A stretch of 64,000 nt of DNA from Croceivirga sp. Its GTDB lineage: Bacteria; Bacteroidota; Bacteroidia; Flavobacteriales; Flavobacteriaceae. Shown in pieces: positions 1 through 64,000 of this stretch (positions within the stretch are counted from its first letter, which is position 1; every line of letters starts with the position of its first letter). The stretch spans positions 62,001-126,000 of the forward strand of contig JANQRG010000045.1 in NCBI GenBank assembly GCA_028284665.1, read 5' to 3'. The translations under genes and the position numbers were made by a program. The notes beneath the pieces were generated by a model, which searched no databases, was not told the DNA's origin, and saw only the letters and a list, made by a program, of their open reading frames with translations.

Positions 1-480
1 TTCATCAAAATCGCAAGTGGCATATAACCGATCAGCAACTATAGCAAATCTGGCAATACCCACGTTGGATCCCGGAACTAAATTGGTAAATGTGCCATTA
101 ATTTCCACTACGTCAAATGCAGAGACCGTTATCTGGTCCGTATCGTTGTTGTTCCCGGAGACTGTCAATTCGAGCTTGTATTTTCCTGGCACATCGGCCA
201 AAAAACCAGGTGTTGTGGTATCGCTATTCAACAGTTCAGTAGAGCTCCCATCCGGTTTTGAAATAAATTGCCAGGCGTATGCGGTCTCATCGTCCGAACC
301 TGTTGCAGACCCGTTCAAAGAAACTTGACTCTCAACCAAAACATTGAGGTCATCCCCGGCAAACGCCGTAAGTTGCGAGGGCATGGGCTCGGTATCTACT
401 GCATCGGTCTCGGGGCTTGAATCCTCCGAGCTACATGCTAGTATCACTAATAGATTGAACAAAAAAAATACCTTCTTCAT
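1..480 (-). CDS. PKD-like secreted lipoprotein, 3' end outside window
   Basis: The reading frame is open from an ATG at 480 down to the window edge, so only about the first 160 residues are visible. It starts MKKVFFLFNLLVILACSS, a lipoprotein signal with Cys at residue 16 as the lipidation site, followed by a Ser/Asp/Glu-rich linker. Residues about 40-110 look like a PKD/Ig-fold domain (SLNGSATGSDDETAYAWQF, then a region ending in PGKYKLELTVSG). It is probably anchored in the outer membrane; substrate and function are unknown. It starts 18 bases after the stop of the barrel gene at 499-1065, so the two are likely co-transcribed. Confidence 0.75.
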   Translation of the reverse strand, partial: MKKVFFLFNLLVILACSSEDSSPETDAVDTEPMPSQLTAFAGDDLNVLVESQVSLNGSATGSDDETAYAWQFISKPDGSSTELLNSDTTTPGFLADVPGKYKLELTVSGNNNDTDQITVSAFDVVEINGTFTNLVPGSNVGIARFAIVADRLYATCDFDE

Positions 481-498
481 AATCCCGTGAGATACGCA

Positions 499-1065
499 TT
501 AAAAGAAATAACCTATCGAAAGTTGAAATACCCTATTGCTAATCTTATCGGAATCTTCATCAATATCATTTACATCGGAGCCTAAATAATACCGTAGTCC
601 AAAATTGAGCCCGCTCTCCAATTTATAGCCTAAGCCCAGGGCAAGGCCAATATCCGTAGATTTTGTATTATCCTTTAAATCAATCGTGTCCCCATCATCC
701 TCAACTTCTGCTTTCAGCAAGAACCCCAGTTGCGGGCCTGCTTCCAGACTTAGATTATCTACTAAATAGTATTTTGCCAAAATGGGAAGGGTGATATAAT
801 CCAGTTTGACGACCTCATCATCATCGGATTCATCAGTGGCTCCTTGCGCAGAATAGAGCAATTCCGGTTGAATGGAAAAATTCTCCAAAATTGAAATTTC
901 GGCTACTCCCCCAAGGTGAAATGTGGTTCTCGAAGCGGCATCGTCTAGATCCGGTCCGATTGTCGCCAGGTTTAATCCCGCTTTTGCGCCAAATTGAATA
1001 TCCTGCCCTTGAGCCATAAAACAGGAAAAGGCGAACATCATTGTAAATAGTACTAATTTTTTCAT
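499..1065 (-). CDS. Small outer-membrane beta-barrel protein (PorT-like fold)
   Basis: A 188-residue protein with a cleavable signal peptide ending near AQGQ, then alternating strands typical of the eight-stranded barrels of Bacteroidota (opening FGAKAGLNLATIG, middle LEAGPQLGFLLKAE, end FQLSIGYFF with a terminal Phe). Acidic stretches (DESDDDE) are probably surface loops. The frame can be extended one codon to a GTG at 1068, but the ATG at 1065 is preferred. Such barrels are common and mostly of unknown function. It precedes the PKD lipoprotein in the same direction. Confidence 0.8.
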   Translation of the reverse strand: MKKLVLFTMMFAFSCFMAQGQDIQFGAKAGLNLATIGPDLDDAASRTTFHLGGVAEISILENFSIQPELLYSAQGATDESDDDEVVKLDYITLPILAKYYLVDNLSLEAGPQLGFLLKAEVEDDGDTIDLKDNTKSTDIGLALGLGYKLESGLNFGLRYYLGSDVNDIDEDSDKISNRVFQLSIGYFF

Positions 1066-1190
1066 CACTATAGTTTTAGATTATACACAAGGGGAAACTT
1101 TGAGATCTCTCCAAAACTACAGGTCCGGGGCACCCTATACTGATAGGATAGTTTCACATTATACCATCAGAGTCTCAAATACTGTAAAAA

Positions 1191-3998
1191 TCAGTACGAA
1201 GAAGGGGATACGCCATACAGCTCTTTAAAGCATTTGGCGAAATAGGAGAGATTGTTAAATCCAACTTGATATGCAATTTGGGTAACAGAATCCGCCTTTT
1301 TGGATAATAAGTGAGCAGCTCTTTTCAAACGAAAATTTCGAAGTAGCTCTCCCGGAGATTCGTTAGTAAGTGCCTTAACCTTTCTGTGCAGCTGTGCCTT
1401 ACTAAGGGCCATAACATCTTGCATTTGCGGAACTCCGAAACCCGCATTGGAATGTTCCTTTTCCAACAAATCAAGAAGCTGCTCCAAGAATCGTCTGTCC
1501 AGGGATGTGGCCTCTATCTTTGACGGATCAAACATGAGTTGATGCTTACGAATATATTCTTTAAGACGTTGTTGTCGTTGAATAAGATTCTTTACCCTTA
1601 CAAATAGTTCTTTGGCGTCAAACGGTTTGGTTAGATAATCATCGGCCCCGATTTCCAGACCTTCTATTTTATTCTCTGCACCTGCGCGAGCGGTAAGCAG
1701 GATTACAGGAATATGACTGGTCTCTAAATTGGTTTTTAATTCTTTACAAAGCTCAATACCGTCCATTTTAGGCATCATCAAATCGGATAGTATTAAATCG
1801 GGAGCATCTGCCAAGGCTCTTTTTAATCCCTCTTCACCATTATTGGCCGCTATTACCCTATAATCTGTGACCAATTGTGATGTAATGAAATGCCTCATAT
1901 CTTCATTGTCTTCTACCAGCAATATTTTAGGGATTTTGCGAACATCTGATTTTTGCAACTCAAAGGTAATGGGGGTGGTTCTTTGTTTTTCATATTTCCA
2001 TTCTTCCTCGGAAGCGGATTTTTCCAGGGTCTTTATTTTTTCTACCGGAATTTGGACCGTAAAGAAGGTTCCTTTGCCTTCCTCACTGGAAACGGTGATG
2101 GTTCCATCCATGAGTTCTATCAATTCTTTGGTAAGGGATAATCCAATTCCTGAACCTTCCCTTTCCTTGGTGTATGCCCCGTCGATCTGATAAAAACGGT
2201 CAAAAATAAAGGGAAGTTTCGCTTCGGAGATCCCTTTGCCGGAATCAGAAACTTGAATTTCCAGTTTCTCATCAATATACTTTGCTTCAAAGGCTACCTT
2301 TTCACCATTTTCAGTGAATTTAAAGGCATTACTTAATAGGTTATACACTATTTTTTCAAGCTTGTTACGATCAAATGCTGTCCAAAATGTTCCATTCGGA
2401 ATTTCCACTAAATAATCCATATTTCGTTGAGCAGCGTGCGAATTGAAGGACGTTGTTGCTGCCCTAAGGCATTTGTAGATATCCCCTTCCGTAGGTTTTA
2501 ATTGTAGTTTTCCCTGGTCAATTCGTGACAAATCCAATAATTGGTTAACAAGTCCAAGTACTTTATTGGCATTGCGACGTATCATTGTAACGTCTTCAGG
2601 GTTCAGGCGCTCGTCGGGGTTTTGCTCCAAGTGTTCTATTGGCCCCTTAATAAGCGTTAATGGTGTTCTAAACTCATGTGAGATATTGGCGAAGAAATTG
2701 GACTTGACCTCATTTAGCGCTTGAAGTTCTTTGTTTGATTTCTGTTTAATACGATATTGATTATAGAGCAACCCGGTTAAAAGAAGTACTAGAACTGCAA
2801 AGGCGATGATCACATTCCGTTCATTTTCTCTTTTGTTCAATTGCAGTTGCTGTATTTCTTTTTCCGAAGCCAAAAGGGCAATCTCTTTCGTTTTTTGTTC
2901 ATTTTGATATCTCGCTTCCAAATCATTGGTCACTGCCAACATGTTTTTGTTGTACAGGCTATCGGAAAGTAATTGCCACTGGAAAGATGTTTCGTACGCT
3001 TTTTCGAAATTTTGGTTTTTCCCATAGGCTTGAAAAAGCAGTTGCTGCAATTTCACCCGAAGTTCCAGATCCAAATCCGGTTTTTTCCAAAGGGCACCAG
3101 CCAACAAAATGGCTTTTTCATACTCTTTTTTTCCTAAGGCCGAAGCCGCTAGTCCATAGGTAATGATGCCATCCTGTTCTTTATCCCCTATCTTCTCTGC
3201 AATATGCTTCGCCTCCATAAAGTACACTTCTGCCAGTGAGAATTCCTCCAGTTCATTGTTCAAAGTACCCATATTGCTCAATACCCTGGCCTCGCCCAAT
3301 TTATCGCCCATTTCCCTTTTTAGTTGCAACGCCTTTTTGTGCAGATCAAGGGCTTCTTTGAATTGTTTTGTCTTCGTATATACACTAGCCAAGTTCGTCA
3401 GACAGGCAGATATTCCCCTTTGAATCCCCAATTCCTCTACTAAAGCTAATGCTTCTTTATAATGTTCTATGGCCTTTTCATATTGTTTTTGTTCATTGTA
3501 AATACCCCCAATGTAATTCAGGGTTCTGGCAGTGTTATCCTTATCTTCCACTTCCCTGGAGATCTTTAGTGCCTCTAAAAAAAAGGAAAGCGCCTTTTCA
3601 TAATCGAACTTGGCTTTGCTCAACCATCCGAATTCGGTTAGTACACTAGCCATCATTTTTTTGTCATTTAAGCTGGTAAAAAGTGCTAATGAGCTTTCCA
3701 ACTCTTTCCGCGCGGAATCCGGTTCCCCAAGATGTGACAGTGCAAAGCTTTTTACTCTGTGAGCATCAGCCAACTGAAAGGTAAGTCCAAGCTTTCTGGA
3801 AAGCTTTTCAGCTTCCGTAGCATATTTTAGGGTAGCCTTATGATCATTTCGATAATTATCCCAAAACAGATCAAAATAGGCCTTTACCTTAAGACTATCT
3901 TCGACCATCAAAGGCAATTGTTTTAAAATACTATCGGTCTTGCTTTGGGAAACAGCAAAAAATGAAGTGAAAAGTAGTATGAAAGTGACTTTTCGCAT
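1191..3998 (-). CDS. TPR hybrid sensor histidine kinase / response regulator with AraC output
   Basis: A complete two-component pathway in one 935-residue chain. A signal peptide (ends near AVSQS) leads to a periplasmic sensor made of TPR repeats (about 60-380), one membrane helix (about 395-415), a HisKA dimerisation helix with the phospho-accepting His in ISHEFRTPL (about 441), an HATPase domain with GSGIGLSL, a receiver domain with phospho-acceptor Asp in DLILSDLMMPKMDG (about 738), and a C-terminal AraC-type HTH (about 835-932). The TPR input differs from the Reg_prop propeller of SusR-like HTCS regulators, so a sugar ligand should not be assumed. The targets are unknown; the barrel and lipoprotein genes immediately downstream are the obvious candidates. 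Confidence 0.9.
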   Translation of the reverse strand: MRKVTFILLFTSFFAVSQSKTDSILKQLPLMVEDSLKVKAYFDLFWDNYRNDHKATLKYATEAEKLSRKLGLTFQLADAHRVKSFALSHLGEPDSARKELESSLALFTSLNDKKMMASVLTEFGWLSKAKFDYEKALSFFLEALKISREVEDKDNTARTLNYIGGIYNEQKQYEKAIEHYKEALALVEELGIQRGISACLTNLASVYTKTKQFKEALDLHKKALQLKREMGDKLGEARVLSNMGTLNNELEEFSLAEVYFMEAKHIAEKIGDKEQDGIITYGLAASALGKKEYEKAILLAGALWKKPDLDLELRVKLQQLLFQAYGKNQNFEKAYETSFQWQLLSDSLYNKNMLAVTNDLEARYQNEQKTKEIALLASEKEIQQLQLNKRENERNVIIAFAVLVLLLTGLLYNQYRIKQKSNKELQALNEVKSNFFANISHEFRTPLTLIKGPIEHLEQNPDERLNPEDVTMIRRNANKVLGLVNQLLDLSRIDQGKLQLKPTEGDIYKCLRAATTSFNSHAAQRNMDYLVEIPNGTFWTAFDRNKLEKIVYNLLSNAFKFTENGEKVAFEAKYIDEKLEIQVSDSGKGISEAKLPFIFDRFYQIDGAYTKEREGSGIGLSLTKELIELMDGTITVSSEEGKGTFFTVQIPVEKIKTLEKSASEEEWKYEKQRTTPITFELQKSDVRKIPKILLVEDNEDMRHFITSQLVTDYRVIAANNGEEGLKRALADAPDLILSDLMMPKMDGIELCKELKTNLETSHIPVILLTARAGAENKIEGLEIGADDYLTKPFDAKELFVRVKNLIQRQQRLKEYIRKHQLMFDPSKIEATSLDRRFLEQLLDLLEKEHSNAGFGVPQMQDVMALSKAQLHRKVKALTNESPGELLRNFRLKRAAHLLSKKADSVTQIAYQVGFNNLSYFAKCFKELYGVSPSSY

Positions 3999-4171
3999 TT
4001 ACCTAAATAACAATACTTTAAAAGGTATGGATTATTATTGGTAAAATAGGAGTGTCCCCTTTTAATCGCAAACACTCTGGTTTCATTTTATAATACTGGC
4101 GGTAGCCATGTTTATCTTTTCTGACAGAAAAACTGGAATCTCATCTTAACTCCATAGTTAAAGCTACAAAC

Positions 4172-4203
4172 AAAAAAGCCTTTGAAAATTCAAAGGCTTT
4201 TTT
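4172..4203 (-). terminator. Rho-independent terminator after the suf/DUF3078 operon
   Basis: A perfect inverted repeat AAAAAAGCCTTTG / CAAAGGCTTTTTT around a five-base loop. It lies 20 bases beyond the stop of the last gene of the SUF cluster. Either strand carries a U-run, so it could work in both directions, but only the minus strand has an upstream operon. Confidence 0.85.
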
Positions 4204-4223
4204 GATTTGCTTCCTGAAATCCA

Positions 4224-5150
4224 TTAGAAGGCATAACTAAGACCAAGTGTCCAGTAGGTTTGTAATTCGTTATCAATTGAATCAAAGGTAGCGTCCGTAT
4301 TGCCAAGCGTATTGACCTGGTAGTTTAATGCTTCCTGTTTGTTACTTCGAAGGCCGAAATCGAACCCCACACCGATCGCTTTCCATAAAGTATAGGCAAA
4401 GCCATTGGTCCAGGTCCAGTTACTTAAATCCTCATTTTCATAGCTCGCAAATGCAGAAAGGTTACTTTTAAAGCTCACCTTACCAATTTGCCGGGTATAA
4501 TCTGCCACTATTTTCGCCCCCGCACTGGAATCAAAAATAGTATCGTCATCAGCAAAAACAAAATTGTAGTTCAATGGATGCACCACAACCACCAAATTGG
4601 CTATTGGGGTCCAGGTAACCCCTACCCCAAGATCGAGATAGCCAGGATCATTAAAGTTGTTAAGTAAGGTGGTGCGATACTCCATTAATCCGGATATCGC
4701 GAATTTTTCGCTTAGTTTTCTACCGTATAGGGAAGACAGGTTAAAAACGTCTGTTGTGGGTTGAAAACTATCATCATCGGTTGGGTCATCTTTATCGTCG
4801 ATCTTCACCCAGGTCAAATTCATCGTTAGCGCATTTCTCCAAAAAAACTTTTTCTGTTGCAGATTGGCAAATGCATTACCCGTAATCCCAATGTTTCCTG
4901 CACTGTTGTTAGGGGTACCCTGGGCAAACCAATTGTTGAATTCGGAAAGAGAGCCTCCTATAGTCCCAAAAGCGCCGAGCTTCCATCCGGGTAGCGCATC
5001 TATCTGTGCCTGAATGGCATCTGCTCTTCCCTGGATAGCCGCGATAGAATCCTTTTTACCCGCCAATTGGGTCTTTAACTCCTCTTCCGTTTGTGCCGTC
5101 CCTATGCTTATGGCACAAAACGCCACCATAGCAAAAACTGCTTTTTTCAT
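4224..5150 (-). CDS. DUF3078 family outer-membrane protein
   Basis: A 308-residue exported protein with signal peptide (cleavage near GTAQT), a short coiled-coil stretch (about 22-52) and then a DUF3078-like beta-rich barrel region containing GGSLSEFNNWFAQG and RNALTMNLTWVK, closing with YWTLGLSYAF. Families of this type are found in Bacteroidota and have no established function. Here it is the last gene of the SUF operon, followed by a strong terminator. Its position might only reflect conserved synteny. Confidence 0.8.
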   Translation of the reverse strand: MKKAVFAMVAFCAISIGTAQTEEELKTQLAGKKDSIAAIQGRADAIQAQIDALPGWKLGAFGTIGGSLSEFNNWFAQGTPNNSAGNIGITGNAFANLQQKKFFWRNALTMNLTWVKIDDKDDPTDDDSFQPTTDVFNLSSLYGRKLSEKFAISGLMEYRTTLLNNFNDPGYLDLGVGVTWTPIANLVVVVHPLNYNFVFADDDTIFDSSAGAKIVADYTRQIGKVSFKSNLSAFASYENEDLSNWTWTNGFAYTLWKAIGVGFDFGLRSNKQEALNYQVNTLGNTDATFDSIDNELQTYWTLGLSYAF

Positions 5151-5215
5151 AATGTTCAGTGTTTAATAGATTTAGAACCGTAAATGTAAGAAGAGTCACC
5201 TAGGACGGAAAATAT

Positions 5216-5722
5216 TTATTTCCTCTTGTAGATGGGAACAGCGGAACACGCCTCCCCATACATGACGCTTTTGGCTACTCTTTGGATCTTAGCTGTAGCA
5301 AGGAGGTAAGCGTTTTGCGGTACGGGTTTGTTGGAGCATCCCTTGATGATGACGGGTTTTCCTTCGAAGATGGAAAAGTCAAAGGTGTCCAGGAGTTCCT
5401 CATAGATAACGGTTTCCAGGGTTTCCTGATTACCATGGATCACCCTTTTTGCGTACGGGGCCAATTTTGAGGCAATGAGCATATACGCCCATCCCGGAAC
5501 AATAGCATCTGTAGTGCAATTAAGCGCGACGAAGGCATTATCGTACTGTGCCCAATCGTGATCGGCCACACTTTTCCTGAATTCTTTCTCCCTCAGGATC
5601 AAACCTTCGTAGAGCCAGTCTTTAATATCGATGCTAACTCTTTTTCCTTCAGGATATAATTCTTCCAGATCAAAAGTTATTATAGGGCTCTTCGCTACTC
5701 TATTGATGATTTCCTCTGGCAT
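5216..5722 (-). CDS. DUF2480 family protein of the SUF operon
   Basis: A 168-residue soluble protein with no signal peptide, matching the Bacteroidota family DUF2480. Two conserved Cys-containing segments are visible: NCTTDAIVPGWAYMLI and IKGCSNKPVP. The function is not known. It is consistently found with SUF genes, and conserved Cys suggest contact with iron, a cluster or sulfur, but this is inference. It follows the DUF59 gene by 38 bases on the same strand. Confidence 0.8.
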   Translation of the reverse strand: MPEEIINRVAKSPIITFDLEELYPEGKRVSIDIKDWLYEGLILREKEFRKSVADHDWAQYDNAFVALNCTTDAIVPGWAYMLIASKLAPYAKRVIHGNQETLETVIYEELLDTFDFSIFEGKPVIIKGCSNKPVPQNAYLLATAKIQRVAKSVMYGEACSAVPIYKRK

Positions 5723-5760
5723 TTGCTTGTACTTTATTGGTCTTTTAACCAGTGGTGTTC

Positions 5761-6090
5761 TTAAAGAAGTCCAAGTTCCAGCTTGGCTTCCTCGCTCATT
5801 AAGTCTTGTGTCCAGGGGGGATCAAAAGTGATTTCCACTTCTGCATCGCGTATAGCATCCAAAGATTTAACCTTTTCCTCAACCTCTACCGGCAGTGTCT
5901 CTGCTACAGGGCAGTTCGGGGAAGTAAGGGTCATCAAAATCTTTACCTCATGCTCTTCATTCACCAAGACGTCATAAATAAGGCCCAATTCATAAATATC
6001 TACAGGGATTTCAGGATCATAGATCGTTTTCAAGACCTTGACGATCTTTTCTCCCAATTCAGCGGTATCAATTGTGGTAGTTTCGCTCAT
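5761..6090 (-). CDS. DUF59/MIP18-family Fe-S assembly protein (SufT-like)
   Basis: A 109-residue DUF59 protein. The family signature is complete: DPEIPVDIYELGLIYDV near residue 27, the Cys of TSPNCPVAE, and the C-terminal FDPPWTQDLMSEEAKLELG. Relatives (SufT, the CIA component MIP18, PaaD) help mature iron-sulfur proteins. It starts 2 bases after the SufE stop, so it is tightly coupled to the operon. A symbol is withheld because sufT and other names are used inconsistently. Confidence 0.88.
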   Translation of the reverse strand: MSETTTIDTAELGEKIVKVLKTIYDPEIPVDIYELGLIYDVLVNEEHEVKILMTLTSPNCPVAETLPVEVEEKVKSLDAIRDAEVEITFDPPWTQDLMSEEAKLELGLL

Positions 6091-6092
6091 TT

Positions 6093-6515
6093 TTAATTCA
6101 GTTGTGTTTGGTAGGCAATGGCGTACAATTTCAATTGCTTTATCATACTTACCAAACCATTAGCTCTTGTGGGGGACAAATGTTCTTTTAACCCGATTTC
6201 GTCAATAAATTCAGTGTCCGCATCAATAATATCCTGAGGTTTTTGATGGCTAAAAGTCCTTATCAAAAGGGCAATAATCCCTTTGGTAATAATTGCATCA
6301 CTATCTGCCGTAAAAACAAGCTTATCATCCTCAAGTTCCGCATGGACCCAGACTTTACTTTGGCAGCCTTTAATAATGTTGTCTTCGGTTTTGTACTGTT
6401 CCTGAATAAGGGGTAATGACTTTCCCAGTTCTATCATATATTCGTACCGCTGCATCCAGTCGTCAAACATGGAAAATTCGTCTACTATCTCCTCTTGAAT
6501 CTCTGCTATGTTCAT
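6093..6515 (-). CDS. sufE: Cysteine desulfuration protein SufE
   Basis: SufE accepts persulfide sulfur from SufS and passes it to the SufBCD scaffold. The active-site Cys sits in KGCQSKVWVHAE and the rest of the fold is typical (DWMQRYEYMIELGKSLP at the N terminus). The ATG at 6515 was chosen: the only extension is a TTG at 6533, and the shorter 140-residue form matches the usual family start (MNIAEIQEEIV). It lies 49 bases after sufS. Confidence 0.93.
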   Translation of the reverse strand: MNIAEIQEEIVDEFSMFDDWMQRYEYMIELGKSLPLIQEQYKTEDNIIKGCQSKVWVHAELEDDKLVFTADSDAIITKGIIALLIRTFSHQKPQDIIDADTEFIDEIGLKEHLSPTRANGLVSMIKQLKLYAIAYQTQLN

Positions 6516-6564
6516 CGTATTTCCCTTGTTCAAAATATACTTTATAGCTATATTAAATTATAGC

Positions 6565-7791
6565 CTAAAGTAACATATTTCTTGCTTTTTCAACCGCAGC
6601 GACTAATTTGTCAATCTCCTCACGTGTATTATAGAAACTCAAACTTGCCCTTACCGTCCCTGGTATCTGGTAAAAATCCATTATGGGCTGGGCGCAGTGA
6701 TGACCTGTCCTTACCGCAATCCCCAATTTATCTAAAATCGTTCCGATATCATAAGGATGAATCCCCTGGATATTAAAAGAAATTACCGAAGTTTTTTCGC
6801 CAGCGGTACCATAGATAACCAGGCCTTCTATTTTCATTAATTCCGAAGTGGCATACTGTAGTAATTCATTTTCATAGGCGGCAATCTGTTCAAAACCAAT
6901 CGCATTCATATAATCCAGGGCAGCGCCAAAAGCAATCCCGCCACAAACGTTTGGGGTGCCGGCCTCAAATTTATGAGGCAAATCCGCATAGGTGGTCTTT
7001 TCAAAAGTAACTTCTGCGATCATTTCTCCTCCTCCCTGATAAGGTGGCAGCGATTTGAGCCATTTCGATTTGCCATATAACATCCCTATTCCGGTAGGAC
7101 CACACATCTTATGGGCAGAAACCGTGTAAAAATCGACATCTAAGTCTTGTAGATCTGCTTTAATATGTGGTGCGGCCTGAGCTCCATCCACCAATATCGC
7201 AGCCCCAACTTTGTGCGCTGCAGCTATGATTTCCTTGATTGGATTAATGGTACCCAAAGCGTTCGAAATATGGTTGCAAAACACCAATTTCACTTTTTCG
7301 GAAAGCATCCCATAATACTCCTCCATCACCAATTCTCCTTCCCTATTCATCGGAATTACGCGCAAAATTGCCCCCGTGCGTTCACATAGCATTTGCCAGG
7401 GAACAATATTCGAGTGGTGCTCCATGGCAGAAACCAAGATTTCATCACCCTTTTTTAGAAGGGTGGCAAACCCGTTGGCCACTAAATTGATCCCATGCGT
7501 CGTGCCAGAAGTAAAGATCACTTCATGGGTATGGGCAATGTTAAAATGTTTTCGGATCTTCTCCCTGGCGTTTTCATAGGCATCAGTTGCCTGCTGAGAA
7601 AGTGAATGTACCCCTCGATGGATATTCGCATTGTAGCTTTCATAATACTCTACAATAACATCAATAACCTGTTTAGGGGTTTGAGAGGTAGCCGCATTAT
7701 CCAGGTAAACCAAGGGTTGGTCATTGACCTTCCTATTGAGAATTGGAAAATCTTTTCGTATTGTGGTTATATCAAACTCGGTATCTATCAT
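6565..7791 (-). CDS. sufS: Cysteine desulfurase SufS
   Basis: A PLP-dependent enzyme that removes sulfur from L-cysteine to give alanine and an enzyme-bound persulfide for Fe-S assembly. Visible are SGTTHGINLVAN, the AMEHHSNIVPWQ segment, the PLP Lys in SAHKMCGPTGIGMLYG (about 227) and the catalytic Cys in RTGHHCAQP (about 366), characteristic of group II (SufS) desulfurases. The ATG at 7791 gives 408 residues beginning MIDTEFDITTIRKDFP, the normal family start; the frame extends upstream but would overlap sufD. Confidence 0.96.
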   Translation of the reverse strand: MIDTEFDITTIRKDFPILNRKVNDQPLVYLDNAATSQTPKQVIDVIVEYYESYNANIHRGVHSLSQQATDAYENAREKIRKHFNIAHTHEVIFTSGTTHGINLVANGFATLLKKGDEILVSAMEHHSNIVPWQMLCERTGAILRVIPMNREGELVMEEYYGMLSEKVKLVFCNHISNALGTINPIKEIIAAAHKVGAAILVDGAQAAPHIKADLQDLDVDFYTVSAHKMCGPTGIGMLYGKSKWLKSLPPYQGGGEMIAEVTFEKTTYADLPHKFEAGTPNVCGGIAFGAALDYMNAIGFEQIAAYENELLQYATSELMKIEGLVIYGTAGEKTSVISFNIQGIHPYDIGTILDKLGIAVRTGHHCAQPIMDFYQIPGTVRASLSFYNTREEIDKLVAAVEKARNMLL

Positions 7792-7816
7792 CTCCTGCCC
7801 GTCTTGAAAAAACGGT

Positions 7817-9133
7817 TTACAACTCAAATCCCAAACTAACCCCCAACTTATTCGCGATCAGCTTGTTGATTCTGGTTTTCAATTCGGGAATACGAACGCT
7901 TTCCAACACATTATTGGCAAAAGCGTACATCAGCAAAGCTGATGCTTCTTTTCTCGGAATTCCCCGTGTTTGTAAATAGAACATTGCCTCCTCGTCCAAC
8001 TGACCAATAGTACAACCATGGGAACATTTTACATCGTCTGCAAATATCTCCAATTGTGGCTTCGTATTTACAGTTGCCTGATCGCTAATTAATACATTGT
8101 TATTTTGCTGGAATGCATTCGTTTTTTGAGCAATCTGATCCACAATGATCTTTCCATTGAAAACCCCTGTTGACTTCTCCCCAAAAATACCTTTATAATC
8201 CTGATGGCTCTCGCAATTAGGTTCAGCGTGATGCACCAGGGTGTGGTGATCTACATGTTGTTTTTCACCTAAAATCGTCACCCCTTTTAACGTAGATTCA
8301 ATACGTTCTCCTCTCTGATAAAAATTGAGATTGTTTCGTGTTAGCTTTCCACCAAAGGAGAAGGTATGTACACTAACATTACTGTTCCCTTTTTGATCAA
8401 TATAGGTGTTATCAATCAAGGTTGCCGATGCGTTATCATTTTGCACCTTGTAGTAATCTACCCGAGCATCTTTAGCAGCAAAGATTTCAGTTACTGCGTT
8501 GGTAAACACTTCATTGGTGGTTAAGCTTTGATGCCGCTCAATGATCTGAACCTCTGCATTTTCCTCTACAATGATAAGGTTTCGGGGCTGGAGCATCAAG
8601 GCCGCTTCATTCCCCGTGGCCAGATGAAGAATTTGTATCGGCTTTCTGGGGGCTTTATTTTTTGGTATATAAATGTAGGCCCCTTCTTTGCTAAACGCTG
8701 TATTCAAGTTTGTAAGAGACTCCTCCCTGGAAGCCACTTTATTAAAATACAGCTCAATAACCTGCTTGTACATAGGCTTGGTCAAGGCAGAACTCATCAA
8801 ACAAACATCCACCCCATCGTGTGTAGTCTCCGATAAGTAGCTGCTGTAAACCCCATCGATAAAGACTATTTTATAGGTGTCTATCTCGTGCAAGAAATAC
8901 CGCTTGACGTCCTTATATTCAAGTGTCTGTTCTCCTTTAGGGAAAATACTGAAATCCGTTTTCTGCAAACTGTTGAGAGAAGTATACTTCCAGGCCTCCT
9001 GTTTCTTGCTTGGAAACCCTTTTCGCTCAAAATTCCGAATTGCCTCTGAGCGGATCTCATGAACTGGAGTATTCACATTTACGTTACTCTCAAAGGCAAG
9101 AAAAGAGGAAATTAATTTATCGCTTAAATCCAT
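7817..9133 (-). CDS. sufD: Fe-S cluster assembly protein SufD
   Basis: Partner of SufB in the SufBCD scaffold. The 438-residue chain shows the C-terminal SufBD beta-helix with GCTIGQLDEEAMFYLQTRGI, containing the conserved Cys region, and the family Lys/Arg-rich N-terminal part (KQEAWKYTSL). The ATG at 9133 is preferred because it lies just after the sufC stop; a longer frame (to 9172) would overlap sufC by 28 bases. The sufC-sufD-sufS order is that of other Flavobacteriia. Confidence 0.94.
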   Translation of the reverse strand: MDLSDKLISSFLAFESNVNVNTPVHEIRSEAIRNFERKGFPSKKQEAWKYTSLNSLQKTDFSIFPKGEQTLEYKDVKRYFLHEIDTYKIVFIDGVYSSYLSETTHDGVDVCLMSSALTKPMYKQVIELYFNKVASREESLTNLNTAFSKEGAYIYIPKNKAPRKPIQILHLATGNEAALMLQPRNLIIVEENAEVQIIERHQSLTTNEVFTNAVTEIFAAKDARVDYYKVQNDNASATLIDNTYIDQKGNSNVSVHTFSFGGKLTRNNLNFYQRGERIESTLKGVTILGEKQHVDHHTLVHHAEPNCESHQDYKGIFGEKSTGVFNGKIIVDQIAQKTNAFQQNNNVLISDQATVNTKPQLEIFADDVKCSHGCTIGQLDEEAMFYLQTRGIPRKEASALLMYAFANNVLESVRIPELKTRINKLIANKLGVSLGFEL

Positions 9134-9144
9134 ATCCGGCAGTT

Positions 9145-9897
9145 TTAGACTACTTCTTCTTGTTTGATCCAATCGTACCCTTTTTCTTCTAATTCAAGGG
9201 CTAATTCCTTAGTACCGGACTTTACGATTTTACCGTCAAATAATACGTGAACATAGTCCGGAACAATATACTCCAACAAACGCTGGTAATGCGTTATGAC
9301 CACAATAGCATTTTCGTTGCTGCGTAACTTGTTCACCCCATTGGCCACTATCCTGAGCGCGTCGATATCCAAACCGGAATCGGTTTCATCTAAAATAGCC
9401 AACTTGGGTTCCATCATGGCCATCTGGAAAATTTCATTTCGTTTTTTCTCCCCCCCGGAGAAACCATCATTCAACGAGCGCGAAAGAAACTTGCGATCGA
9501 TCTCCAACATTTCCGATTTTTCCCGGATGAGTTTTAACATCTGATTAGCGGGCATATCTTCAAGCCCCCTTGCTTTACGACTTTCGTTAATTGCTGTTTT
9601 CAGGAAATTGGTCACTGTAACTCCGGGGATTTCAACGGGATATTGGAAAGACATGAATATCCCTCTATGCGCACGCTCTTCCGGTGCCAATTCTTCCAAA
9701 TCCTCTCCATCTAAAGAAATACTTCCTTTTTTAACCTCAAAATCCTCTTTCCCGGCAATCACTGCAGCCAGCGTACTTTTCCCAGAACCATTAGGCCCCA
9801 TAATAGCATGCACTTCTCCAGGATTCACTTTCAAATTAACACCGTTGAGAATTTTTTTGTCCTCAACACTTGCATGCAAATTCTTAATTTCTAACAT
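9145..9897 (-). CDS. sufC: Fe-S cluster assembly ATPase SufC
   Basis: ABC-type ATPase of the SufBCD complex, 250 residues. Walker A is GPNGSGKST (about 35-43), the signature is the SufC-typical FSGGEKKRNEI, Walker B is LAILDETDSGLDID, and the switch His is in VITHYQRLL. It is not linked to any membrane permease, as expected for a cytosolic assembly ATPase. It is separated from sufB by 105 bases in which no gene was found. Confidence 0.96.
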   Translation of the reverse strand: MLEIKNLHASVEDKKILNGVNLKVNPGEVHAIMGPNGSGKSTLAAVIAGKEDFEVKKGSISLDGEDLEELAPEERAHRGIFMSFQYPVEIPGVTVTNFLKTAINESRKARGLEDMPANQMLKLIREKSEMLEIDRKFLSRSLNDGFSGGEKKRNEIFQMAMMEPKLAILDETDSGLDIDALRIVANGVNKLRSNENAIVVITHYQRLLEYIVPDYVHVLFDGKIVKSGTKELALELEEKGYDWIKQEEVV

Positions 9898-10002
9898 GGC
9901 AATCTTTACTAATTGTTTTTAACTATTGCGGAACCTTTAGTGTTCTTCAAAGTCCCGTATTATGCTATAACTACTTTTGTTGTCTTTTACTTCCAAAAGG
10001 GA

Positions 10003-11448
10003 TTATCCCACGGAACCTTCCAGGCTTATCTCCAACAATTTTTGTGCTTCTACTGCAAACTCCATAGGCAATTTATTGAGAACCTCCTTGCTGAATCCGT
10101 TTACGATAAGCGCTATTGCTTTTTCGGTATCAATTCCCCTTTGGTTGCAATAGAAGATCTGATCTTCCCCAATCTTACTGGTGGTCGCCTCATGCTCTAT
10201 TTGCGCAGATTTGTTTTTAGCTTCTATATAGGGAAAAGTATGCGCTCCACATTGGTTACCCATTAATAGGGAATCACATTGTGAAAAATTACGGGCGTTT
10301 CGGGCTCGGCTGTTCACCTGTACCAAGCCTCGATAACTATTTTGAGATCTACCCGCAGAGATGCCTTTAGAGATTATCGTGCTTTTTGTGTTCTTTCCAA
10401 GGTGGATCATTTTGGTTCCGGTGTCCGCTTGCTGATAGTTATTAGTTACCGCAATTGAGTAAAATTCCCCAATAGAATTATCACCTTTCAATACACAGGA
10501 AGGATACTTCCAGGTAATTGCTGATCCCGTTTCTACCTGAGTCCAGGAAATTTTTGCATTCTGCTCACACAATCCCCGTTTTGTAACAAAATTAAATACC
10601 CCACCGCTTCCATTTTTGTCTCCGGGATACCAGTTCTGCACTGTGGAATACTTGATTTCCGCGTTATCCAAGGCTATTAATTCTACTACTGCGGCATGAA
10701 GCTGATTCTCGTCTCGCATAGGGGCGGTACACCCTTCAAGATAACTTACATAACTTCCTTCATCCGCAATCACCAGGGTACGTTCAAATTGGCCAGTTCC
10801 CGCCTGGTTGATCCTGAAATATGTAGATAGTTCCATAGGGCATCGCACTCCTTTTGGGATATAGCAAAAGCTCCCATCGGAAAAGACAGCAGAATTCAGC
10901 GCAGCATAAAAATTGTCTTTTCGCGGTACTACGCTGCCAATATATTGCTTCACCAATTCCGGATGTTCCTGAATAGCTTCTGAAATAGAACAGAAAATAA
11001 TCCCTTTTTCAGCAAGCGTCTTTTTGAAGGTAGTGGCCACGGAGACGGAATCCATGACTATATCTACAGCCACTCCAGCCAATTTCTTTTGCTCTTCAAG
11101 AGAGATCCCTAGTTTCTCAAAAGTCTCTAACAGCTCGGGATCTACCTCATCCAAACTGTTGTATTTCGGCTTTTTATTTGGTGCCGAATAGTAGGAGATA
11201 TCCTGAAAATTTGGTTTCTGGTAGGTAACGTTTGCCCATTCCGGCTCTTCCATTTCCTTCCACACCCTAAAGGCTTCCAGACGCCATTCCGTCATCCACT
11301 CCGGTTCCTCCTTCTTCTTGGATATCGCAACAACAATATCCTCATTTAACCCCTTTGGGAGTGTATCCGACTCAATGTCGGTATAAAAACCGTACTCGTA
11401 TTCTTTGGTTTCGAGCTCTTTTTTTAGTTCTTCTTCAGTATACGCCAT
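10003..11448 (-). CDS. sufB: Fe-S cluster assembly scaffold SufB
   Basis: Core scaffold on which the cluster is built, 481 residues, the usual length. Diagnostic segments are [21 protein letters not shown], the CSQCDSL-type region reading [19 protein letters not shown], and [16 protein letters not shown] near the C terminus. The ATG is 9 bases downstream of the A-type carrier stop, so the two are translationally close. Confidence 0.96.
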
Positions 11449-11457
11449 ACCTATGTT

Positions 11458-11787
11458 TTAAAGTGAAAAACTCTCACCGCACCCGCAGGTACGTTGTGCA
11501 TTCGGATTATTAAACACAAAGCCTTTTCCGTTTAACCCTCCGGAATATTCCAGGGTAGTTCCTACCAGGTAGAGAAAGCTCTTTTTATCTACAATTATTC
11601 GTACCGCATTGTCTTCAAACATTTTGTCCTCCTCTTCCATTTTATCATCAAATTTTAGCTCGTAAGACAACCCGCTACAACCTCCGCTTTTTACCCCCAC
11701 CCGAACGTACGCCGTGGCGGCATCAAAGCCTTCTTCTCCCATAAGGTGTACTACCTTTTGTTTTGCCGTATTTGAAACTTTGATCAT
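11458..11787 (-). CDS. A-type Fe-S carrier protein (HesB/IscA/SufA family)
   Basis: First gene of the SUF operon, 109 residues. The three ligand cysteines are present in KSGGCSGLSYELKF and the C-terminal RTCGCGESF. These proteins receive clusters from SufBCD and pass them to target enzymes. Sequence alone does not separate SufA from ErpA or IscA, so no symbol is given; position argues for the SufA role. Confidence 0.93.
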   Translation of the reverse strand: MIKVSNTAKQKVVHLMGEEGFDAATAYVRVGVKSGGCSGLSYELKFDDKMEEEDKMFEDNAVRIIVDKKSFLYLVGTTLEYSGGLNGKGFVFNNPNAQRTCGCGESFSL

Positions 11788-11817
11788 TTGAAATTTGGAT
11801 TTATTCTAAATAGCACA

Positions 11818-11825
11818 CAAATATA
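11818..11825 (-). promoter_or_regulatory. Probable -7 element of the SUF operon
   Basis: On the minus strand the sequence TATATTTG matches the Bacteroidota -7 consensus TAnnTTTG and lies 30 bases before the first start codon. A CTG sits 21 bases further upstream where the -33 TTG would be expected, a one-base deviation. No IscR-like operator was recognised. Confidence 0.5.
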
Positions 11826-11948
11826 AGCGATGACAGCGGTTTTCACCAGTCTCTAACATTTTTATAACGTATATTCTGATAAACTTTCTTTATAGAAAGG
11901 TTAAACAAAACAAATAGATCGTTTTAAAGGGCTGTTTTTTGAATAAAA

Positions 11949-11964
11949 CCTAAGAAATCTTAGG
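11949..11964 (-). terminator. Weak terminator after the 7-repeat lipoprotein gene
   Basis: The inverted repeat CCTAAGA AA TCTTAGG is followed on the minus strand by TTTTATT. It lies 30 bases past the stop of the gene ending at 11994 and separates that gene from the SUF promoter. Confidence 0.6.
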
Positions 11965-11993
11965 CTTTCATGCTTTTTTACTTTTCTTCTTTC

Positions 11994-13343
11994 TTATTCG
12001 CCGAGCATCATGATTACCAGATCAATTCCTCCCTTATAGGCTATTTCCGGAAAATCCGAGCTAGCGGTTTCACCCACCAGCGCAATTGCACCGTTCGAAA
12101 GTTCCACAGCATCATATCCAAAATCCAGGGCAAAACCGCCAAAGGATCTTTGCCATTCCAGATTCCCCTGAGCATCCGTTTTAATCAACCAGATATCATT
12201 CTCACCGAAATTCTCAGTTGCATCTCCATTATCACTTTTGGAGTTGCCACAAAGTAAGAACCCCCCTTCTGCGGTATTTCTGACACTATGGGCCGCATCA
12301 AAACCAGTACCTCCAAAACTTTTTTGCCAAAGTAGATTACCATTTTCATCAATCTTGATCAGCCAAATATCAGATTCCCCGTTGTTCTCACTTACCTGGG
12401 TATCCTGACTAAAAGTGTTTCCCGTTATTACATAACCTCCGTCCTGTGTTTGTGTAATATCCTGAGCCTCATCTATGCTGGTTCCCCCAAAAGATCTTTC
12501 CCATTCAAAATTCCCATTTTTATCAACTTTAACTGCCCAAAAATCATAACTTCCCTTTGGTGCTGAAACATCAAAATCATCACTTTCCGAAGCCCCTACG
12601 AGTATGTAGCCTCCATCATGCGCATTTACCACACCATATGATCGATCGTTATTGGTTCCGCCAAAATACTTCCTCCATTGCAAATTCCCTTCACTATCAA
12701 TTTTAGTACCCCAAAACTCCCCAACGCCATGAGCGGTTAATCGACTTCCTTTATCCGTATTTCCATCACCATTGGATGAAGTAACATCCAGAAAGCCTGA
12801 AAAGAAAAAGCCCCCATCTACAGTTTCCACCAGATCATAGGAGTGGTCATGGCCGGAAAATCCGAAACTCCGTTCCCATACAATGGCCCCGCTGGCATCC
12901 AACCTAAGAATCCAGTTATCATGAAACCCTTCATTGTTGCTGCCGTCACCATCGTCGCTCATGGCGTAACCTGTGATAGCATATCCCCCATCCGAAGTCT
13001 GAATTAGTTGTTGCCCCCTGTCATCTTTGCTCCCTCCATAGGTACTCTGCCATTCCAAGTTGCCCAAAGCATCCAGTTTTAGTAGCCAATAATCGTTTAC
13101 CGCCAAACCCTTCAATGTCAAATCGCCATCAGTGCTGTTGGTAAAACCTAAAATGGCCAGGCCACCATCCGAAGTCTGGATCACAGATCGGGGGGTATCA
13201 TCCCCGGAACCACCAAAATTTTTTGTCCAAACAACGGCTTGCGATACCATAGGCTCCTGATTGTTCTCCGCACTTCCCTCGTCATCAGAAGCACAGGAAA
13301 ACAAGCTCATAGCAACCATTCCTAAAAAAACGTTCTTCTTCAT
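11994..13343 (-). CDS. Lipoprotein with seven repeats, predicted beta-propeller
   Basis: A 449-residue lipoprotein: the signal ends MSLFSCAS with Cys at about residue 17, then an acidic linker. The body consists of seven units of about 55-60 residues, each opening with a W...FGG..D motif (for example WTKNFGGSGDD, WERSFGGTSID) and containing T.DGGY...G. Seven copies of such a motif suggest a seven-bladed beta-propeller, although no fold assignment could be computed. It starts 9 bases after the upstream choice-of-anchor gene and is likely displayed on the cell surface. Function unknown. Confidence 0.8.
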   Translation of the reverse strand: MKKNVFLGMVAMSLFSCASDDEGSAENNQEPMVSQAVVWTKNFGGSGDDTPRSVIQTSDGGLAILGFTNSTDGDLTLKGLAVNDYWLLKLDALGNLEWQSTYGGSKDDRGQQLIQTSDGGYAITGYAMSDDGDGSNNEGFHDNWILRLDASGAIVWERSFGFSGHDHSYDLVETVDGGFFFSGFLDVTSSNGDGNTDKGSRLTAHGVGEFWGTKIDSEGNLQWRKYFGGTNNDRSYGVVNAHDGGYILVGASESDDFDVSAPKGSYDFWAVKVDKNGNFEWERSFGGTSIDEAQDITQTQDGGYVITGNTFSQDTQVSENNGESDIWLIKIDENGNLLWQKSFGGTGFDAAHSVRNTAEGGFLLCGNSKSDNGDATENFGENDIWLIKTDAQGNLEWQRSFGGFALDFGYDAVELSNGAIALVGETASSDFPEIAYKGGIDLVIMMLGE

Positions 13344-13352
13344 CTTAAGGGC

Positions 13353-14651
13353 TTAATTAGATTTTGTAAGTATGAAAAGTCCGGAATTAATGTCGTTTAC
13401 CATGATCTTACCGCTGGCTAAGTAGGGATAAACACTCCATACTCCATCAAAACTGGGTGTGTCATTTTGTGGATAGGTATCAAAAAATGCACCCTCCGAA
13501 ATATTTCTGTTTTCAATATCTGAGATGTCCAGTAATCGGAGACCCGCCGTATAGTTTGCCAGGTAGAATTCATTTCCTAGTACATAGCCATTGTGATCAA
13601 TAGCTGTTGTGGGACCTATATAGGTGGTATGCAATACCGGATTGTCTAAATCCGTACAATCAAATACCAGTGTTCTAGAGTTAAATCCAAAACGAGTTTC
13701 ATCCAGCTCATCTCCCAATAAATAGTATCGTTGATCTTCGGTAAACCATCCCTGGTGTGTATAGGCTACTTGTGGATAGTCTAAAGTGGTAATCTCCGAA
13801 GGGTTAGACTTGTCAGTAATATCCACTATTGCTATAAGATCTTCATTAGCTCCAATAAAAATTTCCCTTCCGGCGTAATCGGGATCAGGACCGCTGTATA
13901 AGAGGACTTGAGCGTCATGGGTATATCCGTTTACGCCATAGCCCCCAATTCCTGTTGGATTCATTGGATTCTGAATATCCACAAAATGCACTCCTCCATT
14001 AAAAACATCGTTTCGAGCGGTCCCCACAGGATAGGCGAAGGCGGAATTTTCGTTAATCACGATATTATGAGCAGTGCCTATTGAAGTATAGCGTTCGTCG
14101 GCTGTAAAGGTTTCCGGCGGATTGCTCACATTCCGAAGCCGGGTCAGATCAAATATTTGCATCCCGTGGTTTGCAGACTCGGCAACAACGTAGGCATAAT
14201 TACCAAAAACTTTTATATCTCTCCAGGTACTGGAGTTGGTAGCCGTAGGTAATTTTCCCAAATACAAGGGAATCTCATCTGTGACATCCACAAATGCAGT
14301 ACCATTATTTAGGCCTACTAAGGCATATTCGCGGCCGGTATCCGGATCTGTCCAGCCCCAAATATCATTTCCCGCTGTAGCTTTCATTACCTGAAGCGGC
14401 ACCAGGGCTGCCAGATCAAAACCATTGCAGGGAAAATCCCCAGCCATTCCATTGTCGCAGGGGGTGAAGCCCATGATGTTCATTGGTGGGTCTTGGGGAG
14501 GGTCTTCCGGCATATCATCATCTGCTGGTGGAGTAAACCCGGTATCATTTGGGGTATCATTGGTTTCTGCCTCGTTGTCCGAACTACAGGCAATAAAAAA
14601 TGCAAGGATTGCCAAGAGTATATAGCGGGTCAGGTTTCTTAGTAGCGGCAA
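13353..14651 (-). CDS. Choice-of-anchor B family lipoprotein with LVIVD-type repeats
   Basis: The product contains repeats of the LVIVD type (AYVVAESANHGMQIFDLT, DLIAIVDITDKSNPSEI, LLDISDIE) and the GNDIWGWTDPDTGREYALVG segment typical of choice-of-anchor B proteins. Its signal region reads LLAILAFFIACSS with a lipidation Cys. No ATG precedes the signal; the frame stays open to 14687 but only TTG codons are available. The TTG at 14651 is proposed because it gives a normal n-region (LPLLRNLTRY); the true start is uncertain. The upstream gene thiL is divergent. Confidence 0.75.
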   Translation of the reverse strand: MPLLRNLTRYILLAILAFFIACSSDNEAETNDTPNDTGFTPPADDDMPEDPPQDPPMNIMGFTPCDNGMAGDFPCNGFDLAALVPLQVMKATAGNDIWGWTDPDTGREYALVGLNNGTAFVDVTDEIPLYLGKLPTATNSSTWRDIKVFGNYAYVVAESANHGMQIFDLTRLRNVSNPPETFTADERYTSIGTAHNIVINENSAFAYPVGTARNDVFNGGVHFVDIQNPMNPTGIGGYGVNGYTHDAQVLLYSGPDPDYAGREIFIGANEDLIAIVDITDKSNPSEITTLDYPQVAYTHQGWFTEDQRYYLLGDELDETRFGFNSRTLVFDCTDLDNPVLHTTYIGPTTAIDHNGYVLGNEFYLANYTAGLRLLDISDIENRNISEGAFFDTYPQNDTPSFDGVWSVYPYLASGKIMVNDINSGLFILTKSN

Positions 14652-14694
14652 AGATTCCGTTTTTAATAAAGATACGACTTTCAACAAATGATCT

Positions 14695-14702
14695 TACTTT
14701 TG
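14695..14702 (+). promoter_or_regulatory. Probable -7 element of thiL
   Basis: TACTTTTG matches the Bacteroidota TAnnTTTG consensus exactly and ends only 4 bases before the thiL ATG, so the transcript would be leaderless or nearly so. No clear -33 TTG is seen at the usual distance. Confidence 0.5.
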
Positions 14703-14706
14703 CGCA

Positions 14707-15759
14707 ATGCTCGAAGACAAAAATCCTTCCCGGACGTCATTAGAACAGTTAGGTGAATTTGGACTGATACAACATCTTACCAAAGACTTTGAACTGAAAC
14801 AATCTTCCTCCATTATGGGGGTGGGAGATGATGCTGCCATACTTGATTTCGGGGATCATAAAACTGTAGTTTCCACGGATCTTCTGGTGGAAGGGGTGCA
14901 TTTTGACCTTAGCTACATGCCCCTAAAACATTTGGGATATAAAGCGGTGATCGTGAATCTTTCGGATATCTATGCTATGAATGCACAGGCCACTCAAGTC
15001 ACGGTTTCCCTGGCTATCTCCAATCGATTCCCTCTTGAAGCCCTGGAAGCGTTTTATACCGGTGTAGCTCAAGCCTGTAAATTATATGGTGTAGATATGG
15101 TTGGGGGGGATACTACTTCTTCTACTAAAGGCATGCTAATTAGTGTTACGGCTTTAGGTTTCGCAAAGGAAGAGCAACTTGTCTACCGTTCGGGCGCGAA
15201 GGAAAACGACCTTTTGGTGGTAACGGGAGATCTAGGTGGTGCCTATTTAGGACTTCAGGTGTTGGAACGTGAAAAAGCGGTTTTTAAAGTGAATCCCAAC
15301 AGTCAACCTGATTTGGAACCTTATGCCTACATCGTTGAGCGACAATTAAAACCTGAAGCCAGAAAGGACATTGTTGAATTACTTAAAAAACTGGAGGTGC
15401 GCCCTACTGCGATGATCGACATAAGTGATGGCCTATCATCAGAGATCCTTCATCTATGTGAACGAAGCGATGTGGGTTGTAATCTCTACGAGGATAAAAT
15501 TCCCTTAGACCCCACTGTTATTGCGGCTGCAGAAGAATTTAAAATGGACAGCACACTCATTGCTTTGAGCGGTGGGGAGGATTACGAATTGCTATTTACC
15601 ATTGACCAAAAAGAATTCCCGAAAATCAAGGGCAATCCTAATCTTACGGTTTTGGGGCACATGACGCATAAAAATGAGGGAGCACACCTGATCTCCAGGA
15701 ATGGCGCTAAAATTCCGTTAACGGCGCAGGGCTGGAATTCCTTTACCGGGAACGAATAA
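14707..15759 (+). CDS. thiL: Thiamine-monophosphate kinase ThiL
   Basis: ATP-dependent enzyme that phosphorylates thiamine monophosphate to the cofactor thiamine diphosphate. The 350-residue chain has the ThiL/PurM-type N-terminal metal site GVGDDAAI, STDLLVEGVHF, VNLSDIYAMNA and GGDTTSS, and the C-terminal SGGEDYELLF. The start MLEDKNPSRTSLEQLGEFGL is the usual flavobacterial N terminus. Its last 130 bases are repeated in degraded form at 22113-22242. Confidence 0.96.
   Translation: MLEDKNPSRTSLEQLGEFGLIQHLTKDFELKQSSSIMGVGDDAAILDFGDHKTVVSTDLLVEGVHFDLSYMPLKHLGYKAVIVNLSDIYAMNAQATQVTVSLAISNRFPLEALEAFYTGVAQACKLYGVDMVGGDTTSSTKGMLISVTALGFAKEEQLVYRSGAKENDLLVVTGDLGGAYLGLQVLEREKAVFKVNPNSQPDLEPYAYIVERQLKPEARKDIVELLKKLEVRPTAMIDISDGLSSEILHLCERSDVGCNLYEDKIPLDPTVIAAAEEFKMDSTLIALSGGEDYELLFTIDQKEFPKIKGNPNLTVLGHMTHKNEGAHLISRNGAKIPLTAQGWNSFTGNE
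15614..15744 (+). repeat. Left copy of a thiL 3'-end direct repeat
   Basis: This stretch of the intact thiL gene aligns with 22113-22242 in the same orientation, with about 15 mismatches and one gap over 131 bases by hand count (about 88% identity). Between the copies lie the AraC regulator and the ABC/LolA-like module. Confidence 0.9.
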
Positions 15760-15790
15760 ATTCATAGCTTGTAGTTTTAATTACTTCTTT

Positions 15791-16933
15791 ATGGAAATTG
15801 TCTTAAATGCCGGGTTGGGCATTGGTGTTTTCATTTTTCTTCTTCTGTTTTTTAAGAAGGGAAAAGAACAAGGGGATTTCTTTTTCCTGGGATGGATTGG
15901 AGTGACTTTACTTCAAATTGCATTTAACCAAATCACTATTTATCACTTTGAATTGCATGGGGTTTGGGCCGTTATGGCCTTTGGATTTCCAATGTTGGGC
16001 GCTCCCCTACTTTTTCTCTATATTTTATCCTTGACCGGGCACCAGGTGTCCTGGAAAACCATGGGTTCTCACCTTGGAGTGTATCCGATCTATGTAATTT
16101 CTTTTTTTATCCTTGCGAACAAATTCAGTGTTAACCTAACCGCCGTTAACGGATATTTCAAGGTTTTTGAGGATTCTCCTGAGTGGATGCAGTATTATGC
16201 AATTCCCCTGGCACTGTCTGGCTTAGTGTATTGCATATGGGATTTGTTCTTGCTTAAGCGTCATCGTAAAAATATAGCCGAACTGTTCTCCTTTGATGAA
16301 AAGATCAACCTTAAATGGCTGGAGTATGTTGTGTACTCGTATCTCATTTTATTTGTTTTGGCTTCTTTTTTGATATTCGGCGCTACTCAATTTCAACTTA
16401 TCCCACTTCAAAATGCTTTTGCCCTGGTTGGGATAACATTAAGTTTAATGTTGATTGCTTTTGGTTTTTATGGTTTTCGCCAAACCGCCATCTTTACCGG
16501 GAACAATATGCAGTACAAATCCTTTCTGGAATTGGATACCTCCTCCTCAAAAAAAGCAGCGTATTCCAAATCCGGACTTACCGCAAAAAAAGTGGATACG
16601 CTGGGAATCCAACTCATGGAGTACATGCAAATAGAAAAACCATTTTTGGACGAAGACCTTAGTTTATCCCTTTTGTCCGAAAAAAGTGGCATTAATCAAT
16701 CCCATCTCTCCCAGGTCATCAATCAACATTTTGATTTGAATTTTTATGACTTTGTAAATCAATACCGGGTAGACGAAGCAAAGAGAATGCTTAGTTCCCC
16801 TAAGTTCGATCATCTTTCCGTTTTGGGGATCGCTTATGATTGTGGTTTTAAGTCAAAGTCTTCTTTTAACCGGTATTTTAAGAAGTACACCTCCTTCTCC
16901 CCATCAGAATTCAAAAAAAAGAAGACCCAATAG
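15791..16933 (+). CDS. AraC-family regulator with polytopic membrane sensor domain
   Basis: A 380-residue membrane-bound regulator. The first 235 residues contain about seven hydrophobic segments (for example NAGLGIGVFIFLLLFF, ALVGITLSLMLIAFGFYGF), followed by a linker and an AraC-type HTH pair at about 275-377 with LSEKSGINQSHLSQVIN and IAYDCGFKSKSSFNRYFKK. This architecture is common in Bacteroidota, and the ligand is unknown. It lies 31 bases after thiL and upstream of the transport module in the same direction, so it is a candidate local regulator. Confidence 0.85.
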   Translation: MEIVLNAGLGIGVFIFLLLFFKKGKEQGDFFFLGWIGVTLLQIAFNQITIYHFELHGVWAVMAFGFPMLGAPLLFLYILSLTGHQVSWKTMGSHLGVYPIYVISFFILANKFSVNLTAVNGYFKVFEDSPEWMQYYAIPLALSGLVYCIWDLFLLKRHRKNIAELFSFDEKINLKWLEYVVYSYLILFVLASFLIFGATQFQLIPLQNAFALVGITLSLMLIAFGFYGFRQTAIFTGNNMQYKSFLELDTSSSKKAAYSKSGLTAKKVDTLGIQLMEYMQIEKPFLDEDLSLSLLSEKSGINQSHLSQVINQHFDLNFYDFVNQYRVDEAKRMLSSPKFDHLSVLGIAYDCGFKSKSSFNRYFKKYTSFSPSEFKKKKTQ

Positions 16934-17022
16934 GTTTCAGCCAATGGGTTGGGTCGTACGAGCAGCCAACTTCTCAGAGATTTGTTTAACAATTACCAGG
17001 GCGATCAAAACGCCGGTAATTC

Positions 17023-18279
17023 ATGATAAACAATAGTATTCCCATGATAGGACTCTCCTTCAAAAATATCATCAGAAAAAGATCAAGAGCCCTACTGATC
17101 TTTATTCTAAGCGTGATTTCCGCATTCAATATTTTCACTCAGGTTGCACAAAAAAACAGCGTAAAAAACAGTCTTAAAAAACTGATAACCGAAGCGATAT
17201 CCGGGCAATATATCATTTACGATTCCGAAAAAAACATCAACGTACTTGAATCACAATTTTCGGACGTAACGCTATTTGAATGGCATTCTCAGGATAGTGC
17301 TAAACTGCTGGAAAAAAATCCGAACATCAAAACTATTGAACAACGATTACGCTTTGGGGGAATGTTGTCCTATGGCGAAGAGAGTATGGGTATCCACTTT
17401 CAGGCATTGTCCCAAAAACACCTGCAACGCGTTAGCAACATCCTGGATTATAAAGAGGGTTCTCACCCAAAAAAAGAAAACCAGATCATGATAAGCGAAA
17501 CGTTTGCGGATGAACTTGGGACAAATGTAGGTGACACCCTGGTGGTTTTGGTAAACAACAGGGATGGGTATCTCAGCGACAATCTTTTACAGGTCTCGGG
17601 AGTATTCAGAACAATAGGGCCCGCGCAGTTTCTACTCCCTATTGGCTTTATTCATTATAAAAAAGGAATGGAAATTTTAAGGCTTGAAGATCAAGAGGTA
17701 ATGGAAGTCCTGGTCAATTACCATACTCTTGAGCATTCGGTAAATGGAGCAGATACTCTAAAAAATCAAGTATCGGACATTAACCCCCGTTTGAAAATCG
17801 CAGCCTGGGAAAAAACCGCTCCCTTGTTAAATTCCATTCTAGGTGTTTGGGTCAATGCAGGTCACGCTATAAAAACAGTTTTTATTGTTTTTAGCGTCTT
17901 GGTATTGGTCAACATCATTATTATGATGACCAATAACAGAAAAAAAGAAATCGGTACGCTGCTTGCGTTTGGTTTTAGGCCCTATAGCATTATCAACACC
18001 ATAGCGCTTGAGTACATTGTTTTGATCTCATCCGGAATTTTTTTGATTGGAGGGCTATTAAAACTGATTTTTGATCAATTCCTCCAAAGCGGGATCCCTA
18101 TTCCTTCTGAAGAGCTACAAGCGGCCTACCTGAGCACATCCATTTTCCCCGAACTCTATTGGTCTGAGATTCTCTGGGTTATGCTATTATTTGGAATGGC
18201 TTGCTATCTGGCCGTTCTGGTTTCCCTGAGAAAACTTTTCCATACAGAAATAACGACCCTATTAAGAACCACTACCTAA
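17023..18279 (+). CDS. FtsX-family ABC permease (first of two)
   Basis: A 418-residue permease of the FtsX/LolC/MacB type: one N-terminal membrane helix (about 22-42), a periplasmic domain of some 220 residues, and three C-terminal helices including VFIVFSVLVLVNIIIMMTN and the cytoplasmic coupling stretch KKEIGTLLAFGFRP. The ATG at 17023 is used; an in-frame ATG at 17044 (MIGLSFKNIIRKR) is equally plausible. It is likely to pair with the next permease and the ATPase at 21416. Confidence 0.85.
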   Translation: MINNSIPMIGLSFKNIIRKRSRALLIFILSVISAFNIFTQVAQKNSVKNSLKKLITEAISGQYIIYDSEKNINVLESQFSDVTLFEWHSQDSAKLLEKNPNIKTIEQRLRFGGMLSYGEESMGIHFQALSQKHLQRVSNILDYKEGSHPKKENQIMISETFADELGTNVGDTLVVLVNNRDGYLSDNLLQVSGVFRTIGPAQFLLPIGFIHYKKGMEILRLEDQEVMEVLVNYHTLEHSVNGADTLKNQVSDINPRLKIAAWEKTAPLLNSILGVWVNAGHAIKTVFIVFSVLVLVNIIIMMTNNRKKEIGTLLAFGFRPYSIINTIALEYIVLISSGIFLIGGLLKLIFDQFLQSGIPIPSEELQAAYLSTSIFPELYWSEILWVMLLFGMACYLAVLVSLRKLFHTEITTLLRTTT

Positions 18280-18296
18280 CGCAAATAAAAGTTGTC

Positions 18297-19511
18297 ATGG
18301 GCATTTTTATAAAAGTAGCATTACGAAATATCATGAGGCATTGGGGTCGGAACACCTTAATAGGTTCAAGCATTGCCTTAGCAACAGGTCTTTTCTTTTT
18401 TGTTGTATCAATTTCAGCGGGGATAGAACGGCAAATGATCGGAAATCTCGTGCAGATTGAAACTGGCGCTGTTTCCTTTTCCCTGCCGGATAGTTTGCTA
18501 AAAAAGACCAACAATGAACGGAAACAAAAGCTCGTTGACCTTACCATTAGCGTTCAAAATATACCGGAAGTTTCCGGGGTGAGGGAGCGGCTCTACGCCA
18601 GGGCATTATTACATGCCGGCAACCAATCAGCAGACATCAACCTAAGGGGTGTAGATTGGGCCAGGGAATCCGCTTTATTCTCTAGCCTTCGATTTGACAG
18701 TACCCAAGCAAAGGACAGCTTACAGTCCGGGCTATTGATCAGCGAAAGTGTTGCAAAAAAACTTGGTGTTGGCATAAACGACCCCTGCGCCATTATGCTT
18801 CAAACGGTACAGGGCAGCTTAAATCTGGACGAATATCCCATAAGTGGTGTTTACAAGAACATATCAGGGTGGGCAAATACCATGGTATTTCTCAACATAG
18901 AAGAGGCTAAGATTCTGATGAACAGTGTCTTGCCTACGCACATCCTCATCGATACCGAAGCGTTGAAGACAACACCATCCATTTTGTTGAAGACTAAAAA
19001 CCTACTACTGCAGGAATTTAATGATACTATGGAGATAGAAGAGTATAAAGACAGGGCATCTATGGCCTCAACCATTTCCAATGCAAACAAATATGGCTTT
19101 TTGAGTATTGTTTTCTTTTTACAGCTGATTTCGTTCTTCGGGATCGGTTTCGTAGTTCACAATCATCTCATAGAGCGTAGCAAGGAAATTGGCACCCTTT
19201 TGGCCATTGGCTTTAAACCAAAGAATTTGAGGTTTTCCTTTCTTTTTGAAACCTTGGTCGTAGCCGCAATAGCTTCCTTAGTAGGACTCGTCCTATTTGG
19301 TCTACTAACCCTGTTTCTGTCCAGGGAAGGTATCTTTTTGGGAGATAGCGCTACTCTAATCTTTGGAAGCAATGTCTTGAAACCCCATTTCCATTTTCCA
19401 ACCCTTTTGATCGCGTTGGCCATTGGCCTTGTTTATCCATTGTTGTCGGGTCTTTGGAGTACACGAAGTATCCAAAAAGCAAACCCCATTCAACTGATCT
19501 ATGATCGATAA
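18297..19511 (+). CDS. FtsX-family ABC permease (second of two)
   Basis: A 404-residue permease with the same plan as its neighbour: an N-terminal helix (GSSIALATGLFFFVVSISAG), a periplasmic domain, and a C-terminal three-helix block with the coupling motif KEIGTLLAIGFKP. The ATG at 18297 (MGIFIKVALRNIMRHW) was chosen because the longer frame from 18201 overlaps the first permease. Two different FtsX-type chains with a single ATPase resemble the LolC/LolE plus LolD arrangement. Confidence 0.85.
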   Translation: MGIFIKVALRNIMRHWGRNTLIGSSIALATGLFFFVVSISAGIERQMIGNLVQIETGAVSFSLPDSLLKKTNNERKQKLVDLTISVQNIPEVSGVRERLYARALLHAGNQSADINLRGVDWARESALFSSLRFDSTQAKDSLQSGLLISESVAKKLGVGINDPCAIMLQTVQGSLNLDEYPISGVYKNISGWANTMVFLNIEEAKILMNSVLPTHILIDTEALKTTPSILLKTKNLLLQEFNDTMEIEEYKDRASMASTISNANKYGFLSIVFFLQLISFFGIGFVVHNHLIERSKEIGTLLAIGFKPKNLRFSFLFETLVVAAIASLVGLVLFGLLTLFLSREGIFLGDSATLIFGSNVLKPHFHFPTLLIALAIGLVYPLLSGLWSTRSIQKANPIQLIYDR

Positions 19512-19529
19512 GAACAAAAACATAAGCAA

Positions 19530-20255
19530 ATGAAAACCTTACACCGCACAATTTTAGCATTGGCACTAATGGTATGTTCCCATACGATACATACCCAGAT
19601 ACAACCATTGGAATTGCTGGAAAAATTAGACAGAAACTTCTTCGCCATGGATATGGAATTCGTCATGCAAATGCAAATACTCCGTAAAGAAAAGGTAAAG
19701 CGCACCTATGAAATGAAAGTCTTTAGAAAGGGCAAAAAACTACGATTGACCATTCTTGAACCTAGTATTGAACGCGACAGAAGAATTTTAAACGATGGGG
19801 ATAATCTATGGATGTTTTTACCTCGCTCCAGCAAATTGATAAAAATACCCTATAAACAGGCCTTTTTGGGTGGGGATGCTTCCAATAGAGATATCCTAAG
19901 GATTTCATTGGTAGAAGACTACGACATCCTTGGCCCGGTCGAAAAAACCGAGAAGCATTTGGTACTCCGTTTAAAGGCAAAGGACCTAAAAACGGCCTAC
20001 AACCAGGTTAATTTTTACTTGGACAAGCAAACTAAGCTTCCCATATCACAGGAAATGCTGAGTCTGTCCGGTAAGGTCATAAAAACGATCCAGTACGACG
20101 ATTTCACAAATTTGGGGGAGGTCCGCTTCCCTACCAAACTAACCATTTTAGATGCACTGAACAAAGATTCAAAAACCGTTTTTACGTATTCTGAAATTAC
20201 CAGGGGAACAACAAAGCAAGCTATTTTCTTCACTACTGCACTATTGAGTAAATGA
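19530..20255 (+). CDS. LolA-like outer-membrane lipoprotein-sorting protein
   Basis: A 241-residue periplasmic protein with signal peptide (cleavage near HTIHTQ). It belongs to the COG2834-type LolA-like family: RRILNDGDNLWMFLPRSSKL and the following IPYKQAFLGGDASNRDIL are its most typical segments. LolA relatives carry hydrophobic cargo between membranes. Placed directly after two FtsX permeases, it is the natural periplasmic carrier of this module; the cargo cannot be read from the sequence. Confidence 0.8.
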   Translation: MKTLHRTILALALMVCSHTIHTQIQPLELLEKLDRNFFAMDMEFVMQMQILRKEKVKRTYEMKVFRKGKKLRLTILEPSIERDRRILNDGDNLWMFLPRSSKLIKIPYKQAFLGGDASNRDILRISLVEDYDILGPVEKTEKHLVLRLKAKDLKTAYNQVNFYLDKQTKLPISQEMLSLSGKVIKTIQYDDFTNLGEVRFPTKLTILDALNKDSKTVFTYSEITRGTTKQAIFFTTALLSK

Positions 20256-20270
20256 TGTTATTACGTTAAA

Positions 20271-21404
20271 ATGACAGGTTTTGCCAAACATATCGGGCTA
20301 TTGTTGCATTGGTTTTTTTCCAGTATTCTTTTGTACCCCCAGAATGAGTTTTCTTATCGTGTCATCAACGAAAATGTATTTACGTACAATCTGATTTCGG
20401 AAGATACCCCGGTGAACCCAACGAATCTTTTAGCACTATCGGAATTAGAAACCGTAAACCGATTTTTCCCAATAGGAACTTTTAAGCAAGACAGATTAAC
20501 ACTACAGGTGGAACCAAGGATCTTTTTTGACCCCATATCGGAAAACATTGATGTTGCTTTTAATGAGTTCTATGTGCGATATGGACTATCAGAGGCTTTC
20601 TATGTTACTTTTGGAAAGGAACGAATTAACTGGGGGACAGGAACCGTTTGGAACCCTTCCAATCCGTTTCTACAGAAGGACCCTTTTCGCCTGGATAACC
20701 GATTGGAAGGGGTTTTTCTCACCAACTTGGAATATATTTTCCCTCGTCTCACGCTAAATCTGCTTTTCTCACCCTCCGAAAAAGTAAATACTTCTACGCT
20801 TGCTCTTAAAGCAAGTTCCACTATTAAATCATTTGACTATTCATTCAACTATGCTTTTCTGGGCGATGGTAGGCAACAGTTTGCATGTGATTTTAGTCTG
20901 GGTACGGACAATTTTACCTTTTACGGGGAAGGACTTTTACGAAATTTTTCAAATACGGGTTTAGTGGATCCTTCCGGAAGCATAACACCAACCCCTGAAA
21001 GAAACCGTTGGGAAAATGTACGGTCGGAATTTGTTTTGGGCAGTATGCTCAATACCTTCATCAGAACCATACTTGTGTTGGAGTATCGCTACCGTAGTGA
21101 CTTCAACACTAAGAACAGTATTGCGAACTTTAGGTCTTTTCTTCCAGGCAACCTGGAATTGTACGACCCTATCAGCATGGGGCGGCATAGCTTTTTTTCA
21201 CAAATTAGTTATACCGACCCTTACTCCAAATACAATGTAAACACTTCGCTTTTCTTTGATCCCATAACACAGCAGTTGCTATGTTCTCCCGGGTTCATCT
21301 ATAGCGGTGAAAACATAAAATTGGAAATCAATCCTTTTATATACGGAAACTCCCTTTCCCTTTATGATATTCAGGGAAGGGTAATACTATCCTTCTTTCT
21401 TTAA
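20271..21404 (+). CDS. Outer-membrane beta-barrel protein, DUF1302-like motif
   Basis: A 377-residue exported protein (hydrophobic start, cleavage near LLYPQ) rich in alternating aromatic strands and ending in Phe-Leu (VILSFFL), consistent with a beta-barrel. The segment GKERINWGTGTVWNPSNPF resembles the strand-turn motif of DUF1302-type barrels, which in other bacteria accompany COG2834 proteins and export pumps. Role proposed: outer-membrane acceptor or channel for what the LolA-like protein delivers. Assignment to a named family needs a profile search. Confidence 0.7.
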   Translation: MTGFAKHIGLLLHWFFSSILLYPQNEFSYRVINENVFTYNLISEDTPVNPTNLLALSELETVNRFFPIGTFKQDRLTLQVEPRIFFDPISENIDVAFNEFYVRYGLSEAFYVTFGKERINWGTGTVWNPSNPFLQKDPFRLDNRLEGVFLTNLEYIFPRLTLNLLFSPSEKVNTSTLALKASSTIKSFDYSFNYAFLGDGRQQFACDFSLGTDNFTFYGEGLLRNFSNTGLVDPSGSITPTPERNRWENVRSEFVLGSMLNTFIRTILVLEYRYRSDFNTKNSIANFRSFLPGNLELYDPISMGRHSFFSQISYTDPYSKYNVNTSLFFDPITQQLLCSPGFIYSGENIKLEINPFIYGNSLSLYDIQGRVILSFFL

Positions 21405-21415
21405 AAACATCAACT

Positions 21416-22108
21416 ATGGAAGCATCTCCTCTTTTAGAACTAACGGACATCTCAAAATCATATACTCTGGGCAAGACCAAATTTCAGGTATTAAAAAGCA
21501 TTACTACCTTTTTCCGTTCCGGCTGCTTCAGTGTTATTGCCGGACCTTCCGGTTCTGGAAAATCTACCTTACTGAATGTACTGGGATGTTTAGATACGCC
21601 TGACCAGGGAAACTATATATTGAACAATAGAACGATCAATTACCACAATAAAAAAGAATTGGCAACTACACGAAAGAATAATTTTGGTTTTGTATTTCAG
21701 TCATTTAATCTTATTCCCGTTTTAACGGCAATAGAGAACGTAGAACTCCCAATGACACTGCATGCATTTACCAAAAAGGAGACTCGGGAAAAATCTGAGG
21801 AAATATTACATCTTGTGGGCCTTGGTCATCGCCTACATAACAAACCCGGTGAACTGTCCGGGGGAGAGCAGCAGCGCGTTGCCATTGCCAGGGCTATAGT
21901 TTCCAAACCAAAAGTTGTATTTGCGGACGAACCCACTGCCAACCTGGACCGAAAAAACACTAAAAATATAGTTGCTTTGATGCAAAAACTGAATGCCGAA
22001 TACAACATATCCTTTGTTTTTGCCAGCCATGATGAAGCCGTGATTCAAGCGGCAAAAGAATTGTATATTCTTGAGAATGGTAGACTTCAATTTAAAAAAG
22101 TGGTGTAA
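21416..22108 (+). CDS. ABC transporter ATPase (LolD/MacB type)
   Basis: A 230-residue ATPase: Walker A GPSGSGKST, Q-loop FVFQSFNLIP, signature LSGGEQQRVAIARAI, Walker B VVFADEPTANLD and switch His in FASHDEAV. The subfamily (LolD/FtsE/MacB) normally works with FtsX-type permeases, and two are encoded just upstream. Its stop codon is 4 bases before the degraded thiL copy, marking the right edge of the module. Confidence 0.93.
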   Translation: MEASPLLELTDISKSYTLGKTKFQVLKSITTFFRSGCFSVIAGPSGSGKSTLLNVLGCLDTPDQGNYILNNRTINYHNKKELATTRKNNFGFVFQSFNLIPVLTAIENVELPMTLHAFTKKETREKSEEILHLVGLGHRLHNKPGELSGGEQQRVAIARAIVSKPKVVFADEPTANLDRKNTKNIVALMQKLNAEYNISFVFASHDEAVIQAAKELYILENGRLQFKKVV

Positions 22109-22112
22109 AAAA

Positions 22113-22242
22113 AATTCCCGAAAATCAAGGGCAATCCAGGTCTTACGGTCTTGGGGCACATGACGCATAAAAACGAGGGCGCACACTCAATCTCCAGGAA
22201 TGGCCCTACAATACCGTTAACGGGCAAGGCCGAAATTCCTTT
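22113..22242 (+). pseudogene. Degraded duplicate of the thiL 3' end
   Basis: The sequence encodes, in the thiL frame, FPKIKGNPGLTVLGHMTHKN and further recognisable ThiL residues, but lacks the upstream two thirds of the gene and ends without the thiL stop. Of the substitutions relative to the intact copy, about half fall in third codon positions, as if it had diverged while coding. Best read as a leftover of thiL from recombination or insertion of the intervening block. Confidence 0.85.
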
Positions 22243-22247
22243 GCGAC

Positions 22248-22520
22248 TTAGGCTACCTGTGGCGGAAGTGTCACCCCTCCGGCACGGCGTCTATTGCGCT
22301 TTTGATACATGTCTTCCAGGGTCTGATTAATTTCCTGCATTTGTGGGGTCAGAACGGATAATTTGCCATTTTCATTGGTGGTTACCCGTTTTTGACAATG
22401 GATGCATCTGTACTCTTTAATGTGCTGGGTCACCTGTTTGGAAACTACGTAGTGATGTCCGAATATGTTGCAGAAAATTCCGGTAAGTTTGTGACCATTG
22501 GGAGTAATGGTTTTTTTCAT
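22248..22520 (-). CDS. Small conserved protein with Cys/His metal-binding pattern
   Basis: A 90-residue basic protein (from ATG 22520; an upstream ATG at 22544 adds 8 residues). It has an N-terminal FCNIFGHHY and a CIHC pair about 30 residues later, a pattern that suggests a small zinc-binding fold reminiscent of DUF1660-like proteins; similarity is weak. The C-terminal third is polar and Arg-rich. It ends six bases from the thiL remnant. Function unknown. Confidence 0.6.
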   Translation of the reverse strand: MKKTITPNGHKLTGIFCNIFGHHYVVSKQVTQHIKEYRCIHCQKRVTTNENGKLSVLTPQMQEINQTLEDMYQKRNRRRAGGVTLPPQVA

Positions 22521-22787
22521 AAGCTTGGAACGGTTTAGATGCATGTTTCGATTTGGGGACCGAATTATGCGTAATTAGTTGGACTATTAGGGGTCTTTTG
22601 TTAAAAAAATGTTTGGCTTTGTTTAAAGTGCAACGATTCCAATTTCATCTTTATTTTGGTGCCATGCCATTTTTTTTCACTTTTTCGATGAATGACACAA
22701 TTTCGACCAAATACACAATAAAATCGATGAACCGTAACTGCCAGAAATATACAAAATTGCAGTATTGCAACAAACATTTTTGAGGTA

Positions 22788-24065
22788 ATGAATCATAAAA
22801 AACAGCTTTTTATAGTGGCATTCGCCTTATTCTCCCTTTTTTTTGGTGCAGGCAACCTTATTCTGCCGCCTCAACTTGGATTTAAAGCAGGAAATTCCTG
22901 GGGTTGGGTTACCCTGGGCTTTGCGCTTTCTGCGGTCATTATTCCCATATTCGGGATTTTAGCACACGCTCGATTACAAGGAACCTTATTCGATATTGCC
23001 AAAAAAGTATCCCCGGCATTCAGTATGGTGTATTGTTATTTGATTTATGCCATTTCGTTGACCCTTCCTGCTCCAAGAACAGCATCGGTAACCCATGAAA
23101 TGGGTATTGCTCCCTTGTTAACCACTTCCTCCTGGTGGACAAGCACTACATATTTTGCCCTGGTCTTTGTTTTTGTGATCAACCGTTCCCGAATAATGGA
23201 TATCATTGGTAAATTCCTAACTCCGGGTATCTTGCTCATTTTGATAGCCATCATTAGTACTACCCTTTTTGGTACCGAGTTCTCTTTCGGCCCATCCTCT
23301 TTTCCCCATCCCTTTTCTCATGGTATCCTGGAAGGCTATCAAACATTTGATGCTATTGGTGCCGTAGTGGTAGGAGGCGTTATTATTATTTCTGTGAATC
23401 TTGAGCATAAGCAAATGGATTATCTTCAAAAAAGAAAATTAATTGGCAACGCAGGTATTCTGGCAGGTTTAGGCCTGTTCCTTGTCTATGCCGGATTGAT
23501 CCTTACCGGAGCCCTGATGCATGGGGCCTTTACTTCAGATATTTCCAGGACTGAATTGCTTAGTGGTATTAGCATGAACACTTTAGGAAACACTGCTACC
23601 CTTTTTCTAAGTGTTTTGGTGAGCCTCGCCTGCTTCACCACGGCAGTGGGAATAGTAACCGGAGCTGCAGATTTCATCAAGGGTCAGTTTGGCAATTCCC
23701 ATAGTGCCTATATGATCACCGTTGCGCTGGGATGTGTCCTGGGAATACTAATGGGACAATTCGATGTAGGGTACATCATTGCCGTAGCACTGCCTGCCTT
23801 AATGTTTATCTATCCGGTCACTATCGTACTTATCCTGCTCAATCTCTTGCCAGAGAAATTCGCTTCCAAACGGGTGTTTCGATGGGTCGTGGGGATGACC
23901 TTATTGTTTAGTGTTCCTGACTTTTTGGGCTCCCTGGGTTGGGGTGAAGAAATTATTGGCATTTCCAAATGGATTCCGTTAAGCCAATTTCATATGGGGT
24001 GGGTGGTCCCTGCTGTAGTAACGTTTATTCTTATCACCGTCATTTCGAAGGAGCGCAGCGACTGA
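22788..24065 (+). CDS. brnQ: Branched-chain amino acid transporter BrnQ
   Basis: A 425-residue integral membrane protein with about 12 helices and the LIVCS family start FALFSLFFGAGNLILPPQLG. It is expected to import leucine, isoleucine or valine with sodium or protons. The frame's last codons (VISKERSD) are written by a dispersed palindromic repeat that begins inside the gene, so the natural C terminus may have been altered. The 243 bases upstream hold no other gene. Confidence 0.93.
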   Translation: MNHKKQLFIVAFALFSLFFGAGNLILPPQLGFKAGNSWGWVTLGFALSAVIIPIFGILAHARLQGTLFDIAKKVSPAFSMVYCYLIYAISLTLPAPRTASVTHEMGIAPLLTTSSWWTSTTYFALVFVFVINRSRIMDIIGKFLTPGILLILIAIISTTLFGTEFSFGPSSFPHPFSHGILEGYQTFDAIGAVVVGGVIIISVNLEHKQMDYLQKRKLIGNAGILAGLGLFLVYAGLILTGALMHGAFTSDISRTELLSGISMNTLGNTATLFLSVLVSLACFTTAVGIVTGAADFIKGQFGNSHSAYMITVALGCVLGILMGQFDVGYIIAVALPALMFIYPVTIVLILLNLLPEKFASKRVFRWVVGMTLLFSVPDFLGSLGWGEEIIGISKWIPLSQFHMGWVVPAVVTFILITVISKERSD

Positions 24066-24106
24066 GAAATCTCTTATTTAGATTTCTCATATTCGTTCGA
24101 AATGAT
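24039..24106. repeat. REP-like interspersed palindrome overlapping the brnQ 3' end
   Basis: Outer arms GTCATTTCGAA / TTCGAAATGAT and inner arms GAGAAATCT / AGATTTCTC form a two-tier hairpin. Sequences of this pattern are scattered between genes in many Flavobacteriia. Only one copy is in the window. Confidence 0.75.
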
Positions 24107-24113
24107 AATATGA

Positions 24114-24290
24114 TCATTCCTGCCCCCTACGCTTTTTCTGATAGTAATAAATAGCATACGCGATCCCTACCAATACCACAAAGGGCAGATAGCTGCCAAT
24201 AACCACCCCAATCTCATACGCCTTGTCGGGGGCTTCCTCCATCTTTTTTTCGATGTCGGGTTGTTGTAAAAACAATAACAATGCTGTCAT
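24114..24290 (-). CDS. Small single-span membrane protein, 58 residues
   Basis: An ATG-initiated frame starting 12 bases after the GH16-like gene's stop on the same strand. The product begins MTALLLFLQQPDIEKKMEEA, has one clear membrane helix (about 31-48, IGSYLPFVVLVGIAYAIYYY region) and a basic tail QKKRRGQE. Composition and topology (acidic side, helix, basic side) look like a real small membrane protein rather than a chance frame. Function unknown. Confidence 0.6.
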   Translation of the reverse strand: MTALLLFLQQPDIEKKMEEAPDKAYEIGVVIGSYLPFVVLVGIAYAIYYYQKKRRGQE

Positions 24291-24302
24291 TTCTCAATAC
24301 AT

Positions 24303-25181
24303 TCATTTTGTTACCGCGTATCCCTTTAGAGGTCGGTACGCTCTAACATAATCAATTTCAAATCTTTTGGGATACTTCATTTGGGAACTGGCCGTTTCCG
24401 AAGATAACGGAATCTCATAAATATTCAACATAAATTGCATTTCATATGCTGGGGATTGTTCTACCGTCCTCACTTTTTGATTGTTTATATAGAACGCAAT
24501 CCTATCCGGAAACCATTCGGCCGCGTAGATATTGAACGCTGTTGCATCGATTTCAAAAGGCGCTTCAAAAAATTCATTTTCTAAGGTGCCATCTGCAAAC
24601 GCGCGTATCCCATAGCCATTTATCGCGCTATCCTGCTTTACATTTTCACCCTTTATTTCCATCAAACAAATCTCTCCGGATTTTTCCGGTTCGTCCTCAA
24701 AACCGACCATCCAAAACGCACAAACGTTGTTCGGGTACGGAAGGGCTTTTGCCCTGATTTCAAAATAGCCATATTTTGGCGTATACAGTTTTTGTATTTC
24801 CTGTTCCTCTCGTACAACACAGTTGGGTGCTATGCGATGTTGGCCTTCGGAAGAACCCATTTTTCCTGAAAAAACGCCTGTTTGCAGGGAAGAGACCTTT
24901 ACGCTACCATTAAACTCTTCACTCCAGGGCTCCTGATCCCTATCAATTTTTAAAATCAAATGCCCCTTTTCAATCTCAAAATTGGTCGCTGTTTTTGACC
25001 TGGAACTCCACTGGGGCAAATAATACGGAAACCAATTTTGGGTGTTTAATGTTGCATCCTCGAACTCATCCTGGAAATCCAATTGATAGCCCCTTTTTTC
25101 TAATGGATTCGGTGGAAAATCCTGACTCATAAGCATACACGGACTTAAAATGCAAAAAACGATAACTAAAGGGTTGCTCAA
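24303..25181 (-). CDS. GH16-like secreted protein with altered catalytic motif
   Basis: A 292-residue exported protein of the GH16 (laminarinase/licheninase-like) fold: YFEIRAKALPYPNNVCAFWM before and FNIYAAEWFPDRIAFYINNQ after the active-site strand. The catalytic ExDxxE-type motif here reads EICLME at 170-175: both Glu are kept but the central Asp is Cys. No ATG precedes the signal peptide (LVIVFCILSPCMLMSQ); a TTG at 25181 is the likely start. It may be a weakened enzyme or a binding protein. Confidence 0.8.
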   Translation of the reverse strand: MSNPLVIVFCILSPCMLMSQDFPPNPLEKRGYQLDFQDEFEDATLNTQNWFPYYLPQWSSRSKTATNFEIEKGHLILKIDRDQEPWSEEFNGSVKVSSLQTGVFSGKMGSSEGQHRIAPNCVVREEQEIQKLYTPKYGYFEIRAKALPYPNNVCAFWMVGFEDEPEKSGEICLMEIKGENVKQDSAINGYGIRAFADGTLENEFFEAPFEIDATAFNIYAAEWFPDRIAFYINNQKVRTVEQSPAYEMQFMLNIYEIPLSSETASSQMKYPKRFEIDYVRAYRPLKGYAVTK

Positions 25182-25225
25182 GTGTTCTTCCCAATTTAGC
25201 GGTTATAGGCTTGCTCTTTGGGAGA

Positions 25226-26518
25226 TCAACCATTCATCAACTCCTCTATTTCCTCGGCTTCAATGGGGATATTCCGCATTAAGTTGAAGGGTGCTCCGTT
25301 TTCCTGGATCACCACATCATCTTCGATACGTATGCCAAAACCTTCGTCCGGAATATAAATTCCAGGTTCAACCGTAAAGACCATATTGGGTTGCATTGGG
25401 GTCTTAAGTGCCCCATAATCATGCGTGTCCAATCCAATATGGTGACTTGTCCCATGCATGAAGTATTTTTTATATGCCGGCCAGTTGGGGTCTTCATTTT
25501 GCACATCAGCGCTATCCAGAAGACCTAACCCTAAGAGTTCTGAGGTCATGATCTTACCAACCTCCTTGTGATATTCCGCCCAAATGGTCCCCGGAACCAA
25601 TAGTTGCGTGGCTTCATTTTTCACCCGAAGGACCGCATCGTATACCGCTTTTTGACGTTCCGTAAACCTCCCGCTAACTGGAATTGTACGGGTCATATCA
25701 CTGGAATAATTAGCGTATTCCGCCCCTACATCCATGAGCACCAAATCACCATCCTGGCATTGTTGGTTGTTTTCAATGTAGTGCAACACGTTGGCGTTGT
25801 TGCCGGAGGCAATAATAGGGGTATATGCAAATCCCTTGGAGCGGTTGCGTAGAAACTCATGCAGGTACTCTGCCTCTACCTCATACTCCCATACCCCTGG
25901 TTGCAAAAAACGTAGTACCCTCCGAAAGCCCTTTTCGGTTATCGCACAGGCCTGTTGCATTAGGTTGAGCTCTTCGGATTCTTTTATCCCACGGATCTGT
26001 TGCAAAATGGGATTGCTTTTTGCCCATTGATGGGCCGGAAAGTCTTTTTTGCATTTTTCAATAAAGCGATCTTCCCGGGTCTGGGTTTCCACTGCCTGAC
26101 GATAGTGTTCATTGGTATTGAAGTAAATGACATTGGCTTCCGTCATCAGGTCAAAAAACACCTTGTTAAAATCGGATAACCAATAAATTGTTGCTATTCC
26201 GGAAACTTCAGTAGCCTGTGCCTTTGTCAACTTAGCGCCCTCCCAAACCGCGATATGGTCATTGGTTTCCCGCACGAACAATACCTCGCGATGTTTTTCA
26301 TCTAGGGCATCCGGAAACAGGAGCAATAGGGTCTCCTCCTGATCTGCGCCACTTAGGTAAAAAATATCACGATGCTGTCGAAACGGCATCGTGCTGTCTG
26401 CACTTACTGGGTAAATATCGTTGGAGTTAAATACAGCAAGGCTTTTTGGCTGCATCTGAGCCATAAACTTTTGACGGTTCTTTTTAAAAAGGGAGTTGGG
26501 AATAGAATTATAGCGCAT
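25226..26518 (-). CDS. Xaa-Pro aminopeptidase, M24 family
   Basis: A 430-residue aminopeptidase P-type enzyme that removes an N-terminal residue preceding proline. The pita-bread metal ligands are visible: DVGAEYANYSSDMTRT (two Asp), HGTSHHIGLDTHD (His), TVEPGIYIP (Glu) and GIRIEDDVV (Glu). The N-terminal regulatory domain includes FYLSGADQEET. ATG 26518 (MRYNSIPNSLF) was chosen over a 14-residue extension. It sits 44 bases upstream of the GH16-like gene. Confidence 0.93.
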   Translation of the reverse strand: MRYNSIPNSLFKKNRQKFMAQMQPKSLAVFNSNDIYPVSADSTMPFRQHRDIFYLSGADQEETLLLLFPDALDEKHREVLFVRETNDHIAVWEGAKLTKAQATEVSGIATIYWLSDFNKVFFDLMTEANVIYFNTNEHYRQAVETQTREDRFIEKCKKDFPAHQWAKSNPILQQIRGIKESEELNLMQQACAITEKGFRRVLRFLQPGVWEYEVEAEYLHEFLRNRSKGFAYTPIIASGNNANVLHYIENNQQCQDGDLVLMDVGAEYANYSSDMTRTIPVSGRFTERQKAVYDAVLRVKNEATQLLVPGTIWAEYHKEVGKIMTSELLGLGLLDSADVQNEDPNWPAYKKYFMHGTSHHIGLDTHDYGALKTPMQPNMVFTVEPGIYIPDEGFGIRIEDDVVIQENGAPFNLMRNIPIEAEEIEELMNG

Positions 26519-26536
26519 CGTATTATTCGGTTTCCT

Positions 26537-26544
26537 CAAATGTA
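26537..26544 (-). promoter_or_regulatory. Probable -7 element of the aminopeptidase gene
   Basis: TACATTTG on the minus strand matches TAnnTTTG and ends 18 bases before the start codon. A TTTG lies 15 bases upstream, a little closer than the usual 19-21. Confidence 0.45.
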
Positions 26545-26603
26545 GGCAAATACCCGTCACAAATTCATATCTTCAACTGCAACAATAAAATGGCAACCAA
26601 CAC

Positions 26604-29453
26604 ATGAGAATATTCGTTCGATCTTTAGTCTTCCTTTCCTTTTTCTGGAGTTCCGCGCAACAACCTGCCTCTTCAAAAGAACACGTAATAAACGCCCTGG
26701 AAAAAAAGGCGGCAATGGCCAAAACTTCTTTGGTTAAAAACCTTCCGTTACAAAATATAGGCCCGTCCATTATGAGTGGAAGAGTAGTAGACCTTGAGGT
26801 AAATCCTGGTGATCCTACTGAATTCTATGTGGCCTATGCGTCAGGAGGGCTCTGGCATACCATTGATAACGGGATCTCATTTACGCCTGTTTTAGATAGT
26901 TCCCCAACGCAAAATATCGGAGATATCGCGGTAGACTGGAAGAATGCAACGCTATGGGTGGGCACCGGTGAAAATAATGCTTCACGTTCCTCCTATGCAG
27001 GGATTGGAATACTAAAATCCGCTGATAATGGAAAAACATGGGAGAATATGGGTCTCGAAGATTCCCATCATATCGGTAGGATCATCATCAATCCCGGTAA
27101 CCCTGATGAAATAGTGGTCGGGGTAACCGGACATTTGTATTCCCCAAATGCGGAACGAGGGGTTTACAAAACAGAAGACGGTGGTAAAACCTGGAAAAAG
27201 ACCCTTTTTATTGATGAAGTTACCGGAATCATAGATGTGGCGTATGTGCCAAACAATTTTTCGATCCAATATGCGGCGGCCTGGCAAAAAGATCGCAAAG
27301 CCTGGAATTTTGAAGGCAATGGTTCTGGATCCGGGATGTACAAGAGTACAGATGGTGGTAGCAGTTGGACGTTGATCTCAAGTTCCGGTAGCGGATTTCC
27401 AACAGGGGATGGTGTCGGGCGCATCGGTTTAGCTGTTTTTGATGAAAACACGGTTTACGCTGTTTTGGATAATCAATACCGAAGAGCTAAAGCCACTCCT
27501 GAAGATAAAAAGGGAACACGGCTTCAAAAAGACGATTTCAAAACCATGGATACCGCCACTTTCCTGGCCCTTGACAATACCAAACTGAACGATTTTCTAA
27601 AAACCAATAATTTTCAAGAGAAGTACCGTGCGGAAAATGTAAAAAACATGGTCCGTGACGGAATGGCACAACCTATTGATCTGGCAAAATATTTGGAGAA
27701 CGCTAACACCCTGCTTTTTGATACTCCTGTTATCGGTGCCGAGGTATATCGAAGCGATGATGCCGGTACTAATTGGACAAAGATGAATGACGATTATATC
27801 GAAGACCTCTATTATAGCTATGGGTATTATTTTGCCCAAATCCGTGTAGATCCGGGGAACAAAAACAAAATCTATATTGCGGGGGTGCCTTTATTGCGAT
27901 CCGAGGATGGCGGGAAAACCTTTACTTCCATAGACAAGGAAAATGTGCATGCGGACCACCACGCCTTATGGATCAATACAAATAAACCCGGGCATTTGAT
28001 CAATGGAAATGACGGAGGTGTAAACATTACCTATAATGATGGAAAGGTTTGGGTGAAGAACAACGCGCCATCGGTAGGGCAGTTCTATGCTATTGCCATA
28101 GACCATGAAACACCCTACAATGTGTACGGTGGTTTGCAAGACAATGGTGTCTGGAAGGGGGCGTATAATAATAAGCAAGACAATCGCTGGTATTCCTCCG
28201 GAAAGAATCCATGGCAATCCATTATGGGTGGGGATGGTATGCAGGTTCAAATTGACAACAGAAACAGTGCTGTAGTGTATACCGGTTTCCAATTTGGGAA
28301 TTACTTCAGGCTAAATCTGGAAACAGGAACACGGAAACGTATTCAGCCCAAACATGAACTTGGGGAGGCGCCCTATCGTTTTAATTGGCAAACACCCATT
28401 CTGTTAAGTTCTCATAATCAAGATATTTTATACCTGGGGGGTAGCAAATTGCACCGCTCTCTTGACCAGGGAGATCACTGGGAAGCTATTTCTGAAGATT
28501 TAACAAAGGGGGGGAAACCGGGTAACGTGGCGTATGGTACCCTAACCACTATTTCAGAATCTCCGTTAAAATTTGGCTTGCTCTATGCAGGGACGGATGA
28601 TGGGTTACTTCATGTCTCCAAAAATGGCGGGGGAAGTTGGGACGCTATCTCTTCCTCATTTCCCCAAGACTTTTGGGTAAGTGAGGTTGCTGCCTCGCGT
28701 CACAAAAAAGAACGGGTGTATACCACTTTAAACGGATACCGCTGGGATGATTTTACCCCTCATGTTTACAGCAGTGATGATTATGGAAAAACCTGGAAAA
28801 ATATTGCGAATAACATCCCAACTTCGCCGGTAAATGCCCTTGTGGAAGACCCTGAAAATGAAAATCTTCTCTTTGTTGGCACGGACAACGGGCTTTACGT
28901 TACGTTTAACCGTGGGGATTCCTGGGAAATTCTTCAGAATGGAATGCCCAATGTTGCCGTACACGACCTGGTAATTCAACCTGAGGCAAAGCATCTTTTG
29001 GTGGGCACCCATGGAAGGAGTATTTACAAGGTCGATATTGCCTCCCTCCAAAAAATGACTTCTGATGTTTTACAACAACCCTTAACCCTTTTTCCAATTG
29101 AAAACATAAAACATTCTCCAAGATGGGGCAATAGCTGGAGTTCTTGGGCCCAGCCGAATACCCCGGGATTGGATCTTCATTTTTATACTGCTACCGCCGG
29201 GCTTTTTGACGCAAGCGTGCAAACTTTGGACGGTATAGAAGTAAGTGCTGTGCAGTTAGAAGCCGATAAAGGACTAAATATTTTGTCATATGATCTGGCT
29301 TTTACAAAGGACGGGAAGAAGAATTTTCTTAGGAAGAACAAAACGGAATTAAAGCAAGCCAACAATGGAAAAACCTATTTGTCCAAAGGCGACTACCAGA
29401 TACGGATTTCGGGCAACGGGGAAGTGAAAATGACAGAGATGACCATAGAATAA
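26604..29453 (+). CDS. Large secreted BNR/VPS10-like repeat protein
   Basis: A 949-residue exported protein (signal peptide ending near SSAQQ). It contains many BNR/sortilin-type repeats with S.DGG..W, for example YKTEDGGKTWKKT, YKSTDGGSSWTLIS, YSSDDYGKTWKN, indicating one or two ten-bladed propellers. Such proteins are often annotated glycosyl hydrolase, but no catalytic residues are identifiable, so an enzymatic role is unproven. It starts divergently from the aminopeptidase and has its own short operon downstream. Confidence 0.85.
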   Translation: MRIFVRSLVFLSFFWSSAQQPASSKEHVINALEKKAAMAKTSLVKNLPLQNIGPSIMSGRVVDLEVNPGDPTEFYVAYASGGLWHTIDNGISFTPVLDSSPTQNIGDIAVDWKNATLWVGTGENNASRSSYAGIGILKSADNGKTWENMGLEDSHHIGRIIINPGNPDEIVVGVTGHLYSPNAERGVYKTEDGGKTWKKTLFIDEVTGIIDVAYVPNNFSIQYAAAWQKDRKAWNFEGNGSGSGMYKSTDGGSSWTLISSSGSGFPTGDGVGRIGLAVFDENTVYAVLDNQYRRAKATPEDKKGTRLQKDDFKTMDTATFLALDNTKLNDFLKTNNFQEKYRAENVKNMVRDGMAQPIDLAKYLENANTLLFDTPVIGAEVYRSDDAGTNWTKMNDDYIEDLYYSYGYYFAQIRVDPGNKNKIYIAGVPLLRSEDGGKTFTSIDKENVHADHHALWINTNKPGHLINGNDGGVNITYNDGKVWVKNNAPSVGQFYAIAIDHETPYNVYGGLQDNGVWKGAYNNKQDNRWYSSGKNPWQSIMGGDGMQVQIDNRNSAVVYTGFQFGNYFRLNLETGTRKRIQPKHELGEAPYRFNWQTPILLSSHNQDILYLGGSKLHRSLDQGDHWEAISEDLTKGGKPGNVAYGTLTTISESPLKFGLLYAGTDDGLLHVSKNGGGSWDAISSSFPQDFWVSEVAASRHKKERVYTTLNGYRWDDFTPHVYSSDDYGKTWKNIANNIPTSPVNALVEDPENENLLFVGTDNGLYVTFNRGDSWEILQNGMPNVAVHDLVIQPEAKHLLVGTHGRSIYKVDIASLQKMTSDVLQQPLTLFPIENIKHSPRWGNSWSSWAQPNTPGLDLHFYTATAGLFDASVQTLDGIEVSAVQLEADKGLNILSYDLAFTKDGKKNFLRKNKTELKQANNGKTYLSKGDYQIRISGNGEVKMTEMTIE

Positions 29454-29475
29454 AACTTTGTGAACTCCTTTTGCT

Positions 29476-30006
29476 ATGGAAATAGAACTAGGCAAAACGC
29501 ATCCTAATCATGAGAAAGAGTTACTTGAACTGTATCGGGCTGTGGCCAAAACCAAGGATGGGCTCATCCGAAAACCGGAAGAGATCACGCGAGATTATGT
29601 TGCTACTTTTTTGCGACAATCCCTGGAAAATGGTCTTAGCCTGGTAGCCTATTTTGGAGACCGGATCATAGGGGAAATTCACGCTATTACTCCCAATATC
29701 TATGCTTTTCAGCATTTGCTGACGGACCTCACCATAGTGGTGCATCCTAACTACCAGGGAAAGCGGGTAGGTAGGAACCTATTTCTTCGTTTTTTGGATA
29801 CTGTGCAAAACGAGTATTCCCATATCTTGCGTGTTGAACTTTATACCCGTGAGCACAATGAGAGAAATGTAAAGTTCTATGAAAGCCTTGGCTTCGTTAA
29901 TGAAGGCAGACAACATAAAAAGATCTACCATTCACAAGATAGGTTAGAAACACCTCTTCATATGGCATGGTTTAATCCGCTTTATAACGCTAAATTATGC
30001 AGTTAA
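29476..30006 (+). CDS. GNAT-family N-acetyltransferase
   Basis: A 176-residue acetyltransferase-fold protein. The acetyl-CoA binding loop is in VHPNYQGKRVGRNLF, with the following RVELYTREHNERNVKFYESLGF typical of the family's motif B. The acceptor is unknown. Its stop overlaps the start of the next gene by 10 bases, a tight operon. Confidence 0.85.
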   Translation: MEIELGKTHPNHEKELLELYRAVAKTKDGLIRKPEEITRDYVATFLRQSLENGLSLVAYFGDRIIGEIHAITPNIYAFQHLLTDLTIVVHPNYQGKRVGRNLFLRFLDTVQNEYSHILRVELYTREHNERNVKFYESLGFVNEGRQHKKIYHSQDRLETPLHMAWFNPLYNAKLCS

Positions 30007-30386
30007 CCCTAAGTATTCCAGCACTTCTGTTCCCAGCCATTTCATTAACGATGTTAGCATACAATGCCCGCTACCTGGCCATAGCCAGCTTAATTCGGCA
30101 ATTGCATGCCCAGTTTGTTAAAACGCAGGACACCCCCTTAAAGCGACAAATTGAATCGCTGGGAAAGCGGCTAAACATTATAAAAAACATGCAAGCCACA
30201 GCCATACTCAGTTTTTTGCTCGCTGCGGTTACCATGTTTTTAATTTATGTAGAAGAAAATGTTCTGGCCAACATCATTTTTGGGATTAGCCTTGTTTTTC
30301 TGATGGTTTCCCTAATACTCTCCCTAGTTGAGGTGCAGTTGTCTACCAAAGCACTGGGGATCCAATTAAAGAATATGGAAAACTAA
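29997..30386 (+). CDS. DUF2721 family membrane protein
   Basis: A 129-residue protein with three predicted membrane helices (about 6-22, 66-84 and 88-110) separated by a polar cytoplasmic segment, matching the DUF2721 family. No function is established for that family. It overlaps the acetyltransferase gene upstream. Confidence 0.8.
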   Translation: MQLTLSIPALLFPAISLTMLAYNARYLAIASLIRQLHAQFVKTQDTPLKRQIESLGKRLNIIKNMQATAILSFLLAAVTMFLIYVEENVLANIIFGISLVFLMVSLILSLVEVQLSTKALGIQLKNMEN

Positions 30387-30565
30387 ATCTTGCTTTTTGA
30401 GAAGAACCCGCCATTCAGGCCTGCCTTTAAAAACGGACTGGATCATAAGCTTTAACCCCTATTTTCCGTGAGATTTTTCATCGTTGAAACGAAACGATTT
30501 CTTTAACATTTTCTGCCAAAAGTTTAATACCTTTAAAATTCCAACTTAACTAAATTTTTTTGATC

Positions 30566-31024
30566 ATGAAAAGGGTAGAGAACATCCCTTTTTTTAAGCA
30601 TATCAAAGAGATACGGGAATATCATTTTGGCAAGTTTTACTTTTTTGATAGCCTTGTAATCGGAGAGCTAAACGAAGGTGTTACATTTGGCTGGAAAATG
30701 GGAAAACGCGTCATAGATGCCGCAAAAGAGGTTTTCGGTGATGATATGCCCATAGCCTACATTTCCAATCGGATCAATAATTATTATGTAGTTCCTACCG
30801 ATTGGGCTAAATTCTACAAGTATCGACATCAGCTGGATTTTTATTGTGTGGTAGGAAATACCAAAGGTAGTTTTGCCAGTTTGGTAATGGAACGTATGTT
30901 CTTCAAAAATTCTATCAAACAGTTTTCTGATCTACAAAAAGCGATAACCTGGAGTTTGAAGAGAATAGCTACCAAAAAAGGAAGCTCCAGATTTTCTGCA
31001 GAGTTATCTACCAACATGGAATAG
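30566..31024 (+). CDS. Conserved hypothetical protein, possible STAS/SpoIIAA-like fold
   Basis: A 152-residue soluble protein from ATG 30566 (the frame also opens at a TTG two codons earlier). No signal peptide or membrane segment. The pattern of alternating strands and helices with GWKMGKRVIDAAKEVFGDD followed by PIAYISNRINNYYVVPTDW recalls SpoIIAA/STAS-like proteins of Flavobacteriia, but this is a visual impression. Its 3' end overlaps the convergent deacylase-like gene by 21 bases. Confidence 0.6.
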   Translation: MKRVENIPFFKHIKEIREYHFGKFYFFDSLVIGELNEGVTFGWKMGKRVIDAAKEVFGDDMPIAYISNRINNYYVVPTDWAKFYKYRHQLDFYCVVGNTKGSFASLVMERMFFKNSIKQFSDLQKAITWSLKRIATKKGSSRFSAELSTNME

Positions 31025-31960
31025 GGCATCTCCTTGATTCACTACTGCCTGATGGTTTACACAGAAGACGTAACCATCAAAAGGCGCCTTTATGCTTTTA
31101 TTTTTCCTGGCATAGGTATCTGCGATGGTTCCTAATTGCTGCCCTTTGGAAATAGCACTACCATTGCTTATCTCCGGCACGAACATTCCGGCTCTTGGGG
31201 CCCGAACCCATTTTCGGGTACTAAGATGAATAGCCTTTGAGGGTTTTGGGGGTCTCCCCTCTTGCATTTGCAAGCCAATTAGCACCTTCTTGACTCCCTC
31301 AATCCCCAGTTGTATTGCAGTTTCATCAAAGCGCATACTTTCACCGGCTTCATAGACAAGGATGGATTTACCCATTTTGTTTGCTGTTTTACGAAAGGAT
31401 CCTCTGATCAAATTAGAGGTAAACGAAAACGGAGCATTGAACAATTCCGCTAGTGTTTTACTTTGGGCGTCACCTTCAGTAAAACGAACCTGTGGAAAAT
31501 TATGGCGCTGTGATCCGCCGGTATGCAGATCAATGCCAAAATCAATTTGCGGCAAAATCTGCTGCGTGTAGTGATACGCAATTCTGCTGGCCAGAGACCC
31601 TGTTTTACGACCCGGGAAACTCCGGTTTACATCTTTGCCATCGGGAACATCCCTGGAAAAGTGAATAAAGCCGAAAATATTGAGTATCGGTACGACAATC
31701 ACGGTTCCCTTTTTAATAGTAAAATCTTTATTCTCCAACATACGCCGTAGGGTCTCTACACCATTAATTTCATCCCCATGAAGACCTGCCTGAACCAGCA
31801 GGGTAGGTCCTTCTCTTTTCGCATTAAATACATGAACAGGAATATCGATAAGGGTACCTGTTGGTAATCGGGCAATTTCTATCCGAAGTAACTTACTCTT
31901 ACCTGGAGGTACTGCGCTTCCATTAATGGTTATCGTTCTATTTTCTTCTTCTAAAGGCAT
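31004..31960 (-). CDS. Succinylglutamate desuccinylase/aspartoacylase-family protein
   Basis: A zinc-dependent carboxypeptidase-fold (M14-like) deacylase of 318 residues. The metal ligands are in LLVQAGLHGDEINGVE (His, Glu) and IDLHTGG (His), with a C-terminal biotinyl-like beta domain. ATG 31960 (MPLEEENRTITING) is preferred; it overlaps the rimK stop by 23 bases. Association with RimK in many Bacteroidota and proteobacteria suggests action on a peptide or glutamyl side chain made by RimK, not arginine catabolism. Confidence 0.85.
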   Translation of the reverse strand: MPLEEENRTITINGSAVPPGKSKLLRIEIARLPTGTLIDIPVHVFNAKREGPTLLVQAGLHGDEINGVETLRRMLENKDFTIKKGTVIVVPILNIFGFIHFSRDVPDGKDVNRSFPGRKTGSLASRIAYHYTQQILPQIDFGIDLHTGGSQRHNFPQVRFTEGDAQSKTLAELFNAPFSFTSNLIRGSFRKTANKMGKSILVYEAGESMRFDETAIQLGIEGVKKVLIGLQMQEGRPPKPSKAIHLSTRKWVRAPRAGMFVPEISNGSAISKGQQLGTIADTYARKNKSIKAPFDGYVFCVNHQAVVNQGDALFHVGR

Positions 31961-32828
31961 TTTTCTCAACAAATTCAATGATATGTTTAGCAACATTAAC
32001 CCCGGAAGCCGCTTCAATTCCTTTCAAGCCCGGAGAAGCATTTACCTCCAGGAGTAAGGGTCCTTTGTTAGAACGTATTAAATCTACCCCGGCCACTCCC
32101 AAACCCAAATAACGTGATGCGCTAAGTGCAATAAATATCTCTTTTTGTGTGGGAGTAACCCCTTCTGTTTCGCCCCCTCTATGCACGTTGGATCGGAACT
32201 CGTCCAGGTCACTTTTTCGCTTCATTGCGGCCACCACCTTGTTCCCCACAACAATCAACCGAAGGTCTTCCCCTTTAGCTTCTTCTACGTACCGTTGTAG
32301 TAAAATGCTGGTATCCATTTTATAGAAGGTATCAATGATCGATTTTGCCGACTTTTTGCTTTCAGCCAGAATCACACCGAGGCCATGGGTCCCCTCCTGT
32401 AGTTTAATAATCACCGGAGGACCGCCCAAAAGTCGTATCTGATCTTCAATATTATCCGGATTGATCGAAAACAGGGTCTCCGGAATAGGTAACCCCTTTC
32501 GCGCCATTATTTGCAGTGTTCTTACCTTGTTTCTTGCCCTTGTGATCCCTAAAGAACGAGCGGTACTGAACACCCCGTTCATTTCGAACTGCTTTACGAT
32601 GGCAGATCCGTGCCGGGTTACTTTTGTTCCAATTCTGGGAATTATCGCGTCAAACTCTTCTGTAATATCCTCGGCTCCAATAAAAATTTTGGGTTTCCCT
32701 TCACCCAGCTTCACCGAGCACTTGGTATGGTCAATCAATTCTACGTAATGTCCAAGTTTTTGCGCTTCCTGCGCAATTCTTCGCGTAGAGTGAACATTTA
32801 AACTAACGGAAAGAAGGGCAATATTCAT
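31938..32828 (-). CDS. rimK: RimK-family alpha-L-glutamate ligase
   Basis: ATP-grasp ligase, 296 residues. Segments include PVIIKLQEGTHGLGVILAES (ATP lysine), LLQRYVEEAKGEDLRLIVVG and the Mg-binding LLLEVNASPGLKGIE. RimK adds Glu residues to a protein C terminus (ribosomal protein S6 in E. coli); the substrate in this organism is unproven. Upstream partner of the deacylase-like gene, with which it overlaps. Confidence 0.9.
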   Translation of the reverse strand: MNIALLSVSLNVHSTRRIAQEAQKLGHYVELIDHTKCSVKLGEGKPKIFIGAEDITEEFDAIIPRIGTKVTRHGSAIVKQFEMNGVFSTARSLGITRARNKVRTLQIMARKGLPIPETLFSINPDNIEDQIRLLGGPPVIIKLQEGTHGLGVILAESKKSAKSIIDTFYKMDTSILLQRYVEEAKGEDLRLIVVGNKVVAAMKRKSDLDEFRSNVHRGGETEGVTPTQKEIFIALSASRYLGLGVAGVDLIRSNKGPLLLEVNASPGLKGIEAASGVNVAKHIIEFVEKNAFRRRK

Positions 32829-33035
32829 TCAAAAAATCGCTTAGTTGAATATCGCAAAACAATATCGGCTAAAAAAATAGAATCCCGGAGGTTGTGACAA
32901 AAAATCTTACAAATCAATTTGTGCTTCTGTTTAGGTTTTCTAAGAATATTCCCGGCCACAACAGCAAGAGCTTCAAACAAATCTTAGCACTTTCTTATAA
33001 CGCTTCTAAATAAGGTTTTGACGTCGGTTAAAAAC

Positions 33036-33066
33036 TTGTTAAAAACTCGATCGTGCCTTAAATTTG
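33036..33066 (+). promoter_or_regulatory. Promoter of the sdh operon
   Basis: A TTG at 33036-33038 and TAAATTTG at 33059-33066 are 20 bases apart, the spacing of the Bacteroidota primary-sigma promoter (-33 TTG, -7 TAnnTTTG). The sdhC ATG follows 16 bases later. This is the best-matching promoter seen in the window. Confidence 0.65.
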
Positions 33067-33082
33067 CAGAAATCGCAAACGA

Positions 33083-33754
33083 ATGAGCGGACTCATAAAA
33101 TCTTCGCTAGCCCGAAAATACGTCATGGCCCTTTCGGGTCTTTTTTTGGTCATTTTTTTAATACTTCATGTAACCATTAACCTTGCCTCCGTTATTAGCC
33201 CCGGTTTCTTTAATGAAGCTTCTCATTTTATGGGATACAATCCCTTAGTACAATTTATTATGCAACCTGTATTAATTGCAGGAGTGATTGTCCATTTTGT
33301 GATGGGATTTGTTTTGGAAGCACAGAATAGGAAAGCCAGAGGGAGTGTAGGTTATACCAGTTATAAGGGCAGTGCCAATGCTTCCTGGGTCTCCAGAAAC
33401 ATGATTTACAGCGGCCTGGTGGTGCTAGCATTTCTTGGATTACACTTTTATGATTTTTGGATCCACGAGATGACCTATAAATACGTTGAGTTTAATGACC
33501 AAGACCCTACCCGCTATTATGCGGAAACCGTAGAAAAATTTGCACCATTTTGGAGAACAATACTTTACGTCATTTCTTTTGTATTGTTGAGTTTGCACTT
33601 ATGGCACGGTTTTGCTTCCTCCTTTCAATCTATGGGTGTGAACAATAAGTACACTCCAGGTATTAAAAAATTTGCAAAAGCTTTTGCTGTGGTGGTGCCT
33701 CTGGCCTTCGCATTTATTGCGCTATACCACCATCTTAACCCAATAACACATTAA
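33083..33754 (+). CDS. sdhC: Succinate dehydrogenase cytochrome b subunit
   Basis: A 223-residue membrane anchor with five hydrophobic helices, of the Bacteroidota/epsilon-type single-subunit (b558) class. His residues suitable for di-heme ligation lie in [33 protein letters not shown] and [12 protein letters not shown]. It passes electrons from SdhB to menaquinone. The stop lies 2 bases before sdhA. Confidence 0.93.
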
Positions 33755-33756
33755 TT

Positions 33757-35760
33757 ATGGCAGTATTGGATTCTAAGGTTCCATCCGGCCCTTTGGCAGA
33801 TAAATGGACCAAGCACAAAAATGAAATCGACCTGGTTAACCCCGCCAATAAGCGTAATATTGACATTATCGTAGTTGGAACTGGTCTTGCAGGCGGTTCT
33901 GCAGCGGCAACTTTGGCGGAATTAGGGTATAACGTAAAAACGTTTTGCTATCAGGATTCTCCCAGAAGGGCACATTCCATTGCTGCTCAAGGAGGGGTAA
34001 ACGCCGCCAAGAATTATCAGGGAGATGGTGATAGTGTATATCGCCTGTTTTACGATACTATAAAAGGAGGAGATTATCGGTCGAGAGAAGGCAACGTCTA
34101 TCGTTTGGCAGAGGTATCAACCAATATTATTGACCAATGCGTAGCTCAAGGTGTGCCTTTTGCCCGTGAATATGGAGGACTTTTAGATAATCGCTCCTTT
34201 GGTGGGGTATTGGTCTCCAGAACTTTTTATGCCAAAGGACAAACCGGGCAACAGTTGTTGTTAGGCGCTTATGCGGCTATGAATCGACAAATACAGCGAG
34301 GCAAGATTAAGTCCTACACCCGACACGAAATGCTGGACTTGGTATTGGTGGATGGAAAAGCGAGAGGGATCATTGCACGGAATTTGGTGACCGGGGAAAT
34401 TGAACGACATGGGGCTCATGCAGTAGTTTTGGCTACAGGGGGGTACGGCAACTTGTTTTTCCTCTCAACCTATTGCATGGGCGCCAATGTGATGGCGGCC
34501 TGGAAAGCTCATAAAAAAGGAGCCTTTTTTGCCAATCCCTGCTTTACTCAAATACATCCTACCTGTATTCCGGTTTCAGGCGATCATCAATCCAAACTCA
34601 CCCTGATGTCCGAATCGCTAAGGAACGACGGTCGTATTTGGGTGCCCAAGAAATTAGAAGATGCCCAGGCCATTCGCGAGGGTAGACTAAAACCTACAGA
34701 ACTTGCGGAAGAAGACCGGGATTATTATTTGGAAAGACGTTATCCTGCTTTCGGGAACCTTGTGCCCAGAGATGTAGCTTCAAGAGCGGCTAAGGAGCGT
34801 TGTGATGCAGGCTACGGCGTAAATAAAACCGGTGAAGCAGTTTATCTGGACTTTTCTGCCGCTATTATGCGGTATGGCCGGGAAAAAGCATTGACTTCGG
34901 GAATGAAAAATCCTGATGATGCTACGGTGCGAAAACTAGGGGAAGAAATCGTAGAAGCCAAGTACGGTAATCTTTTCCAGATGTATGAAAAGATCGTAGA
35001 CCAGAACCCTTACAAAACCCCTATGATGATCTATCCTGCGGTGCACTACACCATGGGAGGGTTATGGGTTGATTACAATTTAATGACCACCATTCCGGGT
35101 TGTTATGCAGCAGGAGAAGCTAATTTTAGTGACCACGGAGCGAATCGTTTAGGAGCTTCCGCCTTAATGCAAGGTTTGGCAGACGGATATTTCGTATTGC
35201 CCTATACTATCGGAGACTATCTTAGTGATGATATCCGTACCGGACCTATTGCTACGGATAGTCCAGAGTTTGATGAGGCCGAGCGAAATGTAACCGATCG
35301 CATTCAAAAACTGATGTCTGCAAACGGAATCCACTCTGTGGACCACTACCACAAGCGTCTAGGCAAGATCATGTGGAATAAATGTGGAATGGCTCGTAAC
35401 GCTAAAGAGCTTAAAGAAGCCATCGGCGAAATTGCCGAATTGCGGAAAGACTTCTGGGAGAATGTAAAAGTTCCGGGAAGTGCTGATGCCAAAAATCAGG
35501 AATTAGAAAAGGCAGGTCGTGTTGCTGATTTCCTGGAGCTGGGCGAGCTTTTTGCCATGGACGCTTTGCACAGAAATGAGTCCTGTGGCGGGCACTTTAG
35601 AGAAGAATATCAAACCGAAGAAGGTGAAGCCCTGAGGGATGACGAACACTTTAAGTATGCGGCTGCCTGGGAATATAGGGGAGATCCCAGTAAATCCGAA
35701 TTGCACAAGGAGGATTTGGTATATGAGAATATTGAATTGAAAACACGTTCTTACAAATAA
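33757..35760 (+). CDS. sdhA: Succinate dehydrogenase flavoprotein subunit
   Basis: Catalytic subunit oxidising succinate to fumarate in the TCA cycle, 667 residues. FAD-binding [19 protein letters not shown], the covalent-flavin His in [27 protein letters not shown] and the active-site [15 protein letters not shown] are all present. Length and C-terminal extension match Bacteroidota SdhA. Seven bases separate it from sdhB. Confidence 0.97.
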
Positions 35761-35767
35761 GATTGCT

Positions 35768-36514
35768 ATGAAAATATATCTTAAGATTTGGAGACAAAAG
35801 AATGCCAATTCCAAGGGAAGCATGGTAGATTATACCCTGGAAGGTGTAGAAGAGGATATGTCTTTTTTAGAAATGTTGGATGTCCTCAATGAGGAGCTGA
35901 TCTCCAAAGGGGAGGAACCCGTTGAATTTGACCACGATTGCCGTGAAGGAATCTGTGGGACCTGCTCGCTGATGATCAACGGCAGGCCTCACGGCCCCGA
36001 ATCAAGGATCACAGTATGCCAGCTCCATATGCGTAGTTTTAATGACGGCGATACGATAGTTATAGAGCCCTGGAGGGCAAAAGCGTTTCCGGTGATCAAA
36101 GATCTAATTGTAGATCGAACCTCATTCGATCGTATACAACAAGCCGGGGGCTATATCTCCGTAAACACTTCGGGACGACCTGTGGATGCCAATGCTATTC
36201 CCATTGAAAAAGAAATGGCAGATAATTCGTTTGCAGCAGCTACCTGTATTGGTTGTGGAGCTTGTGTTGCCGCATGTAAAAATGCCAGTGCGATGCTCTT
36301 TACTGCAGCCAAGGTTTCGCAGTTTGCGCTGTTGCCACAAGGCCAGGTAGAGGCGGCCGATCGGGTTCAAAACATGGTGCAACAGATGGATTTGGAAGGT
36401 TTTGGAAACTGCACCAACACAGGAGCGTGTGAAGTGGAATGTCCCAAAGGGATATCGCTGGAAAATATTGCCCGTATGAACAGAGAGTATCTTTCTGCTA
36501 CCGTTAAAGGTTAG
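35768..36514 (+). CDS. sdhB: Succinate dehydrogenase iron-sulfur subunit
   Basis: A 248-residue electron-transfer subunit. The 2Fe-2S ligands are in [18 protein letters not shown], the 4Fe-4S ligands in [13 protein letters not shown] and the third set in [14 protein letters not shown]. It links SdhA to the SdhC haems. Its iron-sulfur clusters make it a client of the SUF machinery encoded earlier in the window. Confidence 0.96.
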
Positions 36515-36535
36515 CTTTCAAATAACTCAAATATC

Positions 36536-36567
36536 AAATCCCAAATTCCAATGAGTTTGGGATTTTT
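36536..36567 (+). terminator. Terminator of the sdhCAB operon
   Basis: AAATCCCAAA and TTTGGGATTT flank a 10-base loop and are followed by further T. The hairpin starts 22 bases after the sdhB stop. Confidence 0.75.
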
Positions 36568-36618
36568 ACTTTTGTTTCTTATAGTGAAATACAAATTGTT
36601 TTGAACAAGTATTAAACT

Positions 36619-36862
36619 GCCATTTTTATTGACGGGGAATTTTGGCATGGTTACAATTGGGAGGAACGTAGGAGAAAAAATCAAGAGCAATCGTGAATTC
36701 TGGATTCCCAAAATCGAACGAAATATCCAACAGGATGCCGAAGTGAATGAAGAACTTAAATGACTAGGTGATACTGTTTTTCGATTCTGGCGAAAAGAGG
36801 TGGACAAAGATCTTGAAACCTGTTTGAACAAAGTATTAGACCATTTACAAAGTTATGATTGA
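36619..36862 (+). pseudogene. Broken Vsr-type (very short patch repair) endonuclease
   Basis: Translation gives AIFIDGEFWHGYNWEERR in one frame and KIKSNREFWIPKIERN, then a TGA, then LGDTVFRFWRKEVDKDLETC in another. Together these match the C-terminal half of Bacteroidota Vsr-like mismatch endonucleases. Two lesions are seen: a one-base frameshift in an A-rich run near 36675-36680, and the TGA at 36761-36763 (probably TCA before). The N-terminal half is missing. The tail overlaps the start of the aminotransferase. The 100 bases before it hold only the sdh terminator. Confidence 0.8.
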
Positions 36863-38000
36863 TCACACCTCAAAATTGCCAAATGTGGGCACAACCATTT
36901 TCGCTACCATGGGTCAACTGGCGGCCCAACATGAAGCGGTTAACCTTTCCCAAGGGTTTCCCAATTTTGGCGCTGATCCAAAACTCTTGGAGCTTGTCAA
37001 TAGAGCATTAAATAAGGGACATAATCAATATGCCCCTATGCAGGGCATTTATTCCTTAAGAGAAAAAATTACGGGCAAAATTGAATCCCTTTATAGCAAA
37101 GCCTATCATCCTGAAAGTGAGATAACCATTACTGCTGGGGCTACCCAAGCCATATTTACCGCAATTTCAGCGTTTGTTCGACCAAATGATGAAGTAATTG
37201 TTTTTAAACCCGCTTATGATTGTTACGAACCTGCCATTGAGCTTTATGGGGGCACGGTCGTGCCCATACAACTAGGTAAGGAAACCTTTAAAATAGATTG
37301 GGAAGTGGTCCGAAGCAAAATCAACGCTACCACCAAAATGATCATCATTAACACGCCTCATAATCCAAGTGGGACCCTCTTGACGCAAAAAGATATGCTT
37401 CAATTGCAAACGGTTTTGCAAGGCACCAATATCATTTTGTTGAGTGATGAAGTCTATGAACATATTGTTTTTAATGGTGCATCACACGAAAGTGTAGCAA
37501 AATATCCAGATTTGGCTTCACGAAGTTTAATCTGTGCTTCCTTTGGAAAGACCTTCCACGTTACTGGTTGGAAATTGGGATATGTTGTGGGTCCAAAAGT
37601 ACTTATGACCGAATTTCAAAAAGTTCACCAATACAACGTATTTAGTGTCAACCATCCCATACAAGTGGCTATTAGCAAGTATTTAGAGGATGAAACTAGC
37701 TATCGGAACCTCGGAAAATTTTATGAAGAAAAGCGTGATTATTTTCTAAATGGGATTGGGACGTCAAGATTTACTTTCAAACCATCGTTGGGTACCTATT
37801 TTCAAGTTTTGGAATATGACGACATTACCAACGAAAATGATGTGGCTTTTGCCAAACGACTTATCAAACAATATAAAATTGCCAGTATACCGCTTTCGGT
37901 TTTTAATCTCAATAATGAAGACAATAAACAGCTTCGGTTTTGTTTTGCCAAAACCAATGATACCTTGGATAAAGCCTTGGAAATTATGAATAGGCTTTAG
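36855..38000 (+). CDS. PLP-dependent aminotransferase, methionine/kynurenine type
   Basis: A class I/II aminotransferase of 381 residues. Visible are TAGATQAIFTAISAFV, NTPHNPSGTLL, the SDEVYEHIVF segment and the PLP Lys in SFGKTFHVTGWKLGY. It is closest in motif to the YbdL/KAT/methionine aminotransferase group (opening ATMGQLAAQHEAVNLSQGFP). The substrate is not decidable from the sequence. The ATG lies inside the Vsr remnant, so translation formerly may have been coupled to that gene. Confidence 0.9.
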   Translation: MIDHTSKLPNVGTTIFATMGQLAAQHEAVNLSQGFPNFGADPKLLELVNRALNKGHNQYAPMQGIYSLREKITGKIESLYSKAYHPESEITITAGATQAIFTAISAFVRPNDEVIVFKPAYDCYEPAIELYGGTVVPIQLGKETFKIDWEVVRSKINATTKMIIINTPHNPSGTLLTQKDMLQLQTVLQGTNIILLSDEVYEHIVFNGASHESVAKYPDLASRSLICASFGKTFHVTGWKLGYVVGPKVLMTEFQKVHQYNVFSVNHPIQVAISKYLEDETSYRNLGKFYEEKRDYFLNGIGTSRFTFKPSLGTYFQVLEYDDITNENDVAFAKRLIKQYKIASIPLSVFNLNNEDNKQLRFCFAKTNDTLDKALEIMNRL

Positions 38001-38025
38001 GTTGCCTTTAGGCAAGTGTCTTTTT

Positions 38026-38733
38026 TCAAATCTGCTTTTTCACCACTTGGTAAAAGCCCTGTATTTCGGAAATTGGGATTTCAAAGTCATGGTATTCGGG
38101 AGATGGATTTAGGTTATGGCACAAAATAGTTGCCTTATCCTTAGAAATTGCTGTAACTGATTTACAGAAAATCCGTTCCTTTCCGATTAAAACAAGGGGT
38201 TGGTTTAGGAATTTTTTAGGAACGGTCTCCATTTCAGTCCTTTCCACTTCCCGGGTCAGCACCAAAGCACCAGCAGGAATAGACTGAATAGTTCCATCAT
38301 CCATTGAATTTCCACTTATTTCAAATGCCATATAGTGGGATCTGACAGCAGTATTCAATAGAAATTCTATTTTTGGAAGTTCATCTAATGCGCTGCTAAG
38401 ATCAAATTTTTCCAGGAAGGCTTTTTGTTTTTCGATGAGCACCAAAGGTGCCCTAACCACGGCTTTACCGCCTGGCAAAAATTTTAGAAATGTCCCTTTT
38501 GCAGAGAAAACATCACCTGTTAAATACGGCTCTCGTGCCTCATTTACTTCTTCTATATACAACTCTGCTATACTTGTACCGAAATAGTCCGCAATTTTAG
38601 TGAGATTTTTTATAGGGATATTTGCATCTTTCTTCTCGTACAACTGTATCGTTCTCAGGCTTACCCCTATGGCCGTCGCCAAATCCTGTTGCCGTATTCT
38701 TTTTTTTCGCCTTAAACGCTTTATGATCTGCAA
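38026..38733 (-). CDS. XRE/S24-family LexA-like repressor
   Basis: A 235-residue repressor with an N-terminal HTH (RQQDLATAIGVSLRTIQLYE, residues about 14-33) and a C-terminal S24-type domain whose catalytic-Ser motif is SGNSMDD, followed later by IFCKSVTAIS with a candidate Lys. No clear Ala-Gly cleavage site is seen in the linker. No ATG is available; a TTG at 38733 gives a complete HTH. It faces a small Cro-like gene across two palindromes, the arrangement of phage-type or R-M control switches. Confidence 0.8.
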   Translation of the reverse strand: MQIIKRLRRKKRIRQQDLATAIGVSLRTIQLYEKKDANIPIKNLTKIADYFGTSIAELYIEEVNEAREPYLTGDVFSAKGTFLKFLPGGKAVVRAPLVLIEKQKAFLEKFDLSSALDELPKIEFLLNTAVRSHYMAFEISGNSMDDGTIQSIPAGALVLTREVERTEMETVPKKFLNQPLVLIGKERIFCKSVTAISKDKATILCHNLNPSPEYHDFEIPISEIQGFYQVVKKQI

Positions 38734-38754
38734 ATGAATATATTTATGTAATTA

Positions 38755-38784
38755 TTTTGCATATATTTATAGTAGTATGCAAAA
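38755..38784. promoter_or_regulatory. Inverted repeat, candidate operator 1
   Basis: TTTTGCATA and TATGCAAAA are exact inverted copies separated by 12 bases, just upstream of the S24 repressor start. The symmetry and position fit a dimer-binding site. Confidence 0.6.
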
Positions 38785-38792
38785 AAAAGACG

Positions 38793-38819
38793 TTTGTCTG
38801 TAATTCAATTACAAACAAA
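38793..38819. promoter_or_regulatory. Palindrome, candidate operator 2
   Basis: The core TGTAATTCAATTACA is perfectly symmetric about one base. Including flanks, TTTGT and ACAAA extend the symmetry to 27 bases with one mismatched pair. It lies between the divergent genes, on the side of the Cro-like gene. Confidence 0.65.
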
Positions 38820-38870
38820 TATAGAACATGTGCAGAAAAAGTTTTATAAATAAATCTTGATGCAATTAAA

Positions 38871-39191
38871 ATGCTTCCAACAAAAAAGTACTTCCTAACT
38901 ATTCGAAGTGATGCTATGTTCAGTAAAGAAGACTACGGCAAACCCATTAGCAAAGGCTTATCTACTGTTCTTAGAAGGACAACCTCCAAAGATGACCTTG
39001 CCAACATTGCGCTGAGAAGTAATGTTAGTTTTTCGACCATTCGAGACGTAATATATCGAACTAACAGCCTCACGAAATCAAACGCAAAAGCAATAGCGCT
39101 TTTGGTTCACGTTGCCTTTGAAAATGCCATCGCTACAAAACTGCAGGCCGAAGGAGATATCATTCATCTGGACAAAATGTTACGCCTTTAA
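38871..39191 (+). CDS. Small Cro-like DNA-binding protein
   Basis: A 106-residue basic protein. The region DDLANIALRSNVSFSTIRDV has the look of a helix-turn-helix, with a helical C-terminal part. It is divergent from the S24 repressor and shares the palindromic intergenic region. The stop overlaps the convergent serine hydrolase by 4 bases. No family is recognised with confidence. Confidence 0.6.
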   Translation: MLPTKKYFLTIRSDAMFSKEDYGKPISKGLSTVLRRTTSKDDLANIALRSNVSFSTIRDVIYRTNSLTKSNAKAIALLVHVAFENAIATKLQAEGDIIHLDKMLRL

Positions 39192-40342
39192 CGCAACGCA
39201 CTGTAAACTATTCTCAGGAAGTCATCTACTTTACTGGGTTCGAGCCAACGGGTTACGATTACCAGCTCTTTTTCCTGATCCACTATAACGAAGTTACCTC
39301 CAAATCCGGCAGCATAGAAAAGATGTTCCGGTAGCCCCTCCCAATGTCTTTCTCCATTTCGGTTCAACCACCACATGTAGCCATAATTAGTATTGGGTTG
39401 TGAGGGGTTGGTAGCCTTTTTTATCCAGGTTTCACTTATCAGGTTTTCACCATTCCAATGCCCCTTATTCAAAAACAGCAATCCAAAACGGGCAAGATCT
39501 TCGGTAGAAATAAAAATTCCCGCTCCGGAATGCCCTCCTCCTGTGACCGATTTCATCTGCATGCCGTCAATTGTTGTCCAGGCATGGTCGTAGCCATACC
39601 ATCGCCACGTAGTGGAGGCGCCAATTTTATCCATTACCCCTTCCTTAACCACCCTGGGTAAAGGCTGGCGCCAAACCTGGGTCAGGGCATAGGCAAGAAC
39701 ATTTACACGAACATCATTGTATTCCATTACCGTTCCCGGGGTATTTAGCTTTCGATATTTCCAATCGTCTACCCCTCCATCCTTTGGAGGGCGATCCGCC
39801 CAGTCCTTAATGCCCCAAAGCTCCCCGGACCAATCCGAATTTTGTTGTAATAGGTGTTCCCATGTTATTTTTGAATTGTGTTCCCCATCAAAAGTACCTT
39901 CCCAAACATAATCGGCCACCTTATCGTTTACATCTGCTATTAGACCCTTATCCGTTGCAAGTCCCGCAACGGTAGATAAAAAGCTTTTTGTAACACTAAA
40001 GGTCATATCCACACGCTCAAGGTCTCCCCAGTGAGTGACCAAATAGCCCTTCTTAAGAATCATTCCCGCGGGTCCTCCCCGTTTTTTAGTAGGTCCCAGA
40101 ATCTCGTGGTAGGGTTCCCTTTCAAAACCTTTTAAAATCGCCCTGCGGAGATCCCGGGAACCGGAATACTCATTTTCGATAGCGAACTGAACCGCTTGTT
40201 CTAACTCTTCCTGACTAAATCCCGCCGTTGTTACCGCTATCTGTTCCCATTTTCCATTTCTTTCGGGAAAATAATTCTTCTGGCCTGCCATACTGGATAT
40301 CCAGAATATGGGCAGTACTAAAAGGAGTACTTCAGTTCTCAT
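39188..40342 (-). CDS. Serine hydrolase, beta-lactamase/penicillin-binding-like
   Basis: A 384-residue exported enzyme (signal to about SSMAGQ). It has the SxxK motif as SVTK (FSVTKSFLSTVAGL) and the YxN motif as YND (MEYNDVRVNVLAYA); the third motif appears as GG.SGAGIF. This is the class C-like esterase/DD-peptidase group rather than a true beta-lactamase. Its start overlaps the acetyltransferase stop by 11 bases. Confidence 0.85.
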   Translation of the reverse strand: MRTEVLLLVLPIFWISSMAGQKNYFPERNGKWEQIAVTTAGFSQEELEQAVQFAIENEYSGSRDLRRAILKGFEREPYHEILGPTKKRGGPAGMILKKGYLVTHWGDLERVDMTFSVTKSFLSTVAGLATDKGLIADVNDKVADYVWEGTFDGEHNSKITWEHLLQQNSDWSGELWGIKDWADRPPKDGGVDDWKYRKLNTPGTVMEYNDVRVNVLAYALTQVWRQPLPRVVKEGVMDKIGASTTWRWYGYDHAWTTIDGMQMKSVTGGGHSGAGIFISTEDLARFGLLFLNKGHWNGENLISETWIKKATNPSQPNTNYGYMWWLNRNGERHWEGLPEHLFYAAGFGGNFVIVDQEKELVIVTRWLEPSKVDDFLRIVYSALR

Positions 40343-40856
40343 GTAGTTGCTTTTTTAATAACCAGTCGGTCTGTTTGTCATTGCCAATGTAGTAGGGATG
40401 TGTGCCAAATTTCTCAAATCCATAACGTTGATAAAACCGCAAAGCGTTAGGATTATGTTCCCAAACCCCCAGCCATAAATACTCTTTATCTTTTTCTTTG
40501 GCCAGTTCAGTTATGAACTTCAAAATCTGAGCTCCGATTCCTCTCCCCTGGGCGTTAGCAACCACATAGATCCGTTCCAGTTCCATCCCCCCCGCTTCGT
40601 GAAACTCATTTTGAGCTTCATTTTCGTTGAGTTTGAAGTACCCCACCGTGTTCACATCATTTTCCACAAAATAAAAGACAGCATCTTTTTCCAAAAGCTC
40701 TTCCTCTATTTTTTCCTTACAAAATGCCGTTTCCAGATACGCCAGGAAATCCTCGGGATTATTGTATTGTTCAAATGCCGCAATAAAGGTGCTTTTGGAA
40801 AGATGTGTAAGCTTATCAACATCTGTTACATCACATTCTCTAAATTGAAGTTGCAT
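40332..40856 (-). CDS. GNAT-family N-acetyltransferase
   Basis: A 174-residue protein. The acetyl-CoA loop is VVANAQGRGIGAQIL and a C-terminal NPNALRFYQRYGFEKFG follows, the standard GNAT pattern. The substrate is unknown. It overlaps the serine hydrolase gene downstream. Confidence 0.87.
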   Translation of the reverse strand: MQLQFRECDVTDVDKLTHLSKSTFIAAFEQYNNPEDFLAYLETAFCKEKIEEELLEKDAVFYFVENDVNTVGYFKLNENEAQNEFHEAGGMELERIYVVANAQGRGIGAQILKFITELAKEKDKEYLWLGVWEHNPNALRFYQRYGFEKFGTHPYYIGNDKQTDWLLKKQLHEN

Positions 40857-40870
40857 AACTCCAAAAATAA

Positions 40871-40897
40871 AAAGAGCCGATCAAAAATCGGCTCTTT
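40871..40897 (-). terminator. Terminator upstream of the acetyltransferase gene
   Basis: AAAGAGCCGAT and ATCGGCTCTTT pair around a 5-base loop and on the minus strand are followed by TTTATTTTT. As it lies before a gene of the same strand, it must end a transcript from 40.9-41.1 kb, which supports a small unit there. Confidence 0.75.
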
Positions 40898-40923
40898 GGG
40901 TTTTGTTTTGATGATTGGGCTTA

Positions 40924-41037
40924 CTACAGCATAAATAGTTTTCTAACCAATCGTAAAATACCACTGTAAAAATCATTGTGGTATACCTGTATTTCCTTTT
41001 CTACCGCTACAGGCTCCGGGTTAAATTCAGCAATCAT
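40924..41037 (-). CDS. Possible 37-residue peptide
   Basis: ATG 41037 opens a frame of 37 codons (MIAEFNPEPVAVEKEI at the start, FYSGILRLVRKLFML at the end), amphipathic at its C terminus. It ends 27 bases before a strong terminator on the same strand. This may be a genuine small gene or a leader; no homologue is recognised. The remaining bases to 41188 show no gene. Confidence 0.4.
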   Translation of the reverse strand: MIAEFNPEPVAVEKEIQVYHNDFYSGILRLVRKLFML

Positions 41038-41188
41038 GGGGTATTAGTTTTATCGGAGTTAATTTGGGAATTTTTTTCAACAATTCAAAACTAAATAACT
41101 ATCCTTAGTAGTTAAAATTTTTGTTGTGAAGTGTTCTTCTGCTGTTGCCAACACCAGCCAACCCGAAATGTAGTGAAATCCCTTTAGG

Positions 41189-41842
41189 TTAGAGTGCCAT
41201 TTCCGGCACTTCTTGAGGTATTATCAGATTACCTTCCGTAGCCTTCTTAATTTCCTCTACAGTAACTCCAGGTGCCCGTTCCAGAAGATGAAAGCCATCT
41301 CCCTTCACTTCCATCACGGCCAGGTTGGTCACTACTTTTTTCACGCATCCTACCCCGGTTAGCGGAAGTGTGCATCTTTTTAAGAGTTTGGACTTCCCTG
41401 CCTTATTGGTATGCATCATCGCTACAATGATGTTTTCCGCCGATGCTACCAGGTCCATTGCGCCTCCCATTCCCTTTACCATTCTACCAGGAATCTTCCA
41501 ATTGGCAATGTCACCGTTTTCTGCAACTTCCATTGCTCCCAAAATGGTTAAATGTACATGTTGCCCCCGAATCATCGCAAAACTCGTCGCAGAATCAAAA
41601 AAAGAAGCTCCGGGTAGTGTCGTAATTGTTTGCTTGCCGGCATTGATCACATCGGGATCCTCTTCACCCTCGTAGGGAAAAGGTCCCATTCCCAATACGC
41701 CATTTTCACTTTGAAATTCTACACTAATATCTTCCCGAACAAAATTCGCTACCAAAGTCGGTATTCCGATGCCGAGATTAACATAAAATCCGTCCTTAAC
41801 TTCTTTCGCAATACGTTGCGCTATGCCGTTTTTATCTAACAA
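41189..41842 (-). CDS. 3-oxoacid CoA-transferase, subunit B
   Basis: A 217-residue CoA-transferase family protein. The catalytic Glu motif is in SENGVLGMGPFP. It pairs with the subunit A gene at 42060-42761 to move CoA from succinyl-CoA to acetoacetate or a related acid. The first codon is TTG (TTG TTA GAT AAA); relatives begin ATG TTA GAT AAA, so the start may have been damaged by the inserted sequence just upstream. Confidence 0.88.
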   Translation of the reverse strand: MLDKNGIAQRIAKEVKDGFYVNLGIGIPTLVANFVREDISVEFQSENGVLGMGPFPYEGEEDPDVINAGKQTITTLPGASFFDSATSFAMIRGQHVHLTILGAMEVAENGDIANWKIPGRMVKGMGGAMDLVASAENIIVAMMHTNKAGKSKLLKRCTLPLTGVGCVKKVVTNLAVMEVKGDGFHLLERAPGVTVEEIKKATEGNLIIPQEVPEMAL

Positions 41843-42012
41843 TATTTGACAATTTGAAAATTAGTTAATTTGAAAAGCGAAGTGCCACTTTTAAAAAGTT
41901 GAGTGCACATTTCAAACTTATTTCTCGTCCTTAATTCCTCAGAATAATCAATAATTCCTAGTGCAAAATCAAAGGTCTTTTTGACAATTAGATTGTCTTT
42001 ATCATTTCTCAT
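41836..42012 (-). pseudogene. Truncated four-helix-bundle (S23/IVP family) gene
   Basis: The first 45 or so residues (MRNDKDNLIVKKTFDFALGI, later MCTQLFKSGTS) match the four-helix-bundle family found in Bacteroidota intergenic and 23S rRNA spacer regions; the usual length is near 120. After FKSGTS the sequence becomes AT-rich and unrelated, ending in a stop that overlaps the subunit B start. Flanks are rich in TTTTCAAAT. Confidence 0.75.
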
Positions 42013-42059
42013 GTGTTCGCGTTTCAATTTTCAAATCTTCCAATTATGGCATTTTCAAA

Positions 42060-42761
42060 TCAATTCCGAGAACGAACTGTTCGCTGTTCTATTCTTTTCT
42101 CAAATCGCTCCCCTTGAAAAATACGTTGCACAAAGATTCCAGGAATATGTATCGCATTCGGATCTAAGCTTCCGGGAGGAAGCAATTCTTCAACTTCTAC
42201 CACAGTAACTTTAGCTGATCCACACATACAGGGGTTAAAATTTCTTGCCGTTCCTTTAAAGATCAGGTTCCCTGCTTCGTCTCCCTTCCAGGCTTTGACA
42301 AAGGCAAAATCTGCCTTATAGGCCTCTTCCAATACGTACATCTTGCCATTAAACTCACGGATTTCCTTTCCTTCAGCCACTTCCGTGCCATAACCTGCCG
42401 GGGTATAGAAGGCTGGAAACCCAGCTTGAGCGGCCTTACACTTCTCTGCCAAGGTGCCTTGCGGGGTAAGCTCCACTTCAAGTTCGCCACTTAACATTTG
42501 ACGCTCAAATTCATCATTTTCCCCTACGTAGGACGAGATCATTTTTTTAATTTGTCGCTTTTGCAGCAATAGCCCTAATCCAAAATCGTCCACTCCAGCA
42601 TTATTGGAAATACAGGTGATATCCTTAATACCCAAACGTACCAATTCCCCTATGGCATTTTCAGGAATGCCGCATAAGCCGAAGCCCCCCAACATAAAGG
42701 TCATCCCATCCCTTACCCCATGAAGGGCATTTTGTACAGTGTCGACTTTCTTATTGATCAT
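42060..42761 (-). CDS. 3-oxoacid CoA-transferase, subunit A
   Basis: A 233-residue CoA-transferase family I subunit. [16 protein letters not shown] and [20 protein letters not shown] are its characteristic glycine-rich and binding segments. It forms the active enzyme with subunit B. Here the two genes are separated by 217 bases holding a broken four-helix-bundle gene, where related genomes usually have the subunits adjacent. Confidence 0.9.
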
Positions 42762-42772
42762 AGTACTCCGCT

Positions 42773-45097
42773 TTAAAAATCCAAATCATCCAGGTCATCT
42801 TCGGTATCCGTTTCTTCCTTAATTTCTTCCAAAATTTTGGTACAATCTACATTAATGGATAGTTCTTCAGGTTCAGGGAACGCCTCCAGGGATACCCCCA
42901 AATCCTCATTGGCATAATTGGCTTTCATGTAGAGCGCCCAGATGGGTAACGCCATTGAGGCCCCTTGCCCATAGAGTAAATTTCTAAAATGGGTAGATCG
43001 TTCCTCTCCTCCAACCCAAACTCCTGTTACCAGATTCGGAACCATCCCCATAAACCATCCGTCACTTTGATTTTGTGTTGTTCCGGTTTTTCCGGCAATG
43101 GGATTGTTTAACTCATAAGGATATCCGGTAACCACCTCTTTGTATACGGTATTGTTAGTGTTAAAGGTGTGTCGTAACCTGGCCCCCGAACCATATTCGG
43201 TAACCCCTTCCATTAGATTAACCATGGCATAAGCAACATCTTTGCTTAGCACATCTTTGGTCTCTGGCACGTATTCATACAGCACTGTGCCGTTCTTATC
43301 TTCTATCCTGGTGATCATGACAGGCTTTACATACACCCCCTGATTGGCAAATGTGCCATACGCCCCTACCATTTCGTAGACGTTAAAATCAGGTGTGCCC
43401 AAAGCAATAGAAGGCACTTCAGGGATTTCTCGTGTTAATCCCATATTCTTAGCAATTTCTGCTACCGAACCAGGTCCCACCTTATCGATCAATTGGGCAG
43501 TTATGGTATTTACGGAATTTGCCAGCGCATTTTTAAGCGTTTTCATTTCGCCCGAATACTTCCCGTCTGAATTTTTTGGACACCAGGCTTCCGGATTACC
43601 ATGTTTTAAGGGCTCTATACAATATTGTGAATCCGGGAGAGAATCGCAAGGAGAGTAGCGCAATTGGTCTATCGCCGCAGCGTAAACAAATGGTTTAAAT
43701 GTGGAGCCTGCCTGTCGTGCCCCCTGAATTACATTATCGTATTGAAAATGTTTATAATCAATACCCCCTACCCAAGCTTTTACATGTCCGGTTTGTGGTT
43801 CCATGGACATCATGGCTGTCCGGAGAAAGGTTTTGTAGTATCGGATCGAATCCAGCGGGGTCATTATCGTGTCCTTTTCGTAGGAGTCGCTATTCCAATC
43901 AAACACGGTCATTTCAGCCTTTTCACGAAAAGAAGCCCTAATCTGATTCTCTTTAGCACCTTGTCTTTTCATGGCCCTCCAGCGGGCAGAACTTTTCATC
44001 GCCCGTTCCAGTATCCCATCAATTTCAAAATCTTCCAGCCCGATAAACGGAGTGGTGGGGTTGCGTTCCACAGTATTTTGCACAAAAAACTCTGCTTGCA
44101 ATCGCTTCATATGCGTTTCAACGGCCTCCTCGGCATTTTTCTGCATACGGGAATCGATAGTGGTGTACACCTTTAGCCCATCCAGGTAGATACTGTATTC
44201 GGTCCCATCAGGCTTCTTATTCTCATCAACCCAGCGGTTCAACCATCGCTGTAGGTACATTCTAAAATAGGTAGCCAATCCTTCACGATGCGATTCCGGA
44301 TTAAAATTTAGATCCATCTTCAAGCTTTGAAGAGAGTCTTTTTCTTGTTCCGTTAGATAGCCATACTTTGCCATCTGCGCTAAAACCGTATTTCTCCGAT
44401 TCTTAACCAATTCCTCTCGCCTGATCGGATTATATAAGGAAGAGTTCTTAAGCATCCCGACCAGCATTGCCCCTTCTTCTATCTTTAATTCTAAGGGTTC
44501 TTTTCCAAAATAGATCCTTGATGCAGAACGAATACCATCGGCATTGTAGTGGAAATCGTAGATGTTCAAGTACATGGCTATGATCTCTTCCTTGGTATAA
44601 TTGCGTTCCAGCCTGGTAGCAATGACCCATTCTTTGATCTTTTGGGTAATTGCTTCAAAAAGATTCCTGGAACGTACGCCTACAAATAATTGTCGCGCCA
44701 GCTGCTGTGAAATGGTACTGGCGCCCCCCCTTGTTCCCAAAAACACAAATGCCCTTAAGGTACCTCGAGCATCAATGCCGGCGTGATTGTAATATCTTGC
44801 ATCTTCTGTGGATACCAAAGCATTTACCAAATGCTCCGGAAGTTGATCGAAGGCCACGGGTGTCCTGTTATCATCCAAATAAAATTTCCCCAGGGTCTCA
44901 CCATCAGAAGACAATATTTCGGTAGCCAAATTGGTCTGTGGATTCTCCAGGCGCTCGAAGGTGGGCATCTCGCCAAAAACGCCCCAGGAAGCGAGCAAAA
45001 AGATCAGGACCACTACCAGGATTCCTGAGCCGAACACTATCCAGAACCATTTAATAAATCTACCGAAACCTTTTTTCGGTTTTTTTTTAGATGCCAT
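42773..45097 (-). CDS. Class A penicillin-binding protein (PBP1A type)
   Basis: A bifunctional peptidoglycan synthase, 774 residues: one membrane helix (about 15-36), a GT51 glycosyltransferase domain with [12 protein letters not shown] and [15 protein letters not shown], and a transpeptidase domain with catalytic Ser in GSTFKPF (about 467), SVN and [15 protein letters not shown]. It closes with an acidic tail ending DDLDDLDF. It follows gldH by 2 bases. Confidence 0.95.
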
Positions 45098-45099
45098 CT

Positions 45100-45609
45100 T
45101 TAATTCGCTTTTTCGATTTGAAGCCCAACATCCGTTACCCCTTCCAGGTTATCAATTCCTTCTACAGTTCCATTTCTACGCATTGCATGCCGGATGTTTA
45201 ATGTATATACGCCAGATTTCGGAAAACTGATGTTTTCCTTATACCATAGTTTATTTTCCTTAACACTTCCGGAGCCCTCTCCCAACCAACTTCCATCCGG
45301 AAGGGCCATTTCATATTCCAGGGTATCTACCGTGACAATTCCATCAGGGGTTTCCATTTGCAAAATCAAAAAAAGATTGCTGAACTCATAGTTGTTATCG
45401 TTCCTAATGTTTAGAAAGAGATCGTGTCGGGCGGTACTGTCAAGCTCTGAAAATGCAAAAGAAATTGTGTCCTGACGCTTCCACATACCGTTTTCCAACG
45501 CCACATACTCAGAGAACACCAGGCCTTGGTTACAGGAAATACAGCAGGTTACAAGTAGGGATAGTACGAAGAAGCTATTTATTTTTGACCGCCTGCTGCT
45601 TTTTATCAC
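45100..45609 (-). CDS. gldH: Gliding motility lipoprotein GldH
   Basis: A lipoprotein required for gliding and type IX secretion in Flavobacteriia. The signal reads FFVLSLLVTCCISC; downstream segments such as YEMALPDGSWLGEGSGSV match the family. No ATG precedes the signal; a GTG at 45609 is proposed, overlapping ricT by 35 bases, though the open frame extends to 45660. Flanking ricT and a class A PBP gene are its usual neighbours in this group. Confidence 0.85.
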   Translation of the reverse strand: MIKSSRRSKINSFFVLSLLVTCCISCNQGLVFSEYVALENGMWKRQDTISFAFSELDSTARHDLFLNIRNDNNYEFSNLFLILQMETPDGIVTVDTLEYEMALPDGSWLGEGSGSVKENKLWYKENISFPKSGVYTLNIRHAMRRNGTVEGIDNLEGVTDVGLQIEKAN

Positions 45610-46741
45610 TTTTCTTTCGATTTTTATTTCTCTTTTTCTTCCTTCGCTTGGGCTTGTCAAAACGCGTTAAACTATCCTGCCCAACGGCGTTATCAAAAAT
45701 TGAAGCATCTTCTATGTCTGACTCTTCCCCGAAGGCTTCCAGACTGTCTATTTTTTGTCCATTTTTATTCAGTTTCAGCACCTCTACCACTTGATCCTTT
45801 TGTATAGCGTGCCAATTGGAGGGGTCATTTTTATAGGAGAACCATAGTGTCTCTTTAAAAATATCTACTTTTTGGCAAAAAGCCATTCCTTTTTTTGTAT
45901 CCAGTTTGCAATCAGTGGGAGGAAAATCATTTAACGCCTCAAGGTACATGTCCAATTCATAATTCAGACAACATTTGAGCTTTCCACACTGTCCTGCCAG
46001 TTTATGTGGATTTAGGGCTAATTGTTGGTACCTGGCCGAAGCGGTACTTACTGATCTAAAATCTGTTAACCACGTTGAACAACAAAGCTCCCTTCCACAG
46101 GAGCCGATTCCGCCTAATCGCTGTGCTTCTTGTCTATAGCCGATCTGACGCATTTCAATACGGATACCAAAGGCTTTCGCCATATCCTTGATGAGTTGTC
46201 TGAAGTCTACCCGGTCTTCCGCAGTGTAGTAAAAGGTAGCCTTTGATCCATCTCCCTGAAACTCTACATCACTTAACTTCATCTCCAATTGCAAGGAAAT
46301 TGCAATTTCGCGGGAGCGCTTTTTGATTTCCTCTTCTTTCGCTCTACATTTTTGCCAAATGTCAATGTCCCTTTGGGTGGCTTTCCGATAGATCTTAGGG
46401 AGTGCCGGGTCATCCATGGCTACTTTCTTCCGCTTCATTTGAACCTTAACCAATTCACCCGTGAGGGTTACTATGCCAACATCATGACCAGACTTCGCCT
46501 GAGTAGCCACGACATCTCCTATAGCCATTGGTAGCCCTTCCGTGTTTCTGTAAAACTCCTTTCTACTATTTTTAAATCTCACTTCAACACAGTCAAAGGG
46601 TTTTTGACCATTTGGAAGCGACATATTGGCAAGCCAATCAAAAACGGTAAGCTTGTTACAACCATCTGAACCACAGGTGCCATTATTCCTGCAGCCTCGC
46701 GGTTGCCCCCCATTACCGGTTGAGCAACTGCTACATCCCAT
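45575..46741 (-). CDS. ricT: PSP1-domain protein, RicT type
   Basis: A 388-residue protein with a Cys-rich N terminus and a PSP1 domain. It contains the RicT Cys set in GGIGSCGRELCCSTWL and AGQCGKLKCCLNYEL, where relatives bind an Fe-S cluster, and a basic C-terminal tail. In Bacillus, RicT acts with RicA/RicF in RNA processing; the role in Bacteroidota is unclear. Confidence 0.88.
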   Translation of the reverse strand: MGCSSCSTGNGGQPRGCRNNGTCGSDGCNKLTVFDWLANMSLPNGQKPFDCVEVRFKNSRKEFYRNTEGLPMAIGDVVATQAKSGHDVGIVTLTGELVKVQMKRKKVAMDDPALPKIYRKATQRDIDIWQKCRAKEEEIKKRSREIAISLQLEMKLSDVEFQGDGSKATFYYTAEDRVDFRQLIKDMAKAFGIRIEMRQIGYRQEAQRLGGIGSCGRELCCSTWLTDFRSVSTASARYQQLALNPHKLAGQCGKLKCCLNYELDMYLEALNDFPPTDCKLDTKKGMAFCQKVDIFKETLWFSYKNDPSNWHAIQKDQVVEVLKLNKNGQKIDSLEAFGEESDIEDASIFDNAVGQDSLTRFDKPKRRKKKRNKNRKKSDKKQQAVKNK

Positions 46742-46839
46742 ATTGCATATCTTGAATCAATAAATCCTAAAGGATCGCATGATCGGGGTTCATACTCTAC
46801 TTCGGGTAAAGATAGCCAAATTTAAGAACAGACACCGAT

Positions 46840-47871
46840 CTACTTTTTAAACTTTAGGGCTTCGGAACGTCCTTTCTTGAAGATCTTGTTGCTTACCATT
46901 TTTCCTTTGCGAAGTTTTTTGCGCACTTCGAAGGGCAAAGCGACCGTATCCATACATTCTTGTGAGCAGCAATTGTTCATTTTCTCCGCACATTCCTCAC
47001 ATTGAATAAATAATAAATGACAGGCCTCGTTGGCACAATTAACATGTGTATCACAAGGTTTTCCACACTGATGGCATCGCGAGATAATCTCATCAGATAT
47101 GCGCTCTCCACGGCGATGGTCAAAAACAAAATTCTTCCCTCTGAATTTGTTTTCAAGTCCCTGTTTCCGTATTTGCCGGGTATACTCAATAATACCCCCT
47201 TCTAGCTGATATACATTTTTAAACCCTTTGTGCTTGTAATATGCACTGGCCTTTTCACACCGTATACCGCCCGTGCAATACATTACCAATTTCTTGTCCT
47301 CTTTGTGTTCTGCCAATTGTTTTTCGATGATATCCAAAGAATCCCGAAAGGTATCTACATCAGGAGTAATCGCATTTTCAAAATGCCCTATCTCACTTTC
47401 GTAATGGTTGCGCATATCTACCACCACGCTATCAGGGTCTTCAATTAACGCGTTAAACTGTTCGGCATTCACATGAATGCCTTTATCTGTAACATCAAAC
47501 GCCCCATCATCCAATCCATCCGCAACGATCTTCTTTCGCACTTTAATCTTTAGCTTAAGAAAAGATTTGTTATCCTGTTCTATGGCAACGTTCAATCGAA
47601 CGTTTTCTAAAAATGTAATGCTGTCCAGCTGTGCTTTAAACGCTTCAAAATTTTCAACCGGAACAGAGAGTTGTGCGTTGATGCCTTCTTTGGCAATATA
47701 AATTCGACCTAATACCTCCAGGGCATCCCAGTGCACAAAGAGATGGTTTCTAAAAATAGTGGTGTTCCCGATGTGGGCGTACTTGTAGAAAGAAATAGTG
47801 AGGCGATTTTTCCCCGCCTGCTCAATGAGCAATTCTCTTTCTTTGGCACTTAAAGTATTGTACAGTTGCAT
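46840..47871 (-). CDS. trhO: tRNA uridine(34) hydroxylase TrhO (rhodanese domain)
   Basis: A 343-residue YceA/TrhO-family protein: an N-terminal domain, then a rhodanese domain with the active-site loop CTGGIRCEKAS, and a C-terminal Cys-rich stretch (CHQCGKPCDTH, CANEACHLLF, CEECAEKMNNCC) typical of the family. It hydroxylates wobble uridine of tRNA. It begins after the TATATTTG promoter element at 47916. Confidence 0.9.
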   Translation of the reverse strand: MQLYNTLSAKERELLIEQAGKNRLTISFYKYAHIGNTTIFRNHLFVHWDALEVLGRIYIAKEGINAQLSVPVENFEAFKAQLDSITFLENVRLNVAIEQDNKSFLKLKIKVRKKIVADGLDDGAFDVTDKGIHVNAEQFNALIEDPDSVVVDMRNHYESEIGHFENAITPDVDTFRDSLDIIEKQLAEHKEDKKLVMYCTGGIRCEKASAYYKHKGFKNVYQLEGGIIEYTRQIRKQGLENKFRGKNFVFDHRRGERISDEIISRCHQCGKPCDTHVNCANEACHLLFIQCEECAEKMNNCCSQECMDTVALPFEVRKKLRKGKMVSNKIFKKGRSEALKFKK

Positions 47872-47915
47872 GCTATACCAATCTTAAGTTGAAAGAATAC
47901 TAAAAAAATAGGACG

Positions 47916-47923
47916 CAAATATA
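47916..47923 (-). promoter_or_regulatory. Probable -7 element of trhO
   Basis: TATATTTG on the minus strand is an exact match to TAnnTTTG, 44 bases before the start codon. A -33 TTG at the canonical distance is lacking. Confidence 0.4.
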
Positions 47924-47933
47924 GTCAATTAAA

Positions 47934-47962
47934 AAAAGCACCCCCGGTATGAGGATGCTTTT
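47934..47962 (-). terminator. Terminator-like hairpin between trhO and recA
   Basis: AAAAGCA and TGCTTTT pair (with an adjoining CC/GG) and the minus strand continues with a T-run. Because trhO and recA are divergent here, it would end only a small minus-strand transcript starting between 47970 and 48140; no convincing gene was found in that interval. Confidence 0.55.
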
Positions 47963-48144
47963 CGGACCAGCTAATTCTTCTTTTCCATAAACAACTCGTT
48001 GGGTGTGTTCCATTCAAAAGAAATGAAGAACACCAAGGAAATTATTTGAATTAGCTATGAATAGGATAAAGAGTTTCTAAAAAGGTTGCGTGAACCAATT
48101 TAAGTAACAAAGAAATGGTATTTTTATTCCCTAATTTTTTTGAA

Positions 48145-49152
48145 ATGAGTAACGAAAAAGACGCAAAACTCAAGGCGCTCAAGCTAACCCTGGACAAATT
48201 AGACAAAGCCTATGGAAAAGGTGCTGTTATGAAGATGGGAGAACATGTAATTGAAGATGTGGAAGTAATTCCTTCGGGTTCCATTGGGCTGGATTTGGCT
48301 TTGGGTGTTGGAGGGTACCCTAAGGGAAGAGTCATAGAGATCTATGGCCCTGAATCCTCAGGAAAAACAACCCTCACGTTGCACGCTATGGCTGAGGCAC
48401 AAAAAGCTGGTGGTATTGCCGCTTTTATTGACGCCGAACATGCCTTTGATCGCTTTTATGCTAAAAAACTTGGGGTAGATATTGATAATCTTATCATCTC
48501 GCAACCAGATCATGGAGAACAGGCATTAGAGATAGCCGATAACCTAATTCGATCCGGGGCCATAGATATAGTTATTATTGACTCCGTAGCGGCGTTAACC
48601 CCAAAGAGTGAAATTGAAGGGGAAATGGGTGACTCCAAGATGGGGCTCCATGCCCGTTTGATGTCCCAGGCACTGCGTAAACTGACTTCAACAATCAGTA
48701 AAACCCACTGCACGGTGATCTTTATTAATCAATTGCGTGAAAAAATTGGAGTAATGTTTGGAAACCCCGAAACCACAACCGGGGGAAATGCGCTGAAGTT
48801 CTATGCATCGGTGCGTTTGGATATCAGGCGATCCACACAAATCAAAAGTACGGACGGAGAAGTCCTGGGGAACAAAACACGGGTGAAAGTGGTAAAAAAT
48901 AAAGTTGCCCCACCTTTTAAAACCGCAGAATTCGACATCATGTATGGCGAAGGTATCTCCAAAGTAGGTGAGATTCTGGATCTTGGTGTTGCTTATGAGA
49001 TCGTCAAAAAAAGCGGTTCCTGGTTTAGTTATGGGGACACAAAGCTTGGGCAGGGCAGGGATGCCGTTAAAGCACTTTTGGAGGACAATCCAGAGCTCAT
49101 GGAAGAATTAGAAGGCAAAATTAAGGAAGCGATTGCTGTTTTGAAGGAATAA
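48145..49152 (+). CDS. recA: Recombinase A
   Basis: Central recombinase of homologous repair, 335 residues. Walker [30 protein letters not shown] and [21 protein letters not shown] are diagnostic. The ATG at 48145 ([20 protein letters not shown]) was chosen over an upstream in-frame ATG at 48115. No SOS box was recognised upstream. Confidence 0.97.
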
Positions 49153-49236
49153 TTCCTTTTTCAAAGCGCCATATACCTACTCAAATTACGCAACCTAAGC
49201 CTTAAAAGGGCATCTGATCTAAGCAATTACAGTGAT

Positions 49237-49659
49237 ATGATGAAAAGGTTTGTGCGATTTGCTGTAGGATTTATCGTTATACTACTCAGTTCCAGTTGTG
49301 AATTAGATACAGGAGAGAATTTCCATTTTAGGGCAATGGAAATCACTGAGGTGGATGTGCCCGAAAGCTTTACCTTAAACAGCAGTCATGAGATTGAGGT
49401 GTCATTCCTTAGAACAGATAGCTGTACCTTTTTTCAGGGATTCGATGTTTTTGAGGTAGACGGAGGAGTGTTAAATATTGTTGCCATTGGTTCTGTCTTG
49501 ACCGGAGATGATTGCCGCACTGTTGATGACACTTTATCTTCGGAGTTTAATCTTACAGCAATATTTAATGGTACATACCGACTTCGGTTCTACGCAGGAG
49601 ATGATGCTGATGGAACGGCACGTTACCTGGAATACGAAGTTCCTGTAGAGACCAATTAA
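49237..49659 (+). CDS. Small secreted lipoprotein
   Basis: A 140-residue protein; signal GFIVILLSSSC with lipidation Cys at residue 21. The mature part is beta-rich and acidic (EITEVDVPESFTLNSSHEIE). A second ATG immediately follows the first and may be used. No family recognised. It lies between recA and a sigma-70 gene on the same strand. Confidence 0.75.
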   Translation: MMKRFVRFAVGFIVILLSSSCELDTGENFHFRAMEITEVDVPESFTLNSSHEIEVSFLRTDSCTFFQGFDVFEVDGGVLNIVAIGSVLTGDDCRTVDDTLSSEFNLTAIFNGTYRLRFYAGDDADGTARYLEYEVPVETN

Positions 49660-49686
49660 TAATTTAAAATTATCTAACCAACAATT

Positions 49687-50217
49687 TTGAGTCTGGAAGA
49701 ACTCATAAAACGCTGTAAAGAGCAGAATAGAAAAGCGCAGGAAGAACTCTACCGGAAGTATTCGGGGGTCCTTTTTGGAATGTGCTTGAAATATTCCAGG
49801 AATAAGACAGAGGCAGAGGATAGTCTCCATGACAGTTTTATGACCATTTTTGACAAAATTGGCCAATATAACAATAGAGGATCGTTTGAAGGATGGATGA
49901 AGCGCATCACCGTAAATACGGTATTGCAAAAGTATAGAAAGGAACGGCATCTGGATGTAGTTACAGAAAATATTGGGGAGGAAGTAGACCTAGATGTTGA
50001 AGACAGCTCGATTAGTCTGTCGAGGTTGCTAGGACTCATCCAGGAATTGCCAAACAAGTACCGATTAACCTTTAACCTGTATGTATTGGATGGGTATACG
50101 CACAAAGAGATTAGCGAATTGCTTGGGACTTCAACGGGAACTTCCAAATCCAATTTAGCCAGGGCAAGGATGATCTTAAAAGAAAGAATTGAAAAAGAAA
50201 ATATAAATATTGCTTAA
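49687..50217 (+). CDS. RNA polymerase sigma-70 family (ECF) factor
   Basis: A 176-residue ECF sigma factor. Region 2 carries CLKYSRNKTEAEDSLHDSFM and region 4 carries the HTH GYTHKEISELLGTSTGTSKS. The start is TTG (MSLEELIKRC), there being no in-frame ATG before region 2. The downstream gene encodes a membrane protein with a cytoplasmic N terminus, its likely partner. Confidence 0.9.
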   Translation: MSLEELIKRCKEQNRKAQEELYRKYSGVLFGMCLKYSRNKTEAEDSLHDSFMTIFDKIGQYNNRGSFEGWMKRITVNTVLQKYRKERHLDVVTENIGEEVDLDVEDSSISLSRLLGLIQELPNKYRLTFNLYVLDGYTHKEISELLGTSTGTSKSNLARARMILKERIEKENINIA

Positions 50218-50226
50218 CCTAAAGAG

Positions 50227-51663
50227 ATGAAAAAGAACAATTTGGATGACCTTTTTAAGAGGAAGCTGGGCGACTTCCAGGAGGTTCCAGATAACTCCGT
50301 ATGGGAGAAAATAGCTGCTTCTTTGGATGAAAAGCGAAAGAAGAGGGTACTCCCTATTTGGTGGCAACTGGGGGGAGCCGCCGCACTTCTGGCAATTCTA
50401 CTCTATCTCGTAGATCCTTTCGCTATTGAAACGGAAACTGCGCTTCCTGTGGTAGGGACAGAGCAACCGGATACGACCCCCGAGGTTGAAGAGAACAGCA
50501 CCTCCAACGAAAAACTCCTGGATGCTGCTGATACAAATGCTAACTCTCAGCTAGCAGATACTCAGACTCCGGAAAACGATGTCATGCGTAAAGATCAATC
50601 CGCAACGGCAGCCTCTTCAAAAAAAGAGGGTTCCTTTAAAGCAACAGATGTTACCACAACAATTGCGAATGCAACAACTGAAAAAAAGGATGTACAAAGT
50701 GAAAATCTATTGACGGATCCCTCCTTACAGGAACAACAAGAAGTTGCGATCTCAGCCCCTTTAAAGGATGACGTACTGCCGGGAGATGCAAAGAACACCA
50801 AGAATAATGACGTTTTAGAATTGGAAAAAGAAGCGGTTGCTCAAAATGATAAAGACGACAATAAGAAATCCATTTATGACGCTATTGAAGAGCAAAAAGA
50901 ATCGGAAAAAGATCTTGTTGCTATAGCCGAACCAAAAAACCGATGGTCTATGGGTGCGGCACTGGCCCCGGTGTACTTTAATTCGTTGGGAGAAGGTTCT
51001 CCAATTCATTCCAACTTTGCCCCTAACTCAAAATCCGGAAAAGTGAATTTGAGTTATGGGTTAACCGTAACCTATAATGTAAGCAAGAAGCTGAGCATTC
51101 GATCAGGGGTCCATAAAGTTGATTTTGGTTACGATACCAATGACATTGTATTCTCGTCTTCTCTGACCGCTTCCACCAATGACCTTATTGACAATATCGA
51201 TTATGCCCAAACTTCCAGGAACCTGGTAGTAGAACCAAAATCTAATAGTGTTGCGGCATTTAGGGACAATGTCGAAGTAACTGCGGGAGAAATTGCTCCT
51301 CTAGAAGGACGTATGGTACAGCAATTGGGTTATGTAGAAGTCCCCATGGAACTCAACTATGCTATTGTAGATAGGAAGCTTGGTGTTCATCTGATAGGAG
51401 GTATCAGTTCGCTGTTTCTAGTAGATAATGCGGTTACCCTGGAATCCGAAGATTTGGTTACTGAAATGGGTGAAGCGAATAATGTAAACAGCTTGAATTT
51501 CAGCACCAATATTGGTGTTGGCTTTAACTATGAAATTGCTCCTAAACTACGGTTAAACCTTGAGCCAATGTTCAAATATCAATTGAATACGTTCTCAAAT
51601 GCCGCCGGTAATTTTAGACCCTATTCCATTGGGGTATACAGTGGACTGAACTTTAGGTTCTAA
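50227..51663 (+). CDS. Membrane-anchored protein with C-terminal outer-membrane barrel domain
   Basis: A 478-residue protein with an unusual layout: a short polar N terminus (residues 1-45, FKRKLGDFQEVPDNSVWEKI), one membrane helix (about 46-65), a long Ser/Thr/Glu/Lys-rich periplasmic linker (about 70-235), and a C-terminal beta-barrel-like domain (about 240-478) ending FRPYSIGVYSGLNFRF. Anti-sigma-like architecture: the cytoplasmic part could bind the sigma factor encoded 9 bases upstream. Whether the barrel enters the outer membrane of the same molecule cannot be told. Confidence 0.8.
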   Translation: MKKNNLDDLFKRKLGDFQEVPDNSVWEKIAASLDEKRKKRVLPIWWQLGGAAALLAILLYLVDPFAIETETALPVVGTEQPDTTPEVEENSTSNEKLLDAADTNANSQLADTQTPENDVMRKDQSATAASSKKEGSFKATDVTTTIANATTEKKDVQSENLLTDPSLQEQQEVAISAPLKDDVLPGDAKNTKNNDVLELEKEAVAQNDKDDNKKSIYDAIEEQKESEKDLVAIAEPKNRWSMGAALAPVYFNSLGEGSPIHSNFAPNSKSGKVNLSYGLTVTYNVSKKLSIRSGVHKVDFGYDTNDIVFSSSLTASTNDLIDNIDYAQTSRNLVVEPKSNSVAAFRDNVEVTAGEIAPLEGRMVQQLGYVEVPMELNYAIVDRKLGVHLIGGISSLFLVDNAVTLESEDLVTEMGEANNVNSLNFSTNIGVGFNYEIAPKLRLNLEPMFKYQLNTFSNAAGNFRPYSIGVYSGLNFRF

Positions 51664-51702
51664 GAAGAAGTTGGTTAGGTAAGTCGCACTCGCGGCATAC
51701 TA

Positions 51703-51732
51703 AAAAGCCCCACTTTAAACCGTGGGGCTTTT
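51703..51732. terminator. Bidirectional terminator between convergent genes
   Basis: AAAAGCCCCAC and GTGGGGCTTTT form an 11-bp stem with an 8-base loop. It lies between the barrel protein (+) and plsC (-), so it may serve both. Confidence 0.9.
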
Positions 51733-51748
51733 AATTTTTATTGGTGCT

Positions 51749-52492
51749 TTACTTCGTATCATTCTCTAAATCCCGTAAAATTGTTCTCCTGACCATTTCC
51801 TTTATAACTGCTGAATTTTTCTTTGTCTTGGTGCTCGTTTCTACAATGGGATGTATAATTACCCTTAGTCTTCCCGGCCCGCCACTGAAAAAACGAAATG
51901 GGAAACGCTTTTTACAATCCAAAAAGGACATGGGCACAATCGGGATACCATGCGCTATCGCCATTTTAAAAGCCCCGTCCTTGAACGTATCCAATAGAAC
52001 GTGTTCTTCCGGTACACCCCCTTCTGGAAAAATGCAAATGCCCAGTCCCTGCTGTAACCTCCGTTGCACACTTTTATACACACGCATCCTACTGTTGGCA
52101 TCATTTCTATCTACCAAAATACAAACCCGCTTATAGAAGAACCCAAATACAGGAATACCGGCCAGTTCCTTTTTCCCAACAAACACAAAAGGATCTCTGC
52201 TTATATATAACATTAGCATAATGTCTAACATACTTGTATGATTAGCGACCAACATATAGTTTTTCCCTCGTCCCATTTTGCTTTGCCCCTGCAGTTTGGG
52301 CCAACAACCCATTCCCAATAGTATACATTTGGCCCAGATATTACGCGCCAACCAATAAAACTGCGAATAGGTGCTTTCCGATAGCGTGGTCAACAACAGC
52401 AGAGGAGAAAAGGCAAGGATAGGCACTGTTACTAACAGGTAAAACCAAATACGATAAAGTACGTAGCCTATATTTTTTGCCAACCAAAGCAC
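51749..52492 (-). CDS. plsC: 1-acyl-sn-glycerol-3-phosphate acyltransferase, PlsC-type
   Basis: Transfers an acyl group to lysophosphatidic acid in phospholipid synthesis. A 247-residue chain with an N-terminal membrane stretch, the catalytic NHTSMLD (HX4D) and the downstream FPEGGVPEEH motif. The first codon is GTG. In Bacteroidota this family is numerous, so the acyl acceptor is assumed. Confidence 0.87.
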   Translation of the reverse strand: MLWLAKNIGYVLYRIWFYLLVTVPILAFSPLLLLTTLSESTYSQFYWLARNIWAKCILLGMGCWPKLQGQSKMGRGKNYMLVANHTSMLDIMLMLYISRDPFVFVGKKELAGIPVFGFFYKRVCILVDRNDANSRMRVYKSVQRRLQQGLGICIFPEGGVPEEHVLLDTFKDGAFKMAIAHGIPIVPMSFLDCKKRFPFRFFSGGPGRLRVIIHPIVETSTKTKKNSAVIKEMVRRTILRDLENDTK

Positions 52493-52554
52493 GGGTCAAA
52501 AATAGCTTTTTTTATACCTCTGGTATTGTTACTTTTATCGCTTAATTTTTTGGC

Positions 52555-53523
52555 ATGGCTAGGATTTTGACAGGCATTCAAAGTACAGGAGTGCCCCATT
52601 TGGGTAATATTCTTGGCGCCATCATTCCAGCGATCCGTATGGCGGAAGATCCCGCTAACGATTCATTTCTGTTTATTGCCGATATGCATTCATTAACTCA
52701 GATCAAGAACGGGGATGAATTGCGCAAAAATACCTACGCCACCGCAGCTGCCTGGATGGCTTTTGGCCTTGATATTGAAAAAACCGTTTTTTATCGGCAA
52801 AGTGACGTGCCCCAGGTTGCCGAACTAGCCTGGTACCTAAGTTGTTTTTTTCCATACCAACGATTAACCCTGGCCCATTCCTTCAAGGACAAGGCAGACA
52901 GGCTTCAGGATGTGAATGCTGGAATTTTTATGTATCCTATGTTAATGGCCGCTGATATCTTGTTATACGATGCCGAAGTTGTTCCCGTAGGAAAAGATCA
53001 ACTACAACACCTTGAGATGACTCGTGATGTAGCATCCAGATTCCACAATAAGTTTGGAGAAACCTTTGTGCTGCCCGATGCGAAACTCCAGGAAAACACC
53101 ATGTATGTTCCTGGTACCGATGGTGCCAAAATGAGCAAAAGCAAGAACAATACCATCAATCTTTTTCAAACGGATAAGAAGCTTCGGAAGCAAATAATGG
53201 GTATTGTGACCGATAGCACCCCTATTGAGGACCCTAAAGATCCTTCTAACGATAATGTCTTTGCCTTATATAGAATTCTGGCCTCCCAGGAGCAGATTGA
53301 AGAAATGTCTGCGAATTATTTAGGCGGCGATTATGGCTATGGTCATGCTAAACAGGCACTTTATGAGTTACTGTTGCAAAAGTTCGCCGAACCGCGTGAG
53401 AAATTTGACTACTATATGAATCATCTGAATGAAGTGGATGATGCCTTGGCGGTAGGGGCTGAAAAAGCAAAAAAGGTAGGAGAAAAGGTATTGGAAAAGG
53501 TACGGAGTAAAATAGGGTACTAG
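52555..53523 (+). CDS. trpS: Tryptophan--tRNA ligase
   Basis: Class I aminoacyl-tRNA synthetase, 322 residues, usual length. HIGH-type motif is GVPHLGN and KMSKS is exact (AKMSKSKNN). The DAEVVPVGKDQLQHLEM segment is conserved in TrpRS. The stop overlaps the convergent dprA by 4 bases. Confidence 0.96.
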   Translation: MARILTGIQSTGVPHLGNILGAIIPAIRMAEDPANDSFLFIADMHSLTQIKNGDELRKNTYATAAAWMAFGLDIEKTVFYRQSDVPQVAELAWYLSCFFPYQRLTLAHSFKDKADRLQDVNAGIFMYPMLMAADILLYDAEVVPVGKDQLQHLEMTRDVASRFHNKFGETFVLPDAKLQENTMYVPGTDGAKMSKSKNNTINLFQTDKKLRKQIMGIVTDSTPIEDPKDPSNDNVFALYRILASQEQIEEMSANYLGGDYGYGHAKQALYELLLQKFAEPREKFDYYMNHLNEVDDALAVGAEKAKKVGEKVLEKVRSKIGY

Positions 53524-54632
53524 ATCGCTTCAAACAACTTTCCGGGTAGCGGGCGAATAACCCCTTTCATCTCCATATTCAACAAGGTGGACGAAGTGGT
53601 AAATATGGGGAAACCACATTCCAAAGCAACGGTGTCCAGTAGTTGCTTCCCGTTTGATTGCAGGTAGTTGTAAATCGTTTTTTCGGTATCATCCAGGTCC
53701 ACAAATAACTGTCTTTGTACAGCGGAAGGGTTATCCTTTTCCAACTGCCATCCCAAAATATAGACAAGATCCGCTGCCGATGTCAACATATGTGCCTTTT
53801 GCTGCTTGATTAAGTTGTTACACCCCACACTATATCTGTCAGAAGATCTTCCCGGCACGGCAAAAACATCGCGGTTGTAGCTATGCGCAATGTCCGCAGT
53901 CACTAAACTCCCCCCTTTTTCGGCAGATTCAATAACTACTGTGGCTTCACTAATTCCTGCGATAATCCGGTTCCGTCGTAAAAAATTTTCACGATCCGGG
54001 GAGGTAGTACTCCAAAATTCTGTGAAAAATCCTCCATTGCGCTCTACCAGAGGTATGTATTTTTGATGTGCTCTAGGGTAGGTTTGATACAATCCATGGC
54101 CAAGGCAGCCAATAGTTTGTAAACCGTGTTCCATCGCCACCCTTTGAGCACAAATATCCACCCCATACGCAAATCCACTGACAACTACCGGCTCCAAAGG
54201 TGCGATCCCATCGATTAACTCTTCAATAAACCCTTGACCATAGCTTGTTATTTTCCGAGTCCCCACGATACTGATGATCCGTTTCCTTCGTAAATTGATA
54301 TTTCCCCGCTTGAACAACAAGATAGGGGCATCAATACAATGCCTTAGGAATTTTGGATAATCATCATCCTTAAAAAAGGTATATTGGATACTTCCGGTTA
54401 TAATTGCTTCAAACTCCTGCTCAGCTTCCTGCAAACAAATCCGATCATGAAGATCGTTTAACGTATTGTATCCTATCCCCTCGATCTTTAGGAGTGCTTC
54501 TTTTCGTTCCTTAAAAATCTGTGATGCGCTACCACAACGCTCAAGCAATTTTTTGGCATTAATATCGCCGATATTCGGTATGTTTTGAAGGCGCAATAGC
54601 GCAATTAATTCATACTCAGGAAGCGCACTCAT
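53520..54632 (-). CDS. dprA: DNA-processing protein DprA
   Basis: A 370-residue DprA/Smf protein, which loads RecA onto incoming single-stranded DNA during natural transformation. Rossmann-fold features SGFAYGVDICAQRVAME and the DNA-contact PGRSSDRYSVGCNNLIK are present; a C-terminal winged-helix-like domain follows. ATG 54632 (MSALPEYELIALLRLQ) is preferred to the upstream frame. RecA, its functional partner, lies 5 kb away. Confidence 0.93.
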   Translation of the reverse strand: MSALPEYELIALLRLQNIPNIGDINAKKLLERCGSASQIFKERKEALLKIEGIGYNTLNDLHDRICLQEAEQEFEAIITGSIQYTFFKDDDYPKFLRHCIDAPILLFKRGNINLRRKRIISIVGTRKITSYGQGFIEELIDGIAPLEPVVVSGFAYGVDICAQRVAMEHGLQTIGCLGHGLYQTYPRAHQKYIPLVERNGGFFTEFWSTTSPDRENFLRRNRIIAGISEATVVIESAEKGGSLVTADIAHSYNRDVFAVPGRSSDRYSVGCNNLIKQQKAHMLTSAADLVYILGWQLEKDNPSAVQRQLFVDLDDTEKTIYNYLQSNGKQLLDTVALECGFPIFTTSSTLLNMEMKGVIRPLPGKLFEAI

Positions 54633-54728
54633 TTGCAAAAGTTTTCCACAAAATACCAAAAATCAAATGTTAATAAAAAGTTATCCCGGACTACTCTTCT
54701 CCATCCATTTTTTTAAATATTTGCGGTT

Positions 54729-55685
54729 ATGCGATTGGAACACTATATCGGAGAATTGCTTTACCGGCATAACTGTGTTGTGGTGCCAAATTTCGGTGCT
54801 TTTTTGGTGAATTCGGTTTCTGCACAGATCGATTCCAAAAAGCAAACGCTCATCCCTCCTAGGAAACTATTATCCTTTAACCAGCGGCTGAGCACCAACG
54901 ATGGCCTGTTGATATCCCATCTTGCTGAGATCAAAAAGAAGCCCTATGATACGCTACTGGACCAGGTAGAGCAGGAAGCAAAAAAATGGATGGGAACCTT
55001 GGAGAAAGGAGAATCCCTGTTGTTAGATGGCATAGGAAAACTATGGATGGGGAAAGAACAAAAGATTTTATTTTCACCGGAGGATACCCCCAATTATTTA
55101 ACCACATCTTTCGGTCTCTCTACCTTTACCATATCTCCGATTTCCAGAGAAAAACTAAAAGAGGAGGTGGTTGCTTTGGAAGAGCGAGTGCCTTTCAGCA
55201 TTACCCCTGAAAAGCGTCAGACTTTAGGCATACGTCCTTTTTTGAAGTACGCTGCAATAATGTTATTGGTGCTATCTTCTGGCGTAAGTGCTTACCAGTT
55301 CTACTCGAATCATCAAAAACAACAGCAGTTGGCGGTGGAAGAAGAGGCTCGGGAAGAGGTCTCCAGGTATATTCAGGAGGCTACTTTTTTTGAAAGTACT
55401 CCTTTGGAACTACCGGCATTTCACCTTGACATTTCCAAAAAAACTTCGGAAGCAAGGCATCATGTAATCGCCGGAGCGTTTAGAGTCCGTGAAAACGCCA
55501 ACAAAAAAATTGCTACATTACAACAACAGGGGTATAAAGCCCATTATCTTGGCACCAATTCTTATGGGTTACACCAGGTAGCTTATGCAAGTTTTTCGGA
55601 TGGTAATGAAGCGCTTCAATTCTTAAGAAAAATTAAAGCTACCGTTTCCAGGGATGCCTGGATGCTTTCTGTACGAGAAAAATAA
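54729..55685 (+). CDS. HU-CCDC81-like and SPOR-domain membrane protein
   Basis: A 318-residue protein built from two N-terminal HU-like domains (about 1-60 and 65-135, bacterial HU-CCDC81 type: HNCVVVPNFGAFLVNS), a membrane helix (about 175-195) and a C-terminal SPOR domain (about 240-318, VIAGAFRVRENANKKIATLQ). SPOR domains bind glycan strands at division sites; the HU part may bind DNA or protein in the cytoplasm. A link between the nucleoid and septal peptidoglycan is conceivable. Confidence 0.85.
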   Translation: MRLEHYIGELLYRHNCVVVPNFGAFLVNSVSAQIDSKKQTLIPPRKLLSFNQRLSTNDGLLISHLAEIKKKPYDTLLDQVEQEAKKWMGTLEKGESLLLDGIGKLWMGKEQKILFSPEDTPNYLTTSFGLSTFTISPISREKLKEEVVALEERVPFSITPEKRQTLGIRPFLKYAAIMLLVLSSGVSAYQFYSNHQKQQQLAVEEEAREEVSRYIQEATFFESTPLELPAFHLDISKKTSEARHHVIAGAFRVRENANKKIATLQQQGYKAHYLGTNSYGLHQVAYASFSDGNEALQFLRKIKATVSRDAWMLSVREK

Positions 55686-55720
55686 ATCTTGCTTTAGTTA
55701 ATCAACTAATAGCGCTTACC

Positions 55721-55728
55721 TAACTTTG
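55721..55728 (+). promoter_or_regulatory. Probable -7 element of the thioesterase gene
   Basis: TAACTTTG matches TAnnTTTG and lies 10 bases before the ATG at 55739; the -33 element is not clear. Confidence 0.4.
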
Positions 55729-55738
55729 CCAAAAAAGC

Positions 55739-56257
55739 ATGCGCGCAAAAACTCCAAGTGCCTCTCGCACTGTGATGACCGATTTGGTACTCCCAAGTGA
55801 AACCAATCCCCTAAACAACCTATTTGGCGGTGAACTGTTAGCCAGAATGGATCGTGCCGCAAGTATCGCCGCAAGAAGGCATAGCAGGCGGATTACCGTT
55901 ACCGCTTCCGTCAATCACGTAGCCTTTAATCGTTCTGTCCCTTTAGGCAGTGTACTCACTGTGGAAGCTGCTATTTCCCGTGCATTCCGTACTTCAATGG
56001 AAGTGTACCTAGATGTTTGGATGGAAGACCGTATCAGTGGTGAACGCAGTAAGGCCAATGAGGCAATTTACACTTTTGTTGCGGTGGATGAAACCGGCAA
56101 TCCCACCGAGGTACCTCCCTTGCTGCCGGAATCCGAATTGGAAAAAGAACGTTTTGCCGCCGCACTAAGAAGAAAACAATTAAGTCTTGTCCTTGCAGGA
56201 AAGATGAAACCTAATGATGCCACAGAACTTAAGGCGCTATTTGTTGGCGACGAGTAG
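55739..56257 (+). CDS. Acyl-CoA thioesterase, hotdog fold
   Basis: A 172-residue single-hotdog thioesterase. NNLFGGELLARMDRAASIAA and the later VNHVAFNRSVPLGS are hallmarks of the YciA/BFIT-like acyl-CoA hydrolases. It likely hydrolyses acyl-CoA; chain-length preference is not predictable. Its stop is 1 base from the convergent aldo-keto reductase stop. Confidence 0.9.
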   Translation: MRAKTPSASRTVMTDLVLPSETNPLNNLFGGELLARMDRAASIAARRHSRRITVTASVNHVAFNRSVPLGSVLTVEAAISRAFRTSMEVYLDVWMEDRISGERSKANEAIYTFVAVDETGNPTEVPPLLPESELEKERFAAALRRKQLSLVLAGKMKPNDATELKALFVGDE

Positions 56258-56258
56258 T

Positions 56259-57095
56259 TTAAAAATCAAAATTGTCCGGATCCGGGCCAAAGCGCTGCCC
56301 CCGGTGCATACTATCCAAAAGATTTACATCCTCTTTGGATAGTTCAAAATCGAAAATATCGGCATTCGCCAGAATCCGTTCTTTTTTTGCTGATTTGGGA
56401 ATGGTCACCACCCCTTTTTGAAGATCCCAGCGGAGTACGATCTGCGCTATGGACTTTCCATATTTTTCCGAAAGATTTTTAAACTCTTCCATCCCAAAGA
56501 TCTTTCCTTGCATCATAGGAGACCATGCCTCATACTGAATGGTATTTTCGTTGCAAAAATCGATCAGATCCTGCTGGACTAAAAACGGGTGGAATTCCAT
56601 CTGGTTTACCATCGGAACCACATCGCACTCACTCATCAAATCCTCCAGATGGTGCTGCAAAAAATTACTTACTCCAATAGCCCTTACTCTCCCTTCTTCA
56701 TAAATTTTTTCCAGGGCCTTCCAACTTTCTTTGTATTTGCCCGCTACCGGCCAATGAATCAAATAAAGATCCAAAAAGTCCAAATCCAATCGCTTCAAAC
56801 TCTCATCAAAGGCTCTGAGGGTACTATCATACCCCTGATCATTGTTCCATACCTTGCTGACCACAAAAACTTCTTCCCGGGGCACTCCTCCCTGCTTTAA
56901 TCCTTCTCCTACCCCTTCTTCATTTTTATAAATTGAAGCTGTATCGATGTGCCTATATCCCGCCTCTAAAGCCCATTGTATCGCATTAATTACTTCCTGG
57001 CCATCTTTCGATAAATAAACTCCTAATCCAAAATACGGCATTTCTACCCCGTTATGCAGCGAAAAAGTGCCTTTTATGTCTGTTATCGTTTTCAT
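56259..57095 (-). CDS. Aldo-keto reductase
   Basis: NADPH-dependent carbonyl reductase, 278 residues. The tetrad Asp and Tyr are in YRHIDTASIYKNEEGVG, Lys in VSKVWNN, and His in LYLIHWPV. The C-terminal IPKSAKKERI contacts the cofactor phosphate in the family. It resembles the YvgN/YtbE glyoxal reductase group; the physiological substrate is unknown. Confidence 0.92.
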   Translation of the reverse strand: MKTITDIKGTFSLHNGVEMPYFGLGVYLSKDGQEVINAIQWALEAGYRHIDTASIYKNEEGVGEGLKQGGVPREEVFVVSKVWNNDQGYDSTLRAFDESLKRLDLDFLDLYLIHWPVAGKYKESWKALEKIYEEGRVRAIGVSNFLQHHLEDLMSECDVVPMVNQMEFHPFLVQQDLIDFCNENTIQYEAWSPMMQGKIFGMEEFKNLSEKYGKSIAQIVLRWDLQKGVVTIPKSAKKERILANADIFDFELSKEDVNLLDSMHRGQRFGPDPDNFDF

Positions 57096-57097
57096 GC

Positions 57098-58321
57098 TTA
57101 TAATTTATAGATCCAATGTTCAGGATTTAGTTTTTTGCTGTCCTGGTAAAGATAAAATTTCAGTTTAGTCGTGCCATTAAACCGATTGGTATATATCTGT
57201 CCCAGCTCTTCTTTAGCCGCAACCTTATCTCCTTTTTGCACGTAGCTATTCGCCAGATTCCAATACATGCTAATATAGTTACCGTGCCTTATGAATACCC
57301 CTTTGCGACCCATTTTATCTGTCATTACAGTGACTACTTCTCCTTCAAAGATGGCTCTGGCCGTTTCTCCTTTATTCGTGGTAATGGTTACCCCATTGTT
57401 CTGATGCTTTATGCCGGGATATATTTTGTCTGCGTACACTCCAAAACCCTGACTTTTTATTCCTTTTTCCACCGGCCAAATTAACTTTCCCTTATTGGAA
57501 GAAAAATTGGACGCCAATGCCCTTGCTTCCGGGGTTAGCTCAAAACTCGTAGTACTGGAGCTTCCAGAAGCCTTGTTTGAGCTTACTATTGCACTTCGTA
57601 TCAATCGCTCTATCTCCCTATCAATTCTCCTGGATTCCTTTCTTTTTTCCTCGATTATCTGAACGTATCGGCTTTCATTGGCACGAATAGTCCTTAACAA
57701 TTCCTTTTGGGTAGTAATCTCTTTGTAAAGCTGTTGTTTAGCGAGTTTGTTTTCCTCCAATAACGCATTTTTCACCTTGCGCTGCTCTACCAGATCCTTG
57801 TTAAGCCTCACCAACTCTTCCGTCTTGGTTTGAATCGCTTCCCCTTGCTGTTTTCTATGTTGCGCATATTGTTTAATATATTGGAACCGTTTTAAGGCCT
57901 GAAAGAAATTCTCTGAGGACAGCAAAAACATCAGTCGGTTCTGATCTGACCTATTTTGATAGGCGTGTACAATGAGTTTTGCATAATCCTGTTTTAATAG
58001 TTCCAGATCTTCCCTAAGCTTTGATATGCTTCTAACGTTAGTGTTAATCTGTCGATTCAGTAAATTAGATTGCCGATTGGTTACCCGTATTAACTCCTGA
58101 CGCACATTAATCTTTTGATCCAGCGCTTCCATTTGCTCCAAAACCGTTCCTTTTTCTTCTTTTTCTTCTGAAAGCAAGCGATTCATTTCGGCAATTTCTT
58201 TCTGAAGCGAAGCTCTTCTTGCTTCCAACGCCTTTTGTTCGTTAGATTGCGCAAACAAAAAAGTCCCACTTAACAGGAGGACAACCAAAAAAAGAAGTCT
58301 AAATCTCTTACTACCTATCAT
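57098..58321 (-). CDS. EnvC-like peptidoglycan DD-metallopeptidase-family protein (M23)
   Basis: A 407-residue exported protein: signal peptide (ends near LFAQS), a long coiled coil (about 25-255), and a C-terminal M23/LytM domain with GVFIRHGNYISMYWNLANSY. Zinc-binding residues of active M23 enzymes appear incomplete (no clear HxxxD pair), suggesting an activator role like EnvC rather than hydrolysis. Two bases upstream of the reductase stop; one base after DUF4292. Confidence 0.88.
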   Translation of the reverse strand: MIGSKRFRLLFLVVLLLSGTFLFAQSNEQKALEARRASLQKEIAEMNRLLSEEKEEKGTVLEQMEALDQKINVRQELIRVTNRQSNLLNRQINTNVRSISKLREDLELLKQDYAKLIVHAYQNRSDQNRLMFLLSSENFFQALKRFQYIKQYAQHRKQQGEAIQTKTEELVRLNKDLVEQRKVKNALLEENKLAKQQLYKEITTQKELLRTIRANESRYVQIIEEKRKESRRIDREIERLIRSAIVSSNKASGSSSTTSFELTPEARALASNFSSNKGKLIWPVEKGIKSQGFGVYADKIYPGIKHQNNGVTITTNKGETARAIFEGEVVTVMTDKMGRKGVFIRHGNYISMYWNLANSYVQKGDKVAAKEELGQIYTNRFNGTTKLKFYLYQDSKKLNPEHWIYKL

Positions 58322-58322
58322 C

Positions 58323-59105
58323 TTAGCGGGAGACTACGGATTTAAAACCCTTGGGGATTTTGTATGGAAAATTTAGCGTTTTATCAAACTCGATATTCTT
58401 GAAGTCCAACTGAATGCTTGTCCTATCCTTACTGTTAGCCGCTTCAATCAATACCATACTTGGTGTGGCTTTGCCATCAATATCCTGATAGGCGTAATCC
58501 ATGGTTAAAATTCTGTTTTTTTGTGGTTGTGTTAACTCCTGGCGCTTGGCTCTAAAAAAACGAGGTTCCAAAGTAAAAAACACATTGTAGAGTTCCTGTT
58601 GCGATCTCGGTTGCAGCCTATAACTATTATCGGAAACTGAGGACACGTAGCGCTCTTTTCTCAGATCTAACACCGTATTACCCAATAGTAGATTTTCCAT
58701 CTTCTCAAAATCCATTTCTGTCCCCAGCAAATCGCTTAAAAATTCAAAGTCGCCATCAAAATACTCACCCTCAAGCTTGTTGTAAAAAGATACCCTGTTT
58801 GGCGTGATATAGGCCTTGAAAATTCCCAAAGGGGCGCTCACCCAGATGGCTTCATCTTTTTTCATCCTGAGGTTAACGGTAACGCCCTGCTTTTTGTCCC
58901 CGTCAAAATAATCTATCCTGACCCTTCCGCTTAAGGTTCTGAAGTCCGGAGCATTGGAATAATGACTTTGGATTATCTTTTTTGTGGTGAGCGCAGTATT
59001 GACTTCTCCCAATACCAAGGACTTTTTTCCCTTACAACCCACCAAAATGGCGGTTATCAGGAACACCAGCAGCAACTTCATATGGAATCCTCTAATTCCT
59101 TTCAT
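58323..59105 (-). CDS. DUF4292 family lipoprotein
   Basis: A 260-residue lipoprotein: signal LLLVFLITAILVGC with lipidation Cys. The DUF4292 body has an AlphaBeta-rich LolA/LppX-like flavour (RIDYFDGDKKQGVTVNLRM, PLGIFKAYITPNRVSFYN). The ATG at 59105 shares its A with the upstream TPR gene's TGA (TGATG coupling); an internal ATG at 59081 is possible. It is a member of a conserved envelope block, function unknown. Confidence 0.83.
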   Translation of the reverse strand: MKGIRGFHMKLLLVFLITAILVGCKGKKSLVLGEVNTALTTKKIIQSHYSNAPDFRTLSGRVRIDYFDGDKKQGVTVNLRMKKDEAIWVSAPLGIFKAYITPNRVSFYNKLEGEYFDGDFEFLSDLLGTEMDFEKMENLLLGNTVLDLRKERYVSSVSDNSYRLQPRSQQELYNVFFTLEPRFFRAKRQELTQPQKNRILTMDYAYQDIDGKATPSMVLIEAANSKDRTSIQLDFKNIEFDKTLNFPYKIPKGFKSVVSR

Positions 59106-60049
59106 CAGGAACCTGTTTTGATTTTGTTGGCATACATATTGGCCTTCGATGAGTTACCTACTTTAGTAAACGCTTCAGAAAGCGTTTTGTAAAATTTATT
59201 TGCCAAAAGTTCATCGTCAAAAAGATATTCCAACCCTTCCTCCAAAACCGCAATAGCCCGATTTACTTCGCCCAACTCTAGTAGTGCGGCGCCTTGAAAG
59301 TAGTAAAAAAAAGGTTGCAGCGGGTAGGCTTCCCTGGCTTCCCCCGCTTGTGTAACAGTTGCGGAAAAATCCTCTTTTAAGAATAATTGCTCAATATCTT
59401 TTTTGTAATTGGATAGTACCGTATCCGCAGTACCATCATCTTGCTCTTCCTGGTTTGCTATTTCCAGCTTTTGCGTTGCTGCTGCCAAGGAAAGGGAATC
59501 ATTGATTTTCCTGGCCAGATCCTTTTTAAAGAAAGAGCTTTCGAGACCGTTAAGTAGTTTTAACGCCCTGGCATAGGCTTCCTGCCTAAAATAAATTAAT
59601 GCTAAATTCCTTCTAAGGGTAGGATTCGCATAGGGAATAGTGTTTTTAATATCTTCAACTTGCTCTCCTTGCGCTTCCAAAATAGTGGTCAAAGTGTTCA
59701 AATACCAATAGTTTTCAGGAACTGACCCTAAGGCTTCCATGGCATGAGTTTTGGCATTGGCATATTGCTTTTCCGCCAAGTAGGCTTTCGCCAGTTCGTG
59801 CGCTATTGTACTGTTGCCAGGATCCATTTCGCTACACTCCAATAACAGATTAATCGCTCTGTCATGGTTTTGAATACCTTTCTGCTTCAATGCTTCGAAA
59901 AACTTTTCCTGAAACTCATCGGTATATTCCTCTAAAAAGACTTCGGAACTCTGTTCAACCTGAATTTCCTGATCCTCCTGTGCGTAGAAAGGCGGGGTTG
60001 TTAGAAATAACAACACTACCGAATAGCCGAGTACAGCATTCCTTTTCAA
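59105..60049 (-). CDS. TPR-repeat periplasmic protein
   Basis: A 314-residue exported protein, signal ending near FYAQED. Several TPR units (HELAKAYLAEKQYANAKTHA, AALLELGEVNRAIAVLEEGL). The only available start is TTG at 60049 (MKRNAVLGYSVV). It probably scaffolds partners in the periplasm. It overlaps the DUF4292 gene by one base. Confidence 0.83.
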   Translation of the reverse strand: MKRNAVLGYSVVLLFLTTPPFYAQEDQEIQVEQSSEVFLEEYTDEFQEKFFEALKQKGIQNHDRAINLLLECSEMDPGNSTIAHELAKAYLAEKQYANAKTHAMEALGSVPENYWYLNTLTTILEAQGEQVEDIKNTIPYANPTLRRNLALIYFRQEAYARALKLLNGLESSFFKKDLARKINDSLSLAAATQKLEIANQEEQDDGTADTVLSNYKKDIEQLFLKEDFSATVTQAGEAREAYPLQPFFYYFQGAALLELGEVNRAIAVLEEGLEYLFDDELLANKFYKTLSEAFTKVGNSSKANMYANKIKTGS

Positions 60050-60068
60050 TATAACCGATTGTTTATGA

Positions 60069-60113
60069 TGGCCTTCCTGGCCATAGTTGGGCTATCCTAA
60101 TATTTAGGATAGT
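60069..60113. promoter_or_regulatory. Two tandem hairpins in the spacer between two genes
   Basis: ATGGCC/GGCCAT (5-base loop, 60069-60085) and CTATCCTAA/TTAGGATAG (3-base loop, 60093-60113) lie in a 63-base spacer downstream of the nucleotidyltransferase. No U-run follows, so they may act in mRNA processing or stability rather than as terminators. Confidence 0.45.
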
Positions 60114-61129
60114 TATTCTAGCACCGAGTAATCGCCAATGCTAATTGTCTCAAAGTTACCATTGTACTTTACATGGTTTCCCACCATAGCATTCTCTAAG
60201 TTCGCATTTTTGATGATGGTGTTACTTTGAATTAAGCTATTTTTAACGATTGCATTTTCGATGATGGTATCGTTTCCAATGGAGGTATACGGCCCAACGG
60301 TTGCATTTCTTAGCACTACATTTTCCCCGATATAACAGGGTCCTATAATTTCCGAGCTTTCCTTTGAAACCGTACTGGCCACCAAGGGCTCTCCGTCTTC
60401 CTCAAGGAAACGCAACATCTTTCCATTGGTGTCTACGGTAATTTCTTTATTCCCGCAATCCATCCATTCCTTTACCTCTCCGGTTACAAATACCTTGCCA
60501 TTGGCCATCATTCTTTTGATCCCATCATTGATCTGATACTCTCCTCCGTGAACAATATTGTTATCGAGCACATACTGTAATTCATCTCTTAAAATACTTA
60601 CATCCTTGAAGTAATAAATGCCAATAACCGCGAGATCTGAGACAAATTCCTGGGGTTTCTCCACAAGTTCTACGATCCGATTTTGGTCATTTAGTTTCAC
60701 TACCCCATAGGCTTGAGGATTTTGTACCTGCTTTACCCAAATAACGCTATCTGCATTTTTGTCCAAATCAAAATCTGCTCTGATCAAGGTATCGGCATAG
60801 GCAATCACCGCAGAACCTGTTAGTGAAGGTTTAGCGCTCATTATGGCGTGTCCCGTACCCAAGGGTTGATCTTGTCGGTATATCGACGCTTTAGCACCTA
60901 TTTCCTTTGCCAAAAGCTGTAGTTGTTCTACAATATCCTCACCAAAAAAGGCGGGATCTCCTAAAATAAATGCTACTTCTTCAATGGGTTCTCCCAGGAC
61001 CTTGGCAATGTCGCTTACCAATCGATGAACAATGGGCTTCCCCGCAACTGGAATTAACGGTTTTGGCACGGTTAAGGTGTGGGGCCGTAATCGAGACCCC
61101 CGACCTGCCATTGGAACAATGATTTTCAT
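60113..61129 (-). CDS. Sugar-phosphate nucleotidyltransferase with LbH repeats
   Basis: A 338-residue protein: GT-A nucleotidyltransferase domain opening PMAGRGSRLRPHTLTVPKPL, with LVEKPQEFVSDLAVIGIYYF, and a C-terminal left-handed beta-helix (IGENVVLRNATVGPYTSIGN). It activates a sugar-1-phosphate, likely as a UDP or dTDP derivative. It lies in a conserved block with dut and a lipid-linked sugar flippase. Confidence 0.9.
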   Translation of the reverse strand: MKIIVPMAGRGSRLRPHTLTVPKPLIPVAGKPIVHRLVSDIAKVLGEPIEEVAFILGDPAFFGEDIVEQLQLLAKEIGAKASIYRQDQPLGTGHAIMSAKPSLTGSAVIAYADTLIRADFDLDKNADSVIWVKQVQNPQAYGVVKLNDQNRIVELVEKPQEFVSDLAVIGIYYFKDVSILRDELQYVLDNNIVHGGEYQINDGIKRMMANGKVFVTGEVKEWMDCGNKEITVDTNGKMLRFLEEDGEPLVASTVSKESSEIIGPCYIGENVVLRNATVGPYTSIGNDTIIENAIVKNSLIQSNTIIKNANLENAMVGNHVKYNGNFETISIGDYSVLE

Positions 61130-61172
61130 ATATTTTGATATACGTAATTAAGACTCTACTGGTTGTTGGGCA

Positions 61173-61607
61173 TCAATTCAAGCCTGTACTGCCAAAGCCT
61201 CCACTTCCCCTGGAAGTCTCAGTAAGCACCTCTACCTCAATCCAATTGGCCCTCTCATGCTTAGCGATAATCATCTGAGCAATACGATCACCGTCTTCAA
61301 TTACATATGCTTCATTCGACAAATTAACGAGGATAACCCCCAACTCTCCCCTGTAATCTGCGTCAATAGTTCCCGGGCTATTCAATACCGTAATGCCTTT
61401 TTTTGCTGCCAAGCCACTTCTCGGTCTAATTTGAGCCTCATACCCTATAGGTATTTCCAGAAAAAGACCAGTTTTAACAATAGCTCTTTCTAAAGGTTTC
61501 AAGGTTATCGTTTCCGTAATGTTTGCCCTTAGATCTACTCCCGCTGAGCCTATGGTTTCGTATTCCGGCAAAGGATGCCCTGACTGGTTAATGATCTTTA
61601 CTTTCAC
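61173..61607 (-). CDS. dut: dUTP diphosphatase
   Basis: Converts dUTP to dUMP. The 144-residue trimeric dUTPase has the five motifs, among them [37 protein letters not shown] and the C-terminal [10 protein letters not shown]. The start codon is GTG at 61607, and it overlaps the flippase stop by 20 bases. Confidence 0.95.
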
Positions 61608-63051
61608 TTTTTAAAAAAATGTTCTTTAGCTTGTCGCCTTCCAATTTGTAAATCAAGCCCAAAAATACAAAAAGCAAGAGGGTGCCTATTATTAAGTTTC
61701 GATTAAAAACATAAAAGGAAATTATCGAAAACAAAATAGAGACCCCTCCATAAAAAATGATTTTACGCATGTTATAGGGAATAGGGTAGTATTTCTTACC
61801 GAAGTAATACGATAGCCCCATCATTGTTCCATAGGCCGCCAAGGTAGCTATTGCAGAAGCCATATATCCAATTTTTGGAATAAAGGCAAAATTAATAACC
61901 AGGGTTAGCACAGCTCCAACGGAAGAAATGAAAGCCCCATATCGGGTCCTATCGGTGACTTTATACCATACTGATAGGTTATGGTAAATTCCCAGGCAGA
62001 AACTGGCTAAAAGTATGATCGGAACAACATTCATTGCTTCCCAATAGACTTCATTTCGTACGAAAAGCAATTTTAACAGGTCGGCAAACACCACCACTGC
62101 TAACAGAATACAACTTCCCAGGATTACAAAATAGGTAGTGATCCTGGCATAGGTCTTTTCCGGAGTTTTGGAATTGGAATGACTAAAGAAAAAGGGTTCC
62201 ACCCCAAGACGAAAGGCTGTTCCATATAAGGTCATAAACAATGCCAGTTTATAGCATGCGGCATATTTTCCCGCTTCCGCATCTGAAACCATCTCCGCCA
62301 CTAAAATTTTATCCAATACTTCATTTATCGTAAATGCGATCCCTGCAAACATAACCGGAATGGCGTATTTCATCATTCGCTTCCAAAGCTGAGTATCAAA
62401 GGTATATTTCACGCGGAAATAGGCCGGACTAACCATTAGTAATGTGATCCCGCTGGCAACGATGTTGGAAATGAAAATATATGGGATCTCAAACCCGGGT
62501 CGATAAAGCCCTCCAAAGAATCCTTGCTCCTCCTGTCCAAGACGTGGCAGTAATAATAAAAAGAACACATTTAACCCTAGATTGATCCCCACGTTGATCA
62601 ACTTCAGTATGGCATATTTCATAGGTTTCTCCCTGGCTCTAAGTAGGGCGAAAGGGAGAATGGCCAGTGCATCCAAAGCAAGAATAAACACCGTGTACTC
62701 AAGGTATTCTACCTTAATTCCGGTAAAATCAGATAATACTCCTTTAAACAGAAATGCAAGAATCCCAAAAAGGGTAGTAGAACTCAAAAGGGAGATAAAA
62801 GCAGTAGTTACTACTGATGACTTTTTATCCTCTTTTAGAAAGAATCGAAAAAAGGCGGTCTCCATACCATACGCCAGCACTACGTTGAAAATGGCGATCC
62901 AGGCGTATATTTTGGTATACTCTCCATAACCATCTGCGTTTTCAAAAACCTCGGTATACAAGGGTAGCAACAATACCGACAGTACTCTCGGCAATACTGT
63001 TGCCAAACCATATATAAAGGTCTGCTCAAATAGTTTTTTAAGCGGGCTCAA
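61588..63051 (-). CDS. Polysaccharide/lipid-linked sugar flippase (MATE/Wzx type)
   Basis: A 487-residue membrane protein with about 12-14 helices and the opening [20 protein letters not shown], the Wzx/MurJ-like family in Bacteroidota. The start codon appears to be TTG at 63051, since no ATG lies before the conserved opening. It likely moves a lipid-linked glycan across the inner membrane. Confidence 0.88.
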
Positions 63052-63072
63052 CGGAAAATGGTATTAAAACAA

Positions 63073-63095
63073 ACCCCGAAGTTGAACTTCGGGGT
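63073..63095 (-). terminator. Terminator of the 161-residue lipoprotein gene
   Basis: A nearly perfect stem ACCCCGAAGTT / AACTTCGGGGT with one central base, followed on the minus strand by TTGTTTT. It separates the lipoprotein gene from the flippase. Confidence 0.8.
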
Positions 63096-63125
63096 ATACT
63101 TTAGTAAAAGTAGTTAAATTATCTA

Positions 63126-63611
63126 CTATCGGTAAATTAGCGGTTTCTTCTCCTGTACACCTTCTATCCTGAAGAATTTCTCGGTATCCCCCTCCATGTA
63201 GCTAATCACACATTGATCTTGTCCCAGTTCAAAAGGAAACTTTACTTTAGGCTGCGGCGGCCGATTTCCTACTTCTTTTTTTGGATCGGCATGCATTATG
63301 ATATCCGGCTTGTCCAGGGTTTGATCCAAAAAGTTAGCTTTGACCAACCAGCCATCTTCTGTGTCTTCTAAAGTGAGGTCTGCAACTCTTTCTCTAAAAT
63401 AGGCTTTCCTCAGCTGCATTTGTTCCATGTTTTCTCCGGAAACAGGAATAGTTAATAGCATTCCGGAGCCACCTTCCGCCCTACCGCCTGTCCACGATTG
63501 ACAGCTCGCATCTCCTAACTCAAAAGGGGCTTGGGTTTCGAATTTCTTCTGAGAAGAACAACCAAGTAAGGAAAACACCATGGCCAGCAATATATAAGGA
63601 TATTTTCTCAT
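63126..63611 (-). CDS. Secreted lipoprotein of unknown function
   Basis: A 161-residue protein with signal ILLAMVFSLLGCSS and Cys at residue 18 as lipid anchor. The mature region has three Cys-flanked segments (FELGDASCQSW, FELGQDQCVISY) and repeats the motif PFELG twice. No domain was recognised. Confidence 0.75.
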   Translation of the reverse strand: MRKYPYILLAMVFSLLGCSSQKKFETQAPFELGDASCQSWTGGRAEGGSGMLLTIPVSGENMEQMQLRKAYFRERVADLTLEDTEDGWLVKANFLDQTLDKPDIIMHADPKKEVGNRPPQPKVKFPFELGQDQCVISYMEGDTEKFFRIEGVQEKKPLIYR

Positions 63612-63720
63612 TGAAATATGCTTGAATTGTAAAGATATAAAACCAAAATTGATGCCAAAGCTTAAAGGCTTTTCAACAGAAGTGCAATTTTGCTATCTTC
63701 AAGGAAAACATCCCACAAAA

Positions 63721-64000
63721 TGAACTTTCTTAAAGCATATACACCCTATTTTGTTTTGGCATTATTGTTTACATCTTGCACGCAACACAAGGGCATTGAC
63801 AAAAAAGTTTACCAAAGGCCTAACATTCTATTCATCATGTCGGATGATCATGCTTACCAGGCTATAAGCGCTTACCAAAGTCATTTGATCAGAACTCCAA
63901 ATATTGACCGAATCGGTAAAGAGGGGATACTATTTACCAATGCCTGTGTTACCAATTCCATCTGTGCGCCTTCAAGAGCTACTATTTTGACAGGAAAGCA
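63721..64000 (+). CDS. Sulfatase family lipoprotein, 3' end outside window
   Basis: The visible 93 residues begin with a lipoprotein signal (LALLFTSCTQ), then ILFIMSDDHAYQAI, a sulfatase metal-binding opening, and CAPSRATILTG, which holds the formylglycine-type CxPSR motif. Substrate depends on the missing part; in marine Flavobacteriia such enzymes often act on sulfated algal polysaccharides. Confidence 0.85.

Follow-up and report, generated by a model that had tools for sequence, protein, structure and literature searches.

The DNA repeated on both sides of a transport gene block behind thiL in Croceivirga sp. carries a conserved folded RNA, and so is no remnant of a gene left behind by an island. 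In the window, the whole stretch of 64,000 nucleotides analysed here, the end of thiL recurs just behind the stop of the convergent gene zn98, and the block between the two copies, an AraC-type regulator with a LolCDE-like transport operon, is horizontally shared. Comparison across genomes established by computation the RNA element, its structure, its link to zn98, two genomic states and the constraint. We consider it likely that these belong to one explanation, in which an RNA element of the thiL tail serves as the zn98 terminator, exists embedded in thiL (state A) or separate from it (state S), and offers a point of entry for genes by recombination.

Direct repeat and gene content of the locus

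Local alignment confirmed the same-orientation repeat described in the earlier note, with 120 of 137 columns identical between 15608–15744 and 22107–22242 and 17 differences, one of them a 1-base gap; a repeat search returned 117 nt at 89% with a spacing of 6499. Chance is excluded because a search of the genome itself with the 131-base left copy has no further match at E≤0.001 beyond these two (2.7e-63 and 2.1e-40). The differences number 5, 4 and 8 in codon positions 1, 2 and 3; the proposed share of about half in third positions stands (8/17) and does not amount to a strong bias. The right copy, said to begin four bases after the ATPase gene, starts inside the stop codon of that gene (gene end 22108). 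As described, the copies enclose six genes, one of them for an AraC-type regulator (Table 1).

Table 1. Features of the thiL–zn98 locus, in window positions
Feature	Position	Strand	Evidence
thiL, thiamine-phosphate kinase, 350 aa	14707..15759	+	TIGR01379 316.2 bits, cut-off 184.15
Left repeat, thiL coding tail	15608..15744	+	Alignment
AraC-type regulator, 380 aa	15791..16933	+	PF12833
FtsX-type permease (LolC/E-like)	17023..18279	+	PF02687; TIGR02212 44.7 bits, below cut-off
FtsX/MacB-type permease (LolC/E-like)	18297..19511	+	PF02687, PF12704; TIGR02212 43.7 bits, below cut-off
LolA-like outer-membrane lipoprotein-sorting protein	19530..20255	+	PF17131 110.6 bits
377-aa protein	20271..21404	+	No Pfam or NCBIfam match
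ABC ATPase, LolD-like	21416..22108	+	PF00005; TIGR02211 225.9 bits, cut-off 307.75
Conserved structured RNA element (model R1), core of right repeat	22108..22213	-	105.5 bits
Right repeat, outer part, relict of displaced thiL 3' end	22214..22242	+	
zn98, 98-aa protein, convergent to thiL	22248..22544	-	

With two FtsX permeases, a LolD-like ATPase and a LolA-like protein, the block resembles LolCDE-type ABC systems, whereas its permeases (44.7 and 43.7 against 362.45) and its ATPase (225.9 against 307.75) do not reach the NCBIfam equivalog cut-offs for the LolCDE lipoprotein-releasing system. From its company, the 377-aa protein is guessed to be an outer-membrane protein. GC content differs little between the block genes (39–43%) and thiL, zn98 and brnQ (44%); at four-fold sites it is 41–50% for block genes and 46–49% for five flanking genes. 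Related genes are also present in distant cassettes of other Bacteroidota families.

A conserved structured RNA in both copies

The element, about 106 nt long, folds on the minus strand and ends in a U-run. Model R1 was built from 16 separate elements, the right copy of the window among them, and all 16 share the hairpin and U-run; an outer stem of ~14–16 pairs encloses a long, partly structured interior. A family search with R1 matched 91 of 397 genomes, 52 of them at ≥60 bits, individual fetching being confined to matches of about 46 bits and above. The left copy is still matched on its minus strand (15609–15714, 98.8 bits), and against dinucleotide shuffles it folds as well as the right copy (−29.8 kcal/mol, z −2.59, and −30.6 kcal/mol, z −2.36), so that any relaxation of the left copy is recent or weak.

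Folding was better than in shuffles for 41 of 45 distinct separate elements on the minus strand and for 22 of 45 on the plus strand. Projected onto 23 embedded tails (set A3, defined without the 105-nt tails of L201, L207 and L210), the structure of the separate elements left 91.7% of cells paired, compared with 36–57% when slid, and gave 18 double-changed cells against 4.9 in shuffles (0/500); one of the 20 tested base pairs was unpaired in 16 of the 23 tails. Across 19 genome pairs, hand-picked and with members in common, separate elements averaged 93.7% identity against 50.1% at thiL four-fold sites and exceeded those sites in every pair. The separate copies are therefore not decaying, and their conservation exceeds the needs of a plain terminator.

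These results do not support the description of the right copy as a decayed duplicate: the structured element is also present in other genera that lack the block, it is conserved well above synonymous sites, and two genomes (L188 and L202) have it behind zn98 in an 8-kb stretch that lacks thiL. A functionless tandem duplicate in simple decay would fit the broken reading frames of most separate copies; set against the excess over four-fold sites in all 19 pairs, the covariation and the element behind zn98 without thiL, this already disfavoured account is highly improbable.

No Rfam family scored above its gathering threshold in window positions 14000–24000, in seven relatives or in stretches of L066 and L153, leaving the element as a candidate RNA family with no Rfam counterpart. 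6S-Flavo RNA (RF01685), likewise a flavobacterial structured RNA of ~100 nt, was rejected as its identity: the element has no 6S-Flavo match, and the genome carries its own 6S-Flavo at another place.

Association with zn98 and putative termination

In the window, the zn98 stop codon is followed by the RNA element, and this arrangement recurs. All 49 loci with a separate element have it on the zn98 strand, a median of 42 nt past the zn98 stop (range −31 to 96), and the state-A element lies on that strand in 25 of 26 loci, at a median of 43 nt (−1 to 66). Four Croceivirga species (G001, G002, G003 and G010) have zn98 following thiL without a strong element (≤46.6 bits). The zn98 message apparently has the element as its 3' end, and its minus-strand outer stem followed by a U-run, in a fixed place behind zn98, are traits of an intrinsic terminator; as read from sequence, it probably terminates zn98 transcription. 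Bidirectional or overlapping intrinsic terminators occur between convergent bacterial genes, and the present locus likewise has a hairpin with a U-run between such genes. It differs in that the state-A hairpin lies within the opposing coding sequence, with the U-run on the minus strand, and is conserved across genera of one family. The longest U-run averages 6.4 in 47 separate and 4.7 in 26 embedded copies, and the U-run is interrupted in 20 of 23 embedded tails.

A sequence-specific small RNA released from the end of the zn98 message, or an RNA that binds protein, with termination as a by-product, is a serious competitor to which we give somewhat less than an even chance. Separate copies are 93–99% identical in 10 of the 19 pairs while thiL four-fold sites stand at 34–56%, and at least 80% of 45 elements retain the GCCCCA loop (at least 95% for most of its letters) although it is now noncoding. 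A 3'-UTR origin is weakly consistent with the promoter search, in which a Bacteroidota-type motif was absent between zn98 and the element, within 160 nt before the element, at 26 and 47 loci, where few were expected by chance (1.6 and 2.2). The constant place behind zn98 and the U-run, however, fit a terminator equally well.

Embedded and separate states across Flavobacteriaceae

In state A (26 genomes, 18 genera), the coding tail of thiL contains the element on its antisense strand; in state S (47 loci), there are two copies of the tail, one in thiL and the other with zn98, through duplication. State-A genomes were selected for resemblance, since they were found with a model made from separate elements. 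Embedded elements at 47–52 bits (L209, L210, L212 and L207) were kept in state A, and two at 46.6 bits were placed outside it, L026 being counted with genomes having neither feature and L213 in no group. This 'neither' group was hand-chosen from the collected loci plus Croceivirga, with 31 genomes in the codon and signature tests and 13 in the independent pairs; G006, in which the gene is cut by contig ends, was excluded from the thiL tests.

In shuffles of synonymous codons, the actual codons favoured the fold at p≤0.05 in 16 of 26 tails in state A, in none of the 41 in state S and in none of the 5 from Croceivirga genomes that have a separate copy, compared with 0/26, 1/41 and 0/5 in a control region and 6/31 in genomes with neither feature; nine of the 26 state-A tails also pass on the plus strand. 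The full set of four signature residues is present in ThiL of 19 of 26 state-A genomes, 1 of 41 in state S and 0 of 31 in the rest. Only five independent pairs fall on well-supported branches, too few for significance. In G009 (L023) and G295 (L192), the right copy is an open thiL end that has a stop of its own, while most separate copies have broken reading frames.

A trans-acting antisense role of the separate element on thiL appears quite improbable. Identities of 88% (window) and 93% (G009) between the copies mean that the RNA could pair with the thiL message, but most state-S thiL tails have drifted to 57–78% identity with the element, and since the element itself is conserved, pairing is not maintained.

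The explanation we favour, of an RNA element shared between the thiL tail and zn98, would run as follows. In many Flavobacteriaceae, thiL and zn98 stand tail to tail, and the zn98 message would end in the conserved hairpin RNA of ~106 nt and its U-run, perhaps also yielding a stable 3' RNA. In some genera this RNA lies antisense in the last thiL codons, so that the same DNA seems to encode the ThiL C-terminus and the RNA on opposite strands. In other lineages the tail was duplicated: thiL is completed by the left copy, and the original 3' end, displaced, would remain with zn98 as the right copy. The left copy would then be free to lose RNA features and the right copy its reading frame while keeping the RNA, and the space between them would be open to genes, in the window the horizontally shared AraC regulator and LolCDE-like operon.

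On balance, and by a narrow margin over even, we favour the broader proposition that a new Flavobacteriaceae RNA family arose antisense in the thiL tail, constrained both synonymous and amino-acid choices in ThiL, and was repeatedly freed by tail duplication, after which the copies specialized and a slot for gene insertion opened. If true, this would be sense/antisense subfunctionalization of one DNA stretch, and the supposed island border would be a natural experiment on overlapping information, in which lineages with the enzyme C-terminus and the RNA joined or separated can be compared directly. It yields testable predictions on antisense RNA constraint in a housekeeping protein, on the resolution of overlap by duplication and on recurrent gene gain at some intergenic sites.

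A comparable arrangement is described for mscL–arfA of Escherichia coli (PMC10070815): the genes stand tail to tail, one has a 3' UTR complementary to the 3' coding part of its neighbour, and that coding part holds a stem-loop, with overlapping, proximal and distal states across species. There the arfA transcript itself is reported to contain the stem-loop, together with RNase III sites, and mscL is acted on by arfA RNA (PMC10070815). The thiL–zn98 pair shares the tail-to-tail order, a zn98 3' RNA complementary to the thiL coding end, a stem-loop in the 3' coding part and overlapped and separated states across species. It differs in genes and phylum, in having the hairpin opposite the coding-gene strand and belonging with the other gene, and in lineages that leave the overlap by duplication of the coding tail.

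Acquisition and spread of the gene block

Acquisition at the thiL 3' end, as first proposed, is supported by the comparison of G000 and G006 with G009, in which the block is closer than other genes. Four-fold identity between G000 and G009 is 41–58% in the block and 28–37% in six other genes, and the block genomes do not form a clade on rpoB. Composition was rejected as the cause of the higher identity (sum of squared frequencies 0.25–0.28 in 11 window genes). For vertical descent of araC, the sole measure was pairwise identity, and its values show no correlation with those of thiL (rho 0.19, p 0.42, 21 pairs). Acquisition is also supported by five block-less congeners (G001, G002, G003, G008 and G010), in which thiL adjoins the gene at 22248, and relatives with the right repeat and no block include G004, G005, G007, Flagellimonas and others. 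Homologs of the AraC regulator also stand behind thiL in other genera.

Integrative elements can restore the 3' end of a target gene, and the locus shares with them direct repeats of a gene 3' end on either side and an original end that has been displaced; direct repeats of this kind are nevertheless no proof of integration. Site-specific integration, in which an island restored thiL with its own copy and the right copy is the displaced end, is unlikely in our judgement. The two copies stop flush against the block, in G009 the right copy is an open thiL end with a stop codon, and the site is empty in G008, which rpoB places as sister to G000 and G006. Yet the duplicated tail is free of cargo in 31 of the 47 state-S loci, the gap holds different cargo in other genera, and the right copy is under constraint. 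Of the marks of an island, horizontal spread of cargo was found; no integrase, as the earlier note had stated, and no transposase gene was found among the six proteins between the repeats, which the scan covered. Recombination in the tails would be the way in.

At the repeat borders, G000–G009 identity changes in a step, in keeping with recombination in the tails, but the tails are under RNA constraint and so would resemble each other in any case.

In G004, G005 and G007, a spacer of ~110 bp separates the thiL stop from the element; it was considered as a remnant of araC, and shuffles did not support this: one of 18 comparisons lay beyond all shuffles, and in a second test 21–175 of 500 shuffles were as good, the resemblance being confined to a METVL-like start. 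The ThiL C-terminus reads TGNE in G005, G007, G000 and G006, PGNE in G004 and NGTE in G009; the common TGNE hints that G005 and G007 may once have had the left junction of the block.

Repeat, block and neighbouring genes in Croceivirga

The window genome (G000) is close to the genus Croceivirga of the family Flavobacteriaceae, and its thiL has named relatives in, among others, Croceivirga sp. IP29b_bin.83, bin.31 and C. radicis. The direct repeat of the thiL tail described in an earlier note is real and occupies two places in its own genome. Among 11 Croceivirga genomes (G000–G010, counting its own), G000, G006 and G009 carry the block that separates thiL from zn98. The block-free junction that the same note sought in relatives was found in G001, G002, G003, G008 and G010, whose thiL and zn98 face each other tail to tail, no more than ~40 bp apart. 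G004, G005 and G007 lack the block yet carry a second, shorter thiL-tail copy 106–119 bp behind thiL, so the right repeat can occur without the block. Between zn98 and brnQ, loci L022, L024, L025 and L023 (G004, G005, G007 and G009) have a second variable gap of ~1.7 to 9.4 kb.

Features of the thiL–zn98 region in the window
Feature	Coordinates	Strand	Description
thiL	14707-15759	+	convergent to zn98
Left repeat	15608-15744		thiL tail
Block	15791-22108		AraC regulator and LolCDE-like transport genes
Transport genes	17023-22108		order: permease, permease, LolA-like, 377-aa protein, ATPase
Right repeat	22107-22242		second copy of thiL tail
Element	22108-22213	-	~106-nt folded RNA, core of right repeat
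zn98	22248-22544	-	98 aa, C-x2-C motif

A folded RNA element behind zn98

The core of the right repeat is a folded RNA element. In an alignment of 16 separate minus-strand copies, six from Croceivirga and one with a 1.1-kb insert, the consensus is a long hairpin ending in a run of U. Its outer stem has 14 pairs, rising to at least 16 in certain individual folds, and inside lies a GUC..GAC hairpin whose loop reads GCCCCA. On the minus strand, 41 of 45 distinct separate elements beat dinucleotide shuffles at p≤0.05 (mean z -3.24), against 22/45 on the plus strand (mean z -1.90), and the minus strand was the more stable in 35/45. No Rfam family matched the element, and the 6S-Flavo RNA of the window genome lies at another locus. 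In literature on terminators between convergent genes, on small RNAs and thiL, on Croceivirga and on RNA motifs of flavobacteria, a coverage that excluded most subscription journals, no title or abstract opening described it.

At E≤0.001 the covariance model R1 built for the element had matches in 91 of the 397 family genomes sampled, spread over 63 of 237 genera. By a count of the hits, 52 of these genomes attained 60 bits; weaker matches may reflect mere thiL coding similarity. In a phylum sample, the 7 matching genomes among 296 all belonged to the same family.

The element is closely linked to zn98, a gene that many members of the family have behind thiL. Separate elements lay on the zn98 strand in 49/49 loci, at a median of 42 nt behind its stop (range -31 to 96); these include L188 and L202, two loci of one genus in which the fetched 8-kb stretch (~3.7 kb either side) contains the element behind zn98 and no thiL. 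Elements embedded in thiL were on the zn98 strand in 25/26 genomes, a median of 43 nt behind the stop (-1 to 66). TAnnTTTG is a Bacteroidota promoter element; none occurred within 160 nt ahead of the element in the 26 embedded and 47 separate loci, where shuffles expect 1.6 and 2.2, respectively. The simplest reading is that the element lies in the 3'-UTR of zn98 and, judged by structure and place, it may act as a terminator or 3' RNA. Nothing in Pfam or NCBIfam scored above cut-off for the zn98 product, the nearest being DUF1660 in one relative (19.5 bits against a cut-off of 21.4). The closest published case found for the thiL/zn98 arrangement is mscL–arfA of E. coli, in which the mscL 3' UTR is complementary to the 3' coding part of arfA (PMC10070815).

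Embedded and separate states

R1 matches were retrieved and sorted by position; several of the genomes are metagenome assemblies. State A, with 26 genomes from 18 genera, has the element antisense within the last ~50 thiL codons and zn98 following at no more than 45 bp. State S comprises 47 loci whose element is separate and precedes zn98. This element sits close behind thiL in 31/47 state-S loci, and Flagellimonas, Allomuricauda, Muricauda and Cellulophaga have a similar stretch between thiL and zn98 with no insert. An insert intervenes in 16/47: in eight it is a ~1.04-kb gene, putatively hydrolase-like by its sequence (L183, L187, L189, L191, L197, L214, L218, L219). The remaining inserts are the 6.3-kb block, seen in three loci (window, L030, L023), and an AraC homolog, seen in five and sometimes accompanied by a second protein. 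Behind thiL of Pricia (L071) stand, one after another, a broken araC homolog, a second protein and the hydrolase-like gene. Four congeners (L026–L029; G002, G003, G010 and G001) have zn98 immediately behind thiL and no strong element.

In an 85-row tree of the thiL body, 19 changes were required by the labels A, S and neither; S alone required 16, at least five of them forced by well-supported branches. Opposite states occur in sister pairs such as window/G008, L192/L178 and L195/L161.

Origin of the separate copy

Relics of the thiL reading frame persist in separate elements. In L192 and G009 the right copy still reads as an open thiL end and carries a stop of its own adjoining zn98; in the window the frame is open to near its end, and in Flagellimonas it is reduced to pieces such as TVLGH. 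When eight state-A tails were compared, the separate element of 41/46 state-S genomes resembled the best-matching one (70–88%) more than the genome's own thiL tail, although taking the best of eight biases toward such closeness. The exceptions are two ties and three genomes whose own copies resemble each other, namely the window (88%), G009 (93%) and L192 (97%), and these copies are young or homogenised. Given the frame relics and the closeness to state-A tails, the right copy is best read as the displaced original thiL 3' end. In L192 the tail copies, separated by a 1.9-kb insert, share 97% identity although L178 of the same genus has just one copy; the duplication is recent or gene conversion has acted.

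Probable dual coding, and selection on the element

Pairing was assessed in 23 embedded tails by applying the structure derived from the separate elements, with slid positions and 500 shuffles as controls. Cells were paired in 91.7%, against 36–57% when the structure was slid, and double-changed cells numbered 18 against 4.9 expected (0/500 shuffles), with one of 20 imposed pairs unpaired in 16/23 tails. Mean U-runs were 6.4 in separate elements (n=47), 4.7 in embedded ones (n=26) and 3.9 in thiL tails of state-S genomes (n=32).

In a second test, thiL-tail codons were swapped for synonymous ones drawn from the same gene and the folds compared.

Genomes whose thiL fold beat synonymous shuffles (p≤0.05)
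Stretch and strand	State A	State S	Croceivirga separate-copy	Neither
Tail, minus	16/26	0/41	0/5	6/31
Tail, plus	9/26	1/41	0/5	1/31
Control thiL stretch, minus	0/26	1/41	0/5	0/31

Pooling state A with neither gave 22/57 on the minus strand against 0/46 for all state-S genomes (Fisher p 2.6e-7), a comparison in which genomes are not independent, kinship is only partly accounted for and state-A tails were chosen for resemblance to the element, because R1 was trained on separate copies. Among independent pairs on well-supported branches, the fold was lost with a separate copy in 3–4 of 5 and the reverse occurred in none, too few for significance. G008, with only an embedded copy, passed (2/200), whereas the window thiL (18/200) and G005 (159/200) failed. 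Under dinucleotide shuffles the left and right window copies fold equally well (z -2.59 and -2.36), so any relaxation there is slight. The ThiL motifs K[EK]F, [VLM]GH, ISR and RN occurred together in 19/26 state-A, 1/41 state-S, 2/5 Croceivirga state-S and 0/31 other genomes.

Across 19 genome pairs picked by hand, mean identity was 93.7% in separate elements, 84.6% in thiL tails and 50.1% at thiL four-fold sites. Elements exceeded four-fold sites in 19/19 pairs and tails in 16/19, the others being L190/L221, L073/L211 and the near-tie window/L023. The element is under selection.

Horizontal history and cargo of the block

In the rpoB tree G008 is sister to G000 and G006 (100/100) and G009 falls outside, so the block genomes do not form a clade. 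The placement of G009 is tentative, given its long rpoB branch, an odd composition shared with four others, and a thiL tree that instead groups it with G004, G005 and G007 (support 90). Between G000 and G009, four-fold identity was 58, 57, 47, 45, 46 and 41% in the six block genes against 28–37% in sufB, two flanking genes, thiL, brnQ and rpoB; zn98 reached 43% over only 28 sites. Pooled counts, derived from rounded percentages and leaving out zn98, were 335/669 in the block against 378/1106 elsewhere (Fisher p 5e-11). G006 and G009 gave 42–60% for block genes, 24–43% for g11994, g13353, thiL and rpoB, and 44% for zn98. Between G000 and G006 the block (72–83%) was about as diverged as the rest (65–77%; zn98 85%). 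Because the block is closer than other genes between G000 or G006 and G009, we infer horizontal sharing of the block at a time when the lineages had already separated. In the G000–G009 comparison identity climbs at the left repeat and drops past the right one, a pattern that transfer of the block by recombination within the tails would leave; constraint on the tails alone would match this step too.

The cargo is a LolCDE-like operon scoring under equivalog cut-offs. Its 377-aa protein has close relatives within the genus in G006 and G009 only, and none among 299 sampled family genomes. Distant cassettes with related transport genes are present in other families; unlike the window, most of these (L141–L150) place the ATPase first.
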